Source of the DNA: a virus | Virus record (IMG/VR): IMGVR_UViG_3300010042_000003 | Location: 1-44,739 of that record | Length of the DNA stretch: 44,739 nucleotides | Direction: 5' to 3' (one strand) | Part shown: positions 1 through 44,739 of the stretch, one piece after another | Layout: each line of letters starts with the position of its first letter | Position numbering within the stretch: position 1 is the stretch's first letter | Program-made: the position numbers and the translations under genes | Notes under the pieces: model-generated | The model's input: only the letters and a program-made list of their open reading frames with translations | The model's database searches: none | Told to the model about the DNA's origin: nothing

Positions 1-119
1 CTGAACAGGAGAAAGCAGATAAAGCTGAACAGGAGAAAGCAGATAAAGCTGAACAGGAGAAAGCAGATAAAGCTGAACAGGAGAAAGCAGATAAAGCTGA
101 ACAGGAGAAAGCAGATAAA
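1..119 (+). repeat. 24-bp tandem repeat, five copies; also terminal overlap of contig
   Basis: Five near-perfect copies of a 24-bp unit (gctgaacaggag followed by aaagcagataaa), the first lacking its leading g. The whole 119 bases recur exactly at 44621-44739. This looks like an assembly overlap of a circular molecule, not a biological terminal repeat, because it begins and ends at an arbitrary phase of the unit. Confidence 0.9.
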
Positions 120-143
120 GCTGCCAAAGAGTCTATTTTATAA
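1..143 (+). CDS. C-terminal part of AEQEKADK-repeat head-region protein
   Basis: This is the end of the gene that starts at 44398. The frame opens at base 3, reads five copies of the octapeptide AEQEKADK and ends AAKESIL-stop. Bases 1-119 are identical to 44621-44739, so the contig is cut inside the repeat. Joining 44620 to base 1 restores the frame exactly and gives a protein of about 121 aa, whose repeat number may be under-counted. The lysine/glutamate-rich repeat should form a charged helix or coiled coil. Its place right after the major capsid gene suggests a head-associated accessory protein, but no function is known. Confidence 0.85.
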   Translation, partial: EQEKADKAEQEKADKAEQEKADKAEQEKADKAEQEKADKAAKESIL

Positions 144-160
144 CATTTAAACATTCAAAC

Positions 161-595
161 ATGAAAAAATTATTGATTATAGCGATTTTAGGTTTTGCAT
201 CGACGGTGTCCATGCAGACCCACGCTCAAACCGTAGTACAAGACCTGTATTCAAATCCCGCCTCAGGCACTAAGAAAGTAGATACCGTTATCAATACCGC
301 TACCGTTACCATGACGGCTTTAGCGGTTACGGGAACGCCCAAACAGACCACCGTATTTGTTAAGTATGGTAAGTTGTCCGGTACTGTTGCCGGGGTCGCG
401 ACTTTGAAAGGATCTTTAAACGGTTCCGATTGGGTTACGGCCGATACACTTACATACACCGTCACTGATCTGGCAACACAGAATAAAGTCTGGCTGATTG
501 ATGGCGCACCCTTTCTGTTTTACCGGGTTGAGACGGTTGGCTCCGGAACATCATCTTATACGGTTGCGGGGCAAATTTTATCAAGAAAATTATAA
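161..595 (+). CDS. Signal-peptide-bearing protein in head operon (possible decoration protein)
   Basis: 144 aa. Residues 1-23 look like a Sec signal peptide: MKK, a hydrophobic core (LLIIAILGFAS), then a THA|QT-like cleavage site. The rest is rich in T, V, S and G with alternating hydrophobic residues, suggesting a small beta-sandwich. The C-terminus (FLFYRVETVGSGTSSY) resembles beta-sandwich modules used for head decoration or fibres. It lies 17 bp downstream of the repeat protein and 6 bp upstream of a connector candidate, so it belongs to the head operon. A signal peptide on a phage structural-region protein is odd. The family was not recognised. Confidence 0.75.
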   Translation: MKKLLIIAILGFASTVSMQTHAQTVVQDLYSNPASGTKKVDTVINTATVTMTALAVTGTPKQTTVFVKYGKLSGTVAGVATLKGSLNGSDWVTADTLTYTVTDLATQNKVWLIDGAPFLFYRVETVGSGTSSYTVAGQILSRKL

Positions 596-601
596 TTAAT
601 C

Positions 602-1147
602 ATGCCTTTAATAGATTTAAACTACTTCGTAAGAGAACTGCAGATCGGGCAAATTGAACTGCCTGTAGTCTCTAATCCCGTTCGTGACTTTATTAAAGTT
701 TACGAACCGCAATTTCTTACCTTGTTATTAGGTAAAGACTTGTATAAGGATTTCACGGATGGTTTAGCTTTAGATCCTGTTCCGCAAAAGTGGCAGGATC
801 TAAAAGCTCTATTGATCGATACGGATTTGAAAGTGTCACCGATTGCGAACTATGTTTACTGGTTCTACATGAAAAACAGCAATACCAGGACCGGCGGAAT
901 AGGTGAGGTAAAACCCAATGCGGAAAATGCGCAGACGGTGAATAATCTGGATAAAAGGGTGTATGTGTGGAATGAAATGGTTTCATGGGTATGGCAAAAC
1001 GCTGATGAACTTAAAACTTATCATGATGATGACATTGAAACGGATAAACCCTGGTTTGTTATTAACCCTTCCACCTACAGAGGTTGGGAGTTTTGGCAAT
1101 ATTACAAAGAGTGTCCTTTTGAACCCGTTAATTCTTTAGGGATCTGA
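602..1147 (+). CDS. Putative head-tail connector / head completion protein (DUF6712-like)
   Basis: 181 aa, mostly alpha-helical by eye. The N-terminus has a conserved-looking segment (YEPQFLTLLLGKDLYKDF) that I associate with Bacteroidota phage connector proteins of the DUF6712 type. It sits after the capsid genes and immediately before another connector candidate and the tail tube, the usual place for head-completion adaptors. The aromatic-rich C-terminus (WFVINPSTYRGWEFWQYY) is unusual. The family name is from memory and uncertain; the structural role follows from gene order. Confidence 0.6.
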   Translation: MPLIDLNYFVRELQIGQIELPVVSNPVRDFIKVYEPQFLTLLLGKDLYKDFTDGLALDPVPQKWQDLKALLIDTDLKVSPIANYVYWFYMKNSNTRTGGIGEVKPNAENAQTVNNLDKRVYVWNEMVSWVWQNADELKTYHDDDIETDKPWFVINPSTYRGWEFWQYYKECPFEPVNSLGI

Positions 1148-1148
1148 T

Positions 1149-1694
1149 ATGGATAAGCCCATTCTTATACCGAGATTATTTACAAAGATCGTTGAACGCA
1201 CGAGCCTTAAACTGGTAAACAGTTTAAGAGATGTTGATGAAGCTATTACAGGCATACATTACATTTACGGGCACCCTTTAGAAGTACTGAACACTTTAAT
1301 GCTGATGTCCGGGGATGCGGATCTTCGATTTAAAAAGTACCCTTTGATAACTTTGTTCTTAGATATTAAAGAAACATCTTCGCCGGGCTTTTACAGTGAG
1401 GCGGATTTACACTTTTTAATCATAACAGGCACCAATCCGAACTATACTGCGCCTCAAAGGGAGGATTTCTCTTTTACACCTATTCTACACCCTATTTACG
1501 GTGAATTTATAGAACAGATACGTAAAAGCGGCTTATTTTCTTTTGAAGGTAGTACGCCGAAACCATACGAACGATTTGATCGTTTATTTTGGGGTAAAGA
1601 GGGCCTGTACGGTGTAGAGGGTAATATTTTCAATGATAATATCGATGCGATAGAATTCAAAATAAGGCTAAAAGTAAAAACACAAAATTGTTAA
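1149..1694 (+). CDS. Putative tail terminator / tail completion protein
   Basis: 181 aa, starting 1 bp after the previous gene's stop. It contains KYPLITLFLDI near residue 75 and FTPILHPIYGEFIEQI near residue 115, segments I recall from uncharacterised Bacteroidota phage proteins located just before the tail tube. By position (connector, this gene, tube) it is the best candidate for the tail-terminator or neck protein. No catalytic motif, signal peptide or membrane segment is visible. The function is inferred from gene order only. Confidence 0.6.
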   Translation: MDKPILIPRLFTKIVERTSLKLVNSLRDVDEAITGIHYIYGHPLEVLNTLMLMSGDADLRFKKYPLITLFLDIKETSSPGFYSEADLHFLIITGTNPNYTAPQREDFSFTPILHPIYGEFIEQIRKSGLFSFEGSTPKPYERFDRLFWGKEGLYGVEGNIFNDNIDAIEFKIRLKVKTQNC

Positions 1695-1698
1695 AATT

Positions 1699-2640
1699 AT
1701 GATAAACGAATTTAAATGTTCCCAGGTAGGCGGGGCAAATACCGGAATTGACGACTGTTCACTACAGATCGGTAAAATAGTAGGCTTTTTTCTCGTTTGG
1801 CCAAGTTTCACGTTAACAGCAGCAAATCTGTTAAACGACGGAGCTTTAAAAACGGCTATGCTGGCCGCGGCTAGTGCGGATATTCCTTCACAAAGGATTT
1901 ATCCCGTGCACATGCTTGAGGACATCACTGATAACAGTGCAGAACCGCAGCAACAGACGTTCGGCTATGGAACAGCCGTTGATACCGATAACGGTACTTA
2001 CGATTGGACTTTCCCCTTCTTAAAAGGCGGTTTGTGCTTGCTAAAAGCTTTACAGATGTTCAACAAATCAAGTATCCGTGTCATTTTTTATGATGCTGAA
2101 GGTACTTTGTTCGGACAAAAAGTCGGTGATACTTTGAAAGGTATCCCGCTTAATCAGTTTGTGGCGAATAAATGGACCCCGGCGACAGGCACCACAGTGA
2201 TGGGTACTTCGGTTAAATTTAATTTCCAGCCTAAATATATTAACGAACAGATTGGTTTCTACAAAGTAACCGATTTCAGTTTCGAAGATATTGAAGGTTT
2301 AAGAAATGCTTCGCTTTCCCTGGCTGCGGCTCAGGCAAGCCCTGTATTTAAGTTTAAAGTTCTTGCGGGATGTCAGAAACTTGATCTGTTTGATCTTTAT
2401 GAAGACGAACTGGCTGATGAAAATTTGTGGGAATTTTTTAACGCAGACACCGGCGCATCTGTCGGGATAACGTCTGTTGCCGCAGATACCGGTCTTAAAG
2501 CTTTCACTGTTACCCTTGTTGCCGCTGATATTCTTGCAGCTACACGTATCACGGGTAAATTGGCCGCTCCAAGCGTTTTAACTGCTGCAGGTTTAACGCA
2601 TCTGGATAGCGTGACATTCACCTTCACTAAAGTGGCTTAA
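1699..2640 (+). CDS. Major tail (tube) protein
   Basis: 313 aa. The first 220 or so residues are beta-rich and match the size and composition of siphovirus tail-tube subunits. The segment from about residue 225 looks like an added Ig-like or BIG-type beta domain, rich in A, T and V (GITSVAADTGLKAFTVTLV), a common C-terminal extension of tube proteins that projects from the tail. It lies between the connector candidates and the tail assembly genes. The tube assignment is inferred from position, length and composition. Confidence 0.7.
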   Translation: MINEFKCSQVGGANTGIDDCSLQIGKIVGFFLVWPSFTLTAANLLNDGALKTAMLAAASADIPSQRIYPVHMLEDITDNSAEPQQQTFGYGTAVDTDNGTYDWTFPFLKGGLCLLKALQMFNKSSIRVIFYDAEGTLFGQKVGDTLKGIPLNQFVANKWTPATGTTVMGTSVKFNFQPKYINEQIGFYKVTDFSFEDIEGLRNASLSLAAAQASPVFKFKVLAGCQKLDLFDLYEDELADENLWEFFNADTGASVGITSVAADTGLKAFTVTLVAADILAATRITGKLAAPSVLTAAGLTHLDSVTFTFTKVA

Positions 2641-2641
2641 G

Positions 2642-2809
2642 TTGGCTACGGGTAAAATAGCGTGGAATCTCAAGTATGTTAAAAAGATGGATAAAAAAGA
2701 ATTCATCAAAACATTCACGGGGGTTTATCCGGATGTTAATCTGGATGCGGAATACGATAAGATCAATCCGCCCGCTGAACCTGAAAAACAGGCAGAAAAA
2801 GAGCGTTAA
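2642..2809 (+). CDS. Small basic protein after the tail tube gene
   Basis: 55 aa if translation begins at the TTG at 2642, one base after the tail-tube stop; an in-frame ATG at 2687 would give 40 aa. The TTG start is favoured because the open frame has protein-like composition (GKIAWNLKYVKKMDKKEF) directly up to the preceding stop. The protein is Lys-rich with a Pro/Glu-rich tail (INPPAEPEKQAEKER). It is the last gene of the head operon, directly before a strong terminator. Small genes here can encode tail assembly chaperones, but nothing proves that. Confidence 0.6.
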   Translation: MATGKIAWNLKYVKKMDKKEFIKTFTGVYPDVNLDAEYDKINPPAEPEKQAEKER

Positions 2810-2814
2810 AAACG

Positions 2815-2849
2815 AAAAAACCCCTTAGCTAAATGTTAAGGGGTTTTTT
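2815..2849. terminator. Bidirectional intrinsic terminator between head operon and minus cassette
   Basis: A 7-bp GC-rich core stem (cccctta / taagggg) with a 9-nt loop, flanked by aaaaaa on the left and tttttt on the right, so it works in both directions. It lies between the convergent 2809 stop and the minus-strand gene ending at 2851. The same stem sequence is reused at 20243-20276. Confidence 0.9.
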
Positions 2850-2850
2850 G

Positions 2851-3135
2851 TTAATCTTTTATTTCTTCTTTGAAGTTTGGCCCGGCTTCACCCAGGTAAG
2901 CGGCTATCCTTTCGTGCATTTCTGTTTGGTCCGCATCGCTGAACCCTCTAAACCTGGACCGGCACGGGTAAACGTCTTTGACCGGTGCATTCTCTCCTAG
3001 TTCCTTATAGTTTTCAACTTCTACAACCAACGACCACCCGAAAGCTTGCAAAACTAAGTTCACAAACATGAAGAGTCCTGATTTCCTAAACTCTTCCCAG
3101 GTTTTTCGCTCTAAATTTTTACTCATTTTTTCCAT
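2851..3135 (-). CDS. Conserved hypothetical phage protein
   Basis: 94 aa. It reads WEEFRKSGLFMFVNLVLQAF followed by a segment ending YPCRSRFRGFSD, a pattern I recall in uncharacterised Bacteroidota phage proteins (hydrophobic helix, then VYPxRxxFRGF). An alternative start is MSKN at 3126. It is the last gene of the minus cassette and ends 2 bp from the shared terminator. There is no visible catalytic motif. Confidence 0.65.
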   Translation of the reverse strand: MEKMSKNLERKTWEEFRKSGLFMFVNLVLQAFGWSLVVEVENYKELGENAPVKDVYPCRSRFRGFSDADQTEMHERIAAYLGEAGPNFKEEIKD

Positions 3136-3141
3136 ATTTAT

Positions 3142-3492
3142 CTATTTAATTATTGGCCTGACATCCAGTCCGCCTTTAAAAATGTGATCGAGCATCTGCG
3201 GTTTGTTGCGCATCTTCTGGCACTGTTTTAAAGTCGGCCTGTACCATTCTTGTGTAGGTTCTTTTTCGGGATCTACATCTTTGTAAAATGTGCTTTGCGC
3301 GGTATGCCCGCACTTTTCGCAGGTGTGCATAAAAGGTGTTCTACCTTCGTGTATATCAATCGTTTTAGTGATATGCAAGCATTTAGGTTGCAAACAGGTA
3401 TAGCAGTTGATTCGGTCGTCTTTTGCAGGTTCTGTTTTGATCTTTGAATAGAGGCGTTCTACCTCTCTCATTGACATTGATTTTTTACTCAT
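3142..3492 (-). CDS. Zinc-finger-like small protein
   Basis: 116 aa. Cysteine and histidine pairs are visible: C30/C33, C38/H40, then C58/C61 with H63 in CEKCGH. This is a likely zinc-binding fold of the zinc-ribbon type. The C-terminus is basic (TLKQCQKMRNKP). It overlaps the upstream gene by 4 bp (ATGA), indicating translational coupling. It may bind nucleic acid; the partner is unknown. Confidence 0.65.
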   Translation of the reverse strand: MSKKSMSMREVERLYSKIKTEPAKDDRINCYTCLQPKCLHITKTIDIHEGRTPFMHTCEKCGHTAQSTFYKDVDPEKEPTQEWYRPTLKQCQKMRNKPQMLDHIFKGGLDVRPIIK

Positions 3493-3731
3493 TTTATGGG
3501 ATTAAAAGTTAATCTAAATGTGAAGTTTGTTACCTGTTCACCTTTCGGTGGTACATGACTCACGGTTCCGCTGGTTACAAATTCACCGTTTTTATCGAAC
3601 AGATACCCGGTGTGGTCGGAGAAAAGTTGCATTTTAGAGCCGTCATCGTCGAATATTTCTGCCACCAGCTTCGGGGCTTCAGGTTTGGGTAGTGCGCCCA
3701 AACTTTTTAAAATTTTAAACGTTGCGTGCAT
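3489..3731 (-). CDS. Hypothetical small protein
   Basis: 80 aa. The core is strand-rich with a turn-like pattern (IFDDDGSKMQLFSDHTGYLF), resembling a small beta domain. It overlaps its upstream neighbour by 17 bp and its downstream neighbour by 4 bp, so it sits firmly within the minus-strand cassette. The function was not recognised. Confidence 0.6.
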   Translation of the reverse strand: MHATFKILKSLGALPKPEAPKLVAEIFDDDGSKMQLFSDHTGYLFDKNGEFVTSGTVSHVPPKGEQVTNFTFRLTFNPIK

Positions 3732-4062
3732 GTAGACATTGTTCTATGTACTGGTTAATAATAAAAGCAATTTCCGGTGCGTAAGGCATCACTTTAATAA
3801 GCTCAGGCGTGACCCCATTGTTTTCCAGGAAATAACGTACTTTGTCCGGATCTATTTCAGCGGAAACCACCGCAAAAGGTTCAATACGGTTAAATGTGTG
3901 CTTTAAAACAACGTGATAAATTTGCGGCATCCCGTGCGTGTATCTGAGTATTTCAGCAGTGACTACGCTGTTAAAATGATCCAGGACGTTATTAAAATTG
4001 GGCAAACACTCAACCGAACCGGTGTACCCAACGTTTGAACAGAATGTTAAATTTTCCACCAT
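3715..4062 (-). CDS. Hypothetical protein
   Basis: 115 aa, starting at ATGGTGGAA. It is mixed alpha/beta with no motif that I can name, and ends with a Cys/His pair (EQCLHARNV). It overlaps the gene upstream by 16 bp and the gene downstream by 17 bp, which argues for co-translation in the cassette. The function is unknown. Confidence 0.6.
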   Translation of the reverse strand: MVENLTFCSNVGYTGSVECLPNFNNVLDHFNSVVTAEILRYTHGMPQIYHVVLKHTFNRIEPFAVVSAEIDPDKVRYFLENNGVTPELIKVMPYAPEIAFIINQYIEQCLHARNV

Positions 4063-4541
4063 GGCTTTTTAGCTTTACGTACCATTTCGTTTAAATTGTT
4101 TTTCAGACCATAATTGCCCACAGTTCTATGAGAGCCGTAGCCTGCTGCTAAAGCTGCTGATTTCGCACGAGAAGATATGGGCTTTAATTTTTCCATGATC
4201 GTTGCCCCACCTTGATAGCCCATCGCCAATAATACCCGCTGTTCTGCAGATTTAAGATCCGCAAAAATAACGCACGATATATTGCGCCTCGTAAGAAAGT
4301 ATTTATAATGATTGTATTCACGGAGCAGCTGCAATCTTTTTTGCATAAGTGCAGATCTGTGCATGATTTCATAAAATGGTGCGGGTTCATCTGTTACGAT
4401 TTCATCGTGAACCCAATTATCTCTGTTTGATTCTATCCAGGTGCTACACCTTAAAGTTAAAATCTGTATCTCCATGGTAAGCGCCAAACATTCTAATCTG
4501 ATGTCCAGTGCTTTTTCTAAATATTCGGTGGATATTTTCAT
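4047..4541 (-). CDS. Hypothetical helical protein behind a paired-operator promoter
   Basis: 164 aa, predicted mostly helical. The C-terminal part (SSRAKSAALAAGYGSHRTVG) is basic and could resemble a DNA-binding helix pair, but I cannot assign a helix-turn-helix. The ATG at 4541 is only 4 bases after a TACATTTG element on the minus strand, which lies inside a pair of TGTATTACA-like sites. That gives this gene its own promoter within the cassette and predicts a leaderless message. Confidence 0.65.
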   Translation of the reverse strand: MKISTEYLEKALDIRLECLALTMEIQILTLRCSTWIESNRDNWVHDEIVTDEPAPFYEIMHRSALMQKRLQLLREYNHYKYFLTRRNISCVIFADLKSAEQRVLLAMGYQGGATIMEKLKPISSRAKSAALAAGYGSHRTVGNYGLKNNLNEMVRKAKKPWWKI

Positions 4542-4546
4542 AAGCC

Positions 4547-4592
4547 AAATGTATTACATTTTGTATTACTTATTTGTATCATTTACGTTACA
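4547..4592 (-). promoter_or_regulatory. Minus-strand promoter overlapped by paired TGTATTACA-type sites (site A)
   Basis: On the + strand, tgtattaca is at 4550-4558 and tgtattact at 4562-4570, 12 bp apart, with weaker relatives at 4575 (tgtatcatt) and 4584 (tacgttaca). Each 9-mer is a near-palindrome (TGTA-x-TACA). Read on the minus strand, the innermost site runs into TACATTTG, a TAnnTTTG-type -7 element, 4 bases before the ATG at 4541. The same pair occurs at 23560-23580 and 31515-31535. Confidence 0.7.
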
Positions 4593-4826
4593 TTTAAGAT
4601 TTTCAGATAGAAGATAAAAACGTTTATTATCCGATGGGTAAAAATCAACCAGGCGTTTTCGGTTATACAGTAGGATTTCAAAACACTTAACCAGATAAGC
4701 TATCCGGCTCGGATGTTTTTTGTATTCCGGGGCTTTCAACCGCAGCACTACCAGATCCATGTCCATATTTAATTTCAAAGCCTCTAACTTCTGATCTATA
4801 ATGTGAAACCTTGAGTCAATATCCAT
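4566..4826 (-). CDS. Hypothetical small helical protein
   Basis: 86 aa from the ATG at 4826; an in-frame TTG at 4832 overlaps the -7 element and is rejected as start. The protein is helical and basic, with heptad-like leucines (DQKLEALKLNMDMDLVVLRL). It is the first gene of the minus cassette. The gene's end overlaps the operator-like repeats of the next promoter (4547-4592), so it may be terminated or re-initiated there. The function is unknown. Confidence 0.6.
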   Translation of the reverse strand: MDIDSRFHIIDQKLEALKLNMDMDLVVLRLKAPEYKKHPSRIAYLVKCFEILLYNRKRLVDFYPSDNKRFYLLSENLKCNVNDTNK

Positions 4827-4829
4827 GGT

Positions 4830-4837
4830 CAAATATA
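4830..4837 (-). promoter_or_regulatory. Minus-strand -7 element for the small-gene cassette
   Basis: TATATTTG on the minus strand, three bases (acc) before the ATG at 4826. It matches the Bacteroidota TAnnTTTG -7 consensus. The spacing implies transcription starting at or very near the A of the start codon. Confidence 0.65.
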
Positions 4838-4877
4838 AAAGGTTTTAATTTATGTACCCGGTACCAATTATGTTACG

Positions 4878-4885
4878 TATATTTG
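4878..4885 (+). promoter_or_regulatory. Candidate + promoter element
   Basis: TATATTTG on the + strand, matching TAnnTTTG, with no clear TTTG at the -33 position. It is followed after about 22 bases by a strong + terminator and no open reading frame. If active it would make an RNA of only about 50 nt. Confidence 0.4.
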
Positions 4886-4907
4886 AAATCATTATTCGGC
4901 TTTTTCG

Positions 4908-4941
4908 CCCGTCCATGTTGTGAAATACGGACGGGTTTTTT
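4908..4941 (+). terminator. Intrinsic terminator, + strand
   Basis: A stem of 7 bp (cccgtcc / ggacggg) with a 14-nt loop, followed by six T residues. No coding gene on the + strand lies directly upstream in the intergenic space, so it ends either a very short RNA or read-through from the left. Confidence 0.85.
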
Positions 4942-4960
4942 ATTGTAACGGATTTGTTAT

Positions 4961-4990
4961 TTTGATGTAAAATATAAAAACGTATGTTTG
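4961..4990 (+). promoter_or_regulatory. Strong Bacteroidota-type promoter
   Basis: TTTG at 4961-4964 and TATGTTTG at 4983-4990 with an 18-bp A/T-rich spacer, a near-ideal TTTG / TAnnTTTG promoter. It lies right after a terminator, and the DNA downstream has no usable reading frame, so its transcript appears to be non-coding up to the terminator at 5148-5172. Confidence 0.75.
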
Positions 4991-4996
4991 TACTGC

Positions 4997-5172
4997 TGGT
5001 CAAGTAGCGGCGCTAATGATGGTGTGCAATCTTCGGAGAACATCAACCCTTAAACACCCGCAACATAACTCGCACAGACGGTTGAGCGGGTGTTTATTTA
5101 AGAAATTACGTGCCAACGTGGATAGGTTGTTTAACCAATCATGAAAGGGTTGCATTTATGCAGCCTTTTTTT
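4997..5172 (+). ncRNA. Candidate structured non-coding RNA
   Basis: The predicted transcript runs from about 7 bases after the -7 element to the terminator at 5148-5172, roughly 175 nt. It contains a perfect 10-bp stem (aaacacccgc at 5052-5061 with gcgggtgttt at 5086-5095) around a 24-nt loop, a small ggtt/aacc hairpin near 5125-5136, and the terminator hairpin. There is no open frame of note. It could be a free small RNA or a terminated leader ahead of the tail operon. The 5' end is inferred from promoter spacing. The family was not recognised. Confidence 0.55.
5148..5172 (+). terminator. Intrinsic terminator before the tail operon
   Basis: The stem ggttgcat / atgcagcc (8 bp with one G-T pair, 2-nt apparent loop) is followed by seven T residues. 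It lies 15 bases before the first tail gene, so transcription of the tail operon must either read through or begin at the TACATTTG element immediately downstream. Confidence 0.85.
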
Positions 5173-5174
5173 AT

Positions 5175-5182
5175 TACATTTG
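5175..5182 (+). promoter_or_regulatory. -7 element of the tail operon
   Basis: TACATTTG, five bases (ttttc) before the ATG at 5188 and directly after a terminator's T tract. It fits TAnnTTTG and predicts a leaderless first tail gene. No clean TTTG lies at the expected upstream distance, so activity may need a phage-encoded activator. Confidence 0.6.
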
Positions 5183-5187
5183 TTTTC

Positions 5188-5634
5188 ATGACCATTGCCG
5201 AAGCATATAGACGCGTTGAAGCCCTTAAGCTGAGGGAAAAACTGCCAGAACTGGTGGCAGGTACGTCCTATGAGATCACAGCTTTAAACCAGTTTGCCCT
5301 TTATAACTACGGTGTAGACTCGCTGGATCGTAAACTCGCAAAATACAAATCCAAGTATTACGCCCGTCAGAAATTCTACCAAAATAATCGCCCGGGCTTC
5401 GGGATACCGGATCTTAGATTGACAGGTAGGCATTATGCCGGTATGTCTGTTCTGATCTCAGGTTACACGTATAAGGTGGTCAGTAATGTACCTTATTCAG
5501 AAAAGTTAGTACAGCAATACGGCCCTGCTATCTATGGGTTAAGTAAAGATAACAAGCGTATTTACCGCACAAATACTTTAATGCCCGCTGTTCGTAAGTA
5601 TATTTCTCAGATAACCGGATTTGTTTTCAGATGA
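5188..5634 (+). CDS. First tail-operon protein (possible tail completion / chaperone)
   Basis: 148 aa from the ATG at 5188. The frame is open back to 5110, but that stretch holds the terminator and promoter, so the inner ATG is preferred. The C-terminal region (YKVVSNVPYSEKLVQQYGPA) faintly resembles gp10/gpG-type tail completion proteins, which often carry an NVPYAxxxxxG segment. It overlaps the next gene by 4 bp (ATGA). The role is inferred mainly from its place before the tape measure gene. Confidence 0.65.
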   Translation: MTIAEAYRRVEALKLREKLPELVAGTSYEITALNQFALYNYGVDSLDRKLAKYKSKYYARQKFYQNNRPGFGIPDLRLTGRHYAGMSVLISGYTYKVVSNVPYSEKLVQQYGPAIYGLSKDNKRIYRTNTLMPAVRKYISQITGFVFR

Positions 5635-6224
5635 TAAGAACACGTAAAACTTTCACGGGCTGTAAGGATCTCCCATTATATAACTTCATTCAGGTGCTCG
5701 TTAATGAGGATATGGACTATCTGTACAGTGAACGGGGAACCTGGTTCAACAGAAATGGCGATCTTATGCCGCTTTGGGAGACTATCTATAACGAATATCT
5801 TTTATTGCTGGGCAACAAGAAAAACAGTTTTCTGCTTTCCCTTCTTAAACAGATAACTTTCTTAAATAATCGCATAGAACTGATCGCACGGATATGCACG
5901 GCTTTATCAGGCTATTACGATACCGAATTGTGTAGTTTGTTGAAACGTATGGGTTTCAATTTCCCTTTTACCCCCGAAACACTGGAAAAGGATATTAAAA
6001 AAACACTTATAGGCGCAAAATCCATCATACTTAAACGCAATGAAACGCAGGGCGAATTAGAAGCTTTACAAGCGGATGAAGATTCGGGCGAAGTCACGGA
6101 GATGGACTTTTATGCGCTGGTTGCGCAGATCAGCAAATACATGCAGATCAGCATAGACCCTAAAAATACTACCGTAGCGCTTTTTATGGCGTATGTTAAA
6201 CAAGCTAAAAGCGATACCAGATGA
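5631..6224 (+). CDS. Putative tail assembly protein upstream of tape measure
   Basis: 197 aa, helical, beginning RTRKTFTGCKDLPLYNFIQV. The N-terminal pattern (xLPLYNFxxV) and the C-terminal segment ending in a TTVALFMAYVKQA-like helix recall uncharacterised Bacteroidota phage proteins always found immediately before the tape measure gene. It overlaps both neighbours by 4 bp. By position it may be the tail assembly chaperone; no slippery frameshift site between two frames was seen, unlike the classical gpG/gpGT system. Confidence 0.65.
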   Translation: MIRTRKTFTGCKDLPLYNFIQVLVNEDMDYLYSERGTWFNRNGDLMPLWETIYNEYLLLLGNKKNSFLLSLLKQITFLNNRIELIARICTALSGYYDTELCSLLKRMGFNFPFTPETLEKDIKKTLIGAKSIILKRNETQGELEALQADEDSGEVTEMDFYALVAQISKYMQISIDPKNTTVALFMAYVKQAKSDTR

Positions 6225-9200
6225 ACAACGAAAGCATAGAAGAACTAATAAACCCGAAAGCATTCGCCCAACTGGAAATGCTGCTGGAAAAAATAGGGAT
6301 CGCCCGTTCTGAGTTTTCGGGTTTCGCTCTTGACGTGGAAGCCGCTAACAAAGCTATTTCCGGATCTAAAGCGCCTAAAGACTTCGAAGCCGCCAGCAAT
6401 AAAGCCACCGATGCGATGTCTAAACTGGTATCAGCGCAAAGCAAGGTTGAGGCCGCAGAAGTATCTTTAAGAAACGCCCGTAAGAAATCAATAGATGATT
6501 TTGAACGTAAGATACAGAAGGAATTAGCCCTGCAAGAACGCAAAAGTCAGCAGTCGGTTAAACAAACCGAGATGGAACGCCTTGCTGAAATTAAACTGGA
6601 CCAGGACCGTAAGAAAGCTTTTGACCGTTACGAAGCTGCCGCAGCCAGGAAACGCGCCTTAGATGAAAAAGCGGCATCTGATATACAGAAAAATTCTCGT
6701 CCTTATGCACTTTTATCGAATACTTTAGAGGATTTAAGGCGTAAAGCGCAGGATACAGCCATCGTTTTTGGTGAAAATAGCGAAGAGTTTAAAAAAGCCG
6801 CTAAGACGGTAATAGAACTGGACTCAAGGCTTAAAGCGATTGACTCAGTGTTGGGTAAAAACCAAAGAAACGTTGGTAACTATAAAAGTGGCTTTAACGG
6901 CTTGTCCAGTTCTATTAATCAGATCACCCGTGAATTTCCTGCGTTTACCTTCTCTGTACAGACCGGGTTTTTAGCGCTTTCAAACAATATACCTATATTT
7001 TTCGATCAGATCCAGCAAACGCAAAAGGAGATCAAAGCTTTACGTGCCGAAGGGCAAAAAGTTCCCGGGCTTTTTAAACAGTTGGCTTCGTCTATATTTT
7101 CATTCGGTACAGCCTTAAGTCTTCTGGTTACTTTTTTCTCTGTTTACGGTAAAGAAATCGGAGAATTCTTTTCTTCTCTTTTCAAAGGTACCGAGCAGAT
7201 TAATGCCGCTACCAAAACGATAAATACTTTAGGCGAAGCCGTTAAAGGTACTGAATTCCTTAAAGCTGCCAAAGATGTTAACGAACTACGTATCAATATT
7301 CAGTTGGCCAAAGAAGGGTTGCTGGATAAGGATAAAGTCCTGAAACAATATAATGAAAGTATCGGGAAAACTACCGGACAAGTAAGTTCTTTAGATGCGG
7401 CAGAACAGGAGTTAACTAAAAACGGTTCTAACTATATTCGTGTAACCCTGTTAAAAGCTGCGGCACAACTGGCTTTAGAAGAGGCGGCAAAAAGTGCTTT
7501 TGAAGCGGAAACGATCCGTTCTCAAGGCCAAAAAGATCTTTCTAATACTGGTGCGCCCGGTGATAAGAAAGTATCTAATTTAAGTTTCGGCCAAAGGATT
7601 GAGGCAGCATTTACCCAGGATGCTAATCTGACCAAAAAACTTATTAAGCAGCGTACCGCTGAACTTTCAGGAGCTGCCGACTCAAACCAGAAAACACTTT
7701 TGCAGATAGCAGAAAAGTTTCAGAGAGATGCGGCGGAACTTTCGCAGAAATCCGGTTTCGCTGACTTTTTCGGGGGCGATCTTGACAAAAAAGGTAAAAC
7801 TAAAGTTGATACCTCTGAGTTTGATTTGCAACGTGCCCGTTTAGAACGTCAGAGAGACACCGCTAAAGAAATGGTGGATACTGAGACCAATACTTTAGAT
7901 TTAAGGCTCTCAGCGCTTAAAAAGTACATATCTGCAAGCGAACGGTTAACAGATATTGATTATAAGTCTGAAGTCAAGAAAGCTCAGGGTAATGCTGATA
8001 AAATACTATTTCTTCAGGAGCAGAATGTTACGGACCGATCCAAAGTACAGATCGAAGGGCGTAAACTTGAGGCCAAAATAAACGAAGATGCTGAGAAAGC
8101 TCTAACTAAATTACTTAAAGACGGTCTCAAAGCTTACGAAGATGCCGAAAATAAAAAAGTAGACATTCTTAGAGTCGCCATAGTAGAACAGAGAGAACTT
8201 TTAGGGTCTTTAGCGGATGAGGCTTTAAAAGGCGCTGCTGAACAGTATGCCAAAGGTATCCTCAATGAAAAACAATATGCTGATACCCGTCTGGAAATCC
8301 AGCGGCAGTATACCTTAGATCTCATCAGCGAAGAGATAAAGGGTGTGCAAAAGATCATTGACCTTAAAAAGGCTGCTGGTCTGGATACGGCTGCGGATGA
8401 AAAAGCGCTTGCAGAATTACGCAAAAAGCTTTCTAAAGAGACTGCAGCGCAGGAAATATCTGATCTGGAAAAAATCGCTGAACGTGAGAAAGAGATACGT
8501 GCTAAACGTAAGGAATTACTTATTGAAGTATCCGATTTAGGGATTAATCTGATTAACGGAGTATTCGAGAATCAGAAAAATAAAATCCAGAAAGAGATTG
8601 ATTTAAGGGATAAGCAGAAACAGATTGATATTGAAAACGCGAATGCCTCTGTCGGTACACAACAGGAAAAAGCTGATAAAATAGCTATAATCGAAGCCCG
8701 TGCCGCAGCGCAAAGACAAGTTTTAGAGCAACAGCAGCGGGAAGTAGATCAGCGCAAAGCCCGATTTGAGAAAGCAGTCAGTATAGCACGTATAATCGCT
8801 AACACTGCTGAGGGTGTAACTAAAGCATTGGGATCTTTAAACGTGCCTTTAGCTATACTGATCGGTGCCATAGGTGCCGTACAGGTCGCTACCGTATTGG
8901 CGACACCTATTCCTAAATATAAAGACGGTACGAACAGTAGTGCCGGCGGATATGCTTTAACGGATGAAGAGGGGCCGGAAGGTTACATAACACCGTCAGG
9001 CGATGCTTTCCTGGGTAGCGATAAGCCCAACATTAAAAAATTACAGGCAGGTACTAAAGTTATCCCGCATAAAACGCTGAGAAAGATGTTTGCTAAGCCT
9101 GAGCTTTCTAATACGTTCATAGGTCCGGGAAACGTGGATCTATCACCTTTGATTAAAGAGTATAAAAACAGTACCAAGGAACTTAAAAAAGCTTTCTCAT

Positions 9201-9301
9201 CCGGTAAAACATCAACTACTGTGATAACTAAGAGCGGATGGAGGCATACACAGGGAAAAATGGCCGAATTAAGCGAATACGTAAAAAGAAATTTTAATTA
9301 A
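6221..9301 (+). CDS. Tail tape measure protein
   Basis: 1026 aa. Long coiled-coil stretches rich in A, E, K and Q fill residues 10-210 and 500-870. A hydrophobic segment near residues 285-310 (FSFGTALSLLVTFFSVYG) and another near 880 (PLAILIGAIGAVQVATVLA) are typical of tape measures. The C-terminus has the familiar GYALTDEEGPEGYITPSG and AGTKVIP motif seen at tape measure ends. Using about 0.15 nm per residue, the tail would be near 150 nm. It is the largest gene in the window. Confidence 0.92.
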   Translation: MNNESIEELINPKAFAQLEMLLEKIGIARSEFSGFALDVEAANKAISGSKAPKDFEAASNKATDAMSKLVSAQSKVEAAEVSLRNARKKSIDDFERKIQKELALQERKSQQSVKQTEMERLAEIKLDQDRKKAFDRYEAAAARKRALDEKAASDIQKNSRPYALLSNTLEDLRRKAQDTAIVFGENSEEFKKAAKTVIELDSRLKAIDSVLGKNQRNVGNYKSGFNGLSSSINQITREFPAFTFSVQTGFLALSNNIPIFFDQIQQTQKEIKALRAEGQKVPGLFKQLASSIFSFGTALSLLVTFFSVYGKEIGEFFSSLFKGTEQINAATKTINTLGEAVKGTEFLKAAKDVNELRINIQLAKEGLLDKDKVLKQYNESIGKTTGQVSSLDAAEQELTKNGSNYIRVTLLKAAAQLALEEAAKSAFEAETIRSQGQKDLSNTGAPGDKKVSNLSFGQRIEAAFTQDANLTKKLIKQRTAELSGAADSNQKTLLQIAEKFQRDAAELSQKSGFADFFGGDLDKKGKTKVDTSEFDLQRARLERQRDTAKEMVDTETNTLDLRLSALKKYISASERLTDIDYKSEVKKAQGNADKILFLQEQNVTDRSKVQIEGRKLEAKINEDAEKALTKLLKDGLKAYEDAENKKVDILRVAIVEQRELLGSLADEALKGAAEQYAKGILNEKQYADTRLEIQRQYTLDLISEEIKGVQKIIDLKKAAGLDTAADEKALAELRKKLSKETAAQEISDLEKIAEREKEIRAKRKELLIEVSDLGINLINGVFENQKNKIQKEIDLRDKQKQIDIENANASVGTQQEKADKIAIIEARAAAQRQVLEQQQREVDQRKARFEKAVSIARIIANTAEGVTKALGSLNVPLAILIGAIGAVQVATVLATPIPKYKDGTNSSAGGYALTDEEGPEGYITPSGDAFLGSDKPNIKKLQAGTKVIPHKTLRKMFAKPELSNTFIGPGNVDLSPLIKEYKNSTKELKKAFSSGKTSTTVITKSGWRHTQGKMAELSEYVKRNFN

Positions 9302-9305
9302 AAAT

Positions 9306-11315
9306 ATGGATCAGCCGGAAGACTTCAGGTATTTTCTGACTTACAACAGTGTTCGCAGACCCATCGTGTTCACTCCTGAATCATGGGAAAAGAACTCGTC
9401 TATATCGTATAAACGCGATCTTAAGTACTTCGGTATGTTGAGGGATTGGGCGTTACCTCTGTCCTTCGTTGAGGACGGGGCCGCAATACTCAGAAATGCT
9501 TATTACGCTGAAGGTGTGGAAGCGGGCGTAATTTTAGAAGTTGAAGTTTTGGACCGAAGTACCCGTCAGTATGAGATCGGTTTTAAAAGCGATGTTGATT
9601 TTTCAGAAGTTGAAGATACCTTTAACACTTTCACAGTTATGCTTATGGCCGGGGGTCTTACGGCAAAACTTAAAGCTTACGATAATGTTAAGTTCGAATA
9701 TCCTTTAACGGGTGCGGATATTGTAAACTTAGTTTTACCCGGTGTGGCTTTTGTTGAGTCTTCTACAGCGATCATTTATCCTTTAATCCCGGGAAATGGT
9801 CACGTAAGATACATACCGCAGATAAATGTAGCTACGGCTACTTTTCAATCGGCTTTCGTTGAAAACCAATCCACGAACTACCAGGACGTTAACGACGGTA
9901 GTTTTTCCGCTTCTAACAATTGGTTTATAAAATCGAATCGTATCCAGACCGTGAGAATAAAAGGCAATCTTAAAGGCGGGTCTTTTGGTACGTCCGGCCG
10001 TAGTGGTTTTTCCGTAAGAATGATGAACCAGGCGAATCAGAACATGCGCACTCTGTATGTAGATAACAGGGAAGATGGCTTATTAAGTTTCGATTTTAAC
10101 TTCGATTTTGAATACACTTTGGCGATAGGTGAACGCCTTTACCTTTACGTTCGTATGAACAGTACCGGCGGTGTTGGGGTTAATATCGAAGACGGTACTT
10201 TAGAATTGAGTTACAACTCCGTTTCTGATCCTTCAAACTGTAAAGGGATAAAAGGCACAGATCTGTTTAAAAGGATTATAAATAAAATAGCCCCCGGAAC
10301 TCCTGCGGAATCTTATCTACTTGCAAACGCATGGAAAGATCTCGTTTTTACTTCGGGTAACGGTATAAGGGAACTACCGGATGCCAAAATAAAAATATCC
10401 TTGTCCGATTTTTACCAGACTATGAACAGCATAGATGATGCGGGCATGGGTCCAGATGCCGGGGTGCTGAGACTTGAAAACCGCTCATACTTTATGCGAA
10501 TGGCTCAATCTGTTGACGTAGGGGTTATAGCTGACGATGCCTGTACAATTGTGCCGGCTAAATTCTTAATGGCCAATCTCATTAAAGTAGGTTACGAAGA
10601 CAAAAACACCGATGAAAAAGACGGACTGAATGAAGTTAATTCCGGACAGCAATGGACGACACCGACCACTAAAGTTAAAGACGAATATAATTGGGTTTCA
10701 GTTGTCAGAGCAGATCAGTACGGTATTGAAAAAATACGTGTAGGATATAACGTTTTGAAAACAGACACTGGAAAAAGTACTGCGGATACATCCAGCGATA
10801 ACGATACGTTCATGGTGGATGCTTATCAGGATGGTGAAAATTACCGTCCTGTTTTGGGCAGTTCTTATGAAATAGTAACGGGCGTTAATTCCCCGGCAAC
10901 TGTTTACAACTTGAGATTATCCCCTAAAAACAACCTGCTGCGGCACGGAGCGTTTTTAAGATCGGTACTTGATAAGCTGGATGCCAGATATATTAACTTT
11001 GCAAGCGCACAGAAAAACGCTGAGCTTTTCGCAGTTAAAAACAGTATCGGTGTTAAAGAGAATGAAAATATTCTGGTGGGGTCTTTACCAGATAAATACT
11101 TTATCCCCCACATTGCGAAGATAAACTGTAAATTGCCTTATCGATCGATAAGATTATTTGAAAATGTGCCTTTCGGCTATATGGTTTTTAATTGGAAAGG
11201 TGCAACTTTGAAAGGTTTTATATTAGAAGGTTCTGAAGATATTGCTAAAAACACGAATCAGGATTTCGAACTACTGCTTACCCCGGATACTAATCTATTT
11301 AATATTGCAAAATGA
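9306..11315 (+). CDS. Tail tip / baseplate protein (distal tail-like)
   Basis: 669 aa, mostly beta. It directly follows the tape measure gene, where distal tail and tail-associated proteins are encoded. The N-terminus (DQPEDFRYFLTYNSVRRPIV) and a later ELPDAKIKISLSDFYQTMNS segment recall large uncharacterised Bacteroidota phage tail proteins. It starts 4 bp after the tape measure stop and overlaps the next gene by 4 bp. No enzymatic motif is seen. The assignment rests on order and size. Confidence 0.7.
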   Translation: MDQPEDFRYFLTYNSVRRPIVFTPESWEKNSSISYKRDLKYFGMLRDWALPLSFVEDGAAILRNAYYAEGVEAGVILEVEVLDRSTRQYEIGFKSDVDFSEVEDTFNTFTVMLMAGGLTAKLKAYDNVKFEYPLTGADIVNLVLPGVAFVESSTAIIYPLIPGNGHVRYIPQINVATATFQSAFVENQSTNYQDVNDGSFSASNNWFIKSNRIQTVRIKGNLKGGSFGTSGRSGFSVRMMNQANQNMRTLYVDNREDGLLSFDFNFDFEYTLAIGERLYLYVRMNSTGGVGVNIEDGTLELSYNSVSDPSNCKGIKGTDLFKRIINKIAPGTPAESYLLANAWKDLVFTSGNGIRELPDAKIKISLSDFYQTMNSIDDAGMGPDAGVLRLENRSYFMRMAQSVDVGVIADDACTIVPAKFLMANLIKVGYEDKNTDEKDGLNEVNSGQQWTTPTTKVKDEYNWVSVVRADQYGIEKIRVGYNVLKTDTGKSTADTSSDNDTFMVDAYQDGENYRPVLGSSYEIVTGVNSPATVYNLRLSPKNNLLRHGAFLRSVLDKLDARYINFASAQKNAELFAVKNSIGVKENENILVGSLPDKYFIPHIAKINCKLPYRSIRLFENVPFGYMVFNWKGATLKGFILEGSEDIAKNTNQDFELLLTPDTNLFNIAK

Positions 11316-12946
11316 CATTTACTTTTCCACTTTTAAACCCTATGAAATTCGTCAATGTCACAAACATTGATGCAAGTTTTGACGGGGATTTTGCGGTTAA
11401 CCAATTGGCGGAATACCAGGACCCGGATTGTTACTTTCAGAAATGGGAATTTTCCGACTCTCTCAGGTTGCAGCTACTTTCCGACTTTGTGCCCTCTGAT
11501 CTGGTTTTTAGGGATGTTTTCACTAATAAAATAATTTTCTCAGCACCATGGGTAGAGGCACCTACGTTCGTAATCGGTCAAACCTTTAAAGTTTATGAAA
11601 TGGATTTCGATTTCGTGAATTTACCTGAAGGTAAATACCGGGCCTTTTTCAACTATACTGATGAAAACGAACAGGTACAAAATCTGGTATCGGAACCCAT
11701 AACGGTAGCTTTAAAACATGAAAATACGCTTCTACTGACGTATAAGAACAGTGTGAATGATTTCGATGTCATTTTCGATACGAATATCGTGTTTACGTTC
11801 AGAGTTGAAGCCCGGATAATGAGTTTTAATCCCGGTAACAGTCGCGACATATACAACGATCAGCGCATTAATCCTACTTTGTTAAACTCAACACCTTTCC
11901 GGAAATTCCGTTTTTATGTCGGTTACAAATACGGGGTGCCCGAATGGATGCTTGATAAGGTTAACCGCATTCAATCTGTGGACCAGGTGCAATACAACGG
12001 TATATATTACCAGATATTAAACGGATCAGATTGGGAACTGGAATCGAACGTCTTTAACGCTTATATCGGTGGAAATATCGAGGTTCAACCAACAGAAAAT
12101 AAGTTTAACAGATACACTTCGCTACCGACAGATGAGAGCGGCAGCGGTAACATTATTTACAACATGGGCAGGAGATCAGACCATTTTAATATTTCTGACG
12201 ATTTCAGTGTAGTGGGCGTATTCAAATCAGAATCGCTACTAGAGCAGATAGTAGTTACTAAAAGAGCACCAGCGGGCGATCTGCTTTATAAAGTCGGTAC
12301 GACACCCGGCGGCTCTGAGATCGGTGAATTTACAGCACGGGGTATTAAACGCGTGCAAACAGCACCTTATCCATTCACGGCGAACACAACGCTTTACATC
12401 ACCGGACTGGCCGGGGCAGATATGGATTTTAAATTCCTGTATCTGCAGACGGATGCGCCGGCTATAGACCTGGGTAATCTTGAGCCGGTGACAACCACGA
12501 TGCGGTTTCCTAAAAATACACTTTTCTATTACGAAGAGATGATACCGGGTGAGCTGGATACTGATTTCGATCTGGCTACCGGATTAGGTAAACCGAACAC
12601 GATTTTCAGCAATTGCGCTATATGCGATGGACGTAACGGTACTGAAAAATGGGATGGTTGCGTACCTGTCGCCCAGGATTTAGCGGACCCGGATTTTGCC
12701 GCTTTAAAAGATGTTTTTGGTACTAAACAAGTTGCCCTGTCAATCGGACAGTTACCTAAATTTACTGTTAAGATTAAAGGTTGGGGTCCATATCAGGGTA
12801 ACAAAAAAGGAGATAACAACGGGCCGGATCACGATAACCAGGATTTCAAATGGGTGGACTTAGAATCACCGGTGATAGGTAACAACGAGGCGCACAATAA
12901 TGTGCAAAAAAGTAAAACGGTTCTATTGATTAAAGCTATTTCATAA
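11312..12946 (+). CDS. Tail fibre protein with collar-like C-terminal domain
   Basis: 544 aa. The N-terminal 280 residues are beta-rich. Near residue 432, SNCAICDGRNGTEKWDG followed by CVPVAQDL resembles the phage tail-collar pattern (xxxCDGRNGTPDLxGRVPVG), and SIGQLPKFTVKIKGWG near residue 485 matches the LPxH-type segment of the same fold. It overlaps the upstream gene by 4 bp and shares its last base with the next. It is likely part of the receptor-contacting tail tip; the collar assignment is from motif recall. Confidence 0.7.
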   Translation: MTFTFPLLNPMKFVNVTNIDASFDGDFAVNQLAEYQDPDCYFQKWEFSDSLRLQLLSDFVPSDLVFRDVFTNKIIFSAPWVEAPTFVIGQTFKVYEMDFDFVNLPEGKYRAFFNYTDENEQVQNLVSEPITVALKHENTLLLTYKNSVNDFDVIFDTNIVFTFRVEARIMSFNPGNSRDIYNDQRINPTLLNSTPFRKFRFYVGYKYGVPEWMLDKVNRIQSVDQVQYNGIYYQILNGSDWELESNVFNAYIGGNIEVQPTENKFNRYTSLPTDESGSGNIIYNMGRRSDHFNISDDFSVVGVFKSESLLEQIVVTKRAPAGDLLYKVGTTPGGSEIGEFTARGIKRVQTAPYPFTANTTLYITGLAGADMDFKFLYLQTDAPAIDLGNLEPVTTTMRFPKNTLFYYEEMIPGELDTDFDLATGLGKPNTIFSNCAICDGRNGTEKWDGCVPVAQDLADPDFAALKDVFGTKQVALSIGQLPKFTVKIKGWGPYQGNKKGDNNGPDHDNQDFKWVDLESPVIGNNEAHNNVQKSKTVLLIKAIS

Positions 12947-14226
12947 TGTCAAATTTACACGATTTAAAAGCCAGGGAATTACAGGCTGAAGTTTTAAATA
13001 ACAGAATAGCTACCTATATAAACCTGCTTGTCAGTTTAAGACTTGATAACGAGGATATAGACATATCGCATCCGCTTTCGCTGGTGACTAAACAGTATGT
13101 CGATAACCAGACGAACAGCGGCGTACCCATCCTTGCACGTTGGCAGGAAAATGAGATAGTACCTAAAGACTTTTTCAGAACTTACGTCATTGACGGAATC
13201 GAAATGTTATTTCGAAGTAAAATTGACGATAACAGCAGCATACCAACGATCGCACCTTCACAAGGCATAGTAGCCTGGACCAATAAAGGACCGGTAACTT
13301 ATGCCGCATGGGAGAACGGTATCACTTACGCTTTAGGAGACTGGATTTTCGTAAACACAAGTTACGGCACACGTTTTTACACTTCTATTCAGAACGGTAA
13401 CACAGGACACGATCCTTCGTTTGAGCCTGATGAGGGTGGAACCTGGTGGAATTTTGAAGGTACTTTAATTGATTCGTTCGTACCTGGGCTTTATTACACT
13501 AAAAAGGATATTGTAGTAGACGGGGGCGTACTGTACATAAGTGCGATATACAATAATAAGTATGACCTTCAGGATCTCGCACCACCTTGGACCGAAGGTG
13601 CTGATTTAGAAGGTACAGAAATTCCGAATTGGAACAGTTTAAACGTTTATGCTATGGGTGAGATCATTACACGTAGTTTTAGCGATGGTACCAATATTTA
13701 CGATTATGTTTACGAATCTTTGCAAAACGGTAATGAAAATAAAGAACCTTTAACGCAAAGGGCTTTCTGGCGTTTTGTCGGTTCAAATGAAGGTGTATGG
13801 GATAGTGAAACCGTGTACGCCATAGGTGACGTAACCGTTCAGGAAAACGAAGGATTGACAACCGCATATTATTCTAATAAAGATGGTAACATATCCCCTG
13901 TAAACACTTCTGTTACCGAAGGGGATTGGGAACCTATCGGGGCAATAGGAAACGCTCCTGCCTCGGAAACCCTGCCGTTCGATTGGGCATTGGCACCTTT
14001 AACGACTATTGAATGGACTGACGATCGGCGTAATAAGTTTGGAGAACATCCTAAAGTAGAAATATGGAAAAATGATCCTGATAATGAAGATTTTACCGAA
14101 ACTTTAGTTTTGCCCGGGTATGGCGTATCTAAAACAAAATCAGGGGGTTTAGTTACTCAGATTAACATAGACGTGGATTTTTCTTTTGATGATGTTAAAA
14201 CCGGATACTATTTAATTACAAGATAA
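12946..14226 (+). CDS. Tail fibre protein with four carbohydrate-binding-like repeats
   Basis: 426 aa. From residue 120 on there are about four degenerate repeats of the CBM5/12-like pattern W-x-x-x-x-x-Y-x-x-G-D...Y-x-S...W: AWENGITYALGDW (about 120), a weaker copy SFVPGLYYTKKDIV (about 179), NWNSLNVYAMGEI (about 227) and VWDSETVYAIGDV (about 283). Such modules bind chitin-like or other glycans, fitting a receptor-binding role. The N-terminal 100 residues probably anchor it to the tail tip. Its start overlaps the preceding stop by 1 bp (taATG). Confidence 0.75.
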   Translation: MSNLHDLKARELQAEVLNNRIATYINLLVSLRLDNEDIDISHPLSLVTKQYVDNQTNSGVPILARWQENEIVPKDFFRTYVIDGIEMLFRSKIDDNSSIPTIAPSQGIVAWTNKGPVTYAAWENGITYALGDWIFVNTSYGTRFYTSIQNGNTGHDPSFEPDEGGTWWNFEGTLIDSFVPGLYYTKKDIVVDGGVLYISAIYNNKYDLQDLAPPWTEGADLEGTEIPNWNSLNVYAMGEIITRSFSDGTNIYDYVYESLQNGNENKEPLTQRAFWRFVGSNEGVWDSETVYAIGDVTVQENEGLTTAYYSNKDGNISPVNTSVTEGDWEPIGAIGNAPASETLPFDWALAPLTTIEWTDDRRNKFGEHPKVEIWKNDPDNEDFTETLVLPGYGVSKTKSGGLVTQINIDVDFSFDDVKTGYYLITR

Positions 14227-14248
14227 TATTAAATTAACTTATTTAAAA

Positions 14249-14491
14249 ATGGTAGAAACAATTAAATTTAACAATGCGACTGGCAGTTTTTTGCTGGATT
14301 TCACAATTAACAACCGGCAAACCCTGTTCGGAGACACTCCTACAATTAAGGTTGTATCTCAGGATGCAACACCTGAGTTTGATGTTTTGGGTTTCGGTAA
14401 AAATTATACTTACGATCCGGATACACGAGTTCTTACACAAGTATTAATAGACGGGGTAAACGGTAAAGGTTACATTCAAATTTCAAAATAA
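14249..14491 (+). CDS. Small tail-region protein
   Basis: 80 aa, beta-rich (IKFNNATGSFLLDFTINNRQ), with no signal peptide. It lies 22 bp after the fibre gene and ends 1 bp before the spike gene. Its size and place suggest a short trimeric stub or fibre tip, or a decoration of the spike. No family was recognised. Confidence 0.7.
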   Translation: MVETIKFNNATGSFLLDFTINNRQTLFGDTPTIKVVSQDATPEFDVLGFGKNYTYDPDTRVLTQVLIDGVNGKGYIQISK

Positions 14492-14492
14492 C

Positions 14493-17400
14493 ATGAGAAA
14501 ACTTTTCACATTCATTCTTACGTTTGCGGCACTGGCTGTCTTTGCCCAAACACCACCTTCGGGCACTAAACAGGCCTCAACAGATCAGATGTACATAGCG
14601 CCTAACGGTGATCTGTACAATAGACTGGCGGCAGCTGGCATAAGTGCTTATTATACAAGGCAAATAAATAGAGTTGATCTCGACAAAAAACAAAACCTTT
14701 TTTACTTGGATATTCGGGACTTTGGCGGTGTTGCCAATGCCGCCAATAATACTCAAGCAATAAAAAATGTTATTCAATCTGCTGGCCAATTGGGTGCCGG
14801 CGTATACTTTCCAAACGGAGTATGGCGCACTGATAGCATTTTACACATAACCGGAAAGCAGGTTAAATGGTTAGGTCAATCTAAAGATTCCACCTTTATA
14901 GAAGCAATTGGCAGTACAAGGGAAAGGTTTAAATCTGTCGATACCTTTGCCAATATAAGAGTATACGCTATGCTTATGAGCGATTCAGGCACAGATACTT
15001 TATTGGGAAACTCGGCTTCCACAATATCAACAGGTCAGAATTTTTTAAAGGTAGTTTCTGGTCTTAATCTGGTTAAAGGCGATCTCATTAAATTGACAGA
15101 CACAACTTCATTTTCTTACTCGTCCTTTAGAGCCACTTACCGAGAGGGGGAGTTCTTTAAAGTCGTAGCCTACCGATCAGATACAATATTCGTCGATCAT
15201 GGAGTTTCAGCTTCTTACCCGACTATAACCTCAGCAGAGATATATAAGTGTAATTATAATCAATTCTCGCTTCAGGATATAAGCTTCAGGGGCTTACCAT
15301 TTCCCAATTTCTATGCCGTAAGAATTAAAAAAACCAATAGCGGAAGGGTTAAGAACGTTGGTGTTTATGGTGCTGGCAACGTGAATATGGACATCAATGA
15401 TGGTTACGACTTTACCGCGGATAATTTAACATCCATACAGGATGTAGGTATTATACTTGGTGCCCAAACATCAAGTTACGCATTATCTTTAACAGGTATA
15501 CAGAATTTTGAGGTAAAAAATTCTGTGCTAAATGGCTTTAGGCACGGCATTACTACCAACGTAAGTTCGTTGGGTAAACTCGTGGTTAACCGTTTTGGAC
15601 TCATCCAGAATTGTACTTTAACATCAGATACTTTAACTGCAGGAGCCGATCTACATGGCACATCAGAATATATCACATTTGACAACTGCACAGTTGACGC
15701 GTTTGCTCTGTCAGGCGCTAAAAACAAGTTTATAAATGGATATATCAACCCGAACAAAAACAAAGTAGCTTATCTAGGAGGAGTATCTGAAGTTAAGGAA
15801 TTTGACTTTGAGATCTCAGGCAACTTTTTCAACATAAATGACAGTAACACGGCTACAAGCGCCAATCTAATACAATATAGAGAGAATGGCACTTCAACAG
15901 TCGGGGCAAATGGTGGCAATTTTGTGATAAAAAACAATACTTTTAAAATGCAATCGACTAACCCTGCATTGTATCCGGTTATTCTGTTTCAAAAACTTGA
16001 CACAAAAGTTTGGACGAAAAAAGTTAATCTCGACTTTTCAGACAACATATTTGACAACAACTCGACAAGGGCGGCTTATATAGGTATATCGGATGCAGTA
16101 AAGGGAAAAAACATCAATGTTATTGTAAAAAATAACAGGGCTGAAAAAATGTCTTTATCTACCAACGGGGCGAAATCAGTAATTGTAAAAGACAATGAAA
16201 TATACAGAGCATACGACAATTCAATAGTTTCTACAAACGATTCTTTGGTTTTGGTTGAGGGTAATACGATCAGCGGTTATGTGACCACGCCGGGAACTTT
16301 GTCAAACGTGTACAAATCAGCCGCTATAGCCGTGATGACGGCAAAAAAAGTGATTCTAAATGACAATAAGATTAGTGACCCGGGTAGATTAGCTCAGTAC
16401 TCATATTACTTGTCTGGCATCGACACTTTAGCGGAGGGCAGTTTTCATGCTACTGATAAGCCTGCTTTTAAAAGTACGATTACGACAACATTACCATTTA
16501 CGAGTGCTGGGCTTAACCTTGTTTTGGGTTCAGATGCCGTAGGCGACACTTACTACAGAAATACATCGGGAAATTTTGAACGTTTACCGATAGGTGCCAA
16601 CGGCAATAGTTTGGTTGTGTCATCCGGATTGCCTGCTTGGAGTGCTGATTTGATAGGTTCAACAATTACCCTATCCGGCACAGGTTTGCCAATGACTATG
16701 ACAAGAAATTCATCTGTTGCCGGTAATGCCCCAACAGCTAGATTTTTACGAACCGGCACTACGCTTACGACGAATATCAGTTCCGGAGCGCAGTTGTTTG
16801 CAATTGAAGTTCAGGGCCGGGCGGGGGGTATAAACGCCGCATTCGGTAAACTATCTTACACTGCCACTACGTCAACAGCTGGCGATGGCAAGTTTAACTT
16901 TATGAAAGCCAACGGCACAACATCAGTCCTTGATATTGATAATAATACAGGTAAAGTTAATTATCCTTTAGCAACAGCAAGCACACTGTTAAAGGTGGAT
17001 GCGTCTAAAGATATTATTTCAGCCGTGGCAGGTACAGATTATCTAGCCCCTACAGCCTTGGCCGCCTATGCACCTTTAGCATCGCCCACTTTTACAGGTA
17101 CAGTAAACTTCCCGGCTAGTTATACCTTTTCGGGATACAGCGCAAAAAGACAATATGACACTAATCTATTGGGGTGGGGGTCATCTGATAATGTAGGTCG
17201 TGCATTCTTAATCAGAGGTTCAGCACCTACAGACGGGCAGGTTTTAACGCATGATTCCAGTTTAGACGGTGGAAACGGCGCTGCTAAATGGGCGACTAAA
17301 GAAATAACTGTATTCGCAACGGTCGATTTTACAAATGTACTCATGAACCAAAACGCAACGCTCACACTTGCAGTAACTGGCGCAGTTGTAGGCGATGTAG

Positions 17401-17570
17401 TTACTTTAGGTTTACCCAACTCAATATTAAGTACTATGACAGGTTATAACGGAACTTTCCAGGCGTGGGTAAGTGCTACTGATGTGGTTTCTTTAAGATT
17501 TCAAAACAGTGACCCGATGGGCGCTCACGATTTACCGAGCGGTACTTTTAAAATAAAAATTCTCAAGTAA
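14493..17570 (+). CDS. Tail spike with signal peptide and pectate-lyase-like beta-helix
   Basis: 1025 aa. Residues 1-19 form a classic Sec signal peptide (RKLFTFILTFAALAVFA, cut before QTPPSG). Near residue 72, RDFGGVANAANNTQAIKNVI and then GVYFPNGVW match the start of pectate-lyase-3 type right-handed beta-helices, which continue with N-rich turns (VIKNNTFKM, VKDNEIYRA) to about residue 640. The C-terminal part (AAYAPLASPTFTGTVNFPAS, near 852-871) is the PLxSPxFTG repeat common in trimeric phage fibres. It probably recognises or cleaves a surface polysaccharide. It is the last gene of the tail operon and ends before a terminator. A signal peptide on a spike is unusual. Confidence 0.85.
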   Translation: MRKLFTFILTFAALAVFAQTPPSGTKQASTDQMYIAPNGDLYNRLAAAGISAYYTRQINRVDLDKKQNLFYLDIRDFGGVANAANNTQAIKNVIQSAGQLGAGVYFPNGVWRTDSILHITGKQVKWLGQSKDSTFIEAIGSTRERFKSVDTFANIRVYAMLMSDSGTDTLLGNSASTISTGQNFLKVVSGLNLVKGDLIKLTDTTSFSYSSFRATYREGEFFKVVAYRSDTIFVDHGVSASYPTITSAEIYKCNYNQFSLQDISFRGLPFPNFYAVRIKKTNSGRVKNVGVYGAGNVNMDINDGYDFTADNLTSIQDVGIILGAQTSSYALSLTGIQNFEVKNSVLNGFRHGITTNVSSLGKLVVNRFGLIQNCTLTSDTLTAGADLHGTSEYITFDNCTVDAFALSGAKNKFINGYINPNKNKVAYLGGVSEVKEFDFEISGNFFNINDSNTATSANLIQYRENGTSTVGANGGNFVIKNNTFKMQSTNPALYPVILFQKLDTKVWTKKVNLDFSDNIFDNNSTRAAYIGISDAVKGKNINVIVKNNRAEKMSLSTNGAKSVIVKDNEIYRAYDNSIVSTNDSLVLVEGNTISGYVTTPGTLSNVYKSAAIAVMTAKKVILNDNKISDPGRLAQYSYYLSGIDTLAEGSFHATDKPAFKSTITTTLPFTSAGLNLVLGSDAVGDTYYRNTSGNFERLPIGANGNSLVVSSGLPAWSADLIGSTITLSGTGLPMTMTRNSSVAGNAPTARFLRTGTTLTTNISSGAQLFAIEVQGRAGGINAAFGKLSYTATTSTAGDGKFNFMKANGTTSVLDIDNNTGKVNYPLATASTLLKVDASKDIISAVAGTDYLAPTALAAYAPLASPTFTGTVNFPASYTFSGYSAKRQYDTNLLGWGSSDNVGRAFLIRGSAPTDGQVLTHDSSLDGGNGAAKWATKEITVFATVDFTNVLMNQNATLTLAVTGAVVGDVVTLGLPNSILSTMTGYNGTFQAWVSATDVVSLRFQNSDPMGAHDLPSGTFKIKILK

Positions 17571-17578
17571 ATATTTTC

Positions 17579-17615
17579 AGCCGCTATACCAGAAATGTAT
17601 GGCGGCTATTTTATT
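17579..17615 (+). terminator. Intrinsic terminator of the tail operon
   Basis: The stem agccgctatac / gtatggcggct (11 bp with one G-T pair) has a 7-nt loop and is followed by attttattt. It begins 9 bp after the spike stop codon. The reverse direction lacks a good T tract. Confidence 0.8.
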
Positions 17616-17776
17616 TCGGAAATATTCGATAAAGACACGGTTATAAAATCTTTTATACCGAAAACAATAATGGCTTTTCCCGATATAAAAGACACGTTTG
17701 TACACTCAACAAACAGACATTCTTGTAAGCAACCGTGCTGTTTTACGAGCGTAATTTTAGCAAAGTAAACGACCAT
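17606..17776 (-). CDS. Small hypothetical protein (third gene of minus mini-cassette)
   Basis: 56 aa from the ATG at 17776, which shares its A with the stop of the upstream gene (TGATG). This stop-start coupling is the main reason to call it. The frame is open further upstream to 17845 but would then overlap a better gene. The C-terminal half is hydrophobic (GKAIIVFGIKDFITVSL). No family was recognised; it could be non-coding. Confidence 0.4.
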   Translation of the reverse strand: MVVYFAKITLVKQHGCLQECLFVECTNVSFISGKAIIVFGIKDFITVSLSNISEIK

Positions 17777-17985
17777 CAGTATCCGACTCCTTTTCTCTTC
17801 TCGGTGAAAATAGTTAATTCTTGTTCCGTAGGTTCGCTCACCCACGCATTTAATGCTAAGATTATAACAGCAACCAGTAGTAAAGTTAATAAAGTGGCTG
17901 CAGCCTTACCCAAATACTCGCACACACACCACCAGAACACCGATAGCATAGTCACAGACCAGATGATAAGCAGAAATAAGATCAT
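17776..17985 (-). CDS. Small membrane protein
   Basis: 69 aa with two hydrophobic segments, residues 1-17 (MILFLLIIWSVTMLSVF) and about 28-46 (AAATLLTLLLVAVIILALN), and a charged C-terminus. It begins 1 bp after the stop of an upstream 37-aa gene and is coupled to the next gene by TGATG. Its position beside the lysis genes makes a holin or antiholin role conceivable, but it is on the opposite strand to the endolysin and nothing else supports that. Confidence 0.55.
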   Translation of the reverse strand: MILFLLIIWSVTMLSVFWWCVCEYLGKAAATLLTLLLVAVIILALNAWVSEPTEQELTIFTEKRKGVGY

Positions 17986-17986
17986 A

Positions 17987-18100
17987 TTATGAAAACCAGA
18001 TAACGGCCAGTGAGATCAAGCCCAGAAAAGCTATCACGGACATTTTAATAATTTCAGGAGCAATTGTATTTTTCATCTCTTTAAGTATTTGGTCAAACAT
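17987..18100 (-). CDS. Micro-protein with one membrane helix
   Basis: 37 aa starting at the ATG at 18100. It has a short charged N-terminus (FDQILKEMKNT) and a hydrophobic helix (MSVIAFLGLISLAVIWF). It is the first gene of a three-gene minus-strand set, separated from the next ATG by a single base. It is probably a membrane accessory peptide of unknown role. Confidence 0.55.
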   Translation of the reverse strand: MFDQILKEMKNTIAPEIIKMSVIAFLGLISLAVIWFS

Positions 18101-18160
18101 ATAATTTATTTTTTAAGTTTCCCGTTTTTAACAAAAGTGTTACATAACTTTATACCGCAC

Positions 18161-18198
18161 AAAAAAGCCGGTTAACTCAATCCTGAAATTAACCGGCT
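18161..18198 (-). terminator. Minus-strand intrinsic terminator without an obvious gene
   Basis: A perfect 10-bp stem (agccggttaa / ttaaccggct) with a 13-nt loop. Read on the minus strand it is followed by six T residues, so it terminates leftward transcription. No minus-strand gene lies to its right, because a + gene begins at 18253. It therefore ends either a short RNA or antisense transcripts from the lysis region, and it shields the mini-cassette at 17606-18100. Confidence 0.75.
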
Positions 18199-18234
18199 AT
18201 CTAAATTAACGCTCTCAAAACAAATATGTGATTT

Positions 18235-18242
18235 TAATTTTG
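18235..18242 (+). promoter_or_regulatory. -7 element of the lysis region
   Basis: TAATTTTG (TAnnTTTG) ends ten bases before the ATG at 18253, in a very A/T-rich setting. No clear TTTG is seen at the -33 position. It is the best candidate for starting the + lysis transcript. Confidence 0.55.
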
Positions 18243-18252
18243 TAATTTTAAA

Positions 18253-18435
18253 ATGTATCCAAATAGTTACGATATGCTAAAATGTTATGAAGGTTTTCTG
18301 ATCTATACCCCTTTACTATTCGGGGTTCTGGAATCGGTAAAGATCTTTCTTTTGCTGGCGATTATTATAATGTTATACTTTCAGCAGCGCGCTGTCACCA
18401 GATTAGAAGACAAATACAACTCACTGATTAAATAA
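18253..18435 (+). CDS. Small membrane protein (lysis region)
   Basis: 60 aa with one strong hydrophobic helix (about 28-42, SVKIFLLLAIIIMLYF), preceded by a mildly hydrophobic stretch and followed by a charged tail (TRLEDKYNSLIK). It is the first gene of the lysis region, preceded by a TAATTTTG promoter element. It may be a holin-system component; this is inferred from context only. Confidence 0.65.
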   Translation: MYPNSYDMLKCYEGFLIYTPLLFGVLESVKIFLLLAIIIMLYFQQRAVTRLEDKYNSLIK

Positions 18436-18438
18436 TGA

Positions 18439-18735
18439 ATGTCACAAGAAGAAACGGCAAAAATGGAGCTACCGAAAGGCTGGAAAAAAATAAATTTTTT
18501 CTCCCTGAACCTCGCATACTGTTTTTTCGTAATGTTCGTGTCTTTACAAGTACCGACAGTACGTAAAATACTTATCAAAGCTTTCACAGAAGAACATTAC
18601 GACATGGTAAACGGCTGGTGCCTGATTTTCCTGTTGATTACTTCATCCGGTGCGGGTATACTGAGTTATATCCGCATGTTAAGCGTAAAAAAGATTATAA
18701 ACGTATTAGAGAATGGAAATAAAACAGACGATTAG
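18439..18735 (+). CDS. Two-helix membrane protein (lysis region)
   Basis: 98 aa with two hydrophobic segments, about 24-38 (LNLAYCFFVMFVSLQV) and about 58-75 (GWCLIFLLITSSGAGIL), charged ends and a Lys-rich C-terminus. It overlaps the next gene by 23 bp. Topology and neighbourhood suggest a holin or pinholin-type protein, but several membrane proteins compete for that role here. Confidence 0.65.
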   Translation: MSQEETAKMELPKGWKKINFFSLNLAYCFFVMFVSLQVPTVRKILIKAFTEEHYDMVNGWCLIFLLITSSGAGILSYIRMLSVKKIINVLENGNKTDD

Positions 18736-19069
18736 CTTCGGTATTTTCATGTTAATTGAAAATATACTGATCCTGGTCCTGATCGGCGATCTAATCAGGC
18801 GTACTTCTGTTAAACTGTATTTGATAAGGCACCCCCATGTTTACTGGACCGGGGGCATGATTTTTCTCGGTTACCTGCTTTGTATTTTTGTCGGTAATCT
18901 GTCCGAAACTTATACGGGCTTTATGGCGTATATAATCAAGGACGACAGCATAGAGATGACCACGGTAGCAGCACGAACGTTTAACAGATCTATGTTTTTG
19001 CTCGCTAAATTCCTGTTATGGTACTATCTGGTGAAGCACAATTTTGAAATGTTTAAAAATAAATTTTAA
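18713..19069 (+). CDS. Multi-pass membrane protein (lysis region)
   Basis: 118 aa with about three hydrophobic segments: 8-25 (FGIFMLIENILILVLIG), about 46-62 (GGMIFLGYLLCIFVGNL) and about 90-105 (SMFLLAKFLLWYYLV). It ends 4 bp before the endolysin start. It lies in the lysis region but resembles no family I can name. Confidence 0.65.
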   Translation: MEIKQTISFGIFMLIENILILVLIGDLIRRTSVKLYLIRHPHVYWTGGMIFLGYLLCIFVGNLSETYTGFMAYIIKDDSIEMTTVAARTFNRSMFLLAKFLLWYYLVKHNFEMFKNKF

Positions 19070-19073
19070 AAGT

Positions 19074-19526
19074 ATGCCAGTATTTGGAAAAAGAAGTTTA
19101 GAAAAGCTGAAAGGGGTTGACCCTGTATTAGTTAAACTTATGAATGAATCGATTAAAACATCACCTTATGATTTTGGGATAGATTACGGGGTAAGAGATG
19201 TAGCAACTCAACAAAGATTATATTCATACGGTCGAACAGTTGTCAATCCAGATACAGGCCCAATTAAAGGCAATAAATTCGGCATGCAAGTAACTACACG
19301 TGATGGTGTGAGAAGAAGATCAAATCATCAAATTAAGGCAAATGGGTTCGGTGGAGCGGTTGACATCTACCCGTATTACAACGGATCTTTACAAACTAAG
19401 GATTCTAAAACTTTGAAGCTGATAATCGATCACGTAAAAGCAAAAGCCAAACAATTAGGCATTCAATGCAGTTTTGGCATTGACTGGAAAAAACCGTATG
19501 ACCCTCCACATATAGAACTAGCATAA
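19074..19526 (+). CDS. Endolysin, M15-family L,D/D-peptidase
   Basis: 150 aa from the ATG at 19074, four bases after the previous stop; an in-frame ATG at 19044 lies inside the upstream gene. It resembles phage L-alanyl-D-glutamate or VanY-type peptidases of the M15 family. Zinc ligands are visible: H85 in SNHQ, D97 in GGAVDIYP and H146 in DPPHIEL. The early segment DYGVRDVATQQRLYSYGRT also fits the family. It cleaves peptidoglycan stem peptides during lysis. There is no signal peptide, so release needs a holin; the next gene is the best candidate. Confidence 0.9.
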   Translation: MPVFGKRSLEKLKGVDPVLVKLMNESIKTSPYDFGIDYGVRDVATQQRLYSYGRTVVNPDTGPIKGNKFGMQVTTRDGVRRRSNHQIKANGFGGAVDIYPYYNGSLQTKDSKTLKLIIDHVKAKAKQLGIQCSFGIDWKKPYDPPHIELA

Positions 19527-19750
19527 TGAACAATAACATTTTTAAAAACATAAAACCCGTACTGGCCTTGTCTATAATGATATTGGGTTTCACTTACTTT
19601 TTTGTGGTGACTTTATGGGAGAAACAAAACGACCAGGTACTTATCGCTGTTGTGGCTCTTACTTCCATGGCGGGGCAGTATTATTTTGGCGCTTCTCAAG
19701 GATCTTCAAAAAAGGATGAAATAATTTCAGATCTAACAACTAATAAATAA
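19526..19750 (+). CDS. Holin candidate
   Basis: 74 aa with two hydrophobic segments, about 12-29 (VLALSIMILGFTYFFVV) and about 38-54 (VLIAVVALTSMAGQYYFG), then a short polar tail (ASQGSSKKDEII). The second helix ending YYFGxSxGSxxK is a pattern I recall from Bacteroidota phage holins. Its start overlaps the endolysin stop by one base, strong support for a lysis pair. Confidence 0.7.
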   Translation: MNNNIFKNIKPVLALSIMILGFTYFFVVTLWEKQNDQVLIAVVALTSMAGQYYFGASQGSSKKDEIISDLTTNK

Positions 19751-19755
19751 AAATT

Positions 19756-20229
19756 ATGGAACAAAAAACAGGCATTGGCCGACTAATTGAAAAAATCGGA
19801 GACTTCTTTGAGGGTCTTTTTAACGCTGCGGCAAAAACATACAACAGTCAAAGCCCACAGGTGCAGGATGCTTTAAAAGACGGATCGAGGATTCTGGATA
19901 TTATCAACAGGAACGTATCTGAGGCACCCGACGTTGTAATAGCACTTATTCAAAAGGCGTTTCCGTCAATGCAACGTGAAACGCTGCTAGAGGGTCTTAA
20001 AGCTGTCTCAAAAGGGCTCAATTTAACTGATGCTATTTTGGCCGACACTTTAGAAGAAACCGTTTTGAACTTACAGAAGTATTTGGAAAGTTTAGAAGGA
20101 ACGTTTTGGGCTGGTGTCAGCGAATTGGCCGCTAAACTTCTTGCAGTATTCTTCGCACCTTCCGGAACTAAATGGGTGACTATATCTTCTCTGATGGAGT
20201 TCGTCTACCATAAGTTAGTCAAGAAGTAA
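19756..20229 (+). CDS. Hypothetical protein downstream of holin
   Basis: 157 aa, helical, opening TGIGRLIEKIGDFFEGLFNA (amphipathic) and ending WVTISSLMEFVYHKLVKK, a terminal pattern I associate with other Bacteroidota phage lysis cassettes. A weakly hydrophobic stretch (SELAAKLLAVFFAP) lies near 122-135. It is the last gene before a two-way terminator. It may help disrupt the cell envelope; there is no direct evidence. Confidence 0.65.
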   Translation: MEQKTGIGRLIEKIGDFFEGLFNAAAKTYNSQSPQVQDALKDGSRILDIINRNVSEAPDVVIALIQKAFPSMQRETLLEGLKAVSKGLNLTDAILADTLEETVLNLQKYLESLEGTFWAGVSELAAKLLAVFFAPSGTKWVTISSLMEFVYHKLVKK

Positions 20230-20242
20230 AATCTTAAGTATT

Positions 20243-20276
20243 AAAAAACCCCTTAACGTTCAGCTAAGGGGTTTTT
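20243..20276. terminator. Bidirectional intrinsic terminator between lysis genes and minus operon
   Basis: aaaaaa, then stem cccctta / taagggg with a 9-nt loop, then ttttt. The stem is identical to that at 2815-2849, and the position is equivalent: it separates two convergent operons. Confidence 0.9.
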
Positions 20277-20279
20277 ATT

Positions 20280-20471
20280 TTAATCCGCTTTTTTGATACG
20301 GTACCAAAGAAGCCAGTAAGCTGAAACTACGGCCCACACAATCGCCAGAACTATTCTTGTTTTGTACCCGAACATTAAAGGGTTCAAACTGGCGGACTTA
20401 ATAACACCCGTAGTATACACGAAGAGTGTAATAAAAAACACGGGTTTAAGATAATAGATATACTTTTTCAT
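20280..20471 (-). CDS. Small membrane protein
   Basis: 63 aa from the ATG at 20471; the longer frame to 20531 overlaps the mazG-like gene and is rejected. It has two hydrophobic segments: residues 8-24 (KPVFFITLFVYTTGVI) and about 41-57 (VLAIVWAVVSAYWLLWY). It is the last gene of the minus operon. The function is unknown. Confidence 0.6.
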   Translation of the reverse strand: MKKYIYYLKPVFFITLFVYTTGVIKSASLNPLMFGYKTRIVLAIVWAVVSAYWLLWYRIKKAD

Positions 20472-20475
20472 ATCC

Positions 20476-20922
20476 TTAATCTTTAACAAAAGTGTTATTG
20501 AACATCTTACCTTTCCGATCGGCGATCTCATTGTATGCTATCTCTAAACAAGATTTGAAATCCAGCGAATGGTAAGTGGCGAAGCGTTGCAATAAACAAT
20601 ATGCGGTACCCAGGTACTCAGGTACGATTGCGGCTATACAGCCTACAAAATGTATTAATGTAGGCCTTTCAATATATCCCAGATCCACGTCTTTCAGTTC
20701 GGTATTACGCATCTTTGCCAGGATAAGTAAAGTTACGGCCATGTCGCCTATACCGTCCACAAACTTAAGGTTATCCTGTTTGAGTTGCGCGGCCGCGGTT
20801 TCGCCGGTTTCTTCCAGGACCTTTAAAGTTTGGGCTTCGATTCTCTGATCTGTGATGTCAGTTAACAGTCCTTTATCCTCAGCCCATTGGATAACCGCCG
20901 CTTCTAATTCGTCTAGTGTCAT
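20476..20922 (-). CDS. MazG-like nucleotide pyrophosphohydrolase
   Basis: 148 aa. The metal-binding signature of the MazG family is visible: VLEETGE (E37, E38, E41) and DGIGDM (D56, D60). The C-terminal AYNEIADRKGKMFNNTFVKD is close to the ending seen in phage MazG-like proteins. Such enzymes hydrolyse NTPs or (p)ppGpp-related nucleotides and may keep the infected cell metabolically active. It overlaps the upstream gene by 4 bp. The exact substrate is not predictable. Confidence 0.85.
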   Translation of the reverse strand: MTLDELEAAVIQWAEDKGLLTDITDQRIEAQTLKVLEETGETAAAQLKQDNLKFVDGIGDMAVTLLILAKMRNTELKDVDLGYIERPTLIHFVGCIAAIVPEYLGTAYCLLQRFATYHSLDFKSCLEIAYNEIADRKGKMFNNTFVKD

Positions 20923-21155
20923 GATATTTTAAAATGATTTTTAATTTTATAAGCTAAAACTTGTTCCTGCGGTGTTTTTGCGTTCACAGTAAGAAAATCA
21001 CTCAGTTCTGAAAATTCCCGGCCTTGCAGGGTATCCAGCGCTGCTGTACGGATCAGTAAATGGGGTTTACACCCTTTCGCCGCCGCCAGCTTTGTTAAGT
21101 CCTCAAGTTCCTGAGTAGTGAACCTGATAGAAACGGGTTTAGACGTTTTGCTCAT
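20919..21155 (-). CDS. Ribbon-helix-helix DNA-binding protein
   Basis: 78 aa from the ATG at 21155. The N-terminus SKPVSIRFTTQELEDLTKLA has the short strand (VSIRFT) plus helix pattern of ribbon-helix-helix regulators, followed by a second helix (CKPHLLIRTAALDTL). It is the only protein in the window with a convincing DNA-binding regulator fold, so it is a candidate reader of the paired TGTATTACA sites. It overlaps the upstream gene by 17 bp. Confidence 0.7.
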   Translation of the reverse strand: MSKTSKPVSIRFTTQELEDLTKLAAAKGCKPHLLIRTAALDTLQGREFSELSDFLTVNAKTPQEQVLAYKIKNHFKIS

Positions 21156-21600
21156 TCGGTATAACTTTACAGGTATGTATACTCGCAATACCGAAATGAC
21201 CTTTATCATCTAAGATTACGAGCCTTGGTACTCTAGCGGATATTACGTGCCTCGAGCCGGTTTCTCCGGGTTCAAAACCGAACCATTGCACCATTTGTGC
21301 AGCAGATAAAACTTCCTGCGGCGCTGTTTGATATATGCAGGTACCTTTCCAACCGTTACCGCTAAAAAGCGGCTTGACTTCCACTTTTTTACCTACATAT
21401 TGCTGTTCATCTACTTTTTTAAAACGACGTTTTTTAAGTATTACCCTTCCGACAGCACTTGCTACGAAAATAGCAGGACGTCCTTTTGCAGAAAAAGTGC
21501 GGATCTTATCAATGTTATCTTTGATAATCGGCTTATACTCTTCTTTTGTGTAGCCTCTTTGTTTAAGTAAATTCTTAATTGCTTTTTTGTACTCTTTCAT
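21139..21600 (-). CDS. Hypothetical protein
   Basis: 153 aa with a Lys-rich N-terminal 70 residues (KKRRFKKV) and a mixed C-terminal half (GFEPGETGSRHVISARVPRL). There is no recognisable motif. It is coupled to the 57-aa gene upstream by an ATGA overlap and to the RHH gene downstream by 17 bp. Confidence 0.65.
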   Translation of the reverse strand: MKEYKKAIKNLLKQRGYTKEEYKPIIKDNIDKIRTFSAKGRPAIFVASAVGRVILKKRRFKKVDEQQYVGKKVEVKPLFSGNGWKGTCIYQTAPQEVLSAAQMVQWFGFEPGETGSRHVISARVPRLVILDDKGHFGIASIHTCKVIPNEQNV

Positions 21601-21770
21601 GATATTTTATAAGTTTTAAAGTTTTCACCTTCCCATGAAGGTTTTAGATTTCTGATTAATTGTTTAGCCGCTTTTACGCTGATATTCGAATAGAATTTAT
21701 TACCGTTACGGCCCGTTTTGGTAATGAACGCCTTGGTTCTCTCGCCTGTACGAATTGTTACGGTTTTCAT
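21597..21770 (-). CDS. Small basic protein
   Basis: 57 aa: MKTVTIRTGERTKAF at the start and NLKPSWEGENFKTYKIS at the end. It is strongly basic. Four-base ATGA overlaps join it to both neighbours, the main support that it is real. It could bind nucleic acid, but no family was recognised. Confidence 0.6.
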   Translation of the reverse strand: MKTVTIRTGERTKAFITKTGRNGNKFYSNISVKAAKQLIRNLKPSWEGENFKTYKIS

Positions 21771-22039
21771 ACTTCAACATCAAATTGCCATTCTTGAGGC
21801 GGTGCGTACCTGGTCTTTAAAGTTTCTATCGCATACTGTTCAGCGAGGGTATAAGTTTCGAATGTACGTATCGGACCGAAACCGTTTACACCAACTGTCC
21901 AAGACTTCCATTTCTTAACGGTGTACGTTTTAAGGTTTATAAAAGGTCCCCAACCCGCATCCCTAACTTCTGTACAGTCTACCTCGGTTTGGATACTATA
22001 GAGACCGTTTCTGTATACTATTTTTACTGGTATTTTCAT
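21767..22039 (-). CDS. Small hypothetical protein
   Basis: 90 aa from the ATG at 22039; the open frame extends to 22096, but that part overlaps a coupled micro-gene. It is beta-rich with many aromatic residues (AGWGPFINLKTYTVKKWKSW). It has ATGA overlaps on both sides. The function is unknown. Confidence 0.6.
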   Translation of the reverse strand: MKIPVKIVYRNGLYSIQTEVDCTEVRDAGWGPFINLKTYTVKKWKSWTVGVNGFGPIRTFETYTLAEQYAIETLKTRYAPPQEWQFDVEV

Positions 22040-22119
22040 CTCGTATAATAAATTAAAAATGTAGAAGCTATGATGCCGCCGATCCAGACGATCCATAAAA
22101 TGATTTTTATATAATCCAT
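22036..22119 (-). CDS. 27-aa membrane micro-protein
   Basis: Only 27 aa: MDYIKII then a hydrophobic helix (LWIVWIGGIIASTFLIYY) ending TR. Its stop overlaps the next start (ATGA) and its start lies inside the end of the upstream micro-gene. Protein-like composition plus coupling on both sides support a real membrane peptide. The function is unknown. Confidence 0.5.
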   Translation of the reverse strand: MDYIKIILWIVWIGGIIASTFLIYYTR

Positions 22120-22226
22120 CTTGTGAAAATTATGTAACATATCGCTATTGTGACCAGCACAAAAAAGGTCTGACAATAAGGTAAAGGTTTTAACGGCCGG
22201 TCCTCTTTTTTATACAGTTTCTTCAT
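22107..22226 (-). CDS. 39-aa membrane micro-protein
   Basis: 39 aa with a basic N-terminus (MKKLYKKEDRPLKPLPY) and one hydrophobic helix (CQTFFVLVTIAICYIIF). It overlaps the upstream gene by 17 bp and the downstream 27-aa gene by 13 bp. The arrangement suggests a single-span membrane peptide with its N-terminus in the cytoplasm. Confidence 0.5.
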   Translation of the reverse strand: MKKLYKKEDRPLKPLPYCQTFFVLVTIAICYIIFTRWII

Positions 22227-22455
22227 CAGTGATAAGTTTACTATCGTTGTACCACGTAGTTGTAATGCTACATTGCATAAGAACAGTTTCAGCCGTGGAA
22301 TCTAACATCTCAGATGACCTTTCGATCCTTTCTTCTCTGTGCGGGTAACCTTCGGGTAAACGTGCTGCCAGATCCAATTCCGACAAAGCAGATAAGTAGT
22401 TATCTATGGTACGTTTAAGCTTAAGAATGTAAGCCGATTTCTGAACCCGCGACAT
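22210..22455 (-). CDS. Small hypothetical protein
   Basis: 81 aa. The first half is helical and basic (QKSAYILKLKRTIDNYLSAL) and the second part carries an acidic, Ser/Thr-rich segment. Its start codon overlaps the upstream stop by one base (TAATG). No family was recognised. Confidence 0.6.
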   Translation of the reverse strand: MSRVQKSAYILKLKRTIDNYLSALSELDLAARLPEGYPHREERIERSSEMLDSTAETVLMQCSITTTWYNDSKLITDEETV

Positions 22456-22604
22456 TACTTTAAAGATTTATATAAACAATAAACGACACACAGCAAAGCA
22501 ATTGCCAGTTGTGCGCCTATAACTACAGCACCAGAACAGTTAATACTTACGGTGTAATGGAAAAAATCTGGTGACCAGTTGGCCGGTGTTGAAGTGTTAT
22601 ACAT
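22455..22604 (-). CDS. 49-aa membrane micro-protein
   Basis: 49 aa: a polar N-terminus (NTSTPANWSPDFFHYTV) and a C-terminal hydrophobic helix (VVIGAQLAIALLCVVYCL). It lies 4 bp after the hexapeptide-repeat gene and shares a base with the next start codon. The orientation suggests an external N-terminus. The function is unknown. Confidence 0.5.
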   Translation of the reverse strand: MYNTSTPANWSPDFFHYTVSINCSGAVVIGAQLAIALLCVVYCLYKSLK

Positions 22605-22608
22605 AATT

Positions 22609-23532
22609 TTACAGATTAAATTTTATTTTTATCAGATCAATTATAGAAAGGTATTCTCTAGCGTATTTAGATTCTTTATGCGTTAACTTAACTTGAGTTT
22701 CGAACTCTAGTAAGTCTCCGAAAAAGCAGCCGCAGGAGACTTTAACGGTTAAAGATTCCTTTATCTTGTATGCAGTAGTGGTACGATTCTCAGAACCAAA
22801 CCCGGTAAATAAACACCAATCGTTATTTGATTTTATGTCTGCATCCCCGTACACCTTAGCATTCCCGTACACCTTAGCATTCCCGGACACCCAGGCATTC
22901 CCGTACACCCAGGCATCCCCGGACACCCAGGCATTCCCGTACACCTTAGCATTCCCGTACACCCAGGCATTCCCGTACACCTTAGCATTCCCGTACACCC
23001 AGGCATCCCCGGACACCAAGGCATCCCCGTACACCTTAGCATTCCCGTACACCAAGGCATCCCCGTACACCCAGGCATTCCCGTACACCTTAGCATTCCC
23101 GTACACCTCAGCATCCCCGTACACCTTAGCATTCCCGTACACCTTAGCATTCCCGTACACCTTAGCATTCCCGTACACCTTAGCATTCCCGGACACCTCA
23201 GCATCCCCGTACACCTTAGCATTCCCGGACACCCAGGCATTCCCGGACACCTTAGCATTCCCGGACACCCAGGCATCCCCGGACACCAAGGCATCCCCGT
23301 ACACCAAGGCATTCCCGTACACCAAGGCATTCCCGGACACCAAGGCATCCCCGGACACCTCAGCATCCCCGTACACCCAGGCATTCCCGGACAGGTTGTC
23401 TAGTGATGATACCCACCCGCCTATTTCACCCTCTTCAGCGTATTTAGTTTTAACGGTGGCTTTAATCCTGAAAACGGTTAAGCCTAAAAAATTAATCTTC
23501 GTTTCTGTTGTTAGTTCAAAGTGTTTTTTCAT
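22609..23532 (-). CDS. Hexapeptide-repeat (left-handed beta-helix) protein
   Basis: 307 aa. After a 47-residue N-terminal segment ending GEIGGWVSSLDN come 31 uninterrupted hexapeptides of the form (Y/S)-G-(N/D)-A-(K/W/L/E)-V at residues 48-233, the signature of a left-handed beta-helix. The C-terminal part carries TTTAYK and CGCFFGDLLEF, a tail I recall from similar phage and bacterial proteins of unknown role. With 18 residues per turn the helix would have about 10 turns. There are no acyltransferase residues, so an architectural or binding role is likely. It has its own paired-operator promoter. Confidence 0.85.
   Translation of the reverse strand: MKKHFELTTETKINFLGLTVFRIKATVKTKYAEEGEIGGWVSSLDNLSGNAWVYGDAEVSGDALVSGNALVYGNALVYGDALVSGDAWVSGNAKVSGNAWVSGNAKVYGDAEVSGNAKVYGNAKVYGNAKVYGNAKVYGDAEVYGNAKVYGNAWVYGDALVYGNAKVYGDALVSGDAWVYGNAKVYGNAWVYGNAKVYGNAWVSGDAWVYGNAWVSGNAKVYGNAKVYGDADIKSNNDWCLFTGFGSENRTTTAYKIKESLTVKVSCGCFFGDLLEFETQVKLTHKESKYAREYLSIIDLIKIKFNL
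22834..23391 (-). repeat. 18-bp tandem repeat, 31 units, inside the hexapeptide gene
   Basis: 31 units of 18 bp, almost identical, varying at a few fixed positions: gtac or ggac (Tyr or Ser), att or atc (Asn or Asp), and the codon for K, W, L or E. Because units are multiples of three with no stops, all frames look open on both strands; only the hexapeptide frame is credible. The array is likely to change length by recombination. Confidence 0.95.
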
Positions 23533-23555
23533 TATTCGCTTTTTAGTTTATACTT

Positions 23556-23587
23556 CAAATGTAATACAATTTGTAATACAAAACAAA
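23556..23587 (-). promoter_or_regulatory. Promoter with paired TGTATTACA sites (site B)
   Basis: On the minus strand: TTTG (23587-23584), a 20-bp spacer, and TACATTTG (23563-23556). Two TGTATTACA 9-mers at 23572-23580 and 23560-23568 (12 bp apart) fill the spacer and overlap the -7 element. The element is almost identical to that at 31508-31539. The start codon follows after 23 bases. Confidence 0.75.
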
Positions 23588-23608
23588 TATATTTTAAAAT
23601 AAAATTAA

Positions 23609-23639
23609 AAACCCCCTGATACCGTGTAAAAGGGGGTTT
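23609..23639 (-). terminator. Intrinsic terminator of the left replication operon
   Basis: The stem aaaccccct / agggggttt (9 bp) has a 13-nt loop. On the minus strand it continues into a T-rich tract, while the + direction lacks one. It lies 20 bp after the DUF2815 stop. Confidence 0.85.
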
Positions 23640-23658
23640 AGTAATCGGTTATAACTGG

Positions 23659-24213
23659 TTACAAAATGCTCTTCACCTTGGAAGCGATACTGGCGAAGTC
23701 CTCTTCTGCTGATGCTCTACCTGCAAGTGCTTCGCCGTCCTCCCACTTCATGATATTGTTAAGACCGACGGCGATTCCAAGTTTACCCTCAAAATTAAAA
23801 GGGTAAAAGTTAATGCTGGCATAAACGTAACATCCCGGATATATCTCCGACTGATCTATGATAGGTTTAATATCCTTATCAACGATTCCGGGTTTAGTTT
23901 TACTGGATGTGTTCAGAAACTTATGTCCGGCATAGGCGGGGTCCTGATCTCTTTCATCGTCACCGTCACGGATCGGAAGTTTAACGTTTTTTAAAGTTCC
24001 TGTCTTTCCTTTGAAACCGCCCTGATTTCCAAGTTCTAAAGCTGCCACAACAGCTTTTTCACAATCTGCAAGAATTTTCTTACCTGCTGCAGTAGTGTGA
24101 TCGATCAGTAAAGAAGCCTGATACTTTGGATCTTTACCATCACTTTGTGTTTTAGGCTCAAACAAGGCAGGGTAAGACAATCTTACGGGGCCGATTAATA
24201 CTTTTGTACTCAT
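23659..24213 (-). CDS. ssDNA-binding protein, DUF2815 (Enc34 SSB-like)
   Basis: 184 aa, the usual length for the family. It opens TKVLIGPVRLSYPALFEPK and contains QASLLIDHTT and CYVYASINFYPFN, all typical of DUF2815/Enc34-type single-stranded DNA-binding proteins with an OB fold. The C-terminus (EEDFASIASKVKSIL) is partly acidic. In many phages it is encoded beside DUF2800 and a DNA polymerase A gene, as here. It should coat ssDNA at the replication fork or during recombination. Confidence 0.88.
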   Translation of the reverse strand: MSTKVLIGPVRLSYPALFEPKTQSDGKDPKYQASLLIDHTTAAGKKILADCEKAVVAALELGNQGGFKGKTGTLKNVKLPIRDGDDERDQDPAYAGHKFLNTSSKTKPGIVDKDIKPIIDQSEIYPGCYVYASINFYPFNFEGKLGIAVGLNNIMKWEDGEALAGRASAEEDFASIASKVKSIL

Positions 24214-24233
24214 TTTTTACGGGTTTTACGGGT

Positions 24234-24842
24234 TTATAATATTTTATTTAAAAGTGCTAATTTTTTAGCGTTGTGCACATTAATAGCGAAGTATATTTTT
24301 TTACAGGCTTCAACGTCATTACCGGCATCATGCGCGCCGGTAAACCCAGATTTGAAAAAGTGCTGGTATGCCTCATCAAGTGAGGGCCACTTATATCTAC
24401 CTTTGAATCCGGGCAGCTTAACGATGTCCATAGATCCAAGTTTAGTACAGTAGGCCTGTGCACGGGTGGCGGGAACCTTCTGGTAACGGTACATCTCACA
24501 TTCAATTATGGGTTTATCAAAACTCATATTATGTGCGACAACCTCATCGCATTCGTTCAGATCCAATATGAAACGATCCAGTAAACCACTGATAGGAACA
24601 CCGAACATCTTGCATGTTTCATTTGTAAGTACGTGTTTTATATGGAATTCCGATCGGGGTATATCAAACCCTTCCGGCAAAACGTATTCGGTGACCTTAT
24701 TCAGGATGTTTGCGTTTTCATCACATAGCTGCCAGGCTAACTGTATAATCCGCGGCCAGTTATATATGTCATTAACCGCAGCATCATAATTAGTCGGTAA
24801 TCCTGTCGTTTCTGTATCAAAGAATAGAATTTTTCTTGTCAT
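24234..24842 (-). CDS. DnaQ-like 3'-5' exonuclease (DEDDh)
   Basis: 202 aa. Exo I: FFDTETTGLP (D9, E11). Exo II: VVAHNMSFDKPI near residues 116-126. Exo III: GAHDAGNDVEA near 174-183, with the catalytic His five residues before Asp (DEDDh). It overlaps the DUF2800 gene by 26 bp and is followed by the SSB gene. The phage polymerase has its own exonuclease domain, so this may act in repair or primer processing. Confidence 0.9.
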   Translation of the reverse strand: MTRKILFFDTETTGLPTNYDAAVNDIYNWPRIIQLAWQLCDENANILNKVTEYVLPEGFDIPRSEFHIKHVLTNETCKMFGVPISGLLDRFILDLNECDEVVAHNMSFDKPIIECEMYRYQKVPATRAQAYCTKLGSMDIVKLPGFKGRYKWPSLDEAYQHFFKSGFTGAHDAGNDVEACKKIYFAINVHNAKKLALLNKIL

Positions 24843-25977
24843 TAACTAATTGTTTAAAGTCTGCTTCTGCGGTACTGTATTCCGGTCTCTTATCGCTGGC
24901 ATCTACAAGGGTAGGTTTTCCGGGCGGTTTATATATTAAAGGCTCTACGATTTCACTGAAAGGTTTAGGCCCTATGGCTTTAGTAAGCGCCGTTACACCT
25001 AATAAAACCGGTTCCGTGAAAATGTTTTTATAACCTTTACTTATTAAAACTTTTTCTATTTTACCGGGATCTTTATAAACTCTGTTGCTTTTACCTTCTA
25101 CCATTTTAAGACCCGGCCATTTTTTACCGGCTAAAGCGGTGGTGTAAAGATGGTCGTTAACAGCATTGACCCATATAGATAAAGTATCAAACTTTTTATG
25201 CGCCTCAAGAATTTCAGCATCAGTAAGCTGGTTGGGTGTGCGCAGTTCATGTTTAAACAATTCCAGATTGTAATCGGCCAAAGCCCTGCAGATATGTTTA
25301 GCTTTGCAAAACCTGCAATGATCTCCTGCTTTATACTCACCTTCGCCGTTTATGGCCATTTGTGCCCGGGGTGCGAGATAAGTTTTGGCCCATATCAGCA
25401 AATCTTCAGTGCTGATTTCCCAAACACTGTGACTGTTTAAACGGGGTTGATAAATATTTAATCTTATACGCTTGATGTCAAACAATCCCCTGAACATGCG
25501 TAAAGCGCCCAAAGCGTATATCATCAGTTGCGTATTACCCGAAGCAAAAACGGCTACACCTTTACCATACTTAAGATCCCAAAAATCTAACAGATCATCA
25601 GTTATGATTATCGTATCAGCGGTTCCTGATCCTTTAGGCACGTACTCCGAAGTATCAACTTTACGCTCAATAAAAACATGGGAGTTTTTCTTGATATTAG
25701 CTATAACGGCTTGTACATACGCATCGGTATAACCGTGCATTTCACCGCTAAAAAGAGGATCTTTCTCAAGCTCAGCTATTTTCGATTTAAATATCTTAAC
25801 CGGAATAGGTTTTAAAAATTGCTTCAGTTTATATTCTGATAAGGTGTGGGCCAGTGTACCTTCATCTGCCGCCCTGGATGAAGAGTCCGGATATTTGGAC
25901 TCTTCAACAGCGGACGGTGTACACTTCAACCACCTTGATGATCCCGAAGGGGATAAAAGTGCATGGCCTTCGGACAT
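24817..25977 (-). CDS. DUF2800 nuclease, PD-(D/E)XK / Cas4-like
   Basis: 386 aa. It begins GHALLSPSGSSRWLKCTPSA, the typical DUF2800 N-terminus. Nuclease residues fit GTADTI (D121) and DFWDLKYGKG (D134, K136). Cysteines C19 and C221/C224/C230 (CRFCKAKHIC) match the one-plus-three pattern of Fe-S Cas4/AddB-type nucleases. It likely processes DNA ends in recombination together with the adjacent SSB. It overlaps its upstream neighbour by one base. Confidence 0.88.
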   Translation of the reverse strand: MSEGHALLSPSGSSRWLKCTPSAVEESKYPDSSSRAADEGTLAHTLSEYKLKQFLKPIPVKIFKSKIAELEKDPLFSGEMHGYTDAYVQAVIANIKKNSHVFIERKVDTSEYVPKGSGTADTIIITDDLLDFWDLKYGKGVAVFASGNTQLMIYALGALRMFRGLFDIKRIRLNIYQPRLNSHSVWEISTEDLLIWAKTYLAPRAQMAINGEGEYKAGDHCRFCKAKHICRALADYNLELFKHELRTPNQLTDAEILEAHKKFDTLSIWVNAVNDHLYTTALAGKKWPGLKMVEGKSNRVYKDPGKIEKVLISKGYKNIFTEPVLLGVTALTKAIGPKPFSEIVEPLIYKPPGKPTLVDASDKRPEYSTAEADFKQLVNDKKNSIL

Positions 25978-26369
25978 TATGCCAGAATGTTTTTAGATTT
26001 AACCTCAGCCCAAAACTCATTGTACTGTGCCTCAGGTAAAGCCGAAAGTGATCCTACACCGAATTTCTCAAGTATTGCGATCATCGCATCGTATTTTTCC
26101 GGGAATTCAGAGATAACTGGCGAAAGTTCAGCGCGCATAGTCTCAAGAGTTACACTACCTGTTTCTTTAGGCGTTTCTTCTTTTTTAGGATCTTCAGTTG
26201 TAGCGGTTGTTTTACGTTTCGCCTTTTCTTTTGGCGGGTCCGTAGTTGCTGTGCTATTGCCTGTAGTCTCTACAGTGTTCGCCGTACCTGCTTCAGTATC
26301 TCCGAGCAGGGCAATCAACTGTTGGCGAAGATCAAGTCCGTCCGTGGCTTCGATTTTTAACTTTATCAT
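25977..26369 (-). CDS. Hypothetical protein with acidic/Thr-rich linker
   Basis: 130 aa. A short N-terminal domain (IKLKIEATDGLDLRQQLIAL) is joined by a low-complexity T/E/K/P linker (residues 35-70) to a helical C-terminus (VISEFPEKYDAMIAILEKF). Such linkers suggest a flexible adaptor. It shares a base with the DUF2800 start, pointing to a partner role in the recombination/replication set. No family was recognised. Confidence 0.65.
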   Translation of the reverse strand: MIKLKIEATDGLDLRQQLIALLGDTEAGTANTVETTGNSTATTDPPKEKAKRKTTATTEDPKKEETPKETGSVTLETMRAELSPVISEFPEKYDAMIAILEKFGVGSLSALPEAQYNEFWAEVKSKNILA

Positions 26370-26373
26370 ATAT

Positions 26374-26601
26374 TTACTTTTTAGTTGTTTCGTTTTTAAT
26401 TCTGAATACGTATTTACCTCTGAGTTTAACCGTACGGATGGAAAAACGCATTACAGATATATCAGGATCTTTACTTTTCTTTATGGCGTTCATAGCTGAA
26501 TATACGCTTTGTACGTTGTCCACGCGTTCGCAATCGCCAATACTAAGCTTCTGCAATTTCTCCGGCCAAAAATCCGGCATTGGTATCTTATTATCTTGCA
26601 T
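26374..26601 (-). CDS. First gene of the left replication operon, hypothetical
   Basis: 75 aa, basic, with KLQKLSIGDCERVDNVQSVY and a C-terminal strand pair (IRTVKLRGKYVFRIKNE). Its ATG at 26601 is 4-5 bases after a TATTTTTG -7 element inside a perfect inverted repeat shared with the polymerase gene. No helix-turn-helix is evident, but its position as first gene makes a regulatory role plausible. Confidence 0.65.
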   Translation of the reverse strand: MQDNKIPMPDFWPEKLQKLSIGDCERVDNVQSVYSAMNAIKKSKDPDISVMRFSIRTVKLRGKYVFRIKNETTKK

Positions 26602-26602
26602 G

Positions 26603-26667
26603 CTGACAAAAATAGAAATAAATATTAAAACAAAGAAAAAAATAAAAATAAATACTATTTTTGTCAG
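26603..26667. promoter_or_regulatory. Symmetric divergent promoter of the replication module
   Basis: The 13-bp sequence ctgacaaaaatag (26603-26615) is perfectly inverted as ctatttttgtcag (26655-26667), separated by 39 bp of nearly pure A/T. Each arm contains TATTTTTG (a TAnnTTTG -7 element), 4 bases before ATG on the + strand and 5 before ATG on the minus strand. Both messages are therefore predicted to be leaderless and equally regulated. Confidence 0.8.
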
Positions 26668-28605
26668 ATGCAGTATGATTCGGTCCTATCTATTGATATA
26701 GAAACTTTTTCCAAAAAAAACATTAAAACAGCCGGGGGCTACACGTATGCGGCTAATTCGCAGATCATTATTTTTGCATGGGCTTTCGATAACGAAAAGG
26801 TTAATGCTGTGGACCTGCTTAGCGGTGAACGTATACCAGCACGCGTTATAGCTGCTTTAACGAATCCAAGGATCAAGAAAAAAGCTTTTAACGCAAACTT
26901 CGAAAGGAACTGTTTATGTAAACACCTCGGTATATATCTTCCACCTGAACAATGGGAGTGCACTATGATCCGGTGCGCAATGCTCGGTCTGCCTTTAAAC
27001 CTTGAGGATGCTGCAAAAGTTCTCAAAGTGAAAAATCAAAAAGATAAGCTCGGAAAATCCTTAATAAAATTCTTTTGCGAACCTTGTGTACCGACTAAAA
27101 CAAAACCCGGGCATTTTCGCAACCTGCCAAAACACGATCAGGTTAAATGGTCTCAGTTCATATCTTACTGTATAACGGATGTTGAGGCTGAACGTGATAT
27201 AAGCGATGCTTTGAGCTTTTATCACATATCTGACTTTGAACACGATCTTTGGTGCCTGGATCAGCGAATAAATGAAAGGGGCTTTAAGATCGATGAGGTA
27301 TTCGTAAATGAAGCTATCAAACTCGATCTAGCTTTCAGAGACCGTTTGATTAAAGAGGCCAAAGAGTTAACCGGCCTTACAAACCCGAACAGCGTTGCGC
27401 AATTGAAAACATGGTTATCTGAGGCCACGGGCGATGAAGTAATTACTTTAAACAAAGAATCGTTAAAAGATCTTCTCGGTAGTGTAGATGACAAGATCGC
27501 CCGCCGTGTTATTGAAATCCGGCAGGATCTTAGTAAAACATCAGTAAAAAAATTTAATGCCATGCTTGCTGCATTAGGTGTTAATAATCGTTTATACGGT
27601 TTAACGCAGCATTACGCTGCCAACAGGACCGGAAGATGGGGCGGACGGATTGTACAGCCCCATAACCTTCCCCGGGGAAATTATAAAGATGTTACTTTAC
27701 CAAGAAGTCTGGTGTCTAAAGGCAGGGCAGATATATTAGAAATTCTTTACGGAGCGATACCGAACGTTTTATCTAGTCTGATCCGTTCGGCTTTTGTCAG
27801 CGAAAACGGTAAAGATCTTTATATATCTGATTTCAGTGCGATAGAGGCTCGTATCATATCGTGGTTATCCGGTGAAGAGTGGCGCTTAGAGGTGTTCAGA
27901 ACTCACGGTAAAATATACGAGGCTTCTGCATCCAAGATGTTTAAGACACCTTTAAACGAGATCACCAAAGATTCGCCGCTGCGGCAACGTGGTAAAGTTT
28001 CCGAGCTTGCACTCGGTTACCAGGGCGGGGTAAACGCTTTGCTTCGTATGGATACAGACAAATCGCTAAACGAGTCTGAATTACCTGGGCTGGTAAAAGC
28101 CTGGCGCCGTGAGAATCCTAAAATTGTCGAACTTTGGCGCGACGTTAATAAAGCGGCTATAAAGGCTATTTCTGAGGGCGGAACCGTTCCTTTTAAATAT
28201 AATATGTCTTTCGAGTTTAAAAAAGGATTTCTGTTTATTACCTTGCCGTCCGGACGTAAACTTTCTTACGCAAACGCATCATTGGCCGAAGGTAAGTTCG
28301 GTTATAAAGTTACTTATTCGGGCATAGATCAGACGTCTAAAAAATGGTGCCGTATGGATACCTACGGTGGTAAACTGGTTGAAAACATCGTACAGGCCAT
28401 AGCCCGTGATTGTCTTGCTTACGCCCTGGTGAACGTTGACCGAGCCGGATTTAACATCGTAATGCACGTTCATGATGAGATCGTGACTGAAGACAGCGAT
28501 AAAAGTATCGAGGACCTGGACCGGATCATGGGTCAGGTTCCGCCATGGGCACCCGGGCTACCTTTAGGTGCTGAAGGTTTTGTAAGTAAATATTATAAAA
28601 AATAA
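26668..28605 (+). CDS. DNA polymerase, family A, with 3'-5' exonuclease domain
   Basis: 645 aa, the normal length for phage-type pol A. The N-terminal exonuclease starts SIDIETFS (D10, E12). Polymerase motif A: SDFSAIEARIISWL near residue 388. Motif B: RQRGKVSELALGYQGG near residue 440. Motif C: MHVHDEIVTE near residue 600. It synthesises phage DNA with proofreading and has no 5'-3' exonuclease domain. It heads the right replication operon directly behind the symmetric promoter. Confidence 0.95.
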   Translation: MQYDSVLSIDIETFSKKNIKTAGGYTYAANSQIIIFAWAFDNEKVNAVDLLSGERIPARVIAALTNPRIKKKAFNANFERNCLCKHLGIYLPPEQWECTMIRCAMLGLPLNLEDAAKVLKVKNQKDKLGKSLIKFFCEPCVPTKTKPGHFRNLPKHDQVKWSQFISYCITDVEAERDISDALSFYHISDFEHDLWCLDQRINERGFKIDEVFVNEAIKLDLAFRDRLIKEAKELTGLTNPNSVAQLKTWLSEATGDEVITLNKESLKDLLGSVDDKIARRVIEIRQDLSKTSVKKFNAMLAALGVNNRLYGLTQHYAANRTGRWGGRIVQPHNLPRGNYKDVTLPRSLVSKGRADILEILYGAIPNVLSSLIRSAFVSENGKDLYISDFSAIEARIISWLSGEEWRLEVFRTHGKIYEASASKMFKTPLNEITKDSPLRQRGKVSELALGYQGGVNALLRMDTDKSLNESELPGLVKAWRRENPKIVELWRDVNKAAIKAISEGGTVPFKYNMSFEFKKGFLFITLPSGRKLSYANASLAEGKFGYKVTYSGIDQTSKKWCRMDTYGGKLVENIVQAIARDCLAYALVNVDRAGFNIVMHVHDEIVTEDSDKSIEDLDRIMGQVPPWAPGLPLGAEGFVSKYYKK

Positions 28606-28609
28606 TTTT

Positions 28610-28897
28610 ATGAAAATTGTTTACGGTTACGTAGGTTTTATAGTTGTTTGGATACTGGTAGCTGTAGCGGCAATTTTAACGTTATACGGTATATGTATCG
28701 TTTTAAAGACGTTTTACGATTTCATCAGGCAAATAGATGCGTTTAATTACTACTTGTTTAGAGGTACGATACCCACCGATATGACACGGGAAATATACGT
28801 TGATAAAAGATTTGAACATCTCCTTAAAAATCCAAAACGAAGAAAATACCTTTTCCTTTTTCGATTAAGAAATATAAAAAGAACGAGTAAAAAATGA
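28610..28897 (+). CDS. Small membrane protein between polymerase and primase
   Basis: 95 aa. One long hydrophobic segment near 8-33 (GFIVVWILVAVAAILTLYG) is followed by a basic cytoplasmic-type tail (KNPKRRKYLF). Its stop overlaps the primase start by 4 bp (ATGA). A membrane protein within a replication operon might tether the replisome to the membrane; this is speculation. Confidence 0.65.
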   Translation: MKIVYGYVGFIVVWILVAVAAILTLYGICIVLKTFYDFIRQIDAFNYYLFRGTIPTDMTREIYVDKRFEHLLKNPKRRKYLFLFRLRNIKRTSKK

Positions 28898-31245
28898 TAG
28901 ATATTGCGGTAGGTACCAGTAGAGGTACAAAAACATGGAAAAATAAAAAGGTTACCTGGGAATATCTACAGGAAAAGCTGTTAACCAAACACGAAACCGC
29001 TGAGACCTACGCTGAATACATGGCAGCGGATAAAGCCCGTCAGTCTGAGATCAAAGACGTAGGCGCTTTCGTGGGCGGGTTTCTGCAAAACGGTAAACGC
29101 AGCCCTTCAACTATCAAACACCGTCAGGTTTTAACGCTGGACGCCGATTTCGCACACCCCCGATTCTGGCAGACTTTCACCATGTTTTACAGTTTCGAAG
29201 CGCTGGTTCATTCAACACATAAACATAACGCTGATAAACCGAGACTACGGCTCGTAATTCCTTTATCCCGCACTATATCACCTGAAGAGTATCAGGCGGT
29301 AGGGCGGATGCTGGCTTCGCGTTTAGGTATTGATTACTTCGATAGCACCGGTTTTCAGCCCGAAAGATTAATGTATTGGCCGTCCACTTCTAAAGGCGGT
29401 GAATTTTACGCAAAGTCTCAAAACGGAGAATTTTTAGACCCCGATGCGATCCTGAACCTTTACGAAGACTGGAAAGATATATCTTCGTGGCCGCTTTGCA
29501 GCAATGAAAGAGAAATGGCGATCCGGGGTATGGATAAGCAGGGTGACCCCCGAGAAAAGAAAGGAGCGATCGGCGCTTTCTGCCGTGTATACTCTATCAC
29601 CGAAGCTATTGAAACGTTTTTACCTGAAGTTTATTCTTCTGCAGGTGACACCAGGTTTACTTTTAACGGTGGATCTACCGGCGGTGGCGCTATTAATTAT
29701 AACGACCTTTATCTTTATTCGCACCACAGTACTGACCCCATAGGCGGGCACTTGTGTAACGCTTTCGATCTGGTGCGTATACACAAGTTCGGACACCTTG
29801 ACAAAGATCCCGGCCTTAACATATCAAAACAACCATCCTTTATAGAGATGATGGGCTTCGCTTCTGAAGCTGACGGCGTGGTTAAAGAGATGGGCGTTTT
29901 TAACGGTATTCCGGATGAAGATTGGGTGGGTACCCTGGACATGGATTATAAAGGCGAATACCAGCCTACCATAGATAATATATACATCATCCTTTCAAAC
30001 GATAAGAACTTAAAAGGTCTGTTCAGGTACAACGATTTCGAAGAGCGTGAATATTGCATGGGCGAAACGCCGTGGAACTTTTACGATAAACCGCGATACC
30101 TAACTGATAAAGACGATGCCGGTTTACGCCACTACCTTGAGCGGATCTATGGCATTTTTCACGTTAACAAAACAAAGGATGCTTTGGATCTGTGTTGCCT
30201 GAACAATCGTTTTAATCCGCCTAAAGAATTTTTAGACAATCTTGATTGGGATGGTATACCGAGGCTTGAAAGTTTATTCATAGAATCCTTTGGTGCCCCG
30301 GATACACCGTATACCAGGGCCGTTACGAAAAAATCGTTATCCGCTGCGGTAGCCCGTATATACAGGCCCGGCATAAAGTTTGACTATGTGCTCACGCTGG
30401 TAGGTCCTCAGGGTTTGGGTAAGAGTACTATTTTTAAAGAATTAGGTGGCGATTGGTTCTCAGACTCCCTGGCTACGATCCAGGGTAAGGATGCTTTCGA
30501 ACAGTTACAGGGTGTCTGGATTATAGAGATGGGCGAACTGTCCGGTTTACGTAAAGCTGAGGTGGAGATCATCAAACAGTTTATATCCAAGCAAGAGGAC
30601 CGGTACCGGGTTGCTTACGGCCGAAGGGTTGAAACATTTCTTAGAAAGTGTATTTTCTTCGGTACCACGAATGAATGGGGTTTCCTTAAAGACTCATCCG
30701 GGAACAGAAGGTTCTGGCCCGTATCCGTCAATAAAAAATATGTTCACGGCGCTATAAACGTTGCGCAGATTTGGGCAGAAGCAAAAGAATTATACCTGCA
30801 GGGCGAACATCTTTACCTGGATGAGGTTATCGAGGCGGATGCTAAAATCGTTCAGAGAAGCCACGCTGAGAACGATGAACGCATCGGGCTTATCGAGCAG
30901 TACCTCAACACCCTGTTACCTTTGAACTGGGAAAAACTCAGCATGTTTGAGCGCATATCGTTTTTATCCGGTGAACCTTTATCAGATCAGCCGGAAGGAG
31001 TGATTAAACGTGAGAAAGTTTGCGTAGCTGAGATCTGGTGCGAAGTATTGAAAGGCCAGTATAAAGATATGACGACCAATAATACCAAGTTTATACACGG
31101 TATCCTGCAGAACATTGAAGGATGGGAGCGGGCAGAAGCAAACAAGAAATATTCATTATACGGTTATCAGAGATCGTATGTTAAGATAATAAGCGATGAG
31201 AGAGAAAACATTAGAAGCGAAGTTGCGGAAGCAAATCAAGCTTAG
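28894..31245 (+). CDS. Primase-helicase fusion (AEP-like primase + VapE ATPase)
   Basis: 783 aa. The N-terminal third has LTLDADFAHP near residue 81 and HSTHKHNADKPRLRLVIP near residue 109, consistent with the DxD and basic motifs of archaeo-eukaryotic-type primases. The C-terminal part is VapE-like: Walker A GPQGLGKST near residue 504, then QLQGVWIIEMGELSG and FFGTTNEWGFLKD with sensor-type residues. It likely primes and unwinds DNA at the phage origin. Its last 50 bases overlap the VRR-NUC gene. Confidence 0.88.
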   Translation: MIDIAVGTSRGTKTWKNKKVTWEYLQEKLLTKHETAETYAEYMAADKARQSEIKDVGAFVGGFLQNGKRSPSTIKHRQVLTLDADFAHPRFWQTFTMFYSFEALVHSTHKHNADKPRLRLVIPLSRTISPEEYQAVGRMLASRLGIDYFDSTGFQPERLMYWPSTSKGGEFYAKSQNGEFLDPDAILNLYEDWKDISSWPLCSNEREMAIRGMDKQGDPREKKGAIGAFCRVYSITEAIETFLPEVYSSAGDTRFTFNGGSTGGGAINYNDLYLYSHHSTDPIGGHLCNAFDLVRIHKFGHLDKDPGLNISKQPSFIEMMGFASEADGVVKEMGVFNGIPDEDWVGTLDMDYKGEYQPTIDNIYIILSNDKNLKGLFRYNDFEEREYCMGETPWNFYDKPRYLTDKDDAGLRHYLERIYGIFHVNKTKDALDLCCLNNRFNPPKEFLDNLDWDGIPRLESLFIESFGAPDTPYTRAVTKKSLSAAVARIYRPGIKFDYVLTLVGPQGLGKSTIFKELGGDWFSDSLATIQGKDAFEQLQGVWIIEMGELSGLRKAEVEIIKQFISKQEDRYRVAYGRRVETFLRKCIFFGTTNEWGFLKDSSGNRRFWPVSVNKKYVHGAINVAQIWAEAKELYLQGEHLYLDEVIEADAKIVQRSHAENDERIGLIEQYLNTLLPLNWEKLSMFERISFLSGEPLSDQPEGVIKREKVCVAEIWCEVLKGQYKDMTTNNTKFIHGILQNIEGWERAEANKKYSLYGYQRSYVKIISDERENIRSEVAEANQA

Positions 31246-31501
31246 AAAAGGTTTGGCTTTGAAATGGGTATCGCCCGGGTTTACCGGTGTGCCTGATCGT
31301 ATCGTCATCATGCCGGGTGGTTTAGTTTACCTGGTTGAAATGAAGTGTAAAAAAGGTACGCTTTCTCCCAGGCAGCAAGTTGTTATTCCGCAGCTACAAA
31401 AGTTGGGGCTTGATGTTCGGGTCATCGATGATGATATTAAGTTAAAGGAGTTTTTAACTGAAGTGGATAAGGCTGTAAAAGTTGCAAAGATTTTATTTTA
31501 A
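31196..31501 (+). CDS. VRR-NUC domain nuclease
   Basis: 101 aa, a complete stand-alone VRR-NUC domain. Typical features: GLALKWVSPGFTGVPDRIVI, then YLVEMKCKKGTLSPRQQ with the catalytic ExK in VEMKCK and the GVPD turn. These small nucleases accompany VapE and SNF2 genes in many phages and are thought to resolve branched DNA. It overlaps the primase gene by 50 bp. Confidence 0.9.
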   Translation: MREKTLEAKLRKQIKLRKGLALKWVSPGFTGVPDRIVIMPGGLVYLVEMKCKKGTLSPRQQVVIPQLQKLGLDVRVIDDDIKLKEFLTEVDKAVKVAKILF

Positions 31502-31507
31502 AATAAT

Positions 31508-31539
31508 TTTGTTTTGTATTACAAATTGTATTACATTTA
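31508..31539 (+). promoter_or_regulatory. Promoter with paired TGTATTACA sites (site C)
   Basis: TTTG (31508-31511), a 20-bp spacer, and TACATTTA (31532-31539). TGTATTACA lies at 31515-31523 and again at 31527-31535, 12 bp apart. The layout is the same as that at 23556-23587 on the other strand. The start codon of the next gene follows after 24 bases. Confidence 0.72.
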
Positions 31540-31563
31540 CATCATCAAACAAAATATGATAAC

Positions 31564-31839
31564 ATGAAAAAACAAATATTCTATGGTATAACGTTCTATT
31601 TTGAAAATTTCGATCATAGATTAGATTCAGATTTACTAGGCGAAATATTATCTGCTAGATTTATGTCGGGATTTAATTTAGAAGGTTTAAAAAGGAAACC
31701 TCTTTCAGAACTTTTCAAAGATAGTTTCCCCTTCATCAGATTTATAGTTTTGTACAAAGTTACCGGAAGGAAAAACCGCTCAGAACGTGAATACTCAGTA
31801 TCAGAATACTTAATTTCTAAAACGTTTTATACTTTATAA
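31564..31839 (+). CDS. Small hypothetical protein
   Basis: 91 aa with aromatic-rich strands (IFYGITFYFENFDHRL) and a basic region (TGRKNRSEREYSV). It is the first gene after the paired-operator promoter and begins a stretch that looks more A/T-rich than the replication genes around it. No family was recognised. Confidence 0.65.
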   Translation: MKKQIFYGITFYFENFDHRLDSDLLGEILSARFMSGFNLEGLKRKPLSELFKDSFPFIRFIVLYKVTGRKNRSEREYSVSEYLISKTFYTL

Positions 31840-31840
31840 T

Positions 31841-31939
31841 ATGGAAACTTCGAATATTAAAAAACAATTTCAAATAGTTATGCTTAGCGCTATTGCTGTT
31901 TTAATTTATGTGTCGTACTTAGCGGTGACTGTATTATGA
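31841..31939 (+). CDS. 32-aa membrane micro-protein
   Basis: 32 aa: METSNIKKQF then a hydrophobic helix (IVMLSAIAVLIYVSYLAVTV). It starts 1 bp after the previous stop and overlaps the next gene by 4 bp (ATGA). These links and its composition support a real single-span peptide of unknown role. Confidence 0.5.
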   Translation: METSNIKKQFQIVMLSAIAVLIYVSYLAVTVL

Positions 31940-32145
31940 AAATAGAAGGCCTATCGGTTCATCAATTTAAACTTATAGAAGTTAAACCGGTTTCAATAAC
32001 TTTCTCCAATAACACAAAGGTAGTTAATGAAGTAAATTTGAAATTCGAAAGTTCCGGGGTTCAAAAGGTTTCGGGATATTTATACATAAACAGAGAATCG
32101 GCTATAGAGATATTAGAGGCACTCAAGAAAACTTTCGAATTATAA
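31936..32145 (+). CDS. Small hypothetical protein
   Basis: 69 aa, alternating strands (FKLIEVKPVSITFSNNTKVV) and a C-terminal helix (ESAIEILEALKKTF). It resembles a small alpha/beta domain. It ends 3 bp before the PAPS-reductase-like gene. The function is unknown. Confidence 0.6.
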   Translation: MKIEGLSVHQFKLIEVKPVSITFSNNTKVVNEVNLKFESSGVQKVSGYLYINRESAIEILEALKKTFEL

Positions 32146-32148
32146 AAA

Positions 32149-33027
32149 ATGAGAAAAGCTAAAATCGATCAAAAAGCAATATTTTCAAAATTCAAAATAG
32201 ATCCGTCTTTTGATTTAATTTCGAAATATAATCCTGTAATCGCATGGTGGTCTGGCGGACTAGATAGTGCAATTGTTTGTAAACTGTGTATCGATAAATT
32301 TGGAAGAGAAAACGTAAGAATAGTTTTTATCGATACTAAAAACGAAGATCCGGATACTTATCGCTTTTTAAAAGATTGTGAAAAATGGTACGCTTTAAAA
32401 ATAGAAACTATATCTTCAAAACAATACAGCAGTATAAAAGAAGTTTGGCGGGAATTTTTATCGCTGAATGTCGCTACAGGTGCTATTTGCTCAAGCGAAT
32501 TAAAACGAGAAGTTAGAATCGCATTCGGTAAAAAAAACGCATTTAGTTATCAAGCTTTTGGCTTTGATAAAAAGGAATTGAAACGCGCTAATGGTATGCT
32601 TAAAAATTATTATTTCATAAAACCTATTTTTCCATTAATTGAAAAAGGTTATTCTAAACAAAATTGCCTCGATTTATTAAATTTCGCAGGTATAAAAATA
32701 CCCGTAGTCTACTCTTACGGATTTCACAATAACAACTGTTTTAGAACTGGATGCGTACAGGGCGGGGTAGGATATTGGCAAAAAATGAAATTGGATTTCC
32801 CAGATAAATTCGATGATATGGCGCTTATGGAACATGAGTTAACTAATGAAAAAGGTATTCCCGTAACTATCCTAAAGGATCAGTCTAAAATTTCAAAAGG
32901 CCTGGTATTTTTAAAACCTCATCCAGACTACCCGGGCGTTAAAGATATATCTATGATGAAAGGTGTAACTATAAAACCGCTTGCTGAATGTAACGGTTTC
33001 TGTAATAAAGAAAACTTTCCATCATGA
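32149..33027 (+). CDS. PAPS-reductase-like PP-loop protein
   Basis: 292 aa. The PP-loop SGGLDSA at residues 35-41 (after IAWW) and VFIDTKNEDPDTYRFL identify the PAPS reductase / adenine nucleotide alpha-hydrolase superfamily. Cysteines in GAICSSELKRE, CFRTGC (about 197-202) and CNGFC (about 281-285) could bind a cluster or take part in sulfur transfer. It overlaps the cytosine methyltransferase start by 4 bp, so the two are co-translated. Phage members are usually uncharacterised; DndC-like DNA sulfur chemistry is possible but unproven. The DNA looks more A/T-rich than the methyltransferase gene. Confidence 0.82.
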   Translation: MRKAKIDQKAIFSKFKIDPSFDLISKYNPVIAWWSGGLDSAIVCKLCIDKFGRENVRIVFIDTKNEDPDTYRFLKDCEKWYALKIETISSKQYSSIKEVWREFLSLNVATGAICSSELKREVRIAFGKKNAFSYQAFGFDKKELKRANGMLKNYYFIKPIFPLIEKGYSKQNCLDLLNFAGIKIPVVYSYGFHNNNCFRTGCVQGGVGYWQKMKLDFPDKFDDMALMEHELTNEKGIPVTILKDQSKISKGLVFLKPHPDYPGVKDISMMKGVTIKPLAECNGFCNKENFPS

Positions 33028-34370
33028 GACACGGCTCTTTATTCAGCGGCACGGGGGGATTTGATCTCGCAGCTCAGTGGACGGGTTGGGAGAATGTTTT
33101 TCATTGTGAATGGAATCCTTTCGGACAAAAAATATTAAAATATTACTGGCCAAACGCCGCAAGTTATGACGACATCACAAAAACAGACTTTACCAGATAC
33201 AGAGGGAAAATTGACATTCTTACAGGCGGATTCCCCTGCCAGCCATACAGCACAGCAGGAAAGCGACGAGGTAAAGAAGACGATCGCCACCTCTGGCCGG
33301 AAATGCTTAGAGCAATTCGGGAAATCCAGCCTAAATGGGTCGTGGGCGAAAACGTTTCCGGTATTATTAGTTGGGATGGCGGGCTGGTATTCGAAGAGGT
33401 GCAAACTGATTTGGAAACTGAAGGTTACCAGGTACAACCGTACGTACTTCCAGCTGCAGGCATCGGCGCACCGCATAAAAGAGAAAGAGTCTGGTTTATT
33501 GCCTACCGTGCAGACGCAGGGATTAAAAGTATGCAACGATCAGGGGAAAACGGAATTCATGGATTTGAAACTTCTTCCCACACCACAAGCGATAGACGGG
33601 AACGGTTCGGGGCGGGATCTTCGCCTGAAGACAGGCAACAGAGATCCGCAGAGTCCGGGGAGTTGGCGCGGCGATCTGAAGGATTTTGCGCACCTGGGTT
33701 TGCTTCCGACACCAACGGCTTCGGAGGGCAGAGAAACCCCGGGGTCGGGAGTTCCTTTTGTTACAGCGACAGGAACTGTCAGGCGCCGGAACTCGGACGG
33801 TACATCATCTCAGATGGGCCTGATAGCAACGGTAAAACACATGCTACCAACCCCAACGGCACAGGACTTCAAACGCCGGGGGCCGAACAGCAGACAGCAG
33901 GGCCTCAGCAATACGGAGAACTGGCTACACCTGCTACCAACACCAACGAACTCAATGGTGACCTTTCAGGACTTCATACAAGCGGGATTTCACAGCAGCA
34001 AGCGGCCTATTTACTCGGAGATCAAGCGGCCGTCCTTGTTGCCGACACCGACGGCAACTTCGGATGCGAAAGGGGGTTGCATCCGGACAGATCCGAAGAG
34101 ACAAAACGACACGTTAGCCCATGCGATACACGCTTATACAGGCGGGGAGACTGGGAAAAGTTCCCAACTCAATCCGGCGTTTGTTCTGGAAATGATGGGC
34201 TTTCCGCCAGACTGGACACTGCTGCCCTTCTTAACGGGCAAAAAGCACGTGGAAACTGGAAGCCTTTCAGCAAATGGCGAGCAGAATCAATAAAAGCCGC
34301 CGGGAACGCCATAGTTCCACAGGTAGCTTACCAGATATTCAAAGCAATAGAAATGTATCAAAAATTATAA
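33024..34370 (+). CDS. dcm: DNA (cytosine-5) methyltransferase
   Basis: 448 aa. Motif I: SLFSGTGGFDLAA. Motif IV: FPCQPYS with catalytic C72. Motif VI: ENVSG (E109). Motif VIII region: GIGAPHKRERVWFIAY. Motif X: GNAIVPQ (427-432). Between about residues 175 and 400 lies a low-complexity region with recurring A(S/D)TN-G and TNPNG segments in place of a normal recognition domain. This is exactly where a second long frame (33166-34293) overlaps. It methylates cytosine in DNA, probably to protect against host restriction. The gene symbol is generic. Confidence 0.9.
   Translation: MRHGSLFSGTGGFDLAAQWTGWENVFHCEWNPFGQKILKYYWPNAASYDDITKTDFTRYRGKIDILTGGFPCQPYSTAGKRRGKEDDRHLWPEMLRAIREIQPKWVVGENVSGIISWDGGLVFEEVQTDLETEGYQVQPYVLPAAGIGAPHKRERVWFIAYRADAGIKSMQRSGENGIHGFETSSHTTSDRRERFGAGSSPEDRQQRSAESGELARRSEGFCAPGFASDTNGFGGQRNPGVGSSFCYSDRNCQAPELGRYIISDGPDSNGKTHATNPNGTGLQTPGAEQQTAGPQQYGELATPATNTNELNGDLSGLHTSGISQQQAAYLLGDQAAVLVADTDGNFGCERGLHPDRSEETKRHVSPCDTRLYRRGDWEKFPTQSGVCSGNDGLSARLDTAALLNGQKARGNWKPFSKWRAESIKAAGNAIVPQVAYQIFKAIEMYQKL
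33166..34293 (+). CDS. Nested +1-frame protein inside the cytosine methyltransferase gene
   Basis: 375 aa, completely contained in the methyltransferase gene in the +1 frame, with no stop over 1128 nt. It is not random: it has ATSGRKCLEQFGKSS near 41-55, LIWKLKVTRYNRTYFQLQAS near 81-100, and six spaced LLPTP-type motifs (about 111, 136, 179, 226, 256, 291). It ends with LNPAFVLEMMGFPPDWTLLP (335-354), which resembles the motif-IX-adjacent segment of C5 methyltransferases. I recall homologous sequences from Bacteroidota elements. It could be a partner or recognition subunit. Expression is not proven. Confidence 0.65.
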   Translation: MTTSQKQTLPDTEGKLTFLQADSPASHTAQQESDEVKKTIATSGRKCLEQFGKSSLNGSWAKTFPVLLVGMAGWYSKRCKLIWKLKVTRYNRTYFQLQASAHRIKEKESGLLPTVQTQGLKVCNDQGKTEFMDLKLLPTPQAIDGNGSGRDLRLKTGNRDPQSPGSWRGDLKDFAHLGLLPTPTASEGRETPGSGVPFVTATGTVRRRNSDGTSSQMGLIATVKHMLPTPTAQDFKRRGPNSRQQGLSNTENWLHLLPTPTNSMVTFQDFIQAGFHSSKRPIYSEIKRPSLLPTPTATSDAKGGCIRTDPKRQNDTLAHAIHAYTGGETGKSSQLNPAFVLEMMGFPPDWTLLPFLTGKKHVETGSLSANGEQNQ

Positions 34371-34373
34371 ATT

Positions 34374-34586
34374 ATGAAAAAGCCGATTAGTAAAGTAAAG
34401 TACGGACTGGAAAATTTCTTGTGCGGTTCATGTAGTACCGGAATTGTTCAGGTGTTAACTGTTTCATCAAGGGGTACTTTTACACAAAAAGTTAACGGTT
34501 GTCTGGATTGTAAAACCGAATACGGTTTGCTTCAGGCAGCGCGATTAGAGAAATGTCCAGTCAATAAACCTACTTTTTACGCATAG
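34374..34586 (+). CDS. Zinc-ribbon-like small protein
   Basis: 70 aa with CxxC pairs at C17/C20 (CGSC) and C43/C46 (CLDC), 22 residues apart, a typical zinc-ribbon spacing. It lies 3 bp after the methyltransferase stop. It probably binds nucleic acid or a protein partner; the function is unknown. Confidence 0.65.
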   Translation: MKKPISKVKYGLENFLCGSCSTGIVQVLTVSSRGTFTQKVNGCLDCKTEYGLLQAARLEKCPVNKPTFYA

Positions 34587-34622
34587 TTATGAGGTGTGAA
34601 AAACTTGATAAAAATTAAGTCT

Positions 34623-35117
34623 ATGAAAGGTAAGATAATACTTGATGCCTGTTGCGGAAGTAAAATGTTTTGGTTTGACAAAACTAATCCTAACACCTTA
34701 TTTGCCGACGTAAGATCAAAAACACATACTTTGTGCGATGGGAGATTATTAGAGATTTCCCCGGATGTTGAGCACGATTTTAGAAATATGCCTTATCCAG
34801 ATAACAGTTTTAAAATGGTGGTGTTTGATCCACCGCATCTTTTGAAATTAGGTAAAAATAGTTGGATGGCTAAAAAATACGGTATCTTAAACCCTACATG
34901 GGAAATAGATTTAAAAGCCGGGTTCGATGAATGTATGCGGGTTTTAGAACCTTTTGGTACTCTGATTTTCAAGTGGAACGAAAACCAAATAAAAATAGGA
35001 CAGGTTTTGAAATTAATCCAATACGACTATAAGCCTATCGTCGGGCACCGTTCCGGCAAATCTGGTGATACGCACTGGTTAGTTTTTATGAAAGGCTTAC
35101 AAAATGGAAAAGCTTAA
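34623..35117 (+). CDS. Class I SAM-dependent methyltransferase (DPPH type)
   Basis: 164 aa from the ATG at 34623; an in-frame GTG at 34596 is possible but less likely. Motif I-like ILDACCGSKMFWF at residues 5-17, FADVRSK as an acidic loop, MVVFDPPHLL with DPPH at 69-72, and the C-terminal HRSGKSGDTHWLVFMKG all match a common phage methyltransferase family. The DPP-type motif suggests methylation of an exocyclic amino group (adenine N6 or cytosine N4), but the substrate is not certain. It overlaps the next gene by 14 bp. Confidence 0.85.
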   Translation: MKGKIILDACCGSKMFWFDKTNPNTLFADVRSKTHTLCDGRLLEISPDVEHDFRNMPYPDNSFKMVVFDPPHLLKLGKNSWMAKKYGILNPTWEIDLKAGFDECMRVLEPFGTLIFKWNENQIKIGQVLKLIQYDYKPIVGHRSGKSGDTHWLVFMKGLQNGKA

Positions 35118-35349
35118 AAGCCTTTATATAGATCGCCCTACGGGGCTATCTCCTGTAACACCGGATGATTTCCTGGTAACGATTGGTGTCAAGCGATCAA
35201 ACAGTGTTTACCACGTTGCAGAAGTCAGAGCAAAACCTAAAGGCAGGTGGACCAGGTACTATTTAAAAGTTTACGACTCCGATCTGGTTACCGCCTTAAA
35301 AAGATCCACTACTCAAAAATTAATTCCTTTAACCTGGTATAAACGATAA
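35104..35349 (+). CDS. Small basic hypothetical protein
   Basis: 81 aa, basic, with two strand-like segments (FLVTIGVKR and RYYLKVYDSDLV). It overlaps the methyltransferase by 14 bp. No family was recognised. Confidence 0.6.
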   Translation: MEKLKSLYIDRPTGLSPVTPDDFLVTIGVKRSNSVYHVAEVRAKPKGRWTRYYLKVYDSDLVTALKRSTTQKLIPLTWYKR

Positions 35350-35355
35350 ACTGAA

Positions 35356-35592
35356 ATGCTATACAAATTAAGACTTACACGGTCGGATGAAAACTTTGCC
35401 ACCGTTGACATTCCCGGCGACTTCTTTATGCGACCCGGGGATACAATTCAATACGCCGGTAACCTACACCAGTTGAAACACATTATTCGGCCAGCGTTTA
35501 CATACACGGACGGAAAACAAAACTTAACAGCTGAACAACTGGTACAAGGATACCCTATTCTGATTGTCAGTGATGAATATTTAACACTTTAA
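35356..35592 (+). CDS. Small hypothetical protein
   Basis: 78 aa, beta-rich, with PGDFFMRPGDTIQYAG suggesting a small barrel-like fold. It lies in a run of tightly packed small + genes between the methyltransferase and helicase. The function is unknown. Confidence 0.6.
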   Translation: MLYKLRLTRSDENFATVDIPGDFFMRPGDTIQYAGNLHQLKHIIRPAFTYTDGKQNLTAEQLVQGYPILIVSDEYLTL

Positions 35593-35595
35593 AAA

Positions 35596-36135
35596 ATGGA
35601 CATACAAGATATAGCAATAGCGGAATATTGTAAAGAGTCGGAAAGAGATGGGTTTTTATTCAGCGTGGATAACGGTTGTTCATTAGATAAGAGTAACGGA
35701 TATTGCGCTGGATACATTAACGGATTTAAAAAAGGCTACGTAGATCAACAAGAACGCATAGCGGAATTAGAAAACATCGTAAAAGACCTTAACGGAATGT
35801 ATAAAGAACGTGTATCAATGCAAACCGGTATTCCTGAAGATAAAAAACCAATGCTTACACCGCTATTTGATTTTTTAATCGAAGGTGACCGGGTGAAAGC
35901 CCGTGATCTCGCTAAAGCAATAGTACGACATAAAGGTGCGAACCATGTTCCTTTGATAAACTGCTATGAGCCGCCATTGATTGTGGGGTTCACATACGTA
36001 ATACCTGATAAAGTTTATAAAGAGGCGATTTACATCGGACTGGATAAGGGTAACTTTATCTTTTACCTGGCAAACGATGACGAGTTAACGCTCTTCAAAA
36101 CTCAAGACGATAACACTTTTTACCCTGTAGATTAA
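35596..36135 (+). CDS. Hypothetical protein with short coiled coil
   Basis: 179 aa. A helix near 50-75 (QQERIAELENIVKDLNGMYK) looks like a coiled coil, and the C-terminal half (YEPPLIVGFTYVIPDKVY) is beta-rich. It starts 4 bp after the previous gene and ends 6 bp before the next. No catalytic motif. Confidence 0.65.
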   Translation: MDIQDIAIAEYCKESERDGFLFSVDNGCSLDKSNGYCAGYINGFKKGYVDQQERIAELENIVKDLNGMYKERVSMQTGIPEDKKPMLTPLFDFLIEGDRVKARDLAKAIVRHKGANHVPLINCYEPPLIVGFTYVIPDKVYKEAIYIGLDKGNFIFYLANDDELTLFKTQDDNTFYPVD

Positions 36136-36141
36136 AATATC

Positions 36142-36363
36142 ATGATTATAAAAGCAATATTCAAAAACGAGGATCAGCGTACGGGCTATAAAAAAGGTCT
36201 GCCTTACATATTAGATATGACCTTCGCAATGGTGCGGGCACCTTACTCAAGGAACAAAACCGAAATGATCCTTATCCGTACAACCATTGATACCGACCCC
36301 GATCCCATCTTCTATGAAAGTCTGGCCGGTATGCTTGAATCCTGGGATATTCTGCCGGTATGA
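36142..36363 (+). CDS. Small hypothetical protein upstream of the helicase
   Basis: 73 aa, alpha/beta, with no motif that I can name. Its stop overlaps the helicase start by 4 bp (ATGA), so the two are co-translated; it may be a helicase partner. Confidence 0.6.
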   Translation: MIIKAIFKNEDQRTGYKKGLPYILDMTFAMVRAPYSRNKTEMILIRTTIDTDPDPIFYESLAGMLESWDILPV

Positions 36364-37730
36364 AGTACATCCCGCACGATTATCAACAGATAGCAATAGC
36401 CCACGCGTTAAAACATAAACGTTGTGGGCTTATTCTTGACATGGGGTTGGGTAAGACCTCTGTAGTGCTTACAGTGCTGCATGAACTCAAGTACGGCATG
36501 GAGATCCGCAAACCACTCATCATCGGCACGAAACTGATCGTTGAGAAAACATGGACAGATGAGCGGGATAAATGGGATCACACCCGTAAACTGACCATTT
36601 CCCGAATCGTCGGCACCGAAGCCGAACGCATAGCCGCTCTTAAGGTTAAAGCCGACATATACGCTATATCAAGAGACAACATCGTTTGGCTGGTGGATCA
36701 CCTGGGCCTTAAGGGTTTTGACTTCGATATGGTCGTGGTAGATGAATCCAGTTCATTTAAGAACCGTGCATCGAACCGGTTCGAAGCCCTGATAAAAGTT
36801 TTACCCCGCGTAGCCAGAACCATTATAATGACAGGTACCTTTATACCCAACGGCCTTATCGATCTGTGGGCGCAGATGTTCCTGCTGGACTTCGGGGTAA
36901 GACTTGATAAGAACATAGGCGGTTACCGTGCCCGCTATTTCCGGCCGGACCAGCGTAACGAGTACGGCGGTGTTTTATCTTATAAGGTGGTGCCAGGCGC
37001 TGAAAAATCTATCTACAATAAAATAGGTGACATCTGCATCAGCATGCAGGCAAAAGACTGGTTATCGCTCAAACCACGGGAAGACAGGATCGAAGCGATC
37101 ATCCTTCCGGAAATGGCCGCTTATAAAGAGTTCAAACGCACAGAGGTGCTTAAGCTTGAGGATACGCTAATATCACCGGCCACGGCTGCGGTTATGTATA
37201 ACAAGCTGCTGCAATTCTCCAACGGCGCCGTTTACGATGATGAGGGAAACTTCCACGTAGTGAGCACGGCTAAACTCGATGCACTGAGTGAGAAGGTAGA
37301 AAACCTTAACGGAAAACCTGTCCTGATATTTTATCAGTTCAGATCCGATCTTTTCCGCATACAGGAGCGTTTCGGTAAACTGGTTACTGTTCTGAAAGGT
37401 GGTGCTGAGATAGATGCCTGGAATGCCGGCAAAATACCTGTGCTGCTTGCGCACCCGGCCAGCGCCAGCCACGGATTGAACCTTCAGAAAGGCGGGAACC
37501 ACGTGGACTGGTTCGGGGTGCCATGGAGTTCTGAGCTTTATCTGCAGGGTTGCGCCCGCGTGGACCGGCAGGGCCAGGATGAAATCGTACTGAATAATCA
37601 CCTGTTATGCGAGGGTACTATCGATGATCTCGTTAAAAAAAGATTGGAAGGAAAAATAATCACACAAGATGACCTGTACCGGAACATAGGTATAAGACCC
37701 GTGAACGGAAAAGTGCGTGTTATACTTTAA
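36360..37730 (+). CDS. SNF2-type DEAD/DEAH-box helicase
   Basis: 456 aa. Motif I: ILDMGLGKTS (K32). Motif II: VVVDESSSFKN (D128-E129, a DES-type box). Motif III: IIMTGTFIPNGLIDLW near 157. The C-terminal helicase half has SHGLNLQKGG near 370 and QGCARVDRQGQ near 396 (motif VI). This is the compact SNF2 helicase that accompanies VapE and VRR-NUC genes in phage replication modules. It is the last gene of the right replication operon and is followed by the origin-like region. Confidence 0.92.
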   Translation: MKYIPHDYQQIAIAHALKHKRCGLILDMGLGKTSVVLTVLHELKYGMEIRKPLIIGTKLIVEKTWTDERDKWDHTRKLTISRIVGTEAERIAALKVKADIYAISRDNIVWLVDHLGLKGFDFDMVVVDESSSFKNRASNRFEALIKVLPRVARTIIMTGTFIPNGLIDLWAQMFLLDFGVRLDKNIGGYRARYFRPDQRNEYGGVLSYKVVPGAEKSIYNKIGDICISMQAKDWLSLKPREDRIEAIILPEMAAYKEFKRTEVLKLEDTLISPATAAVMYNKLLQFSNGAVYDDEGNFHVVSTAKLDALSEKVENLNGKPVLIFYQFRSDLFRIQERFGKLVTVLKGGAEIDAWNAGKIPVLLAHPASASHGLNLQKGGNHVDWFGVPWSSELYLQGCARVDRQGQDEIVLNNHLLCEGTIDDLVKKRLEGKIITQDDLYRNIGIRPVNGKVRVIL

Positions 37731-38059
37731 AGTGCTGATACTCACAATTATCAGGTAAAAAGTTTATAAAACCTTAAAATCGTGTTTTGCTACGTGTTTA
37801 ACCCCCTGTTAGGGGGTTAACTCTTTTATAATCAGAGGGTTCAACACCGGATATAACACGAAAACACGAATAACACGATTTTCCTTTAAAGTACCACGGG
37901 CAATATCCATATTTTTATACGTGTATATAATAGGTATCAATATTTATGTATTAACTGTTTATAGTATATTCGTGTTTATCGTGTTATATATAGTAATAAG
38001 TAGCACGTTATCAGCATTTTAAAGGTGAACACGAAATACTAAACACGAAATAAACACGA
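37725..38059. other. Iteron-rich origin candidate in a 400-bp non-coding region
   Basis: There is no gene in 37731-38129. It holds nine copies of the 7-mer aacacga: direct at 37855, 37863, 37872, 38028, 38042 and 38053, inverted (tcgtgtt) at 37780, 37970 and 37979. Between the clusters (about 37905-37970) is a very A/T-rich stretch. A 16-bp imperfect inverted repeat (37725-37740 with 38009-38024, one mismatch) encloses most of it. Clustered short iterons next to an A/T-rich segment beside replication genes fit a replication origin. Because it also precedes the terminase region, a packaging site is the main alternative. Confidence 0.65.
37798..37826 (+). terminator. Hairpin / probable terminator after the helicase operon
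   Basis: A perfect 10-bp stem (ttaaccccct / agggggttaa) with a 3-nt loop, followed by ctctttta. It lies 68 bp after the helicase stop. The T tract is short, so it could instead be a structural element of the origin. Confidence 0.6.
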
Positions 38060-38117
38060 TTTTAGCGCGTTATATAGGTGTAATATCAAAGTTACACGGT
38101 CTTTTGCGGCTTTTGGG

Positions 38118-38125
38118 TATATTTA
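38118..38125 (+). promoter_or_regulatory. -7-like element before the 38130 gene
   Basis: TATATTTA, one base off TAnnTTTG, four bases (caac) before the ATG at 38130. The spacing is the same as at the other proposed leaderless promoters in this genome. Confidence 0.5.
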
Positions 38126-38129
38126 CAAC

Positions 38130-38555
38130 ATGGAAAATTTACAAGTTTTAATCGAAAAAGCGTGGGGAGATTTCTGGCAGTTAATTAAAGGTTCCGCCCA
38201 GCACTTAGATCAGTACGGGGGTTTGGCGAATTATGCGCTGCTGAGTGAAGATATGACCCTTCGTAAGCTGCGGGAATACGTTCGTAATAATCCAGCGGAA
38301 TTTTTTATTGACAGAACCCGTATTTATCCGAAAGCGTTGGAAGGTCTCAGGCACAATAACGGATGGACCGTTATCTATGGTGTGCATGAGGTGCCTACAG
38401 ATAACGGTACATATTGGCTCGTTGGCCGAAGGAGCAAGAAAGTTGCTAAACGATCAGTAAGACTAAAAACTAAAACTGAAAAATTGGCTTTTGCCAAAAG
38501 ATATTCACATCACTTAAGTGCGAACAAACCTCAACCCCCTTTACACAATGGATAA
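38130..38555 (+). CDS. Hypothetical basic protein
   Basis: 141 aa. The N-terminal half is helical (LREYVRNNPAEFFIDRTRIY) and the C-terminal half very basic (GRRSKKVAKRSVRLKTKTEK), suggesting nucleic-acid binding. It follows the iteron region directly, so a role in origin or packaging-site binding is conceivable but only inferred. No family was recognised. Confidence 0.65.
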   Translation: MENLQVLIEKAWGDFWQLIKGSAQHLDQYGGLANYALLSEDMTLRKLREYVRNNPAEFFIDRTRIYPKALEGLRHNNGWTVIYGVHEVPTDNGTYWLVGRRSKKVAKRSVRLKTKTEKLAFAKRYSHHLSANKPQPPLHNG

Positions 38556-38787
38556 GATACAAGTAGAAAAAGCAACGATCAGTTTTAAAGTTAACGGAAA
38601 GCCTGTACGATTTACCGTTTACCACAATTTAAAAACATTCGGTTTAGACATGGAAAACGCGGTAACTTGTTGGTTGGCCAGAACAGATACGTATACGGCT
38701 GAGGACTTATGTACATACATCAATAATAAGAATACTGGTGCCAGGTGCATATCAGAGAACGAGTATTTAAAGATATTAGCCTGTTAA
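38548..38787 (+). CDS. Small hypothetical protein
   Basis: 79 aa from the ATG at 38548; an in-frame GTG at 38518 lies deeper in the upstream gene. It is mixed alpha/beta with three cysteines. It overlaps the upstream gene by 8 bp. Its stop codon lies in the stem of the following terminator. Confidence 0.6.
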   Translation: MDKIQVEKATISFKVNGKPVRFTVYHNLKTFGLDMENAVTCWLARTDTYTAEDLCTYINNKNTGARCISENEYLKILAC

Positions 38788-38813
38788 ACAGAGTATTAAC
38801 AGTTAAGTTTTTT
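38781..38813 (+). terminator. Weak intrinsic terminator before the terminase operon
   Basis: The stem ctgttaa / ttaacag (7 bp, A/T-rich) with an 8-nt loop is followed by ttaagtttttt. It probably separates the two small genes from the terminase operon. Confidence 0.6.
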
Positions 38814-38830
38814 ATATTGTTTTATCTCGC

Positions 38831-38838
38831 TATATTTG
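38831..38838 (+). promoter_or_regulatory. -7 element of the packaging/head operon
   Basis: TATATTTG matches TAnnTTTG exactly and ends 21 bases before the ATG at 38860. It follows a terminator, so the head operon likely starts here. Confidence 0.6.
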
Positions 38839-38859
38839 CTAGACGTAGATTTACGAAGC

Positions 38860-39630
38860 ATGAAGAGAGATATTCTAAACGGAGATCCCGACGACCACTT
38901 AAAAAATAAAGCGTTAAGTCATCTGGAACAGGCGTTCGTTAACGCTTATTGTGTGCACCACCATGCAGCCAGGGCAGCAAGAGAGGCAGGGTATAACACC
39001 CCCGATTGTTTCAGGCAAATGGGCTATCTCGTTAAAAATAGACCACACGTCAAGGCTGCTATTAACGAAAGGATGCGGCTGGCCACCATCGATGCGGATG
39101 AGTCCATAGAAATATTAAGTAAGGTCGCCAACGTCAATGTTACTAACTACACGATCACCCGGGATGTTGTACATTACCCCGCGATTAAGCGCACGATACA
39201 GGATCAGATTAAAGAAGTTAAAGACAGGATCTACATAGAAGACCGTGTTTTTTGCACTATTAAGATGGATGCCCGCCGCGAACGTGCGCACCGCAGGTTG
39301 CTGGATTCTTTACGGGAAGATCTTGAGCGTTTACGTGCTAAAGAGGACCTGGACCCGGATTACTTTGAAATCGTCACCGGTCCGCCGGTCCTTATTAAAA
39401 AAACCGAACTTGATTTCACTGCTATCGCACGTGATAACGTGCCGATCAAATCTTATAAAGAGACTAAAGAGGGCGTACAGGTCGAGCTTTACAGCACTGT
39501 GGAGGCCAATCGGGAACTGCTTAAAATCGCAGGACGTTATGAGAAAGATAACCGTCAGAAAGCCCCTAATGTTAAGTTGATGAGTTTCGATCCTTTGGCC
39601 AATGATGCAACCGACAACAGCACTACGTAA
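38860..39630 (+). CDS. Terminase small subunit
   Basis: 256 aa from the ATG at 38860; an in-frame TTG at 38836 lies inside the -7 element and is rejected. The N-terminal helix-turn-helix region AFVNAYCVHHHAARAAREAG with NRPHVKAAINERM is typical of Terminase_2-type small subunits that recognise the packaging site. It overlaps the large subunit gene by 29 bp. It should bind phage DNA and load the packaging motor. Confidence 0.88.
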   Translation: MKRDILNGDPDDHLKNKALSHLEQAFVNAYCVHHHAARAAREAGYNTPDCFRQMGYLVKNRPHVKAAINERMRLATIDADESIEILSKVANVNVTNYTITRDVVHYPAIKRTIQDQIKEVKDRIYIEDRVFCTIKMDARRERAHRRLLDSLREDLERLRAKEDLDPDYFEIVTGPPVLIKKTELDFTAIARDNVPIKSYKETKEGVQVELYSTVEANRELLKIAGRYEKDNRQKAPNVKLMSFDPLANDATDNSTT

Positions 39631-40888
39631 GATTTCCGGTTTACGTAAGAAGATCAAAGGCATCCAGGGCGGGCAGGGTGCGGGTAAAACGTATTCTATT
39701 CTGCAGATACTTTGCAATCATGCCTCAAGCGTTCCCGATCGGGAAATCTATGTCGCTTCTGCTGAACTCTCTAAGATGCGGATCACGGTAATTAAAGATT
39801 TCGTTAAGATAATGAAAGCCTTTGGGATCTTTGAAGATTCTGATTGGGTCGGAGAAACCCTTTACCGTTTCCCGAACGGATCATTTATCAAGTTTATCGG
39901 GTTGGATAAAGAAGACATCGGTAAAGGTCTGCGGTCTCACGTGATGTTTGTTAATGAGGCCAATAAAATCAAATTCGCTACTTATCGTGAACTTACCTCA
40001 CGTGCCGACCAGGTATATATCGATTTTAACCCGAACGCACGTTTCTGGTTCCATACCGAGATACTTACCCGTGAGGATTGCGACTTCATCAAACTTACAT
40101 TCAAGGATAACGAGTACCTGGGTAAACCCGAACGTGACGAGATATTGCTATACAAGAAAAAAGGTTACGCACCAGGTGAGAAAGGTGAGGATTTCGCAGT
40201 TAACGAAAAAGGCGAGCTTATCATTATCAACCAGTTTTGGGCGAATATGTGGCGGGTTTACGGTGAAGGTGAGATCGGCCAGGTAGAGGGAAGGATATAT
40301 AACTGGGATAAAACCCCGCTTTCTCATTTTCTCGCTTTGTCTAAAACATCGTACTTCGGTGTGGATTGGGGCAAAGTTGATCCCTGGGGTATCGTTGAGG
40401 TTAAATATCATGATGGTGACCTTTACGTTCGGGAAAGGCATTATAAGAGCGAAAACGAGATCGAAAAGGATATGAACCCCGATCTTCTTAAGTCTATTCG
40501 TAAAGGGCAGAGCAGTATGGGGGATGAGCACGACGGTTTAGTTTGCCATACTTTCAAATCGTTGGGTGTGCCCGAAGATGCGAACATCGTTTGCGATAAC
40601 AACCGACCAGCTAAGATCCGGTCCTTACGCCGCGGCGGATGGGAATACGCGGTCGCCGTTGGGGGTAAAACAGATCTGATAAATAGAATCGCTGTGCTTT
40701 CAGGGCTTAACATTTATTTCACCGATGATTCGGTACACCTTGATGCTGAACAAGAGGTTTATTGTTACGCACAGGATAAAAACGGAACGATGTTAGAAAC
40801 CCCCATAGATCAGGACAATCACTTAATCGATGCTTTAGCTTACATCGTTCAATGGATGTTTAACGAGGGAATAATAAAAAACATTTGA
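39602..40888 (+). CDS. Terminase large subunit
   Basis: 428 aa. Walker A: GGQGAGKTYS (K29-T30). Walker B: VMFVNEANK near residue 117. Nuclease domain: YFGVDWGKVDPWG near 252 (first catalytic Asp), with a late Asp in DALAYIVQW near 411. This is a complete ATPase plus nuclease of the Terminase_3/6 kind. It packages DNA into proheads and cuts it. The type of cutting (cos or pac) cannot be read from the sequence. Confidence 0.95.
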   Translation: MMQPTTALRKISGLRKKIKGIQGGQGAGKTYSILQILCNHASSVPDREIYVASAELSKMRITVIKDFVKIMKAFGIFEDSDWVGETLYRFPNGSFIKFIGLDKEDIGKGLRSHVMFVNEANKIKFATYRELTSRADQVYIDFNPNARFWFHTEILTREDCDFIKLTFKDNEYLGKPERDEILLYKKKGYAPGEKGEDFAVNEKGELIIINQFWANMWRVYGEGEIGQVEGRIYNWDKTPLSHFLALSKTSYFGVDWGKVDPWGIVEVKYHDGDLYVRERHYKSENEIEKDMNPDLLKSIRKGQSSMGDEHDGLVCHTFKSLGVPEDANIVCDNNRPAKIRSLRRGGWEYAVAVGGKTDLINRIAVLSGLNIYFTDDSVHLDAEQEVYCYAQDKNGTMLETPIDQDNHLIDALAYIVQWMFNEGIIKNI

Positions 40889-40932
40889 TTAATTGATATT
40901 TACCTCTATATTCGTGTAAAAAACCCGTTACG

Positions 40933-42225
40933 TTGAATTGGTTAAAGAACATATTTTCCGGAAACTCAGGGATAGGCAGCATCAGTGCGATGTCGTCTAC
41001 AGTTAACACCGACTTTTTTACCTTCGCGCCCGATGCTGATTTTTTAGCGATAACCAGCGATGCGGAAAAGATAAAGGCGGTATTCTCAAACCCCGCTGTT
41101 TTACGGGTTTTTAAGCTACAATGTGATATGTTTTCACAGGGTAAATTCTATGTTTACAAGGATGGTGAGTCGGTAGAAAGTGATCCTTTTCTGGACATGA
41201 TGAACAAGCCTAATTTTTTCCAGAATAAACGTCAATGGCTTTGGGATTTCATGTTCTGGAAAATGTTGGGTAACGCTTATTGCTACTGTTACAGCAATGT
41301 ACCCTCTAAAGATAATACAATGTATTTCCTGGATAATTCTAAAATGACATTATCCACCGAATTGCTCGCATATAAAGACAGGTTCGTACAGGCTAAAGCA
41401 ACGCGTAAACTGATCGATGATCTGACAGTAACGTATACGCATGCCAACGGTACGACTGAAAAAATAAAATGGGGTAAGATTACGCACCTCACTGATTTAA
41501 CGAACGGTGTGGGTAACTGGTTTAAAGGTCCGAGCGCCGTAGATGCTTTGCACCAGATCATTACCAATTCAAACGAATCTACTGCGAGTAAAAACGTTGT
41601 TATTCGCATGATGCGTAAATTCATGGTTGCCGGTAAAGCTGACCCTGATAACGTATCAGTTTCACCGCTAAGCAATATGGAGAAACGGGATATTGAAACC
41701 AAAATGAATGGTTTAAAGAATATCCATGCGTTTAAGTCTATGATCGATGTTAAACGTTTTGTTGAACGGGTGGACATTGCGGAAAAACTGGATGCCTCTT
41801 TCAGAGATGATTTTATTAAGGTTGGCGGGCACTATAATATCCCCCGTGAGGTTTTGGATGCCGCTTTCGAAGGGTCCACGTATGAGAACCAGGAGAAAGC
41901 CCGCGGCGCTCACATCGATTATAACATGATGCCCGCTGGTGAAGATCTTTGTTCGGGTCTGGATAACAGATTTTTGTATTCAGAGAACGGCAAAACCATT
42001 CTGCTGTCGTGGGATCACCTCTCATTTACCCAGGTGTTTGAAAAAGAACGTGCAGAAGTTGTAAAGTTGAAAGCCGAAACGCTGTTGCTGCTTATGAAAG
42101 CCGGCGTTAAGAAGGAAGAAATAAACCAGATGTTAGATTTAGAAATAACGGATTTAGATTATGAGCCAGCAAAAAGATCAAACACAACCAACAGCAACGG
42201 AGAAACTGGCGCAGGCCAAAAGTAA
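40933..42225 (+). CDS. Portal protein (HK97 type)
   Basis: 430 aa from a TTG start at 40933 (N-terminus NWLKNIF, typical of HK97-like portals); the next in-frame ATGs would lose this segment. FSNPAVLRVFKLQCDMFS near 51-68 and GNAYCYCYSN near 115 fit the family, as does the C-terminal ILLSWDHLSFTQVFEKERAE. A TATATTCG element about 20 bases upstream may be a weak promoter. The protein forms the dodecameric DNA entry ring. Confidence 0.9.
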   Translation: MNWLKNIFSGNSGIGSISAMSSTVNTDFFTFAPDADFLAITSDAEKIKAVFSNPAVLRVFKLQCDMFSQGKFYVYKDGESVESDPFLDMMNKPNFFQNKRQWLWDFMFWKMLGNAYCYCYSNVPSKDNTMYFLDNSKMTLSTELLAYKDRFVQAKATRKLIDDLTVTYTHANGTTEKIKWGKITHLTDLTNGVGNWFKGPSAVDALHQIITNSNESTASKNVVIRMMRKFMVAGKADPDNVSVSPLSNMEKRDIETKMNGLKNIHAFKSMIDVKRFVERVDIAEKLDASFRDDFIKVGGHYNIPREVLDAAFEGSTYENQEKARGAHIDYNMMPAGEDLCSGLDNRFLYSENGKTILLSWDHLSFTQVFEKERAEVVKLKAETLLLLMKAGVKKEEINQMLDLEITDLDYEPAKRSNTTNSNGETGAGQK

Positions 42226-42304
42226 ACCGTTTAGCCCGGAAATTAAAGCTGCGATTGAAAAAAAGCAGAAATACGTTAATAACAATCAAACTGTAAACAA
42301 ATGA
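42161..42304 (+). CDS. Small head-operon protein
   Basis: 47 aa, Gln/Lys-rich and probably unstructured or helical (SQQKDQTQPTATEKLAQAKS). It overlaps the portal gene end by 65 bp and the protease start by 4 bp (ATGA). Coupling to the protease supports expression; it may be a scaffold-like or portal accessory peptide. Confidence 0.55.
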   Translation: MSQQKDQTQPTATEKLAQAKSKPFSPEIKAAIEKKQKYVNNNQTVNK

Positions 42305-43137
42305 TACTTTGCAGCGAATTAAATAAACAATTCCACGACCAGGAACAGATGTTTAAGGCTTTGATCGCCAATAAGTCGGGGATCATCACGCTGAAGAAAT
42401 CCGTTTTCAAGGAAAGTGACGGCTTCAGTTACCTGCTTACGGATGATGAGACAAAGAAAGGGTTATGTCTTAAGGCTAATGAAGCTATAGACGATCCCAA
42501 CATTACTCAGCTTGCTACCCGGGTAATCATGAATACCACTAATATCATGGACAGCCATAAAGATGTCCATATTGATAACATCTGGAAACGTTCTTTAAAG
42601 GCTTCGGCCGTTAAAATACACTTGCAGGAGCACAGTCGCAGTTTCGATAAAGTTATTGACAGTGCAGCTAAAGCATACATTAAGACGTTTGATATTTCGA
42701 AAATCGATCCCGACTACTCAGGTAGTACACAAGCGCTGATGTTTGACAGTATCGTTAAACAGTCTCGTAACCCCGAGATGTTTAAGCAGTACAAAAACGG
42801 ATGGGTTGACAATCATTCAGTAGGTATGCAATATGTTGACCTGGTGTTTTGCGTTAATTCTTCTGCTGATTGGGCAAAAGAAGAAAAAGATAATTGGGAT
42901 AAATACTACCCCTCAATCATTAATAAAGAAGTTGCGGACGTTTACGGCTATTTTTATGCTGTTATTGAAGCTAAATTAATTGAAGGGTCGGCGGTGCTAT
43001 TTGGTAGCAATTCCTTTACGCCGACCATGGACAACAATCTGAAATCCGCGGCAGCACTTTCAGAAGAGGACATAATCGAACCGCCGACAGGCACTCAAGC
43101 AAAAGGAGCGTATATTTTTAACCCAAATTTATTTTAA
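42301..43137 (+). CDS. Prohead protease (HK97/S78-like)
   Basis: 278 aa. The likely catalytic pair is H111 in LQEHSRSFDKVI and S173 in DNHSVGMQYVD; the later YFYAVIEAKLIEGSAVLFGS matches the end of the S78 protease core (xEVxLxEVSVVxxPAN). It probably removes the capsid's N-terminal scaffold during maturation. It lies between portal and capsid genes, the standard order. Confidence 0.82.
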   Translation: MILCSELNKQFHDQEQMFKALIANKSGIITLKKSVFKESDGFSYLLTDDETKKGLCLKANEAIDDPNITQLATRVIMNTTNIMDSHKDVHIDNIWKRSLKASAVKIHLQEHSRSFDKVIDSAAKAYIKTFDISKIDPDYSGSTQALMFDSIVKQSRNPEMFKQYKNGWVDNHSVGMQYVDLVFCVNSSADWAKEEKDNWDKYYPSIINKEVADVYGYFYAVIEAKLIEGSAVLFGSNSFTPTMDNNLKSAAALSEEDIIEPPTGTQAKGAYIFNPNLF

Positions 43138-43138
43138 A

Positions 43139-44386
43139 ATGGAATTTAAGTACAAATCAAGCGCTGATATTGCGGCGATGTCCGACGATGAGCGTAACAA
43201 GTATGCTGAAGATCTGAGAGATCATGCAGCGAAAGAGAACCAGAAAGCTATTGAAAAAGCTTTAGAACCTCTTAACAAAGAAATCTCAACTTTAAAGGTG
43301 TCTTTAAGTGAAGCTACTGAGCTGGGTAAGGAATTGCAGGATAAACTGGATACTTCTGCCAAAGGTGATACTGTTGAACAGGTAGTTTCCAAGTTTATCA
43401 CTGACAATTTTGCCACGATCAAAACTCTGAAATCAAGGGGTACGGGTCTGATCGAGTTTGAGATCAAAGCGGTAGGTACAATGACAACTGAATCGGCTAC
43501 CAATCCTGACGGTATCCCTGTTCTGGTTGGCGTGCAAATGGCGCCGCCTACACGTGTTAATTTGCGTACCACCATCACTGATGGCCTGGTAACTAACTTT
43601 AACACTAATTTAGCGGCCTATCCGTATACTGAGTCCGTGCCTAAAGAAGGACAAGCGCAGTTTGTTGCTGAGGGAGCACCTAAATCTCAGATCGATTTTA
43701 AAATCGAAACCCGTTACGCTGAACCAGTTAAAGTTGCGGCGTGGATACACTTAACCGAAGAATCTGTAAAAGACATCCCGGGATTACAATCCATCGCAAC
43801 CGGCTATCTGAAAGATATGCACGATCTCAGAAAACAAAGGGGCATCCTGTTCGGTGATGGTATCTCACCAAACCCTAAAGGAGCCACGTTGTACGGACGT
43901 ACTTTCGTTGCCGGCGCAATGGCCAACAGGGTAAGGTTCCCGAACATCATGGATGTTGTCAATGCTGCGATCACTGATATTTACGTGACTCCTAATTACG
44001 AGGATGAGATGCCATATCAGCCATCTTTGGCGATGATTAACCCAATTGACTTCTTTGTTGATTTCGTGGCCGCTAAAGATGAGAGAGGTTTACCGTTGTA
44101 CCCGACTGCCAGTCTGTTTAACAGGGTGACCATCGGCGGGGTGACTATTATTCCGGAACTGGACATTCCTGCAGGTAAAATCTTTGTTGGCGATATGTCG
44201 AAGTACTTCGTATCCAATTATGTTGGTTACGTGGTGAAAATCGGCTGGATCAATGACGATTTTATCAAAAATCAGTTTGTTATTTTGGGTGAATCTCGTT
44301 TCCATGCTTTTGTTAAAAAACTGGATCAAAACGCTTTCATTTATGACGACATCGAAACGATCAGAACAGCCATAACAGCGGCTTAA
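43139..44386 (+). CDS. Major capsid protein (HK97 fold)
   Basis: 415 aa. Residues 15-90 form a charged coiled coil (DHAAKENQKAIEKALEPLNK), the internal delta or scaffold domain expected to be cleaved by the protease. The HK97 core follows, with VGVQMAPPTRVNLRTTITDG near 127, AAWIHLTEESVKDIPG near 200 and FGDGISPNPKGATLYG near 240. It is 2 bp downstream of the protease gene. It forms the icosahedral shell. Confidence 0.92.
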   Translation: MEFKYKSSADIAAMSDDERNKYAEDLRDHAAKENQKAIEKALEPLNKEISTLKVSLSEATELGKELQDKLDTSAKGDTVEQVVSKFITDNFATIKTLKSRGTGLIEFEIKAVGTMTTESATNPDGIPVLVGVQMAPPTRVNLRTTITDGLVTNFNTNLAAYPYTESVPKEGQAQFVAEGAPKSQIDFKIETRYAEPVKVAAWIHLTEESVKDIPGLQSIATGYLKDMHDLRKQRGILFGDGISPNPKGATLYGRTFVAGAMANRVRFPNIMDVVNAAITDIYVTPNYEDEMPYQPSLAMINPIDFFVDFVAAKDERGLPLYPTASLFNRVTIGGVTIIPELDIPAGKIFVGDMSKYFVSNYVGYVVKIGWINDDFIKNQFVILGESRFHAFVKKLDQNAFIYDDIETIRTAITAA

Positions 44387-44397
44387 ACTTTACAACT

Positions 44398-44739
44398 ATG
44401 GAAGTAATAGTAACAGCCCCCGTATGGGGAAGGTACAAAGAGGGTGACAAGATCACCCTTAATGACTCCACTGCCGAAGCCTGTATAAAAGCGGGTAAGG
44501 TGGTTGCCGCAGCGAGCGGAAAGTCTGAACAGGAGAAAGCAGATAAAGCTGAACAGGAGAAAGCTGCCAAAGCTGAACAGGAGAAAGCTGCCAAAGCTGA
44601 ACAGGAGAAAGCTGACAAAGCTGAACAGGAGAAAGCAGATAAAGCTGAACAGGAGAAAGCAGATAAAGCTGAACAGGAGAAAGCAGATAAAGCTGAACAG
44701 GAGAAAGCAGATAAAGCTGAACAGGAGAAAGCAGATAAA
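44398..44739 (+). CDS. N-terminal part of AEQEKADK-repeat head-region protein
   Basis: 114 codons to the window end, continuing at base 1 after removal of the 119-nt overlap. The 43-residue unique N-terminus (EVIVTAPVWGRYKEGDKITL, then DSTAEACIKAGKVV) looks like a small beta domain similar to short accessory proteins next to phage capsid genes. Then come octapeptides EQEKADKA and EQEKAAKA, forming a charged helix. It may be a capsid decoration stalk or a scaffold remnant; the role is not established. Confidence 0.85.
   Translation, partial: MEVIVTAPVWGRYKEGDKITLNDSTAEACIKAGKVVAAASGKSEQEKADKAEQEKAAKAEQEKAAKAEQEKADKAEQEKADKAEQEKADKAEQEKADKAEQEKADKAEQEKADK
44524..44739 (+). repeat. 24-bp tandem repeat, nine copies
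   Basis: Nine units from 44524. The first four vary (gataaa, gccaaa, gccaaa, gacaaa endings) and the last five are identical. Bases 44621-44739 duplicate 1-119, so the real array after circular joining has nine copies unless the assembler collapsed more. Confidence 0.92.

What the first reader, a model, noticed from the sequence alone, without database searches (positions are those of the whole stretch)
33166..34293. Dual-coding gene: a 375-aa protein nested in the +1 frame of a cytosine methyltransferase
Two frames of the same strand are open over 1128 nt and both look like real proteins. The outer frame has complete C5 methyltransferase motifs at its ends. The inner frame has spaced LLPTP motifs, a basic aromatic domain and a GFPPDW ending. 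A recurring DNA motif encodes ADTN/ATNTN in one frame and LPTPT in the other, so the repeats are shared by both products. I recall similar inner-frame proteins from Bacteroidota, which suggests the arrangement is conserved, but its role seems undescribed.
Basis: partly seen in the sequence, partly recalled or inferred. Interest (0 to 1): 0.85.

Follow-up and report, generated by a model that had tools for sequence, protein, structure and literature searches.

The report
Two-frame phage DNA methyltransferase with cassettes
One stretch of phage DNA is read in two frames to make what appear to be the two halves of one cytosine-methylating enzyme; the hidden half carries exchangeable cassettes that probably choose which DNA sites are methylated, and some relatives also seem to make the ribosome jump over a stop codon inside the other half.

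Summary
ORF 33024-34370 (alpha) is a C5 cytosine methyltransferase. ORF 33166-34293 (beta, 375 aa) lies wholly inside it in the +1 frame and is not a by-product: 80/80 viral and nearly all of 65 genomic relatives keep both frames, conserved alpha codons lose their silent-site freedom only where beta overlaps, and single-frame C5 enzymes have no such second frame. Alpha carries the catalytic motifs and motif X but no motif IX; beta carries motif IX. This matches the two-polypeptide enzyme M.EcoHK31I, so I read the locus as a nested heterodimeric C5 methyltransferase. Two things go beyond that precedent. (1) The LPTP-bounded stretches of beta are a shared library of cassettes, shuffled between phages and selected in the beta frame, while alpha's frame there is nearly unconstrained; they are probably target-recognition modules. 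(2) In 23 non-redundant related viral loci (not in this window), alpha has an in-frame stop exactly between the Pro and the catalytic Cys of its PCQ motif, always at the head of a 6- or 9-nt insert, with the downstream alpha frame still conserved. This looks like a natural in-frame 'stop hop', for which a 2016 review knew no natural case.

The parts
33024..34370 (+). alpha: C5 cytosine methyltransferase subunit (448 aa) with motifs I-VIII and X, no motif IX
   Evidence: PF00145 residues 1-175 E=1e-47; phrog_363 1.4e-70; canonical motif IX profile finds no site in alpha
33166..34293 (+). beta: nested +1-frame protein (375 aa) with N-domain, cassette array and motif IX
   Evidence: phrog_1008 E=8.5e-35; same +1 register in 160 of 164 ORF pairs; silent-site constraint
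33234..33242 (+). alpha Pro71-Cys72-Gln73, catalytic PCQ motif; no insert or stop here in the window (in 23 non-redundant related loci a stop-containing insert sits between Pro and Cys)
   Evidence: sequence
33286..33495 (+). beta conserved N-domain (beta residues 41-110), encoded over alpha motifs IV-VIII
   Evidence: invariant beta columns L68, W74, L81, W83, R92, L97; alpha A144 is GCT in 100% of about 95 effective sequences, giving beta L97
33499..33585 (+). LPTV anchor, cassette 1 (QTQGLKVCNDQGKTEFMDLKL), LPTP anchor
   Evidence: same cassette in L095 (90%), L086 (86%)
33586..33714 (+). cassette 2 (QAIDGNGSGRDLRLKTG...DFAHLGL) and LPTP anchor
   Evidence: same cassette in L016, L009, L002, L086, L027, some at other ordinal positions
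33715..33855 (+). cassette 3 (TASEGRETPGSG...KHM) and LPTP anchor
   Evidence: bounded by LPTP; no partner found among the loci
33856..33945 (+). cassette 4 (TAQDFKRRGPNSRQQGLSNTENWLHL) and LPTP anchor
   Evidence: 85% identical in L010, L032, L039, L087 at ordinals 1-4
33946..34050 (+). cassette 5 (TNSMVTFQDFIQAGFHSSKRPIYSEIKRPSL) and LPTP anchor
   Evidence: shared with L028, L091 and the cultured Bacteroides phage BKO1-TP3
34051..34158 (+). cassette 6 (TATSDAKGGCIRTDPKRQNDTLAHAIHAYTGGETGK)
   Evidence: 86% identical in L001, 75% in L006
34165..34218 (+). beta motif IX, QLNPAFVLEMMGFPPDWT
   Evidence: beta profile peaks on motif IX in 8 of 10 single-chain C5 methyltransferases; reciprocal profile picks this site in 114 of 128 betas; hhalign's only hit is here (weak)
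34296..34322 (+). alpha motif X (AAGNAIVPQ), just downstream of the beta stop
   Evidence: sequence; silent sites vary freely here, mean entropy 1.76 bits

Best explanation
The locus encodes a heterodimeric C5 cytosine DNA methyltransferase whose two subunits are read from the same DNA. Alpha folds as the large catalytic domain (motifs I-VIII plus motif X), with the part over the beta cassettes acting as a near-neutral linker. Beta supplies the small-domain function: motif IX, a conserved N-domain, and an array of LPTP-bounded cassettes that pick the target sequences. Alpha and beta pair to methylate the phage's own DNA at the sites chosen by the cassettes, probably to escape host restriction; swapping cassettes between phages changes the sites protected. 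Shown here: both frames conserved and selected, motif IX in beta and not in alpha, cassettes shuffled and selected in the beta frame. Inferred: pairing, methylation, cassettes as target-recognition modules, anti-restriction role.
For: Alpha/beta ORF pair kept in 80/80 viral loci and nearly all of 65 genome loci, +1 register in 160 of 164 ORF pairs. Third-position entropy at conserved 4-fold alpha codons: 1.73-1.76 bits outside the overlap, 1.24 and 0.61 bits inside, Mann-Whitney p=6e-6. In the motif IX stretch alpha pos3 (=beta pos2) diverges less than alpha pos1 (=beta pos3), 0.063 vs 0.177. Motif IX assignment in both directions. Cassette library with shuffling: 957 cassette pairs at >=60% identity, 130 pairs at >=75% between proteins whose N-domains are <60% identical, ordinal positions 1-7. 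In cassettes beta pos1/2/3 differ 0.225/0.166/0.475, amino-acid identity 0.77 in beta vs 0.435 in alpha. Precedent M.EcoHK31I: motif IX in the smaller polypeptide (PMC3404938). Control: Streptococcus phage P0092, whose alpha keeps motif IX, has only a short +1 frame without it.
Against: No structure supports it: AlphaFold2 of beta alone is low confidence (pLDDT 54 and 50), fold search gave nothing and a complex could not be modelled. The profile-profile match of beta to single-chain enzymes is only the short motif IX and is statistically weak on its own (E=0.17). PMC3404938 places the predicted TRD of M.EcoHK31I in its large subunit, whereas here the selected variable part is in beta. Expression of beta is not shown; its ATG is at the aligned column in 62 of 114 loci, and Tyr48 prefers TAT over TAC (72:19 vs 147:113 elsewhere; p=1.4e-4).
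Confidence: 0.8

Rival explanations
1. Beta is a conserved shadow: the inner frame is open and looks conserved only because alpha's codons and repeats force it.
For: Beta lies over conserved alpha motifs; no homolog was found outside an alpha frame.
Against: Alpha-silent sites are frozen to the base beta needs (A144 GCT 100%, G392 GGG 100%, T382 ACT 99%); the cassette and motif IX stretches evolve with beta codon periodicity; single-chain C5 enzymes have no long +1 frame.
Confidence: 0.03
2. Beta is an independent protein (for example a regulator or anti-restriction factor) that only happens to overprint a complete methyltransferase.
For: In five Bacteroides element loci beta stays open while alpha has several in-frame TGAs.
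Against: Alpha lacks motif IX and beta has it; P0092, whose alpha has its own motif IX, lacks beta; the alpha TGAs include conserved Trp positions and come without TAA, TAG or frameshift, so alpha may still be read.
Confidence: 0.12
3. The cassettes are not recognition modules but recombination scars or flexible spacers; specificity lies in alpha or in beta's N-domain.
For: PMC3404938 places the predicted TRD of M.EcoHK31I in the large subunit; no fold was obtained for the cassettes.
Against: Cassettes are 75-93% identical between proteins whose N-domains are 37-60% identical, and are strongly protein-selected in beta, which spacers would not be; alpha's frame there is hardly conserved.
Confidence: 0.3
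4. For the relatives with a stop in alpha: alpha is inactivated, or the stop causes a prfB-like +1 frameshift joining alpha's N-terminus to beta, rather than a hop.
For: The arrangement GGN-GGG/GGC-TTC-CCN-stop-C resembles the prfB frameshift site (from memory), and the +1 frame is beta.
Against: The 22 alpha codons between the stop and the first alpha start keep alpha periodicity (0.16/0.11/0.53) and 84% alpha identity against 41% for beta, so alpha must be decoded past the stop; CCG and CCA (13 of 23) would re-pair poorly in +1; tandem stops in L174, L176, L177 argue against readthrough.
Confidence: 0.3

Closest known systems
M.EcoHK31I (YGGCCR), two-polypeptide C5 methyltransferase; M.EaeI from memory
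   Same: Large subunit with motifs I-VIII and X, motif IX in a small subunit (PMC3404938); small subunit nested in another frame of the large gene (from memory of Lee et al. 1995; paper not held).
   Different: Here beta is 375 aa, about twice as long as I recall for M.EcoHK31I, because of the LPTP cassette array; the selected variable region is in beta; it is a phage gene, with no restriction enzyme recognised beside it.
phrog_363 (alpha) and phrog_1008 (beta), both labelled 'DNA methyltransferase'
   Same: Window alpha and beta match them (1.4e-70 and 8.5e-35).
   Different: The library does not say that the two are encoded in one stretch of DNA or what beta does.
Nested pairs in named phages: Paenibacillus phage Bloom 56/57, Escherichia phage K1ind1 ORF29/ORF28
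   Same: +1 nested ORF with WPTP or similar anchors and motif IX.
   Different: Annotated without mechanism; fewer cassettes.
Multispecific C5 methyltransferases of Bacillus phages (M.SPRI, M.phi3T; from memory)
   Same: Several exchangeable recognition modules in one phage enzyme.
   Different: Those sit in one chain in one frame; here the modules sit on a separate nested subunit.
T4 gene 60 bypass and synthetic 'stop hops' (PMC5009743), for the relatives only
   Same: Stop directly after the take-off codon, near-matching codon on its far side, resumption of coding.
   Different: Gap of one stop codon or stop plus one codon instead of 50 nt; natural; overlaps a second gene.

Membership tests
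C5 cytosine DNA methyltransferase (alpha) | PF00145 catalytic domain with PCQ and ENV motifs | tested here: met
   PF00145 1e-47, residues 1-175; GGFPCQPYS and GENV present
C5 cytosine DNA methyltransferase (alpha alone as a single-chain enzyme) | Motif IX between variable region and motif X | tested here: not met
   Canonical motif IX profile: alpha best 0.3, beta 3.7 in the window; beta above alpha in 120 of 128 loci
M.EcoHK31I-type two-polypeptide C5 methyltransferase | Large subunit with motifs I-VIII and X, motif IX in the small subunit | tested here: met
   definition from PMC3404938
M.EcoHK31I-type two-polypeptide C5 methyltransferase | Small subunit nested in an alternative frame of the large gene (from memory) | tested here: met
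   33166-34293 in +1 of 33024-34370
M.EcoHK31I-type two-polypeptide C5 methyltransferase | Predicted TRD in the large subunit | tested here: not met
   Variable region is selected in beta, not alpha; so this is filed as a variant that works like M.EcoHK31I, not as a strict member
M.EcoHK31I-type two-polypeptide C5 methyltransferase | Both polypeptides needed for methylation | not testable with these tools
   needs expression and a methylation assay
Multispecific phage C5 methyltransferase | Several exchangeable target-recognition modules | tested here: inconclusive
   Exchangeable cassettes shown, recognition not
phrog_1008 | Profile match of beta | tested here: met
   E=8.5e-35, residues 15-190
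[quoted passage not shown]
   Not in the window (CCC TGC). Present in 23 non-redundant related viral loci, product untested

The most novel reading that the evidence does not exclude
Related phages use a natural in-frame stop hop to make alpha. In 23 non-redundant loci a 6- or 9-nt insert starting with TAA, TGA or TAG lies exactly between Pro and the catalytic Cys of GGFP-CQPYS. Peptidyl-tRNA-Pro would leave CCN, skip the stop and re-pair with YYN just before TGY, restoring GGFPCQPYS with no extra residue. An unbiased scan found no insert of these two lengths in this gene without the stop. It would be a bypass with a gap of one or two codons, at an enzyme's active site, inside a gene that also encodes a second subunit.
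Probability: 0.5. Interest if true: 0.9.

Novelty: new variant of a known kind. Interest (0 to 1): 0.72.

Why it matters
Same-strand dual coding over more than a kilobase, with both frames demonstrably selected, is rare outside small viruses. Here it recurs across many phages and explains two 'DNA methyltransferase' families as halves of one enzyme. If the cassettes set specificity, phages exchange recognition modules inside a gene that must stay open in a second frame, and a recognition code could be read from metagenomes. The stop-containing relatives would give a natural in-frame stop hop, for which a 2016 review states no occurrences are known (PMC5009743).

Tried and rejected
AlphaFold2 of beta with 52- and 35-sequence alignments gave low confidence and Foldseek no usable match. 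PDB sequence search with the beta profile gave only chance hits. Pfam and NCBIfam do not know beta. Reassigned stop codon for the stop-containing relatives: rejected, since TAA, TGA and TAG all occur. Reinitiation at the NTG next to the stop: rejected as the source of alpha, since that frame is short (4-44 codons). Non-stop inserts at the same site: the 17 other pattern matches are not methyltransferases. Strong RNA structure at the stop: not found (mean z -0.2 downstream, -1.07 upstream, against mononucleotide shuffles). Stop-insert pattern (6-nt form) in 395 Bacteroidota genomes: none; no named phage with it found by one DNA search. Original M.EcoHK31I papers are not held.

Full report
What was checked. 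The window is a 44.7-kb viral record. The outer ORF is 33024-34370 and the inner 33166-34293 in +1, as reported. A +1 run this long appeared in 1 of 5000 synonymous-codon shuffles; ten single-chain C5 methyltransferases and 16 other genes of the window have none. G+C peaks at about 0.55 over the overlap against 0.28-0.40 around it.

Both frames are kept by relatives. A search with the inner protein gave 80 viral loci; in all 80 the inner homolog lies in +1 of a methyltransferase ORF, five of them with a stop in the outer frame. A genome search gave 65 loci, almost all Bacteroidota, again nested. The register is +1 in 160 of 164 overlapping ORF pairs. More distant nested pairs occur in Paenibacillus phages, a Lacticaseibacillus plasmid and Escherichia phage K1ind1, with the same type of motif IX ending in the +1 frame.

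The inner frame is selected. In this register alpha's third codon position is beta's second. At alpha residues conserved as Gly, Ala, Val, Thr or Pro, silent-base entropy is 1.73 and 1.76 bits in the non-overlapping ends but 1.24 and 0.61 bits in the overlap; several codons are fixed (p=6e-6). In the motif IX stretch the usual codon periodicity of alpha is reversed.

Division of labour. Pfam covers only residues 1-175 of alpha, and motif X follows at its end. A canonical motif IX profile built from ten single-chain enzymes (alignment) finds nothing comparable in alpha and picks SQLNPxFVxEMMGFP of beta in 114 of 128 loci; the reverse profile lands on motif IX in 8 of 10 single-chain enzymes. 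hhalign's only match is the same place, weak on its own. Streptococcus phage P0092 is a useful contrast: its alpha keeps motif IX, and its annotated nested 'methyltransferase' has none. M.EcoHK31I has just this division, motif IX in the smaller polypeptide (PMC3404938); that its small gene is nested in another frame is from memory.

Cassettes. Beta's variable part is a row of cassettes bounded by LPTP. They form a shared library: 957 pairs at 60% identity or more, 130 pairs at 75% or more between proteins whose N-domains are under 60% identical, at ordinals 1 to 7. Five of the window's six cassettes recur elsewhere. Within cassettes the substitution pattern is that of beta (0.225/0.166/0.475 at beta positions 1-3), with 77% identity in beta and 44% in alpha; the pattern stays when pairs are chosen by alpha identity instead. 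So the LPTP/ADT repeat is shared DNA, but its meaning is in beta. A recognition role is the most likely reading and is untested.

Stops in alpha of relatives. Five of the 80 loci carry a stop exactly between Pro and Cys of the PCQ motif. Pattern scans raised this to 27 loci, 23 non-redundant. Scans without the stop requirement found no methyltransferase with a 6- or 9-nt insert there that lacks the stop. The 22 alpha codons after the Cys, before the first alpha start in most loci, keep alpha periodicity and 84% alpha identity against 41% for beta, so alpha is evidently read past the stop. The codon before the stop is CCT, CCG or CCA, never CCC; the codon before TGY is always YYN. Hopping by tRNA-Pro would restore the motif exactly. 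Caveat: beta's own codons at the insert impose part of this pattern. On an alpha tree the trait changes at least six times by parsimony, on a tree with modest support. A 2016 review says in-frame stop hopping was shown in synthetic constructs and no natural occurrences are known (PMC5009743). The window itself has no insert.

Limits. No product has been seen, no complex could be modelled, and beta alone folds poorly in silico. The pairwise statistics use related sequences, so they are descriptive; sequence weights were used only.

Noticed in passing
L002, L053, L060, L073, L151-L177 (sites): In-frame stop between Pro and catalytic Cys of alpha, always at the start of a 6- or 9-nt insert, with conserved alpha frame after it; candidate natural stop hop.
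   Followed up: yes
L132, L133, L136, L137, L085 (Bacteroides; beside conjugation genes in L085): Alpha has several in-frame TGAs, two at conserved Trp positions (AAE-W-MGW, FSR-W-RQAS), with no TAA, TAG or frameshift before its TAA end, while beta is fully open; either TGA is read as Trp or alpha is decaying.
   Followed up: partly
L217:1427-1846 (Streptococcus phage P0092 gp45): Annotated nested 'DNA methyltransferase' that lacks motif IX, inside an alpha that has it; looks like a spurious annotation.
   Followed up: partly
32149-33027 +: PAPS-reductase-like gene whose end overlaps the alpha start; a PAPS-reductase gene also lies near the pair in Bacteroides phages BS-TP4 and BKO1-TP3.
   Followed up: no
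34596-35117 +: Small ORF with a DPPH-type motif that looks like a SAM-dependent methyltransferase but has no Pfam match.
   Followed up: no
beta N-terminus, consensus KQTSLFTE: The N-terminus of many betas reads QxSLF, like a sliding-clamp binding motif from memory; the window's beta (KQTLPDTE) lacks it.
   Followed up: no

Follow-up and report, generated by a model that had tools for sequence, protein, structure and literature searches.

A phage cytosine methyltransferase gene with a nested +1 reading frame that very probably encodes a partner subunit

Results

Organization of the locus

The window, which is the whole virus record analyzed here (44,739 bases), contains two long open reading frames (ORFs) lying one within the other on the + strand. 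The outer ORF (33024–34370, frame 0) encodes a protein of 448 residues, with matches to Pfam DNA_methylase and phrog_363. The nested ORF (33166–34293, +1 frame) encodes a protein of 375 residues, with a match to phrog_1008. The two products, the putative subunits of one enzyme, will be referred to as alpha and beta.

Alpha begins with a catalytic core carrying motifs I–VIII (residues 1–166; 33024–33521), as located by alignment with residues 14–181 of HhaI and by a confident model. A low-complexity middle (33561–34151), probably a linker, has block-mean pLDDT values of about 31–51, and its frame is kept open. Motif X, GNAIVP (residues 427–432; 34302–34319), lies close to the C-terminus among confidently predicted helices, and its Asn428 and Pro432 are invariant in 83 alphas. 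In the +1 frame, the N-terminal region of beta (33166–33495) overprints the alpha core. It is followed by a recognition-like region (33496–34062) with six LPT[PV] starts, delineated by the repeat starts, repeats in the DNA and substitution rates, and then by the motif IX-like segment LNPAFVLEMMGFPPDW (beta residues 335–350; 34168–34215). The first-pass annotation had placed this last segment in the +1 frame only and GNAIVP in frame 0, and the ORF listing bears it out. The motif numbers I–X are those of the literature; they are assigned to these segments with the help of the HhaI alignment and the description in PMC3404938.

Upstream, a PAPS reductase-like gene (32149–33027, + strand; phrog_424, E 9e-47) shares four bases (ATGA) with the start of alpha, and such a gene is also found near the methyltransferase of Bacteroides phage BS-TP4. 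Directly 3′ of alpha is a 70-residue ORF (34374–34586, + strand) with two CxxC pairs and no Pfam match, and shortly 3′ of alpha is a second DNA methyltransferase-like gene (34596–35117, + strand; phrog_954, E 5.6e-78). Elsewhere in the window (22609–23602), long ORFs overlap on opposite strands (307 residues on the – strand, 278 on the + strand and 183 on the – strand).

Predicted structure of the outer protein

The catalytic core (motifs I–VIII) is present in alpha by Pfam, by HhaI sequence and by HhaI fold. Pfam DNA_methylase matches residues 1–175 (E 1e-47), HhaI aligns in sequence with residues 3–171 (E 3.1e-25), and phrog_363 matches residues 1–445 (E 1.4e-70). The AlphaFold2 model, computed with an alignment of 83 rows (omitting loci L118–L124, L110, L112 and L114), has high confidence over most of residues 1–175 and at the C-terminus, where the block-mean pLDDT from residue 421 is 70, 91 and 95. 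For the middle, residues 181–410, it is about 31–55.

A search through the PDB with this model finds HhaI structures as the best rows. The comparison with 2i9k has a Z score of 23.9 and an rmsd of 2.1, with 201 of 327 residues aligned (HhaI 12–324, model 1–448), which leaves about 120 HhaI residues unaligned. These are probably the recognition part, as judged from the ranges that the fold tool reports. The model shows an HhaI-like core and a closing C-terminal helix, and no folded recognition domain is modelled before motif X. The first-pass annotation had named, as a result that would count against a split enzyme, a confidently modelled outer product whose recognition domain is complete; no such model emerged.

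Frame 0 of the window lacks motif IX, and by pattern so does alpha's own chain in all 77 uncut window-like loci (described below). The alpha segment running over the same DNA in frame 0, WEKFPTQSGVCSGNDGLSARLDTA (34152–34223), is itself conserved in the 83 alphas, and Trp377, Phe380, Pro381, Thr382, Asp391, Gly392 and Leu397 are nearly invariant.

The nested protein

Beta matches phrog_1008, named 'DNA methyltransferase' (E 8.5e-35), best over residues 15–190. The beta protein has no match in Pfam, NCBIfam or PDB sequences, and a profile of 86 betas has none in PDB sequences. Structure prediction of each product, as suggested in the first-pass annotation, was informative for the outer protein (HhaI-like core, disordered middle) but poor for beta alone (pLDDT 56.8, pTM 0.24; alignment without L118–L124, betas more than 90% alike thinned first). 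A fold search with this poor model gives nothing above Z 3.3, and neither the model nor its search is used here for or against any fold. Since neither sequence nor fold comparison matches beta to a solved C5 recognition domain, its role is assigned from the homology to single-chain enzymes and from motif IX.

The consensus of beta over 86 relatives has a conserved N-terminal region, several LPTP(T)AxD repeats, and the C-terminal sequence TGKTSQLNPxFVxEMMGFPPDWTELPF. Most columns of the motif IX-like segment are nearly invariant in the 86 betas, and Pro347 and Trp350 are invariant.

Conservation of the overlap

A tblastn search finds 56 phage records. Genes 56 and 57 of Paenibacillus phage Bloom have the same overlap and are both annotated as cytosine methyltransferase; the annotation of Bacteroides phage BS-TP4 has the outer gene only. 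Further relatives were taken from IMG/VR (182, of which 80 were kept) and from 41 genome contigs, which, going by record titles, are mostly from Bacteroidota, with a few from Firmicutes, Alphaproteobacteria and Bdellovibrionales. Among 124 loci gathered by beta similarity (window included), the nested frame overlaps an outer methyltransferase in 122, in the +1 frame every time, and its stop precedes the outer stop in 111 of those 122. The two exceptions are L117, without an outer hit, and L121, which is broken in the outer frame.

Several individual loci deviate in other ways. In two from Bacteroides, alpha is interrupted and beta is intact: alpha of L110 (2915–4100) is broken by stops both in its middle and immediately ahead of motif X, and that of L112 (2915–4150) by stops in its middle. 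These stops reflect either decay or a split into further pieces. The outer ORFs of L111 and L113 have the same extent as those of L110 and L112. In L099 (2834–4200) the frames are shifted, with beta running into motif X and motif IX in the third frame, from sequencing error or decay. In L390, alpha continues in frame 0 into an IX-like segment and ends without motif X.

As a check independent of beta, two sets of loci were chosen by the alpha core alone and set beside a conventional and a Saroj-chosen set, up to 80 loci per set, and those cut by contig ends were dropped (3 window-like, 4 Acinetobacter-phage-like, 2 conventional and 1 Saroj-chosen). The first motif pattern was too strict: 12 apparent misses were inspected, and most have a variant segment (PPNW, MMWPLGW, FMGWPEWW). 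The pattern was loosened after these misses were seen, and the same loosened patterns were applied to the conventional set. In the window-like set (80 loci), the beta-type motif IX is in an open +1 frame in 76 of 77 uncut loci, and 75 of the 77 have motif X in frame 0 together with IX in +1. For the Acinetobacter-phage-like set (80 loci) the beta-type IX is in +1 in 66 of 76 uncut loci; by pattern the other 10 lack the +1 motif, one of them being a frame-0 fusion. Conventional IX in frame 0 is found by pattern in none of these 77 and 76 loci. The control set of conventional enzymes (Streptococcus phage Javan362 relatives, 80 loci) has conventional IX in frame 0 in 62 of 78 uncut loci and beta-type IX in +1 in 0 of 78. 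In the set chosen by the single-chain protein of phage Saroj (78 loci), beta-type IX is in frame 0 in 36 of 77 loci and in +1 in 10 of 77, with neither placement by pattern in 31 of 77.

Nine annotated phages, all but Lc-Nu picked from hits to a beta protein, were read in three frames. Six have the nested form with motif X in frame 0 (Acinetobacter ABMM1, Burkholderia BcepC6B, Microcystis Mae-JY24, Salmonella S9-5, the ctgrD200 podovirus and Lactobacillus Lc-Nu), and Komagataeibacter phiKX2 has the nested form with a motif X that is not clear. In Lc-Nu, the nested beta sits in ORF40; ORF41 was considered as a tandem partner and is, by eye, unlike beta.

Constraint on the two frames

Chance does not account for the overlap. 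When the outer protein is held fixed, the +1 frame is open over outer codons 48–165 in 0.12% of codon-usage randomisations, and in 11% of permutations of the gene's own codons. When the beta protein is held fixed instead, the outer frame of the window never stays open across 257 codons (0 of 5000 for each kind of randomisation), and across 77 loci the median is 0 open outer frames.

Substitution rates at outer codon positions 1/2/3 were obtained from 8 locus pairs, of which two come from Alphaproteobacteria/Micavibrio loci that are close relatives, after out-of-phase blocks and blocks shorter than 12 bases were dropped. The rates are 0.079/0.030/0.153 upstream of the overlap, 0.043/0.020/0.126 where the core is overlapped, 0.205/0.078/0.050 across the recognition region, 0.135/0.025/0.072 in the last 150 bases of beta, and 0.136/0.057/0.309 past the beta stop. 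Since outer position 1 is beta position 3, the constraint moves from alpha to beta and back to alpha along the gene.

Within the core, outer-synonymous changes were permuted among same-codon sites, with duplicate cores removed. The observed changes are milder for beta than the permuted ones in the window-like set (71 pairs, 1462 changes; z 4.5; 7 new stops against 27.2 expected) and in the Acinetobacter-like set (33 pairs, 648 changes; z 4.1; 1 new stop against 9.5 expected). The effect is also seen in codons 2–44 of the Acinetobacter-like loci, where beta can begin at the alpha start (z 2.7). Upstream of the overlap the same permutation gives z 0.7, and in conventional enzymes z -0.1, neither of which is a clear effect.

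These data bear on the reading in which alpha by itself is the whole enzyme, the nested frame being a side effect of an unusual, repetitive recognition region. Most annotations do carry the outer gene alone, and the outer frame is open throughout. In the recognition region, however, outer position 3 is the slowest rather than the fastest, and this region is disordered in the outer model. Moreover, by pattern motif IX is missing from frame 0 in all of the uncut window-like loci and all but one of the Acinetobacter-like loci. We regard this reading as hardly credible.

Single-chain and tandem relatives

In some actinophages the same parts are found in one chain. Saroj gp68 (463 residues) and Derg gp4 (461 residues) contain the core, LPTP repeats, an MMG-type segment (MMGWPAGW in Saroj, MMMLPAGW in Derg) and GNGV, and Mycobacterium phage Ramsey 69 is a single chain in the three-frame reading. 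Saroj gp68 matches both phrog_363 (E 4e-77) and phrog_1008 (E 1.1e-62). The alpha profile aligns with its residues 1–186 (probability 99.9) and the beta profile with residues 242–431 (probability 97.2, E 4.4e-11). Tandem forms are found as well. In Mycobacterium phage Kampy, gene 78 is the core and gene 77, in the +1 frame, has the repeats, IX and X; Arthrobacter phage RedFox 42/43 is also a tandem split. Where the core ends in Saroj and in Kampy, the +1 frame still resembles a piece of the beta N-terminal region (PTSGMTRNG or PTSGMTRSG). This resemblance hints that the overlap is old.

Beta might instead be a separate protein with another function, for example an inhibitor or an anti-defence factor, written by chance over a methyltransferase gene. 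It has no solved relative, and nothing in the aligned part of Saroj corresponds to its N-terminal region. Against this, single-chain methyltransferases contain the matches to phrog_1008 and to the nested profile, correctly ordered ahead of motif X, and an alpha lacking an in-frame IX is nearly always paired with a +1 beta. A separate function is very improbable.

The probable start of beta

Of 114 mapped loci, 78 have a +1 ATG no more than one codon away from where the beta ATG stands in the window. In the Acinetobacter-like set, an ATG is present four bases past the alpha start in 75 of 80 loci, mostly as ATGAATGAG. The scan for this set included the pattern MNELALFA, which fixes the amino acids but not the choice of codons. 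No clear ribosome-binding site was seen by eye before the alpha or the beta ATG in the window. The conservation of the ATG suggests separate initiation of beta rather than frameshifting.

A programmed frameshift would fuse the frame-0 core to the +1 recognition region and motif IX in a single chain, and the fused chains of actinophages indicate that a joined form can work. The shift required is +1, however, whereas -1 is the common kind, and the beta ATG is conserved as described above. In addition, the constraint on beta begins ahead of any point at which a shift would be useful, and the frameshifted chain would lose motif X, which most loci retain in frame 0. Frameshifting is very improbable.

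Candidate recognition modules

Between L013 and L073, whose cores are 95.4% identical in DNA, the ends of beta align, and the middle gains, loses and exchanges whole repeats. Beta length differs by at least 25 residues in 69 of 172 pairs with cores at least 90% identical, some contigs recurring among these pairs. The sequence QDFKRRGPNSxQQGL or a near form is present at different slots in 20 of 192 betas, the Acinetobacter-like betas in this survey having been picked by motif. This 15-residue module is found at different slots in betas of Bacteroidota, Firmicutes, Alphaproteobacteria and Bdellovibrionales. As the locus scans used beta patterns that include TPTAQDFK, the sharing of this module owes something to how the loci were chosen, but the residues that follow the pattern do not.

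A consensus for C5 recognition domains, P(STCA)PT(ILV)(TASV), located 10–50 residues before motif IX, is given in PMC2413257, and LPTPTA of beta resembles it. By this resemblance in sequence, each LPTP repeat may be a recognition unit of that kind.

A broader reading is that this is an ancient, widespread and near-fully overlapping gene pair, in which the +1 frame encodes an interchangeable specificity subunit. Phages would gain, lose and swap modules opening with LPTPxAxD while both frames stay open, giving a multi-target or re-targetable methyltransferase, and the nested, tandem and fused forms would be one lineage. We hold this reading tentatively, with a slight lean against it.

Discussion

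Both frames of this locus are conserved and constrained, the methyltransferase motifs are divided between alpha and beta, and homologous single-chain and tandem versions exist. It is very probable that the locus encodes a two-subunit C5-cytosine DNA methyltransferase, produced from one stretch of DNA in two frames and assembling into one active enzyme. Alpha, from frame 0, would hold AdoMet and carry out the chemistry with motifs I–VIII, with motif X at its end and its middle serving as an unstructured linker. Beta would be translated in the +1 frame from its own ATG and would supply the small domain, comprising the recognition region of LPTP-type repeats and motif IX. We infer that the two chains form a complex that methylates DNA and reads its target through the LPTP modules.

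The first-pass annotation had offered two possibilities, a complex of the outer and nested products in which the middle of the outer one acts as a linker, or a chain joined by frameshifting. The outer model, the constraint on the nested frame and the single-chain relatives lend good computational support to the complex. Frameshift joining is not supported, given a shift of +1 and not -1, the kept ATG, the upstream constraint and the loss of motif X. Standing against the two-subunit enzyme are the poor model of beta by itself and its lack of a solved counterpart, the alpha stops in L112 (in the middle) and L110 (in the middle and before motif X), where beta is intact, and the 10 of 76 Acinetobacter-like loci in which the pattern found no +1 motif.

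If the two-subunit enzyme is correct, many phage annotations of a 'DNA cytosine methyltransferase' describe half an enzyme, and the subunit that chooses the target lies in the +1 frame, often unannotated. This would matter for studies of expression, for predicting methylomes and for counting overlapping genes. The overlap is on the same strand and near-complete, with products that are likely related in function and are both measurably constrained, and the fused and tandem relatives allow the order of events to be inferred. If the modules are recognition units, they would provide a natural system for retargeting cytosine methylation.

Comparison with known systems

The small gene of M.EcoHK31I, a two-polypeptide C5-methyltransferase (YGGCCR), is nested in the large gene in another frame, and the alpha and beta genes likewise overlap in different frames (122 of 124 loci). 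Our plasmid searches returned no EcoHK31I-like relatives from Enterobacteriaceae.

As described in PMC3404938, split C5 enzymes are active as two polypeptides, and M.EcoHK31I (Lee, Kam and Shaw 1995), called naturally split in PMC3439449 as well, has motifs I–VIII and X on the large polypeptide and IX on the small one. Alpha (I–VIII and X) and beta (IX) resemble it in motif placement. On the other hand, the predicted recognition domain of M.EcoHK31I is in the large subunit according to PMC3404938, whereas the constrained recognition-like region here is in beta, with LPTP repeats. M.AquI, by the same account, is also one C5 enzyme naturally in two polypeptides, but its small subunit has both IX and X, while motif X here is in alpha (34302–34319) and not on the subunit that bears IX. 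Kampy 78/77, with IX and X together in Kampy 77, corresponds to an AquI-like form of the present family.

Among phages, beta is a member of phrog_1008 (E 8.5e-35), and the two-gene annotations of Paenibacillus phages (Bloom 56/57) record the same overlap; no mechanism is attached to either. The single-chain actinophage methylases (Saroj gp68, Derg gp4, Ramsey 69) have the core, LPTP repeats, IX-like segment and X, but with all parts in one frame and one chain. In methylase genes of the ShiLan type, a second protein is likewise hidden in another frame, which PMC11855218 describes as an out-of-frame HNH endonuclease brought by mobile insertion. There it is an inserted endonuclease; here it is likely a partner subunit written over the core itself. 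A search of a library of open-access papers returned no published description of the nested phage pair. The bacterial precedent for a split enzyme, M.EcoHK31I, is already known; new here are the breadth of the arrangement, the recognition region in beta, the exchangeable modules, and the tandem and fused relatives.

Follow-up and report, generated by a model that had tools for sequence, protein, structure and literature searches.

A two-orientation iteron array behind an SNF2 helicase gene as the probable replication origin of a VapE-encoding phage

Island origins are built from two iteron sets that flank an A/T-rich region and lie 3′ of the initiator gene (PMC6092414), and the helicases Rep of islands and Cch2 of SCCmec recognize iterons directly downstream of their own genes through their C-terminal domain (PMC7581432). 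We analyzed a viral stretch of 44,739 nucleotides (hereafter the window), in which a repeat array occupies the gap behind an SNF2-type helicase gene. The best reading of this array is that of a VapE-dependent origin of the satellite-island type, relocated and uncoupled from its initiator gene; its function has not been shown directly. We consider it very probable that the array is the replication origin of the phage and is recognized by the phage's own VapE, binding and origin activity being inferred. If so, the locus supplies a probable origin and initiator for the widespread phage module polA-vapE-VRR-SNF2, for which no described origin was found in the literature searched. Furthermore, it extends to full phages an origin type that has been described as exclusive to phage satellites, and bears on the source of satellite replicons.

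The repeat array and its setting

The record comprises 44,739 bases, and both of its ends fall within one and the same 24-bp tandem repeat, so that it probably represents a complete genome, circular or permuted, that was broken inside a repeat. This repeat (1 to 160 and 44400 to 44739) is coding (EQEKADKA). Large terminase and major capsid genes are present in the window. The replication module, in which polA, vapE, the nuclease gene and SNF2 are on the plus strand, consists, in order, of a family A DNA polymerase gene (polA, 26668 to 28605), the VapE primase-helicase gene (28894 to 31245), a VRR-NUC-type nuclease gene identified by homology to other loci (31196 to 31501), several small genes, a PAPS-reductase-like gene with two methyltransferase genes, the SNF2-type helicase gene (36360 to 37730) and the array, followed by the terminase genes TerS, which starts at 38836, about 780 bp downstream of the array, and TerL, which starts at 39602. 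Inside the module, between 32149 and 35117, the PAPS-reductase-like protein is encoded beside the two DNA methyltransferase-like genes, one of C5 type and the other matched by PHROGs only; together they are possibly a DNA-modification set. Elsewhere, a minus-strand gene at 22609 to 23532 is made of 18-bp tandem repeats (CCCGTACACC...) and matches YdcK beta-solenoid and bactofilin models.

The gap extends over 399 bp, from the end of SNF2 at 37730 to the next gene at 38130 (37731 to 38129), and holds no open reading frame of 60 aa or more. The initial annotation, made from this sequence alone, had described nine AACACGA copies in two orientations, and nine exact copies, six forward and three reverse, were indeed found between 37780 and 38059. 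A reverse copy (37780 to 37786) and a forward copy (37855 to 37861) are followed by a forward pair (37863 to 37869 and 37872 to 37878) with a 9-bp spacing. The second member of this pair lies 98 bp, start to start, from a reverse pair (37970 to 37976 and 37979 to 37985), again with a 9-bp spacing, and three further forward copies (38028 to 38034, 38042 to 38048 and 38053 to 38059) complete the array. Between the two pairs (37879 to 37969) lies the A/T-rich core that had also been noted; it is 76% A/T, the best 80 bp (from 37924, 80% A/T) belong to the most A/T-rich 0.3% of the window, and a role as a candidate unwinding element is inferred.

The earlier statement that the array is stronger than chance was upheld, as in 3,000 dinucleotide-shuffled versions of the gap no 7-mer exceeded five copies and AACACGA never exceeded two. 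Over the whole 44.7-kb window the heptamer occurs 16 times against 6.15 expected, the seven copies outside the array being scattered, and of the 61 ACACG cores in the entire window 13 lie inside the gap or at its edge. A motif search accepted 15 sites when degenerate ones were counted, with a unit of 7 to 9 bp. When over-represented heptamers were scored in 400-bp segments, with the shuffled-locus maximum of 7.5 as the threshold, the array was the sole cluster of the window above 7.5, coding tandem repeats aside (22.9 to 23.4 kb and the contig ends), and the sliding heptamer scan detected no second significant non-coding array in the window. GC skew, third codon positions included, did not change sign clearly at the array and was not informative.

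The 16-bp inverted repeat (left arm 37725 to 37740, plus strand; right arm 38009 to 38024, minus strand) is real, with 15 of 16 positions paired and none of 60 Markov-randomised sequences as good, but three copies (38028 to 38059) fall outside it. Its left arm, moreover, overlaps the last 6 nt of SNF2, stop codon included. An intrinsic-terminator-like hairpin where the SNF2 transcript ends (37798 to 37820, plus strand, RNA fold z −2.95), absent from the initial annotation, stands among the first copies of the array.

The position of the gap between an intrinsic terminator and a downstream gene is also what would be seen if AACACGA were the operator of a regulator controlling the promoter of the operon that runs from 38130 to the terminase genes. 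A Bacteroidetes-like promoter (TTTG...TAnnTTTG-like), identified by eye at about 38104 to 38125, and the many phage arrays that precede a co-oriented gene are compatible with such transcription control. We nevertheless judge it unlikely: nine sites around an A/T-rich core exceed the needs of a simple operator, the arrays of relatives described below follow a vapE-type gene and not a regulator, no regulator gene is common to the array loci, and in these relatives the unit sequence varies along with the VapE wing.

Arrays in related phages

Absence of the iterons from relatives that share the replication genes had been named in advance as an outcome that would refute an origin. This outcome was met in letter only: the AACACGA unit is not common to the VapE relatives, and an exact search for the three-iteron string of the window gave no match, but equivalent arrays with other units (GGCAACA, GTTACCA, GTATCCA, GGACACA, GTAAACA and others) are present. 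Among the 73 non-redundant VapE loci scored, 44 carry a significant two-orientation array; for 29 of the 44, the top array starts between −150 and +100 bp from the vapE stop codon, compared to 0.67 expected. The remaining 29 of the 73 loci had no significant two-orientation array by heptamer scoring, some of them showing weaker arrays at the end of vapE. No genes other than those for VapE, the VRR-NUC-type nuclease and SNF2 are shared by all, or nearly all, array loci. Arrays behind vapE are found in phages of Clostridioides, Staphylococcus, Paenibacillus and Corynebacterium and in many uncultivated phages; among cultivated phages, phiCDKH02, phi7401PVL, FutureBee and Adelaide carry an array in a gap of roughly 300 to 600 bp behind the VapE gene, and two Bacteroides phages have none in that gap. 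A genome scan with VapE led to one locus.

Other arrangements were observed as well. In a second class of VapE phages (L241, L242, L251, L256, L257, L262, L288, L295, with AGAAACA, and L296), TAAACAA-like arrays, some of them below threshold, lie several kb 5′ of polA and not behind vapE. Looser searches with AACACGA returned mainly single-orientation or unrelated repeats, together with one group of AACACGA arrays 5′ of a PrimPol-DUF3987 gene (L055:5798-6043, L032:10199-10445 and L091:11351-11597); the product of this gene, scanned in L055 only, has a C-terminal winged helix.

Because the first set of loci had been chosen by VapE, loci chosen by terminase were also examined. Six of the seven further non-coding arrays of this set that could be placed stand directly behind a VapE, DUF5906 or DUF3987 gene, the loci with an array in that position being L133, L140, L141, L145, L157, L166, L147 and L149; L148 is cut off on the helicase-gene side. 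A non-coding TAAACAA array of 12 copies was also observed in a terminase relative (L164:5255-5569), whose left neighbor is not a helicase gene as far as could be seen. TerS proteins in some phages bind repeats near their genes, and the proximity of TerS (38836) and TerL (39602) to the window array would fit a packaging site (pac/cos) whose repeats are bound by the small terminase subunit. Such a site should remain tied to the terminase genes across relatives, which was not the case, as in terminase relatives the arrays follow the helicase gene. Relatives with a 60 to 70% identical TerL have their arrays by that gene, L147 and L149 lack an array just before the terminase genes, and the contig ends share a coding tandem repeat with no cos signal, leaving packaging a very improbable explanation.

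The window array was compared with those of the VapE phages by unit, geometry and place. Its unit does not fit their commonest motif, [T/C]G[G/T]NNACA (leave-one-out p 0.92), which several other arrays also fail to match, and an attempt to derive a common motif including AACACGA failed. A geometry of a forward pair at 9 bp, an interval of 95 to 105 bp and a reverse pair at 9 bp, with limits chosen after the data had been seen, occurs in 13 of 30 divergent arrays compared to 0.57 expected after permuting spacings and strands, and the window meets it with its 98-bp interval (permutation 0.019). As for place, the window array lies 6.5 kb 3′ of vapE and behind SNF2, where none of the 73 VapE loci carries an array, and the VRR-NUC-type gene of the window overlaps the end of vapE, the site of the array in relatives. 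The window does share the family trait of polA, vapE, the VRR-NUC-type nuclease and SNF2 in one module. The window array is thus a family member by geometry, and not by unit sequence or by place. The proposal of an iteron origin gains support from the bidirectional arrays of relatives, usually directly behind vapE, and from the geometry that the window array shares with them, and it withstands a comparative test that it could have failed.

VapE as candidate initiator

The initial annotation had found no classical initiator gene and had offered VapE or the product of the gene at 38130 as possible binders. An initiator-type gene is in fact present, as VapE is homologous to PriRep1 (7pds), a replication initiator helicase of staphylococcal islands, with a sequence E value of 1e-116; its AlphaFold model (pLDDT 88) aligns with the PriRep1 chain at a TM score of 0.81 and 33% identity. 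The last domain of the VapE model (codons 708 to 764, 31015 to 31185, plus strand) has a predicted strand-helix-helix-strands order, as in a winged helix, with the wing at about 741 to 764. The 38130 protein found no support as a binder, since tblastn returned no relative and its only match was a weak PHROG of unknown function. Plasmid iteron arrays also act as centromere or incompatibility sites, and the repeats could by that precedent serve partition, incompatibility or recombination and not initiation. No tool result supports this, no ParA/ParB-like or integrase domain was detected among the window proteins scanned (not every ORF), and the gene partner of the arrays in relatives is a primase-helicase; of all the explanations weighed, we find this one the hardest to credit. 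The operator, packaging-site and partition readings are all ranked below that of an origin.

Mantel tests of iteron distance against VapE distance, run on 40-column windows of VapE and on other genes, gave only weak signals (rho about 0.2 for VapE) and no peak at the C-terminus. In a column scan of 31 VapE sequences less than 75% identical to one another, column 752 was best tied to iteron similarity and column 758 second, of 491; when the window was excluded and similarity was measured in another way, column 752 was again first and column 758 seventh, of 486. Both columns are located in the wing. Tyr758 is common to the window, L228 and L264, and the L228 iteron is the second most similar to that of the window, a post hoc and weak observation.

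Clostridioides difficile phages with near-identical VapE proteins carry three different iterons, GTCTACA, GTCAACA and GTTACCA. Among these phages 52 VapE columns vary, and all 13 that separate the groups as fixed differences fall at 743 to 766, in the wing. Outside the array and the final ~100 bp of vapE, three of them (L231, L240 and L229) share 99 to 100% identity over more than 4 kb. The differing block of ~400 bp comprises the VapE wing and all nine repeats (five forward, four reverse), which changed in concert, and identity within it ranges from 0.57 to 0.95 per 100-bp bin. This pattern alone is no proof of a functional link, because the wing-coding DNA abuts the array and one recombination tract could carry both. 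Comparison with related phages suggests that in this family the repeats and the short protein segment that seems to read them can be exchanged as a unit, and it points to the C-terminal wing of VapE as the putative reader. The chances seem to us evenly divided as to whether VapE phages possess an exchangeable cassette of origin specificity, in which wing and adjacent iterons form one block, the window being a variant with its array uncoupled from the gene. Swapping both as one block would yield phages that share nearly all their DNA and have mutually exclusive origins, and escape from satellites or origin decoys would then explain the diversity of iterons. Moreover, with the three C. difficile alleles, the correspondence between residues of a winged-helix initiator and the bases that they read could be tested in an almost isogenic setting.

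Proposed mechanism and comparison with known systems

Sequence and comparison show the array and its geometry, that VapE is a homologue of PriRep1, and that arrays are associated with vapE-type genes, and the covariation of wing and iteron sequences is supported indirectly, in relatives. VapE belongs to the AAA+ primase-helicases that act as 'self-loading initiators'. In the mechanism that we propose, its C-terminal winged helix would, by inference, bind the iterons that flank the A/T-rich core. It would probably do so as two oppositely oriented hexamers, placed by the forward and reverse pairs. By analogy, melting of the core would be followed by loading of VapE on the single strands, by unwinding and by priming, melting and loading being inferred, and the family A polymerase of the phage would extend the primers made by VapE.

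Plasmid iteron origins of the RepA/pi type rely on iterons of 17 to 22 bp and a WH1-WH2 Rep, whereas the window unit measures 7 to 9 bp and no WH1-WH2 Rep initiator was found among the window proteins scanned. In lambda, the O gene and the ori iterons are inherited together with type specificity, the iterons lie inside the initiator gene and O is no helicase; the window array lies in a gap instead. The alpha protein of satellite phage P4, with ori/crr, is a primase-helicase that recognizes short iterons in both orientations. The likeness to the window thus lies in the type of protein and in the two-orientation iterons, and the difference in P4 being a satellite. The isolated C-terminal domain of SCCmec Cch2 binds iterons downstream of its gene, as proposed for VapE, but that element is not a phage, Cch2 contains a Primase_Cterm/D5-type domain and acts with a separate polymerase-primase, and its putative origin has only three iterons (PMC7581432).

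The origins of phage-inducible islands (SaPI/PICI, with Rep/PriRep initiators) share with the window two sets of short iterons around an A/T-rich region, and their initiator is a self-loading AAA+ helicase, to which the PriRep1 homologue VapE corresponds. The C-terminal domain of that initiator binds the iterons, while for VapE binding is inferred and its support is indirect, from relatives only. Their origin lies immediately 3′ of the initiator gene, as do the arrays of 29 relatives, in contrast to that of the window, 6.5 kb away and behind SNF2. The window phage encodes its own polymerase, capsid and terminase and is therefore a full phage and not a satellite. The island type of origin being known, what is new is very probably its occurrence in a full phage, with the array set apart from the initiator gene in this case, and the exchangeable block of wing plus iterons is a more surprising part than the origin itself.
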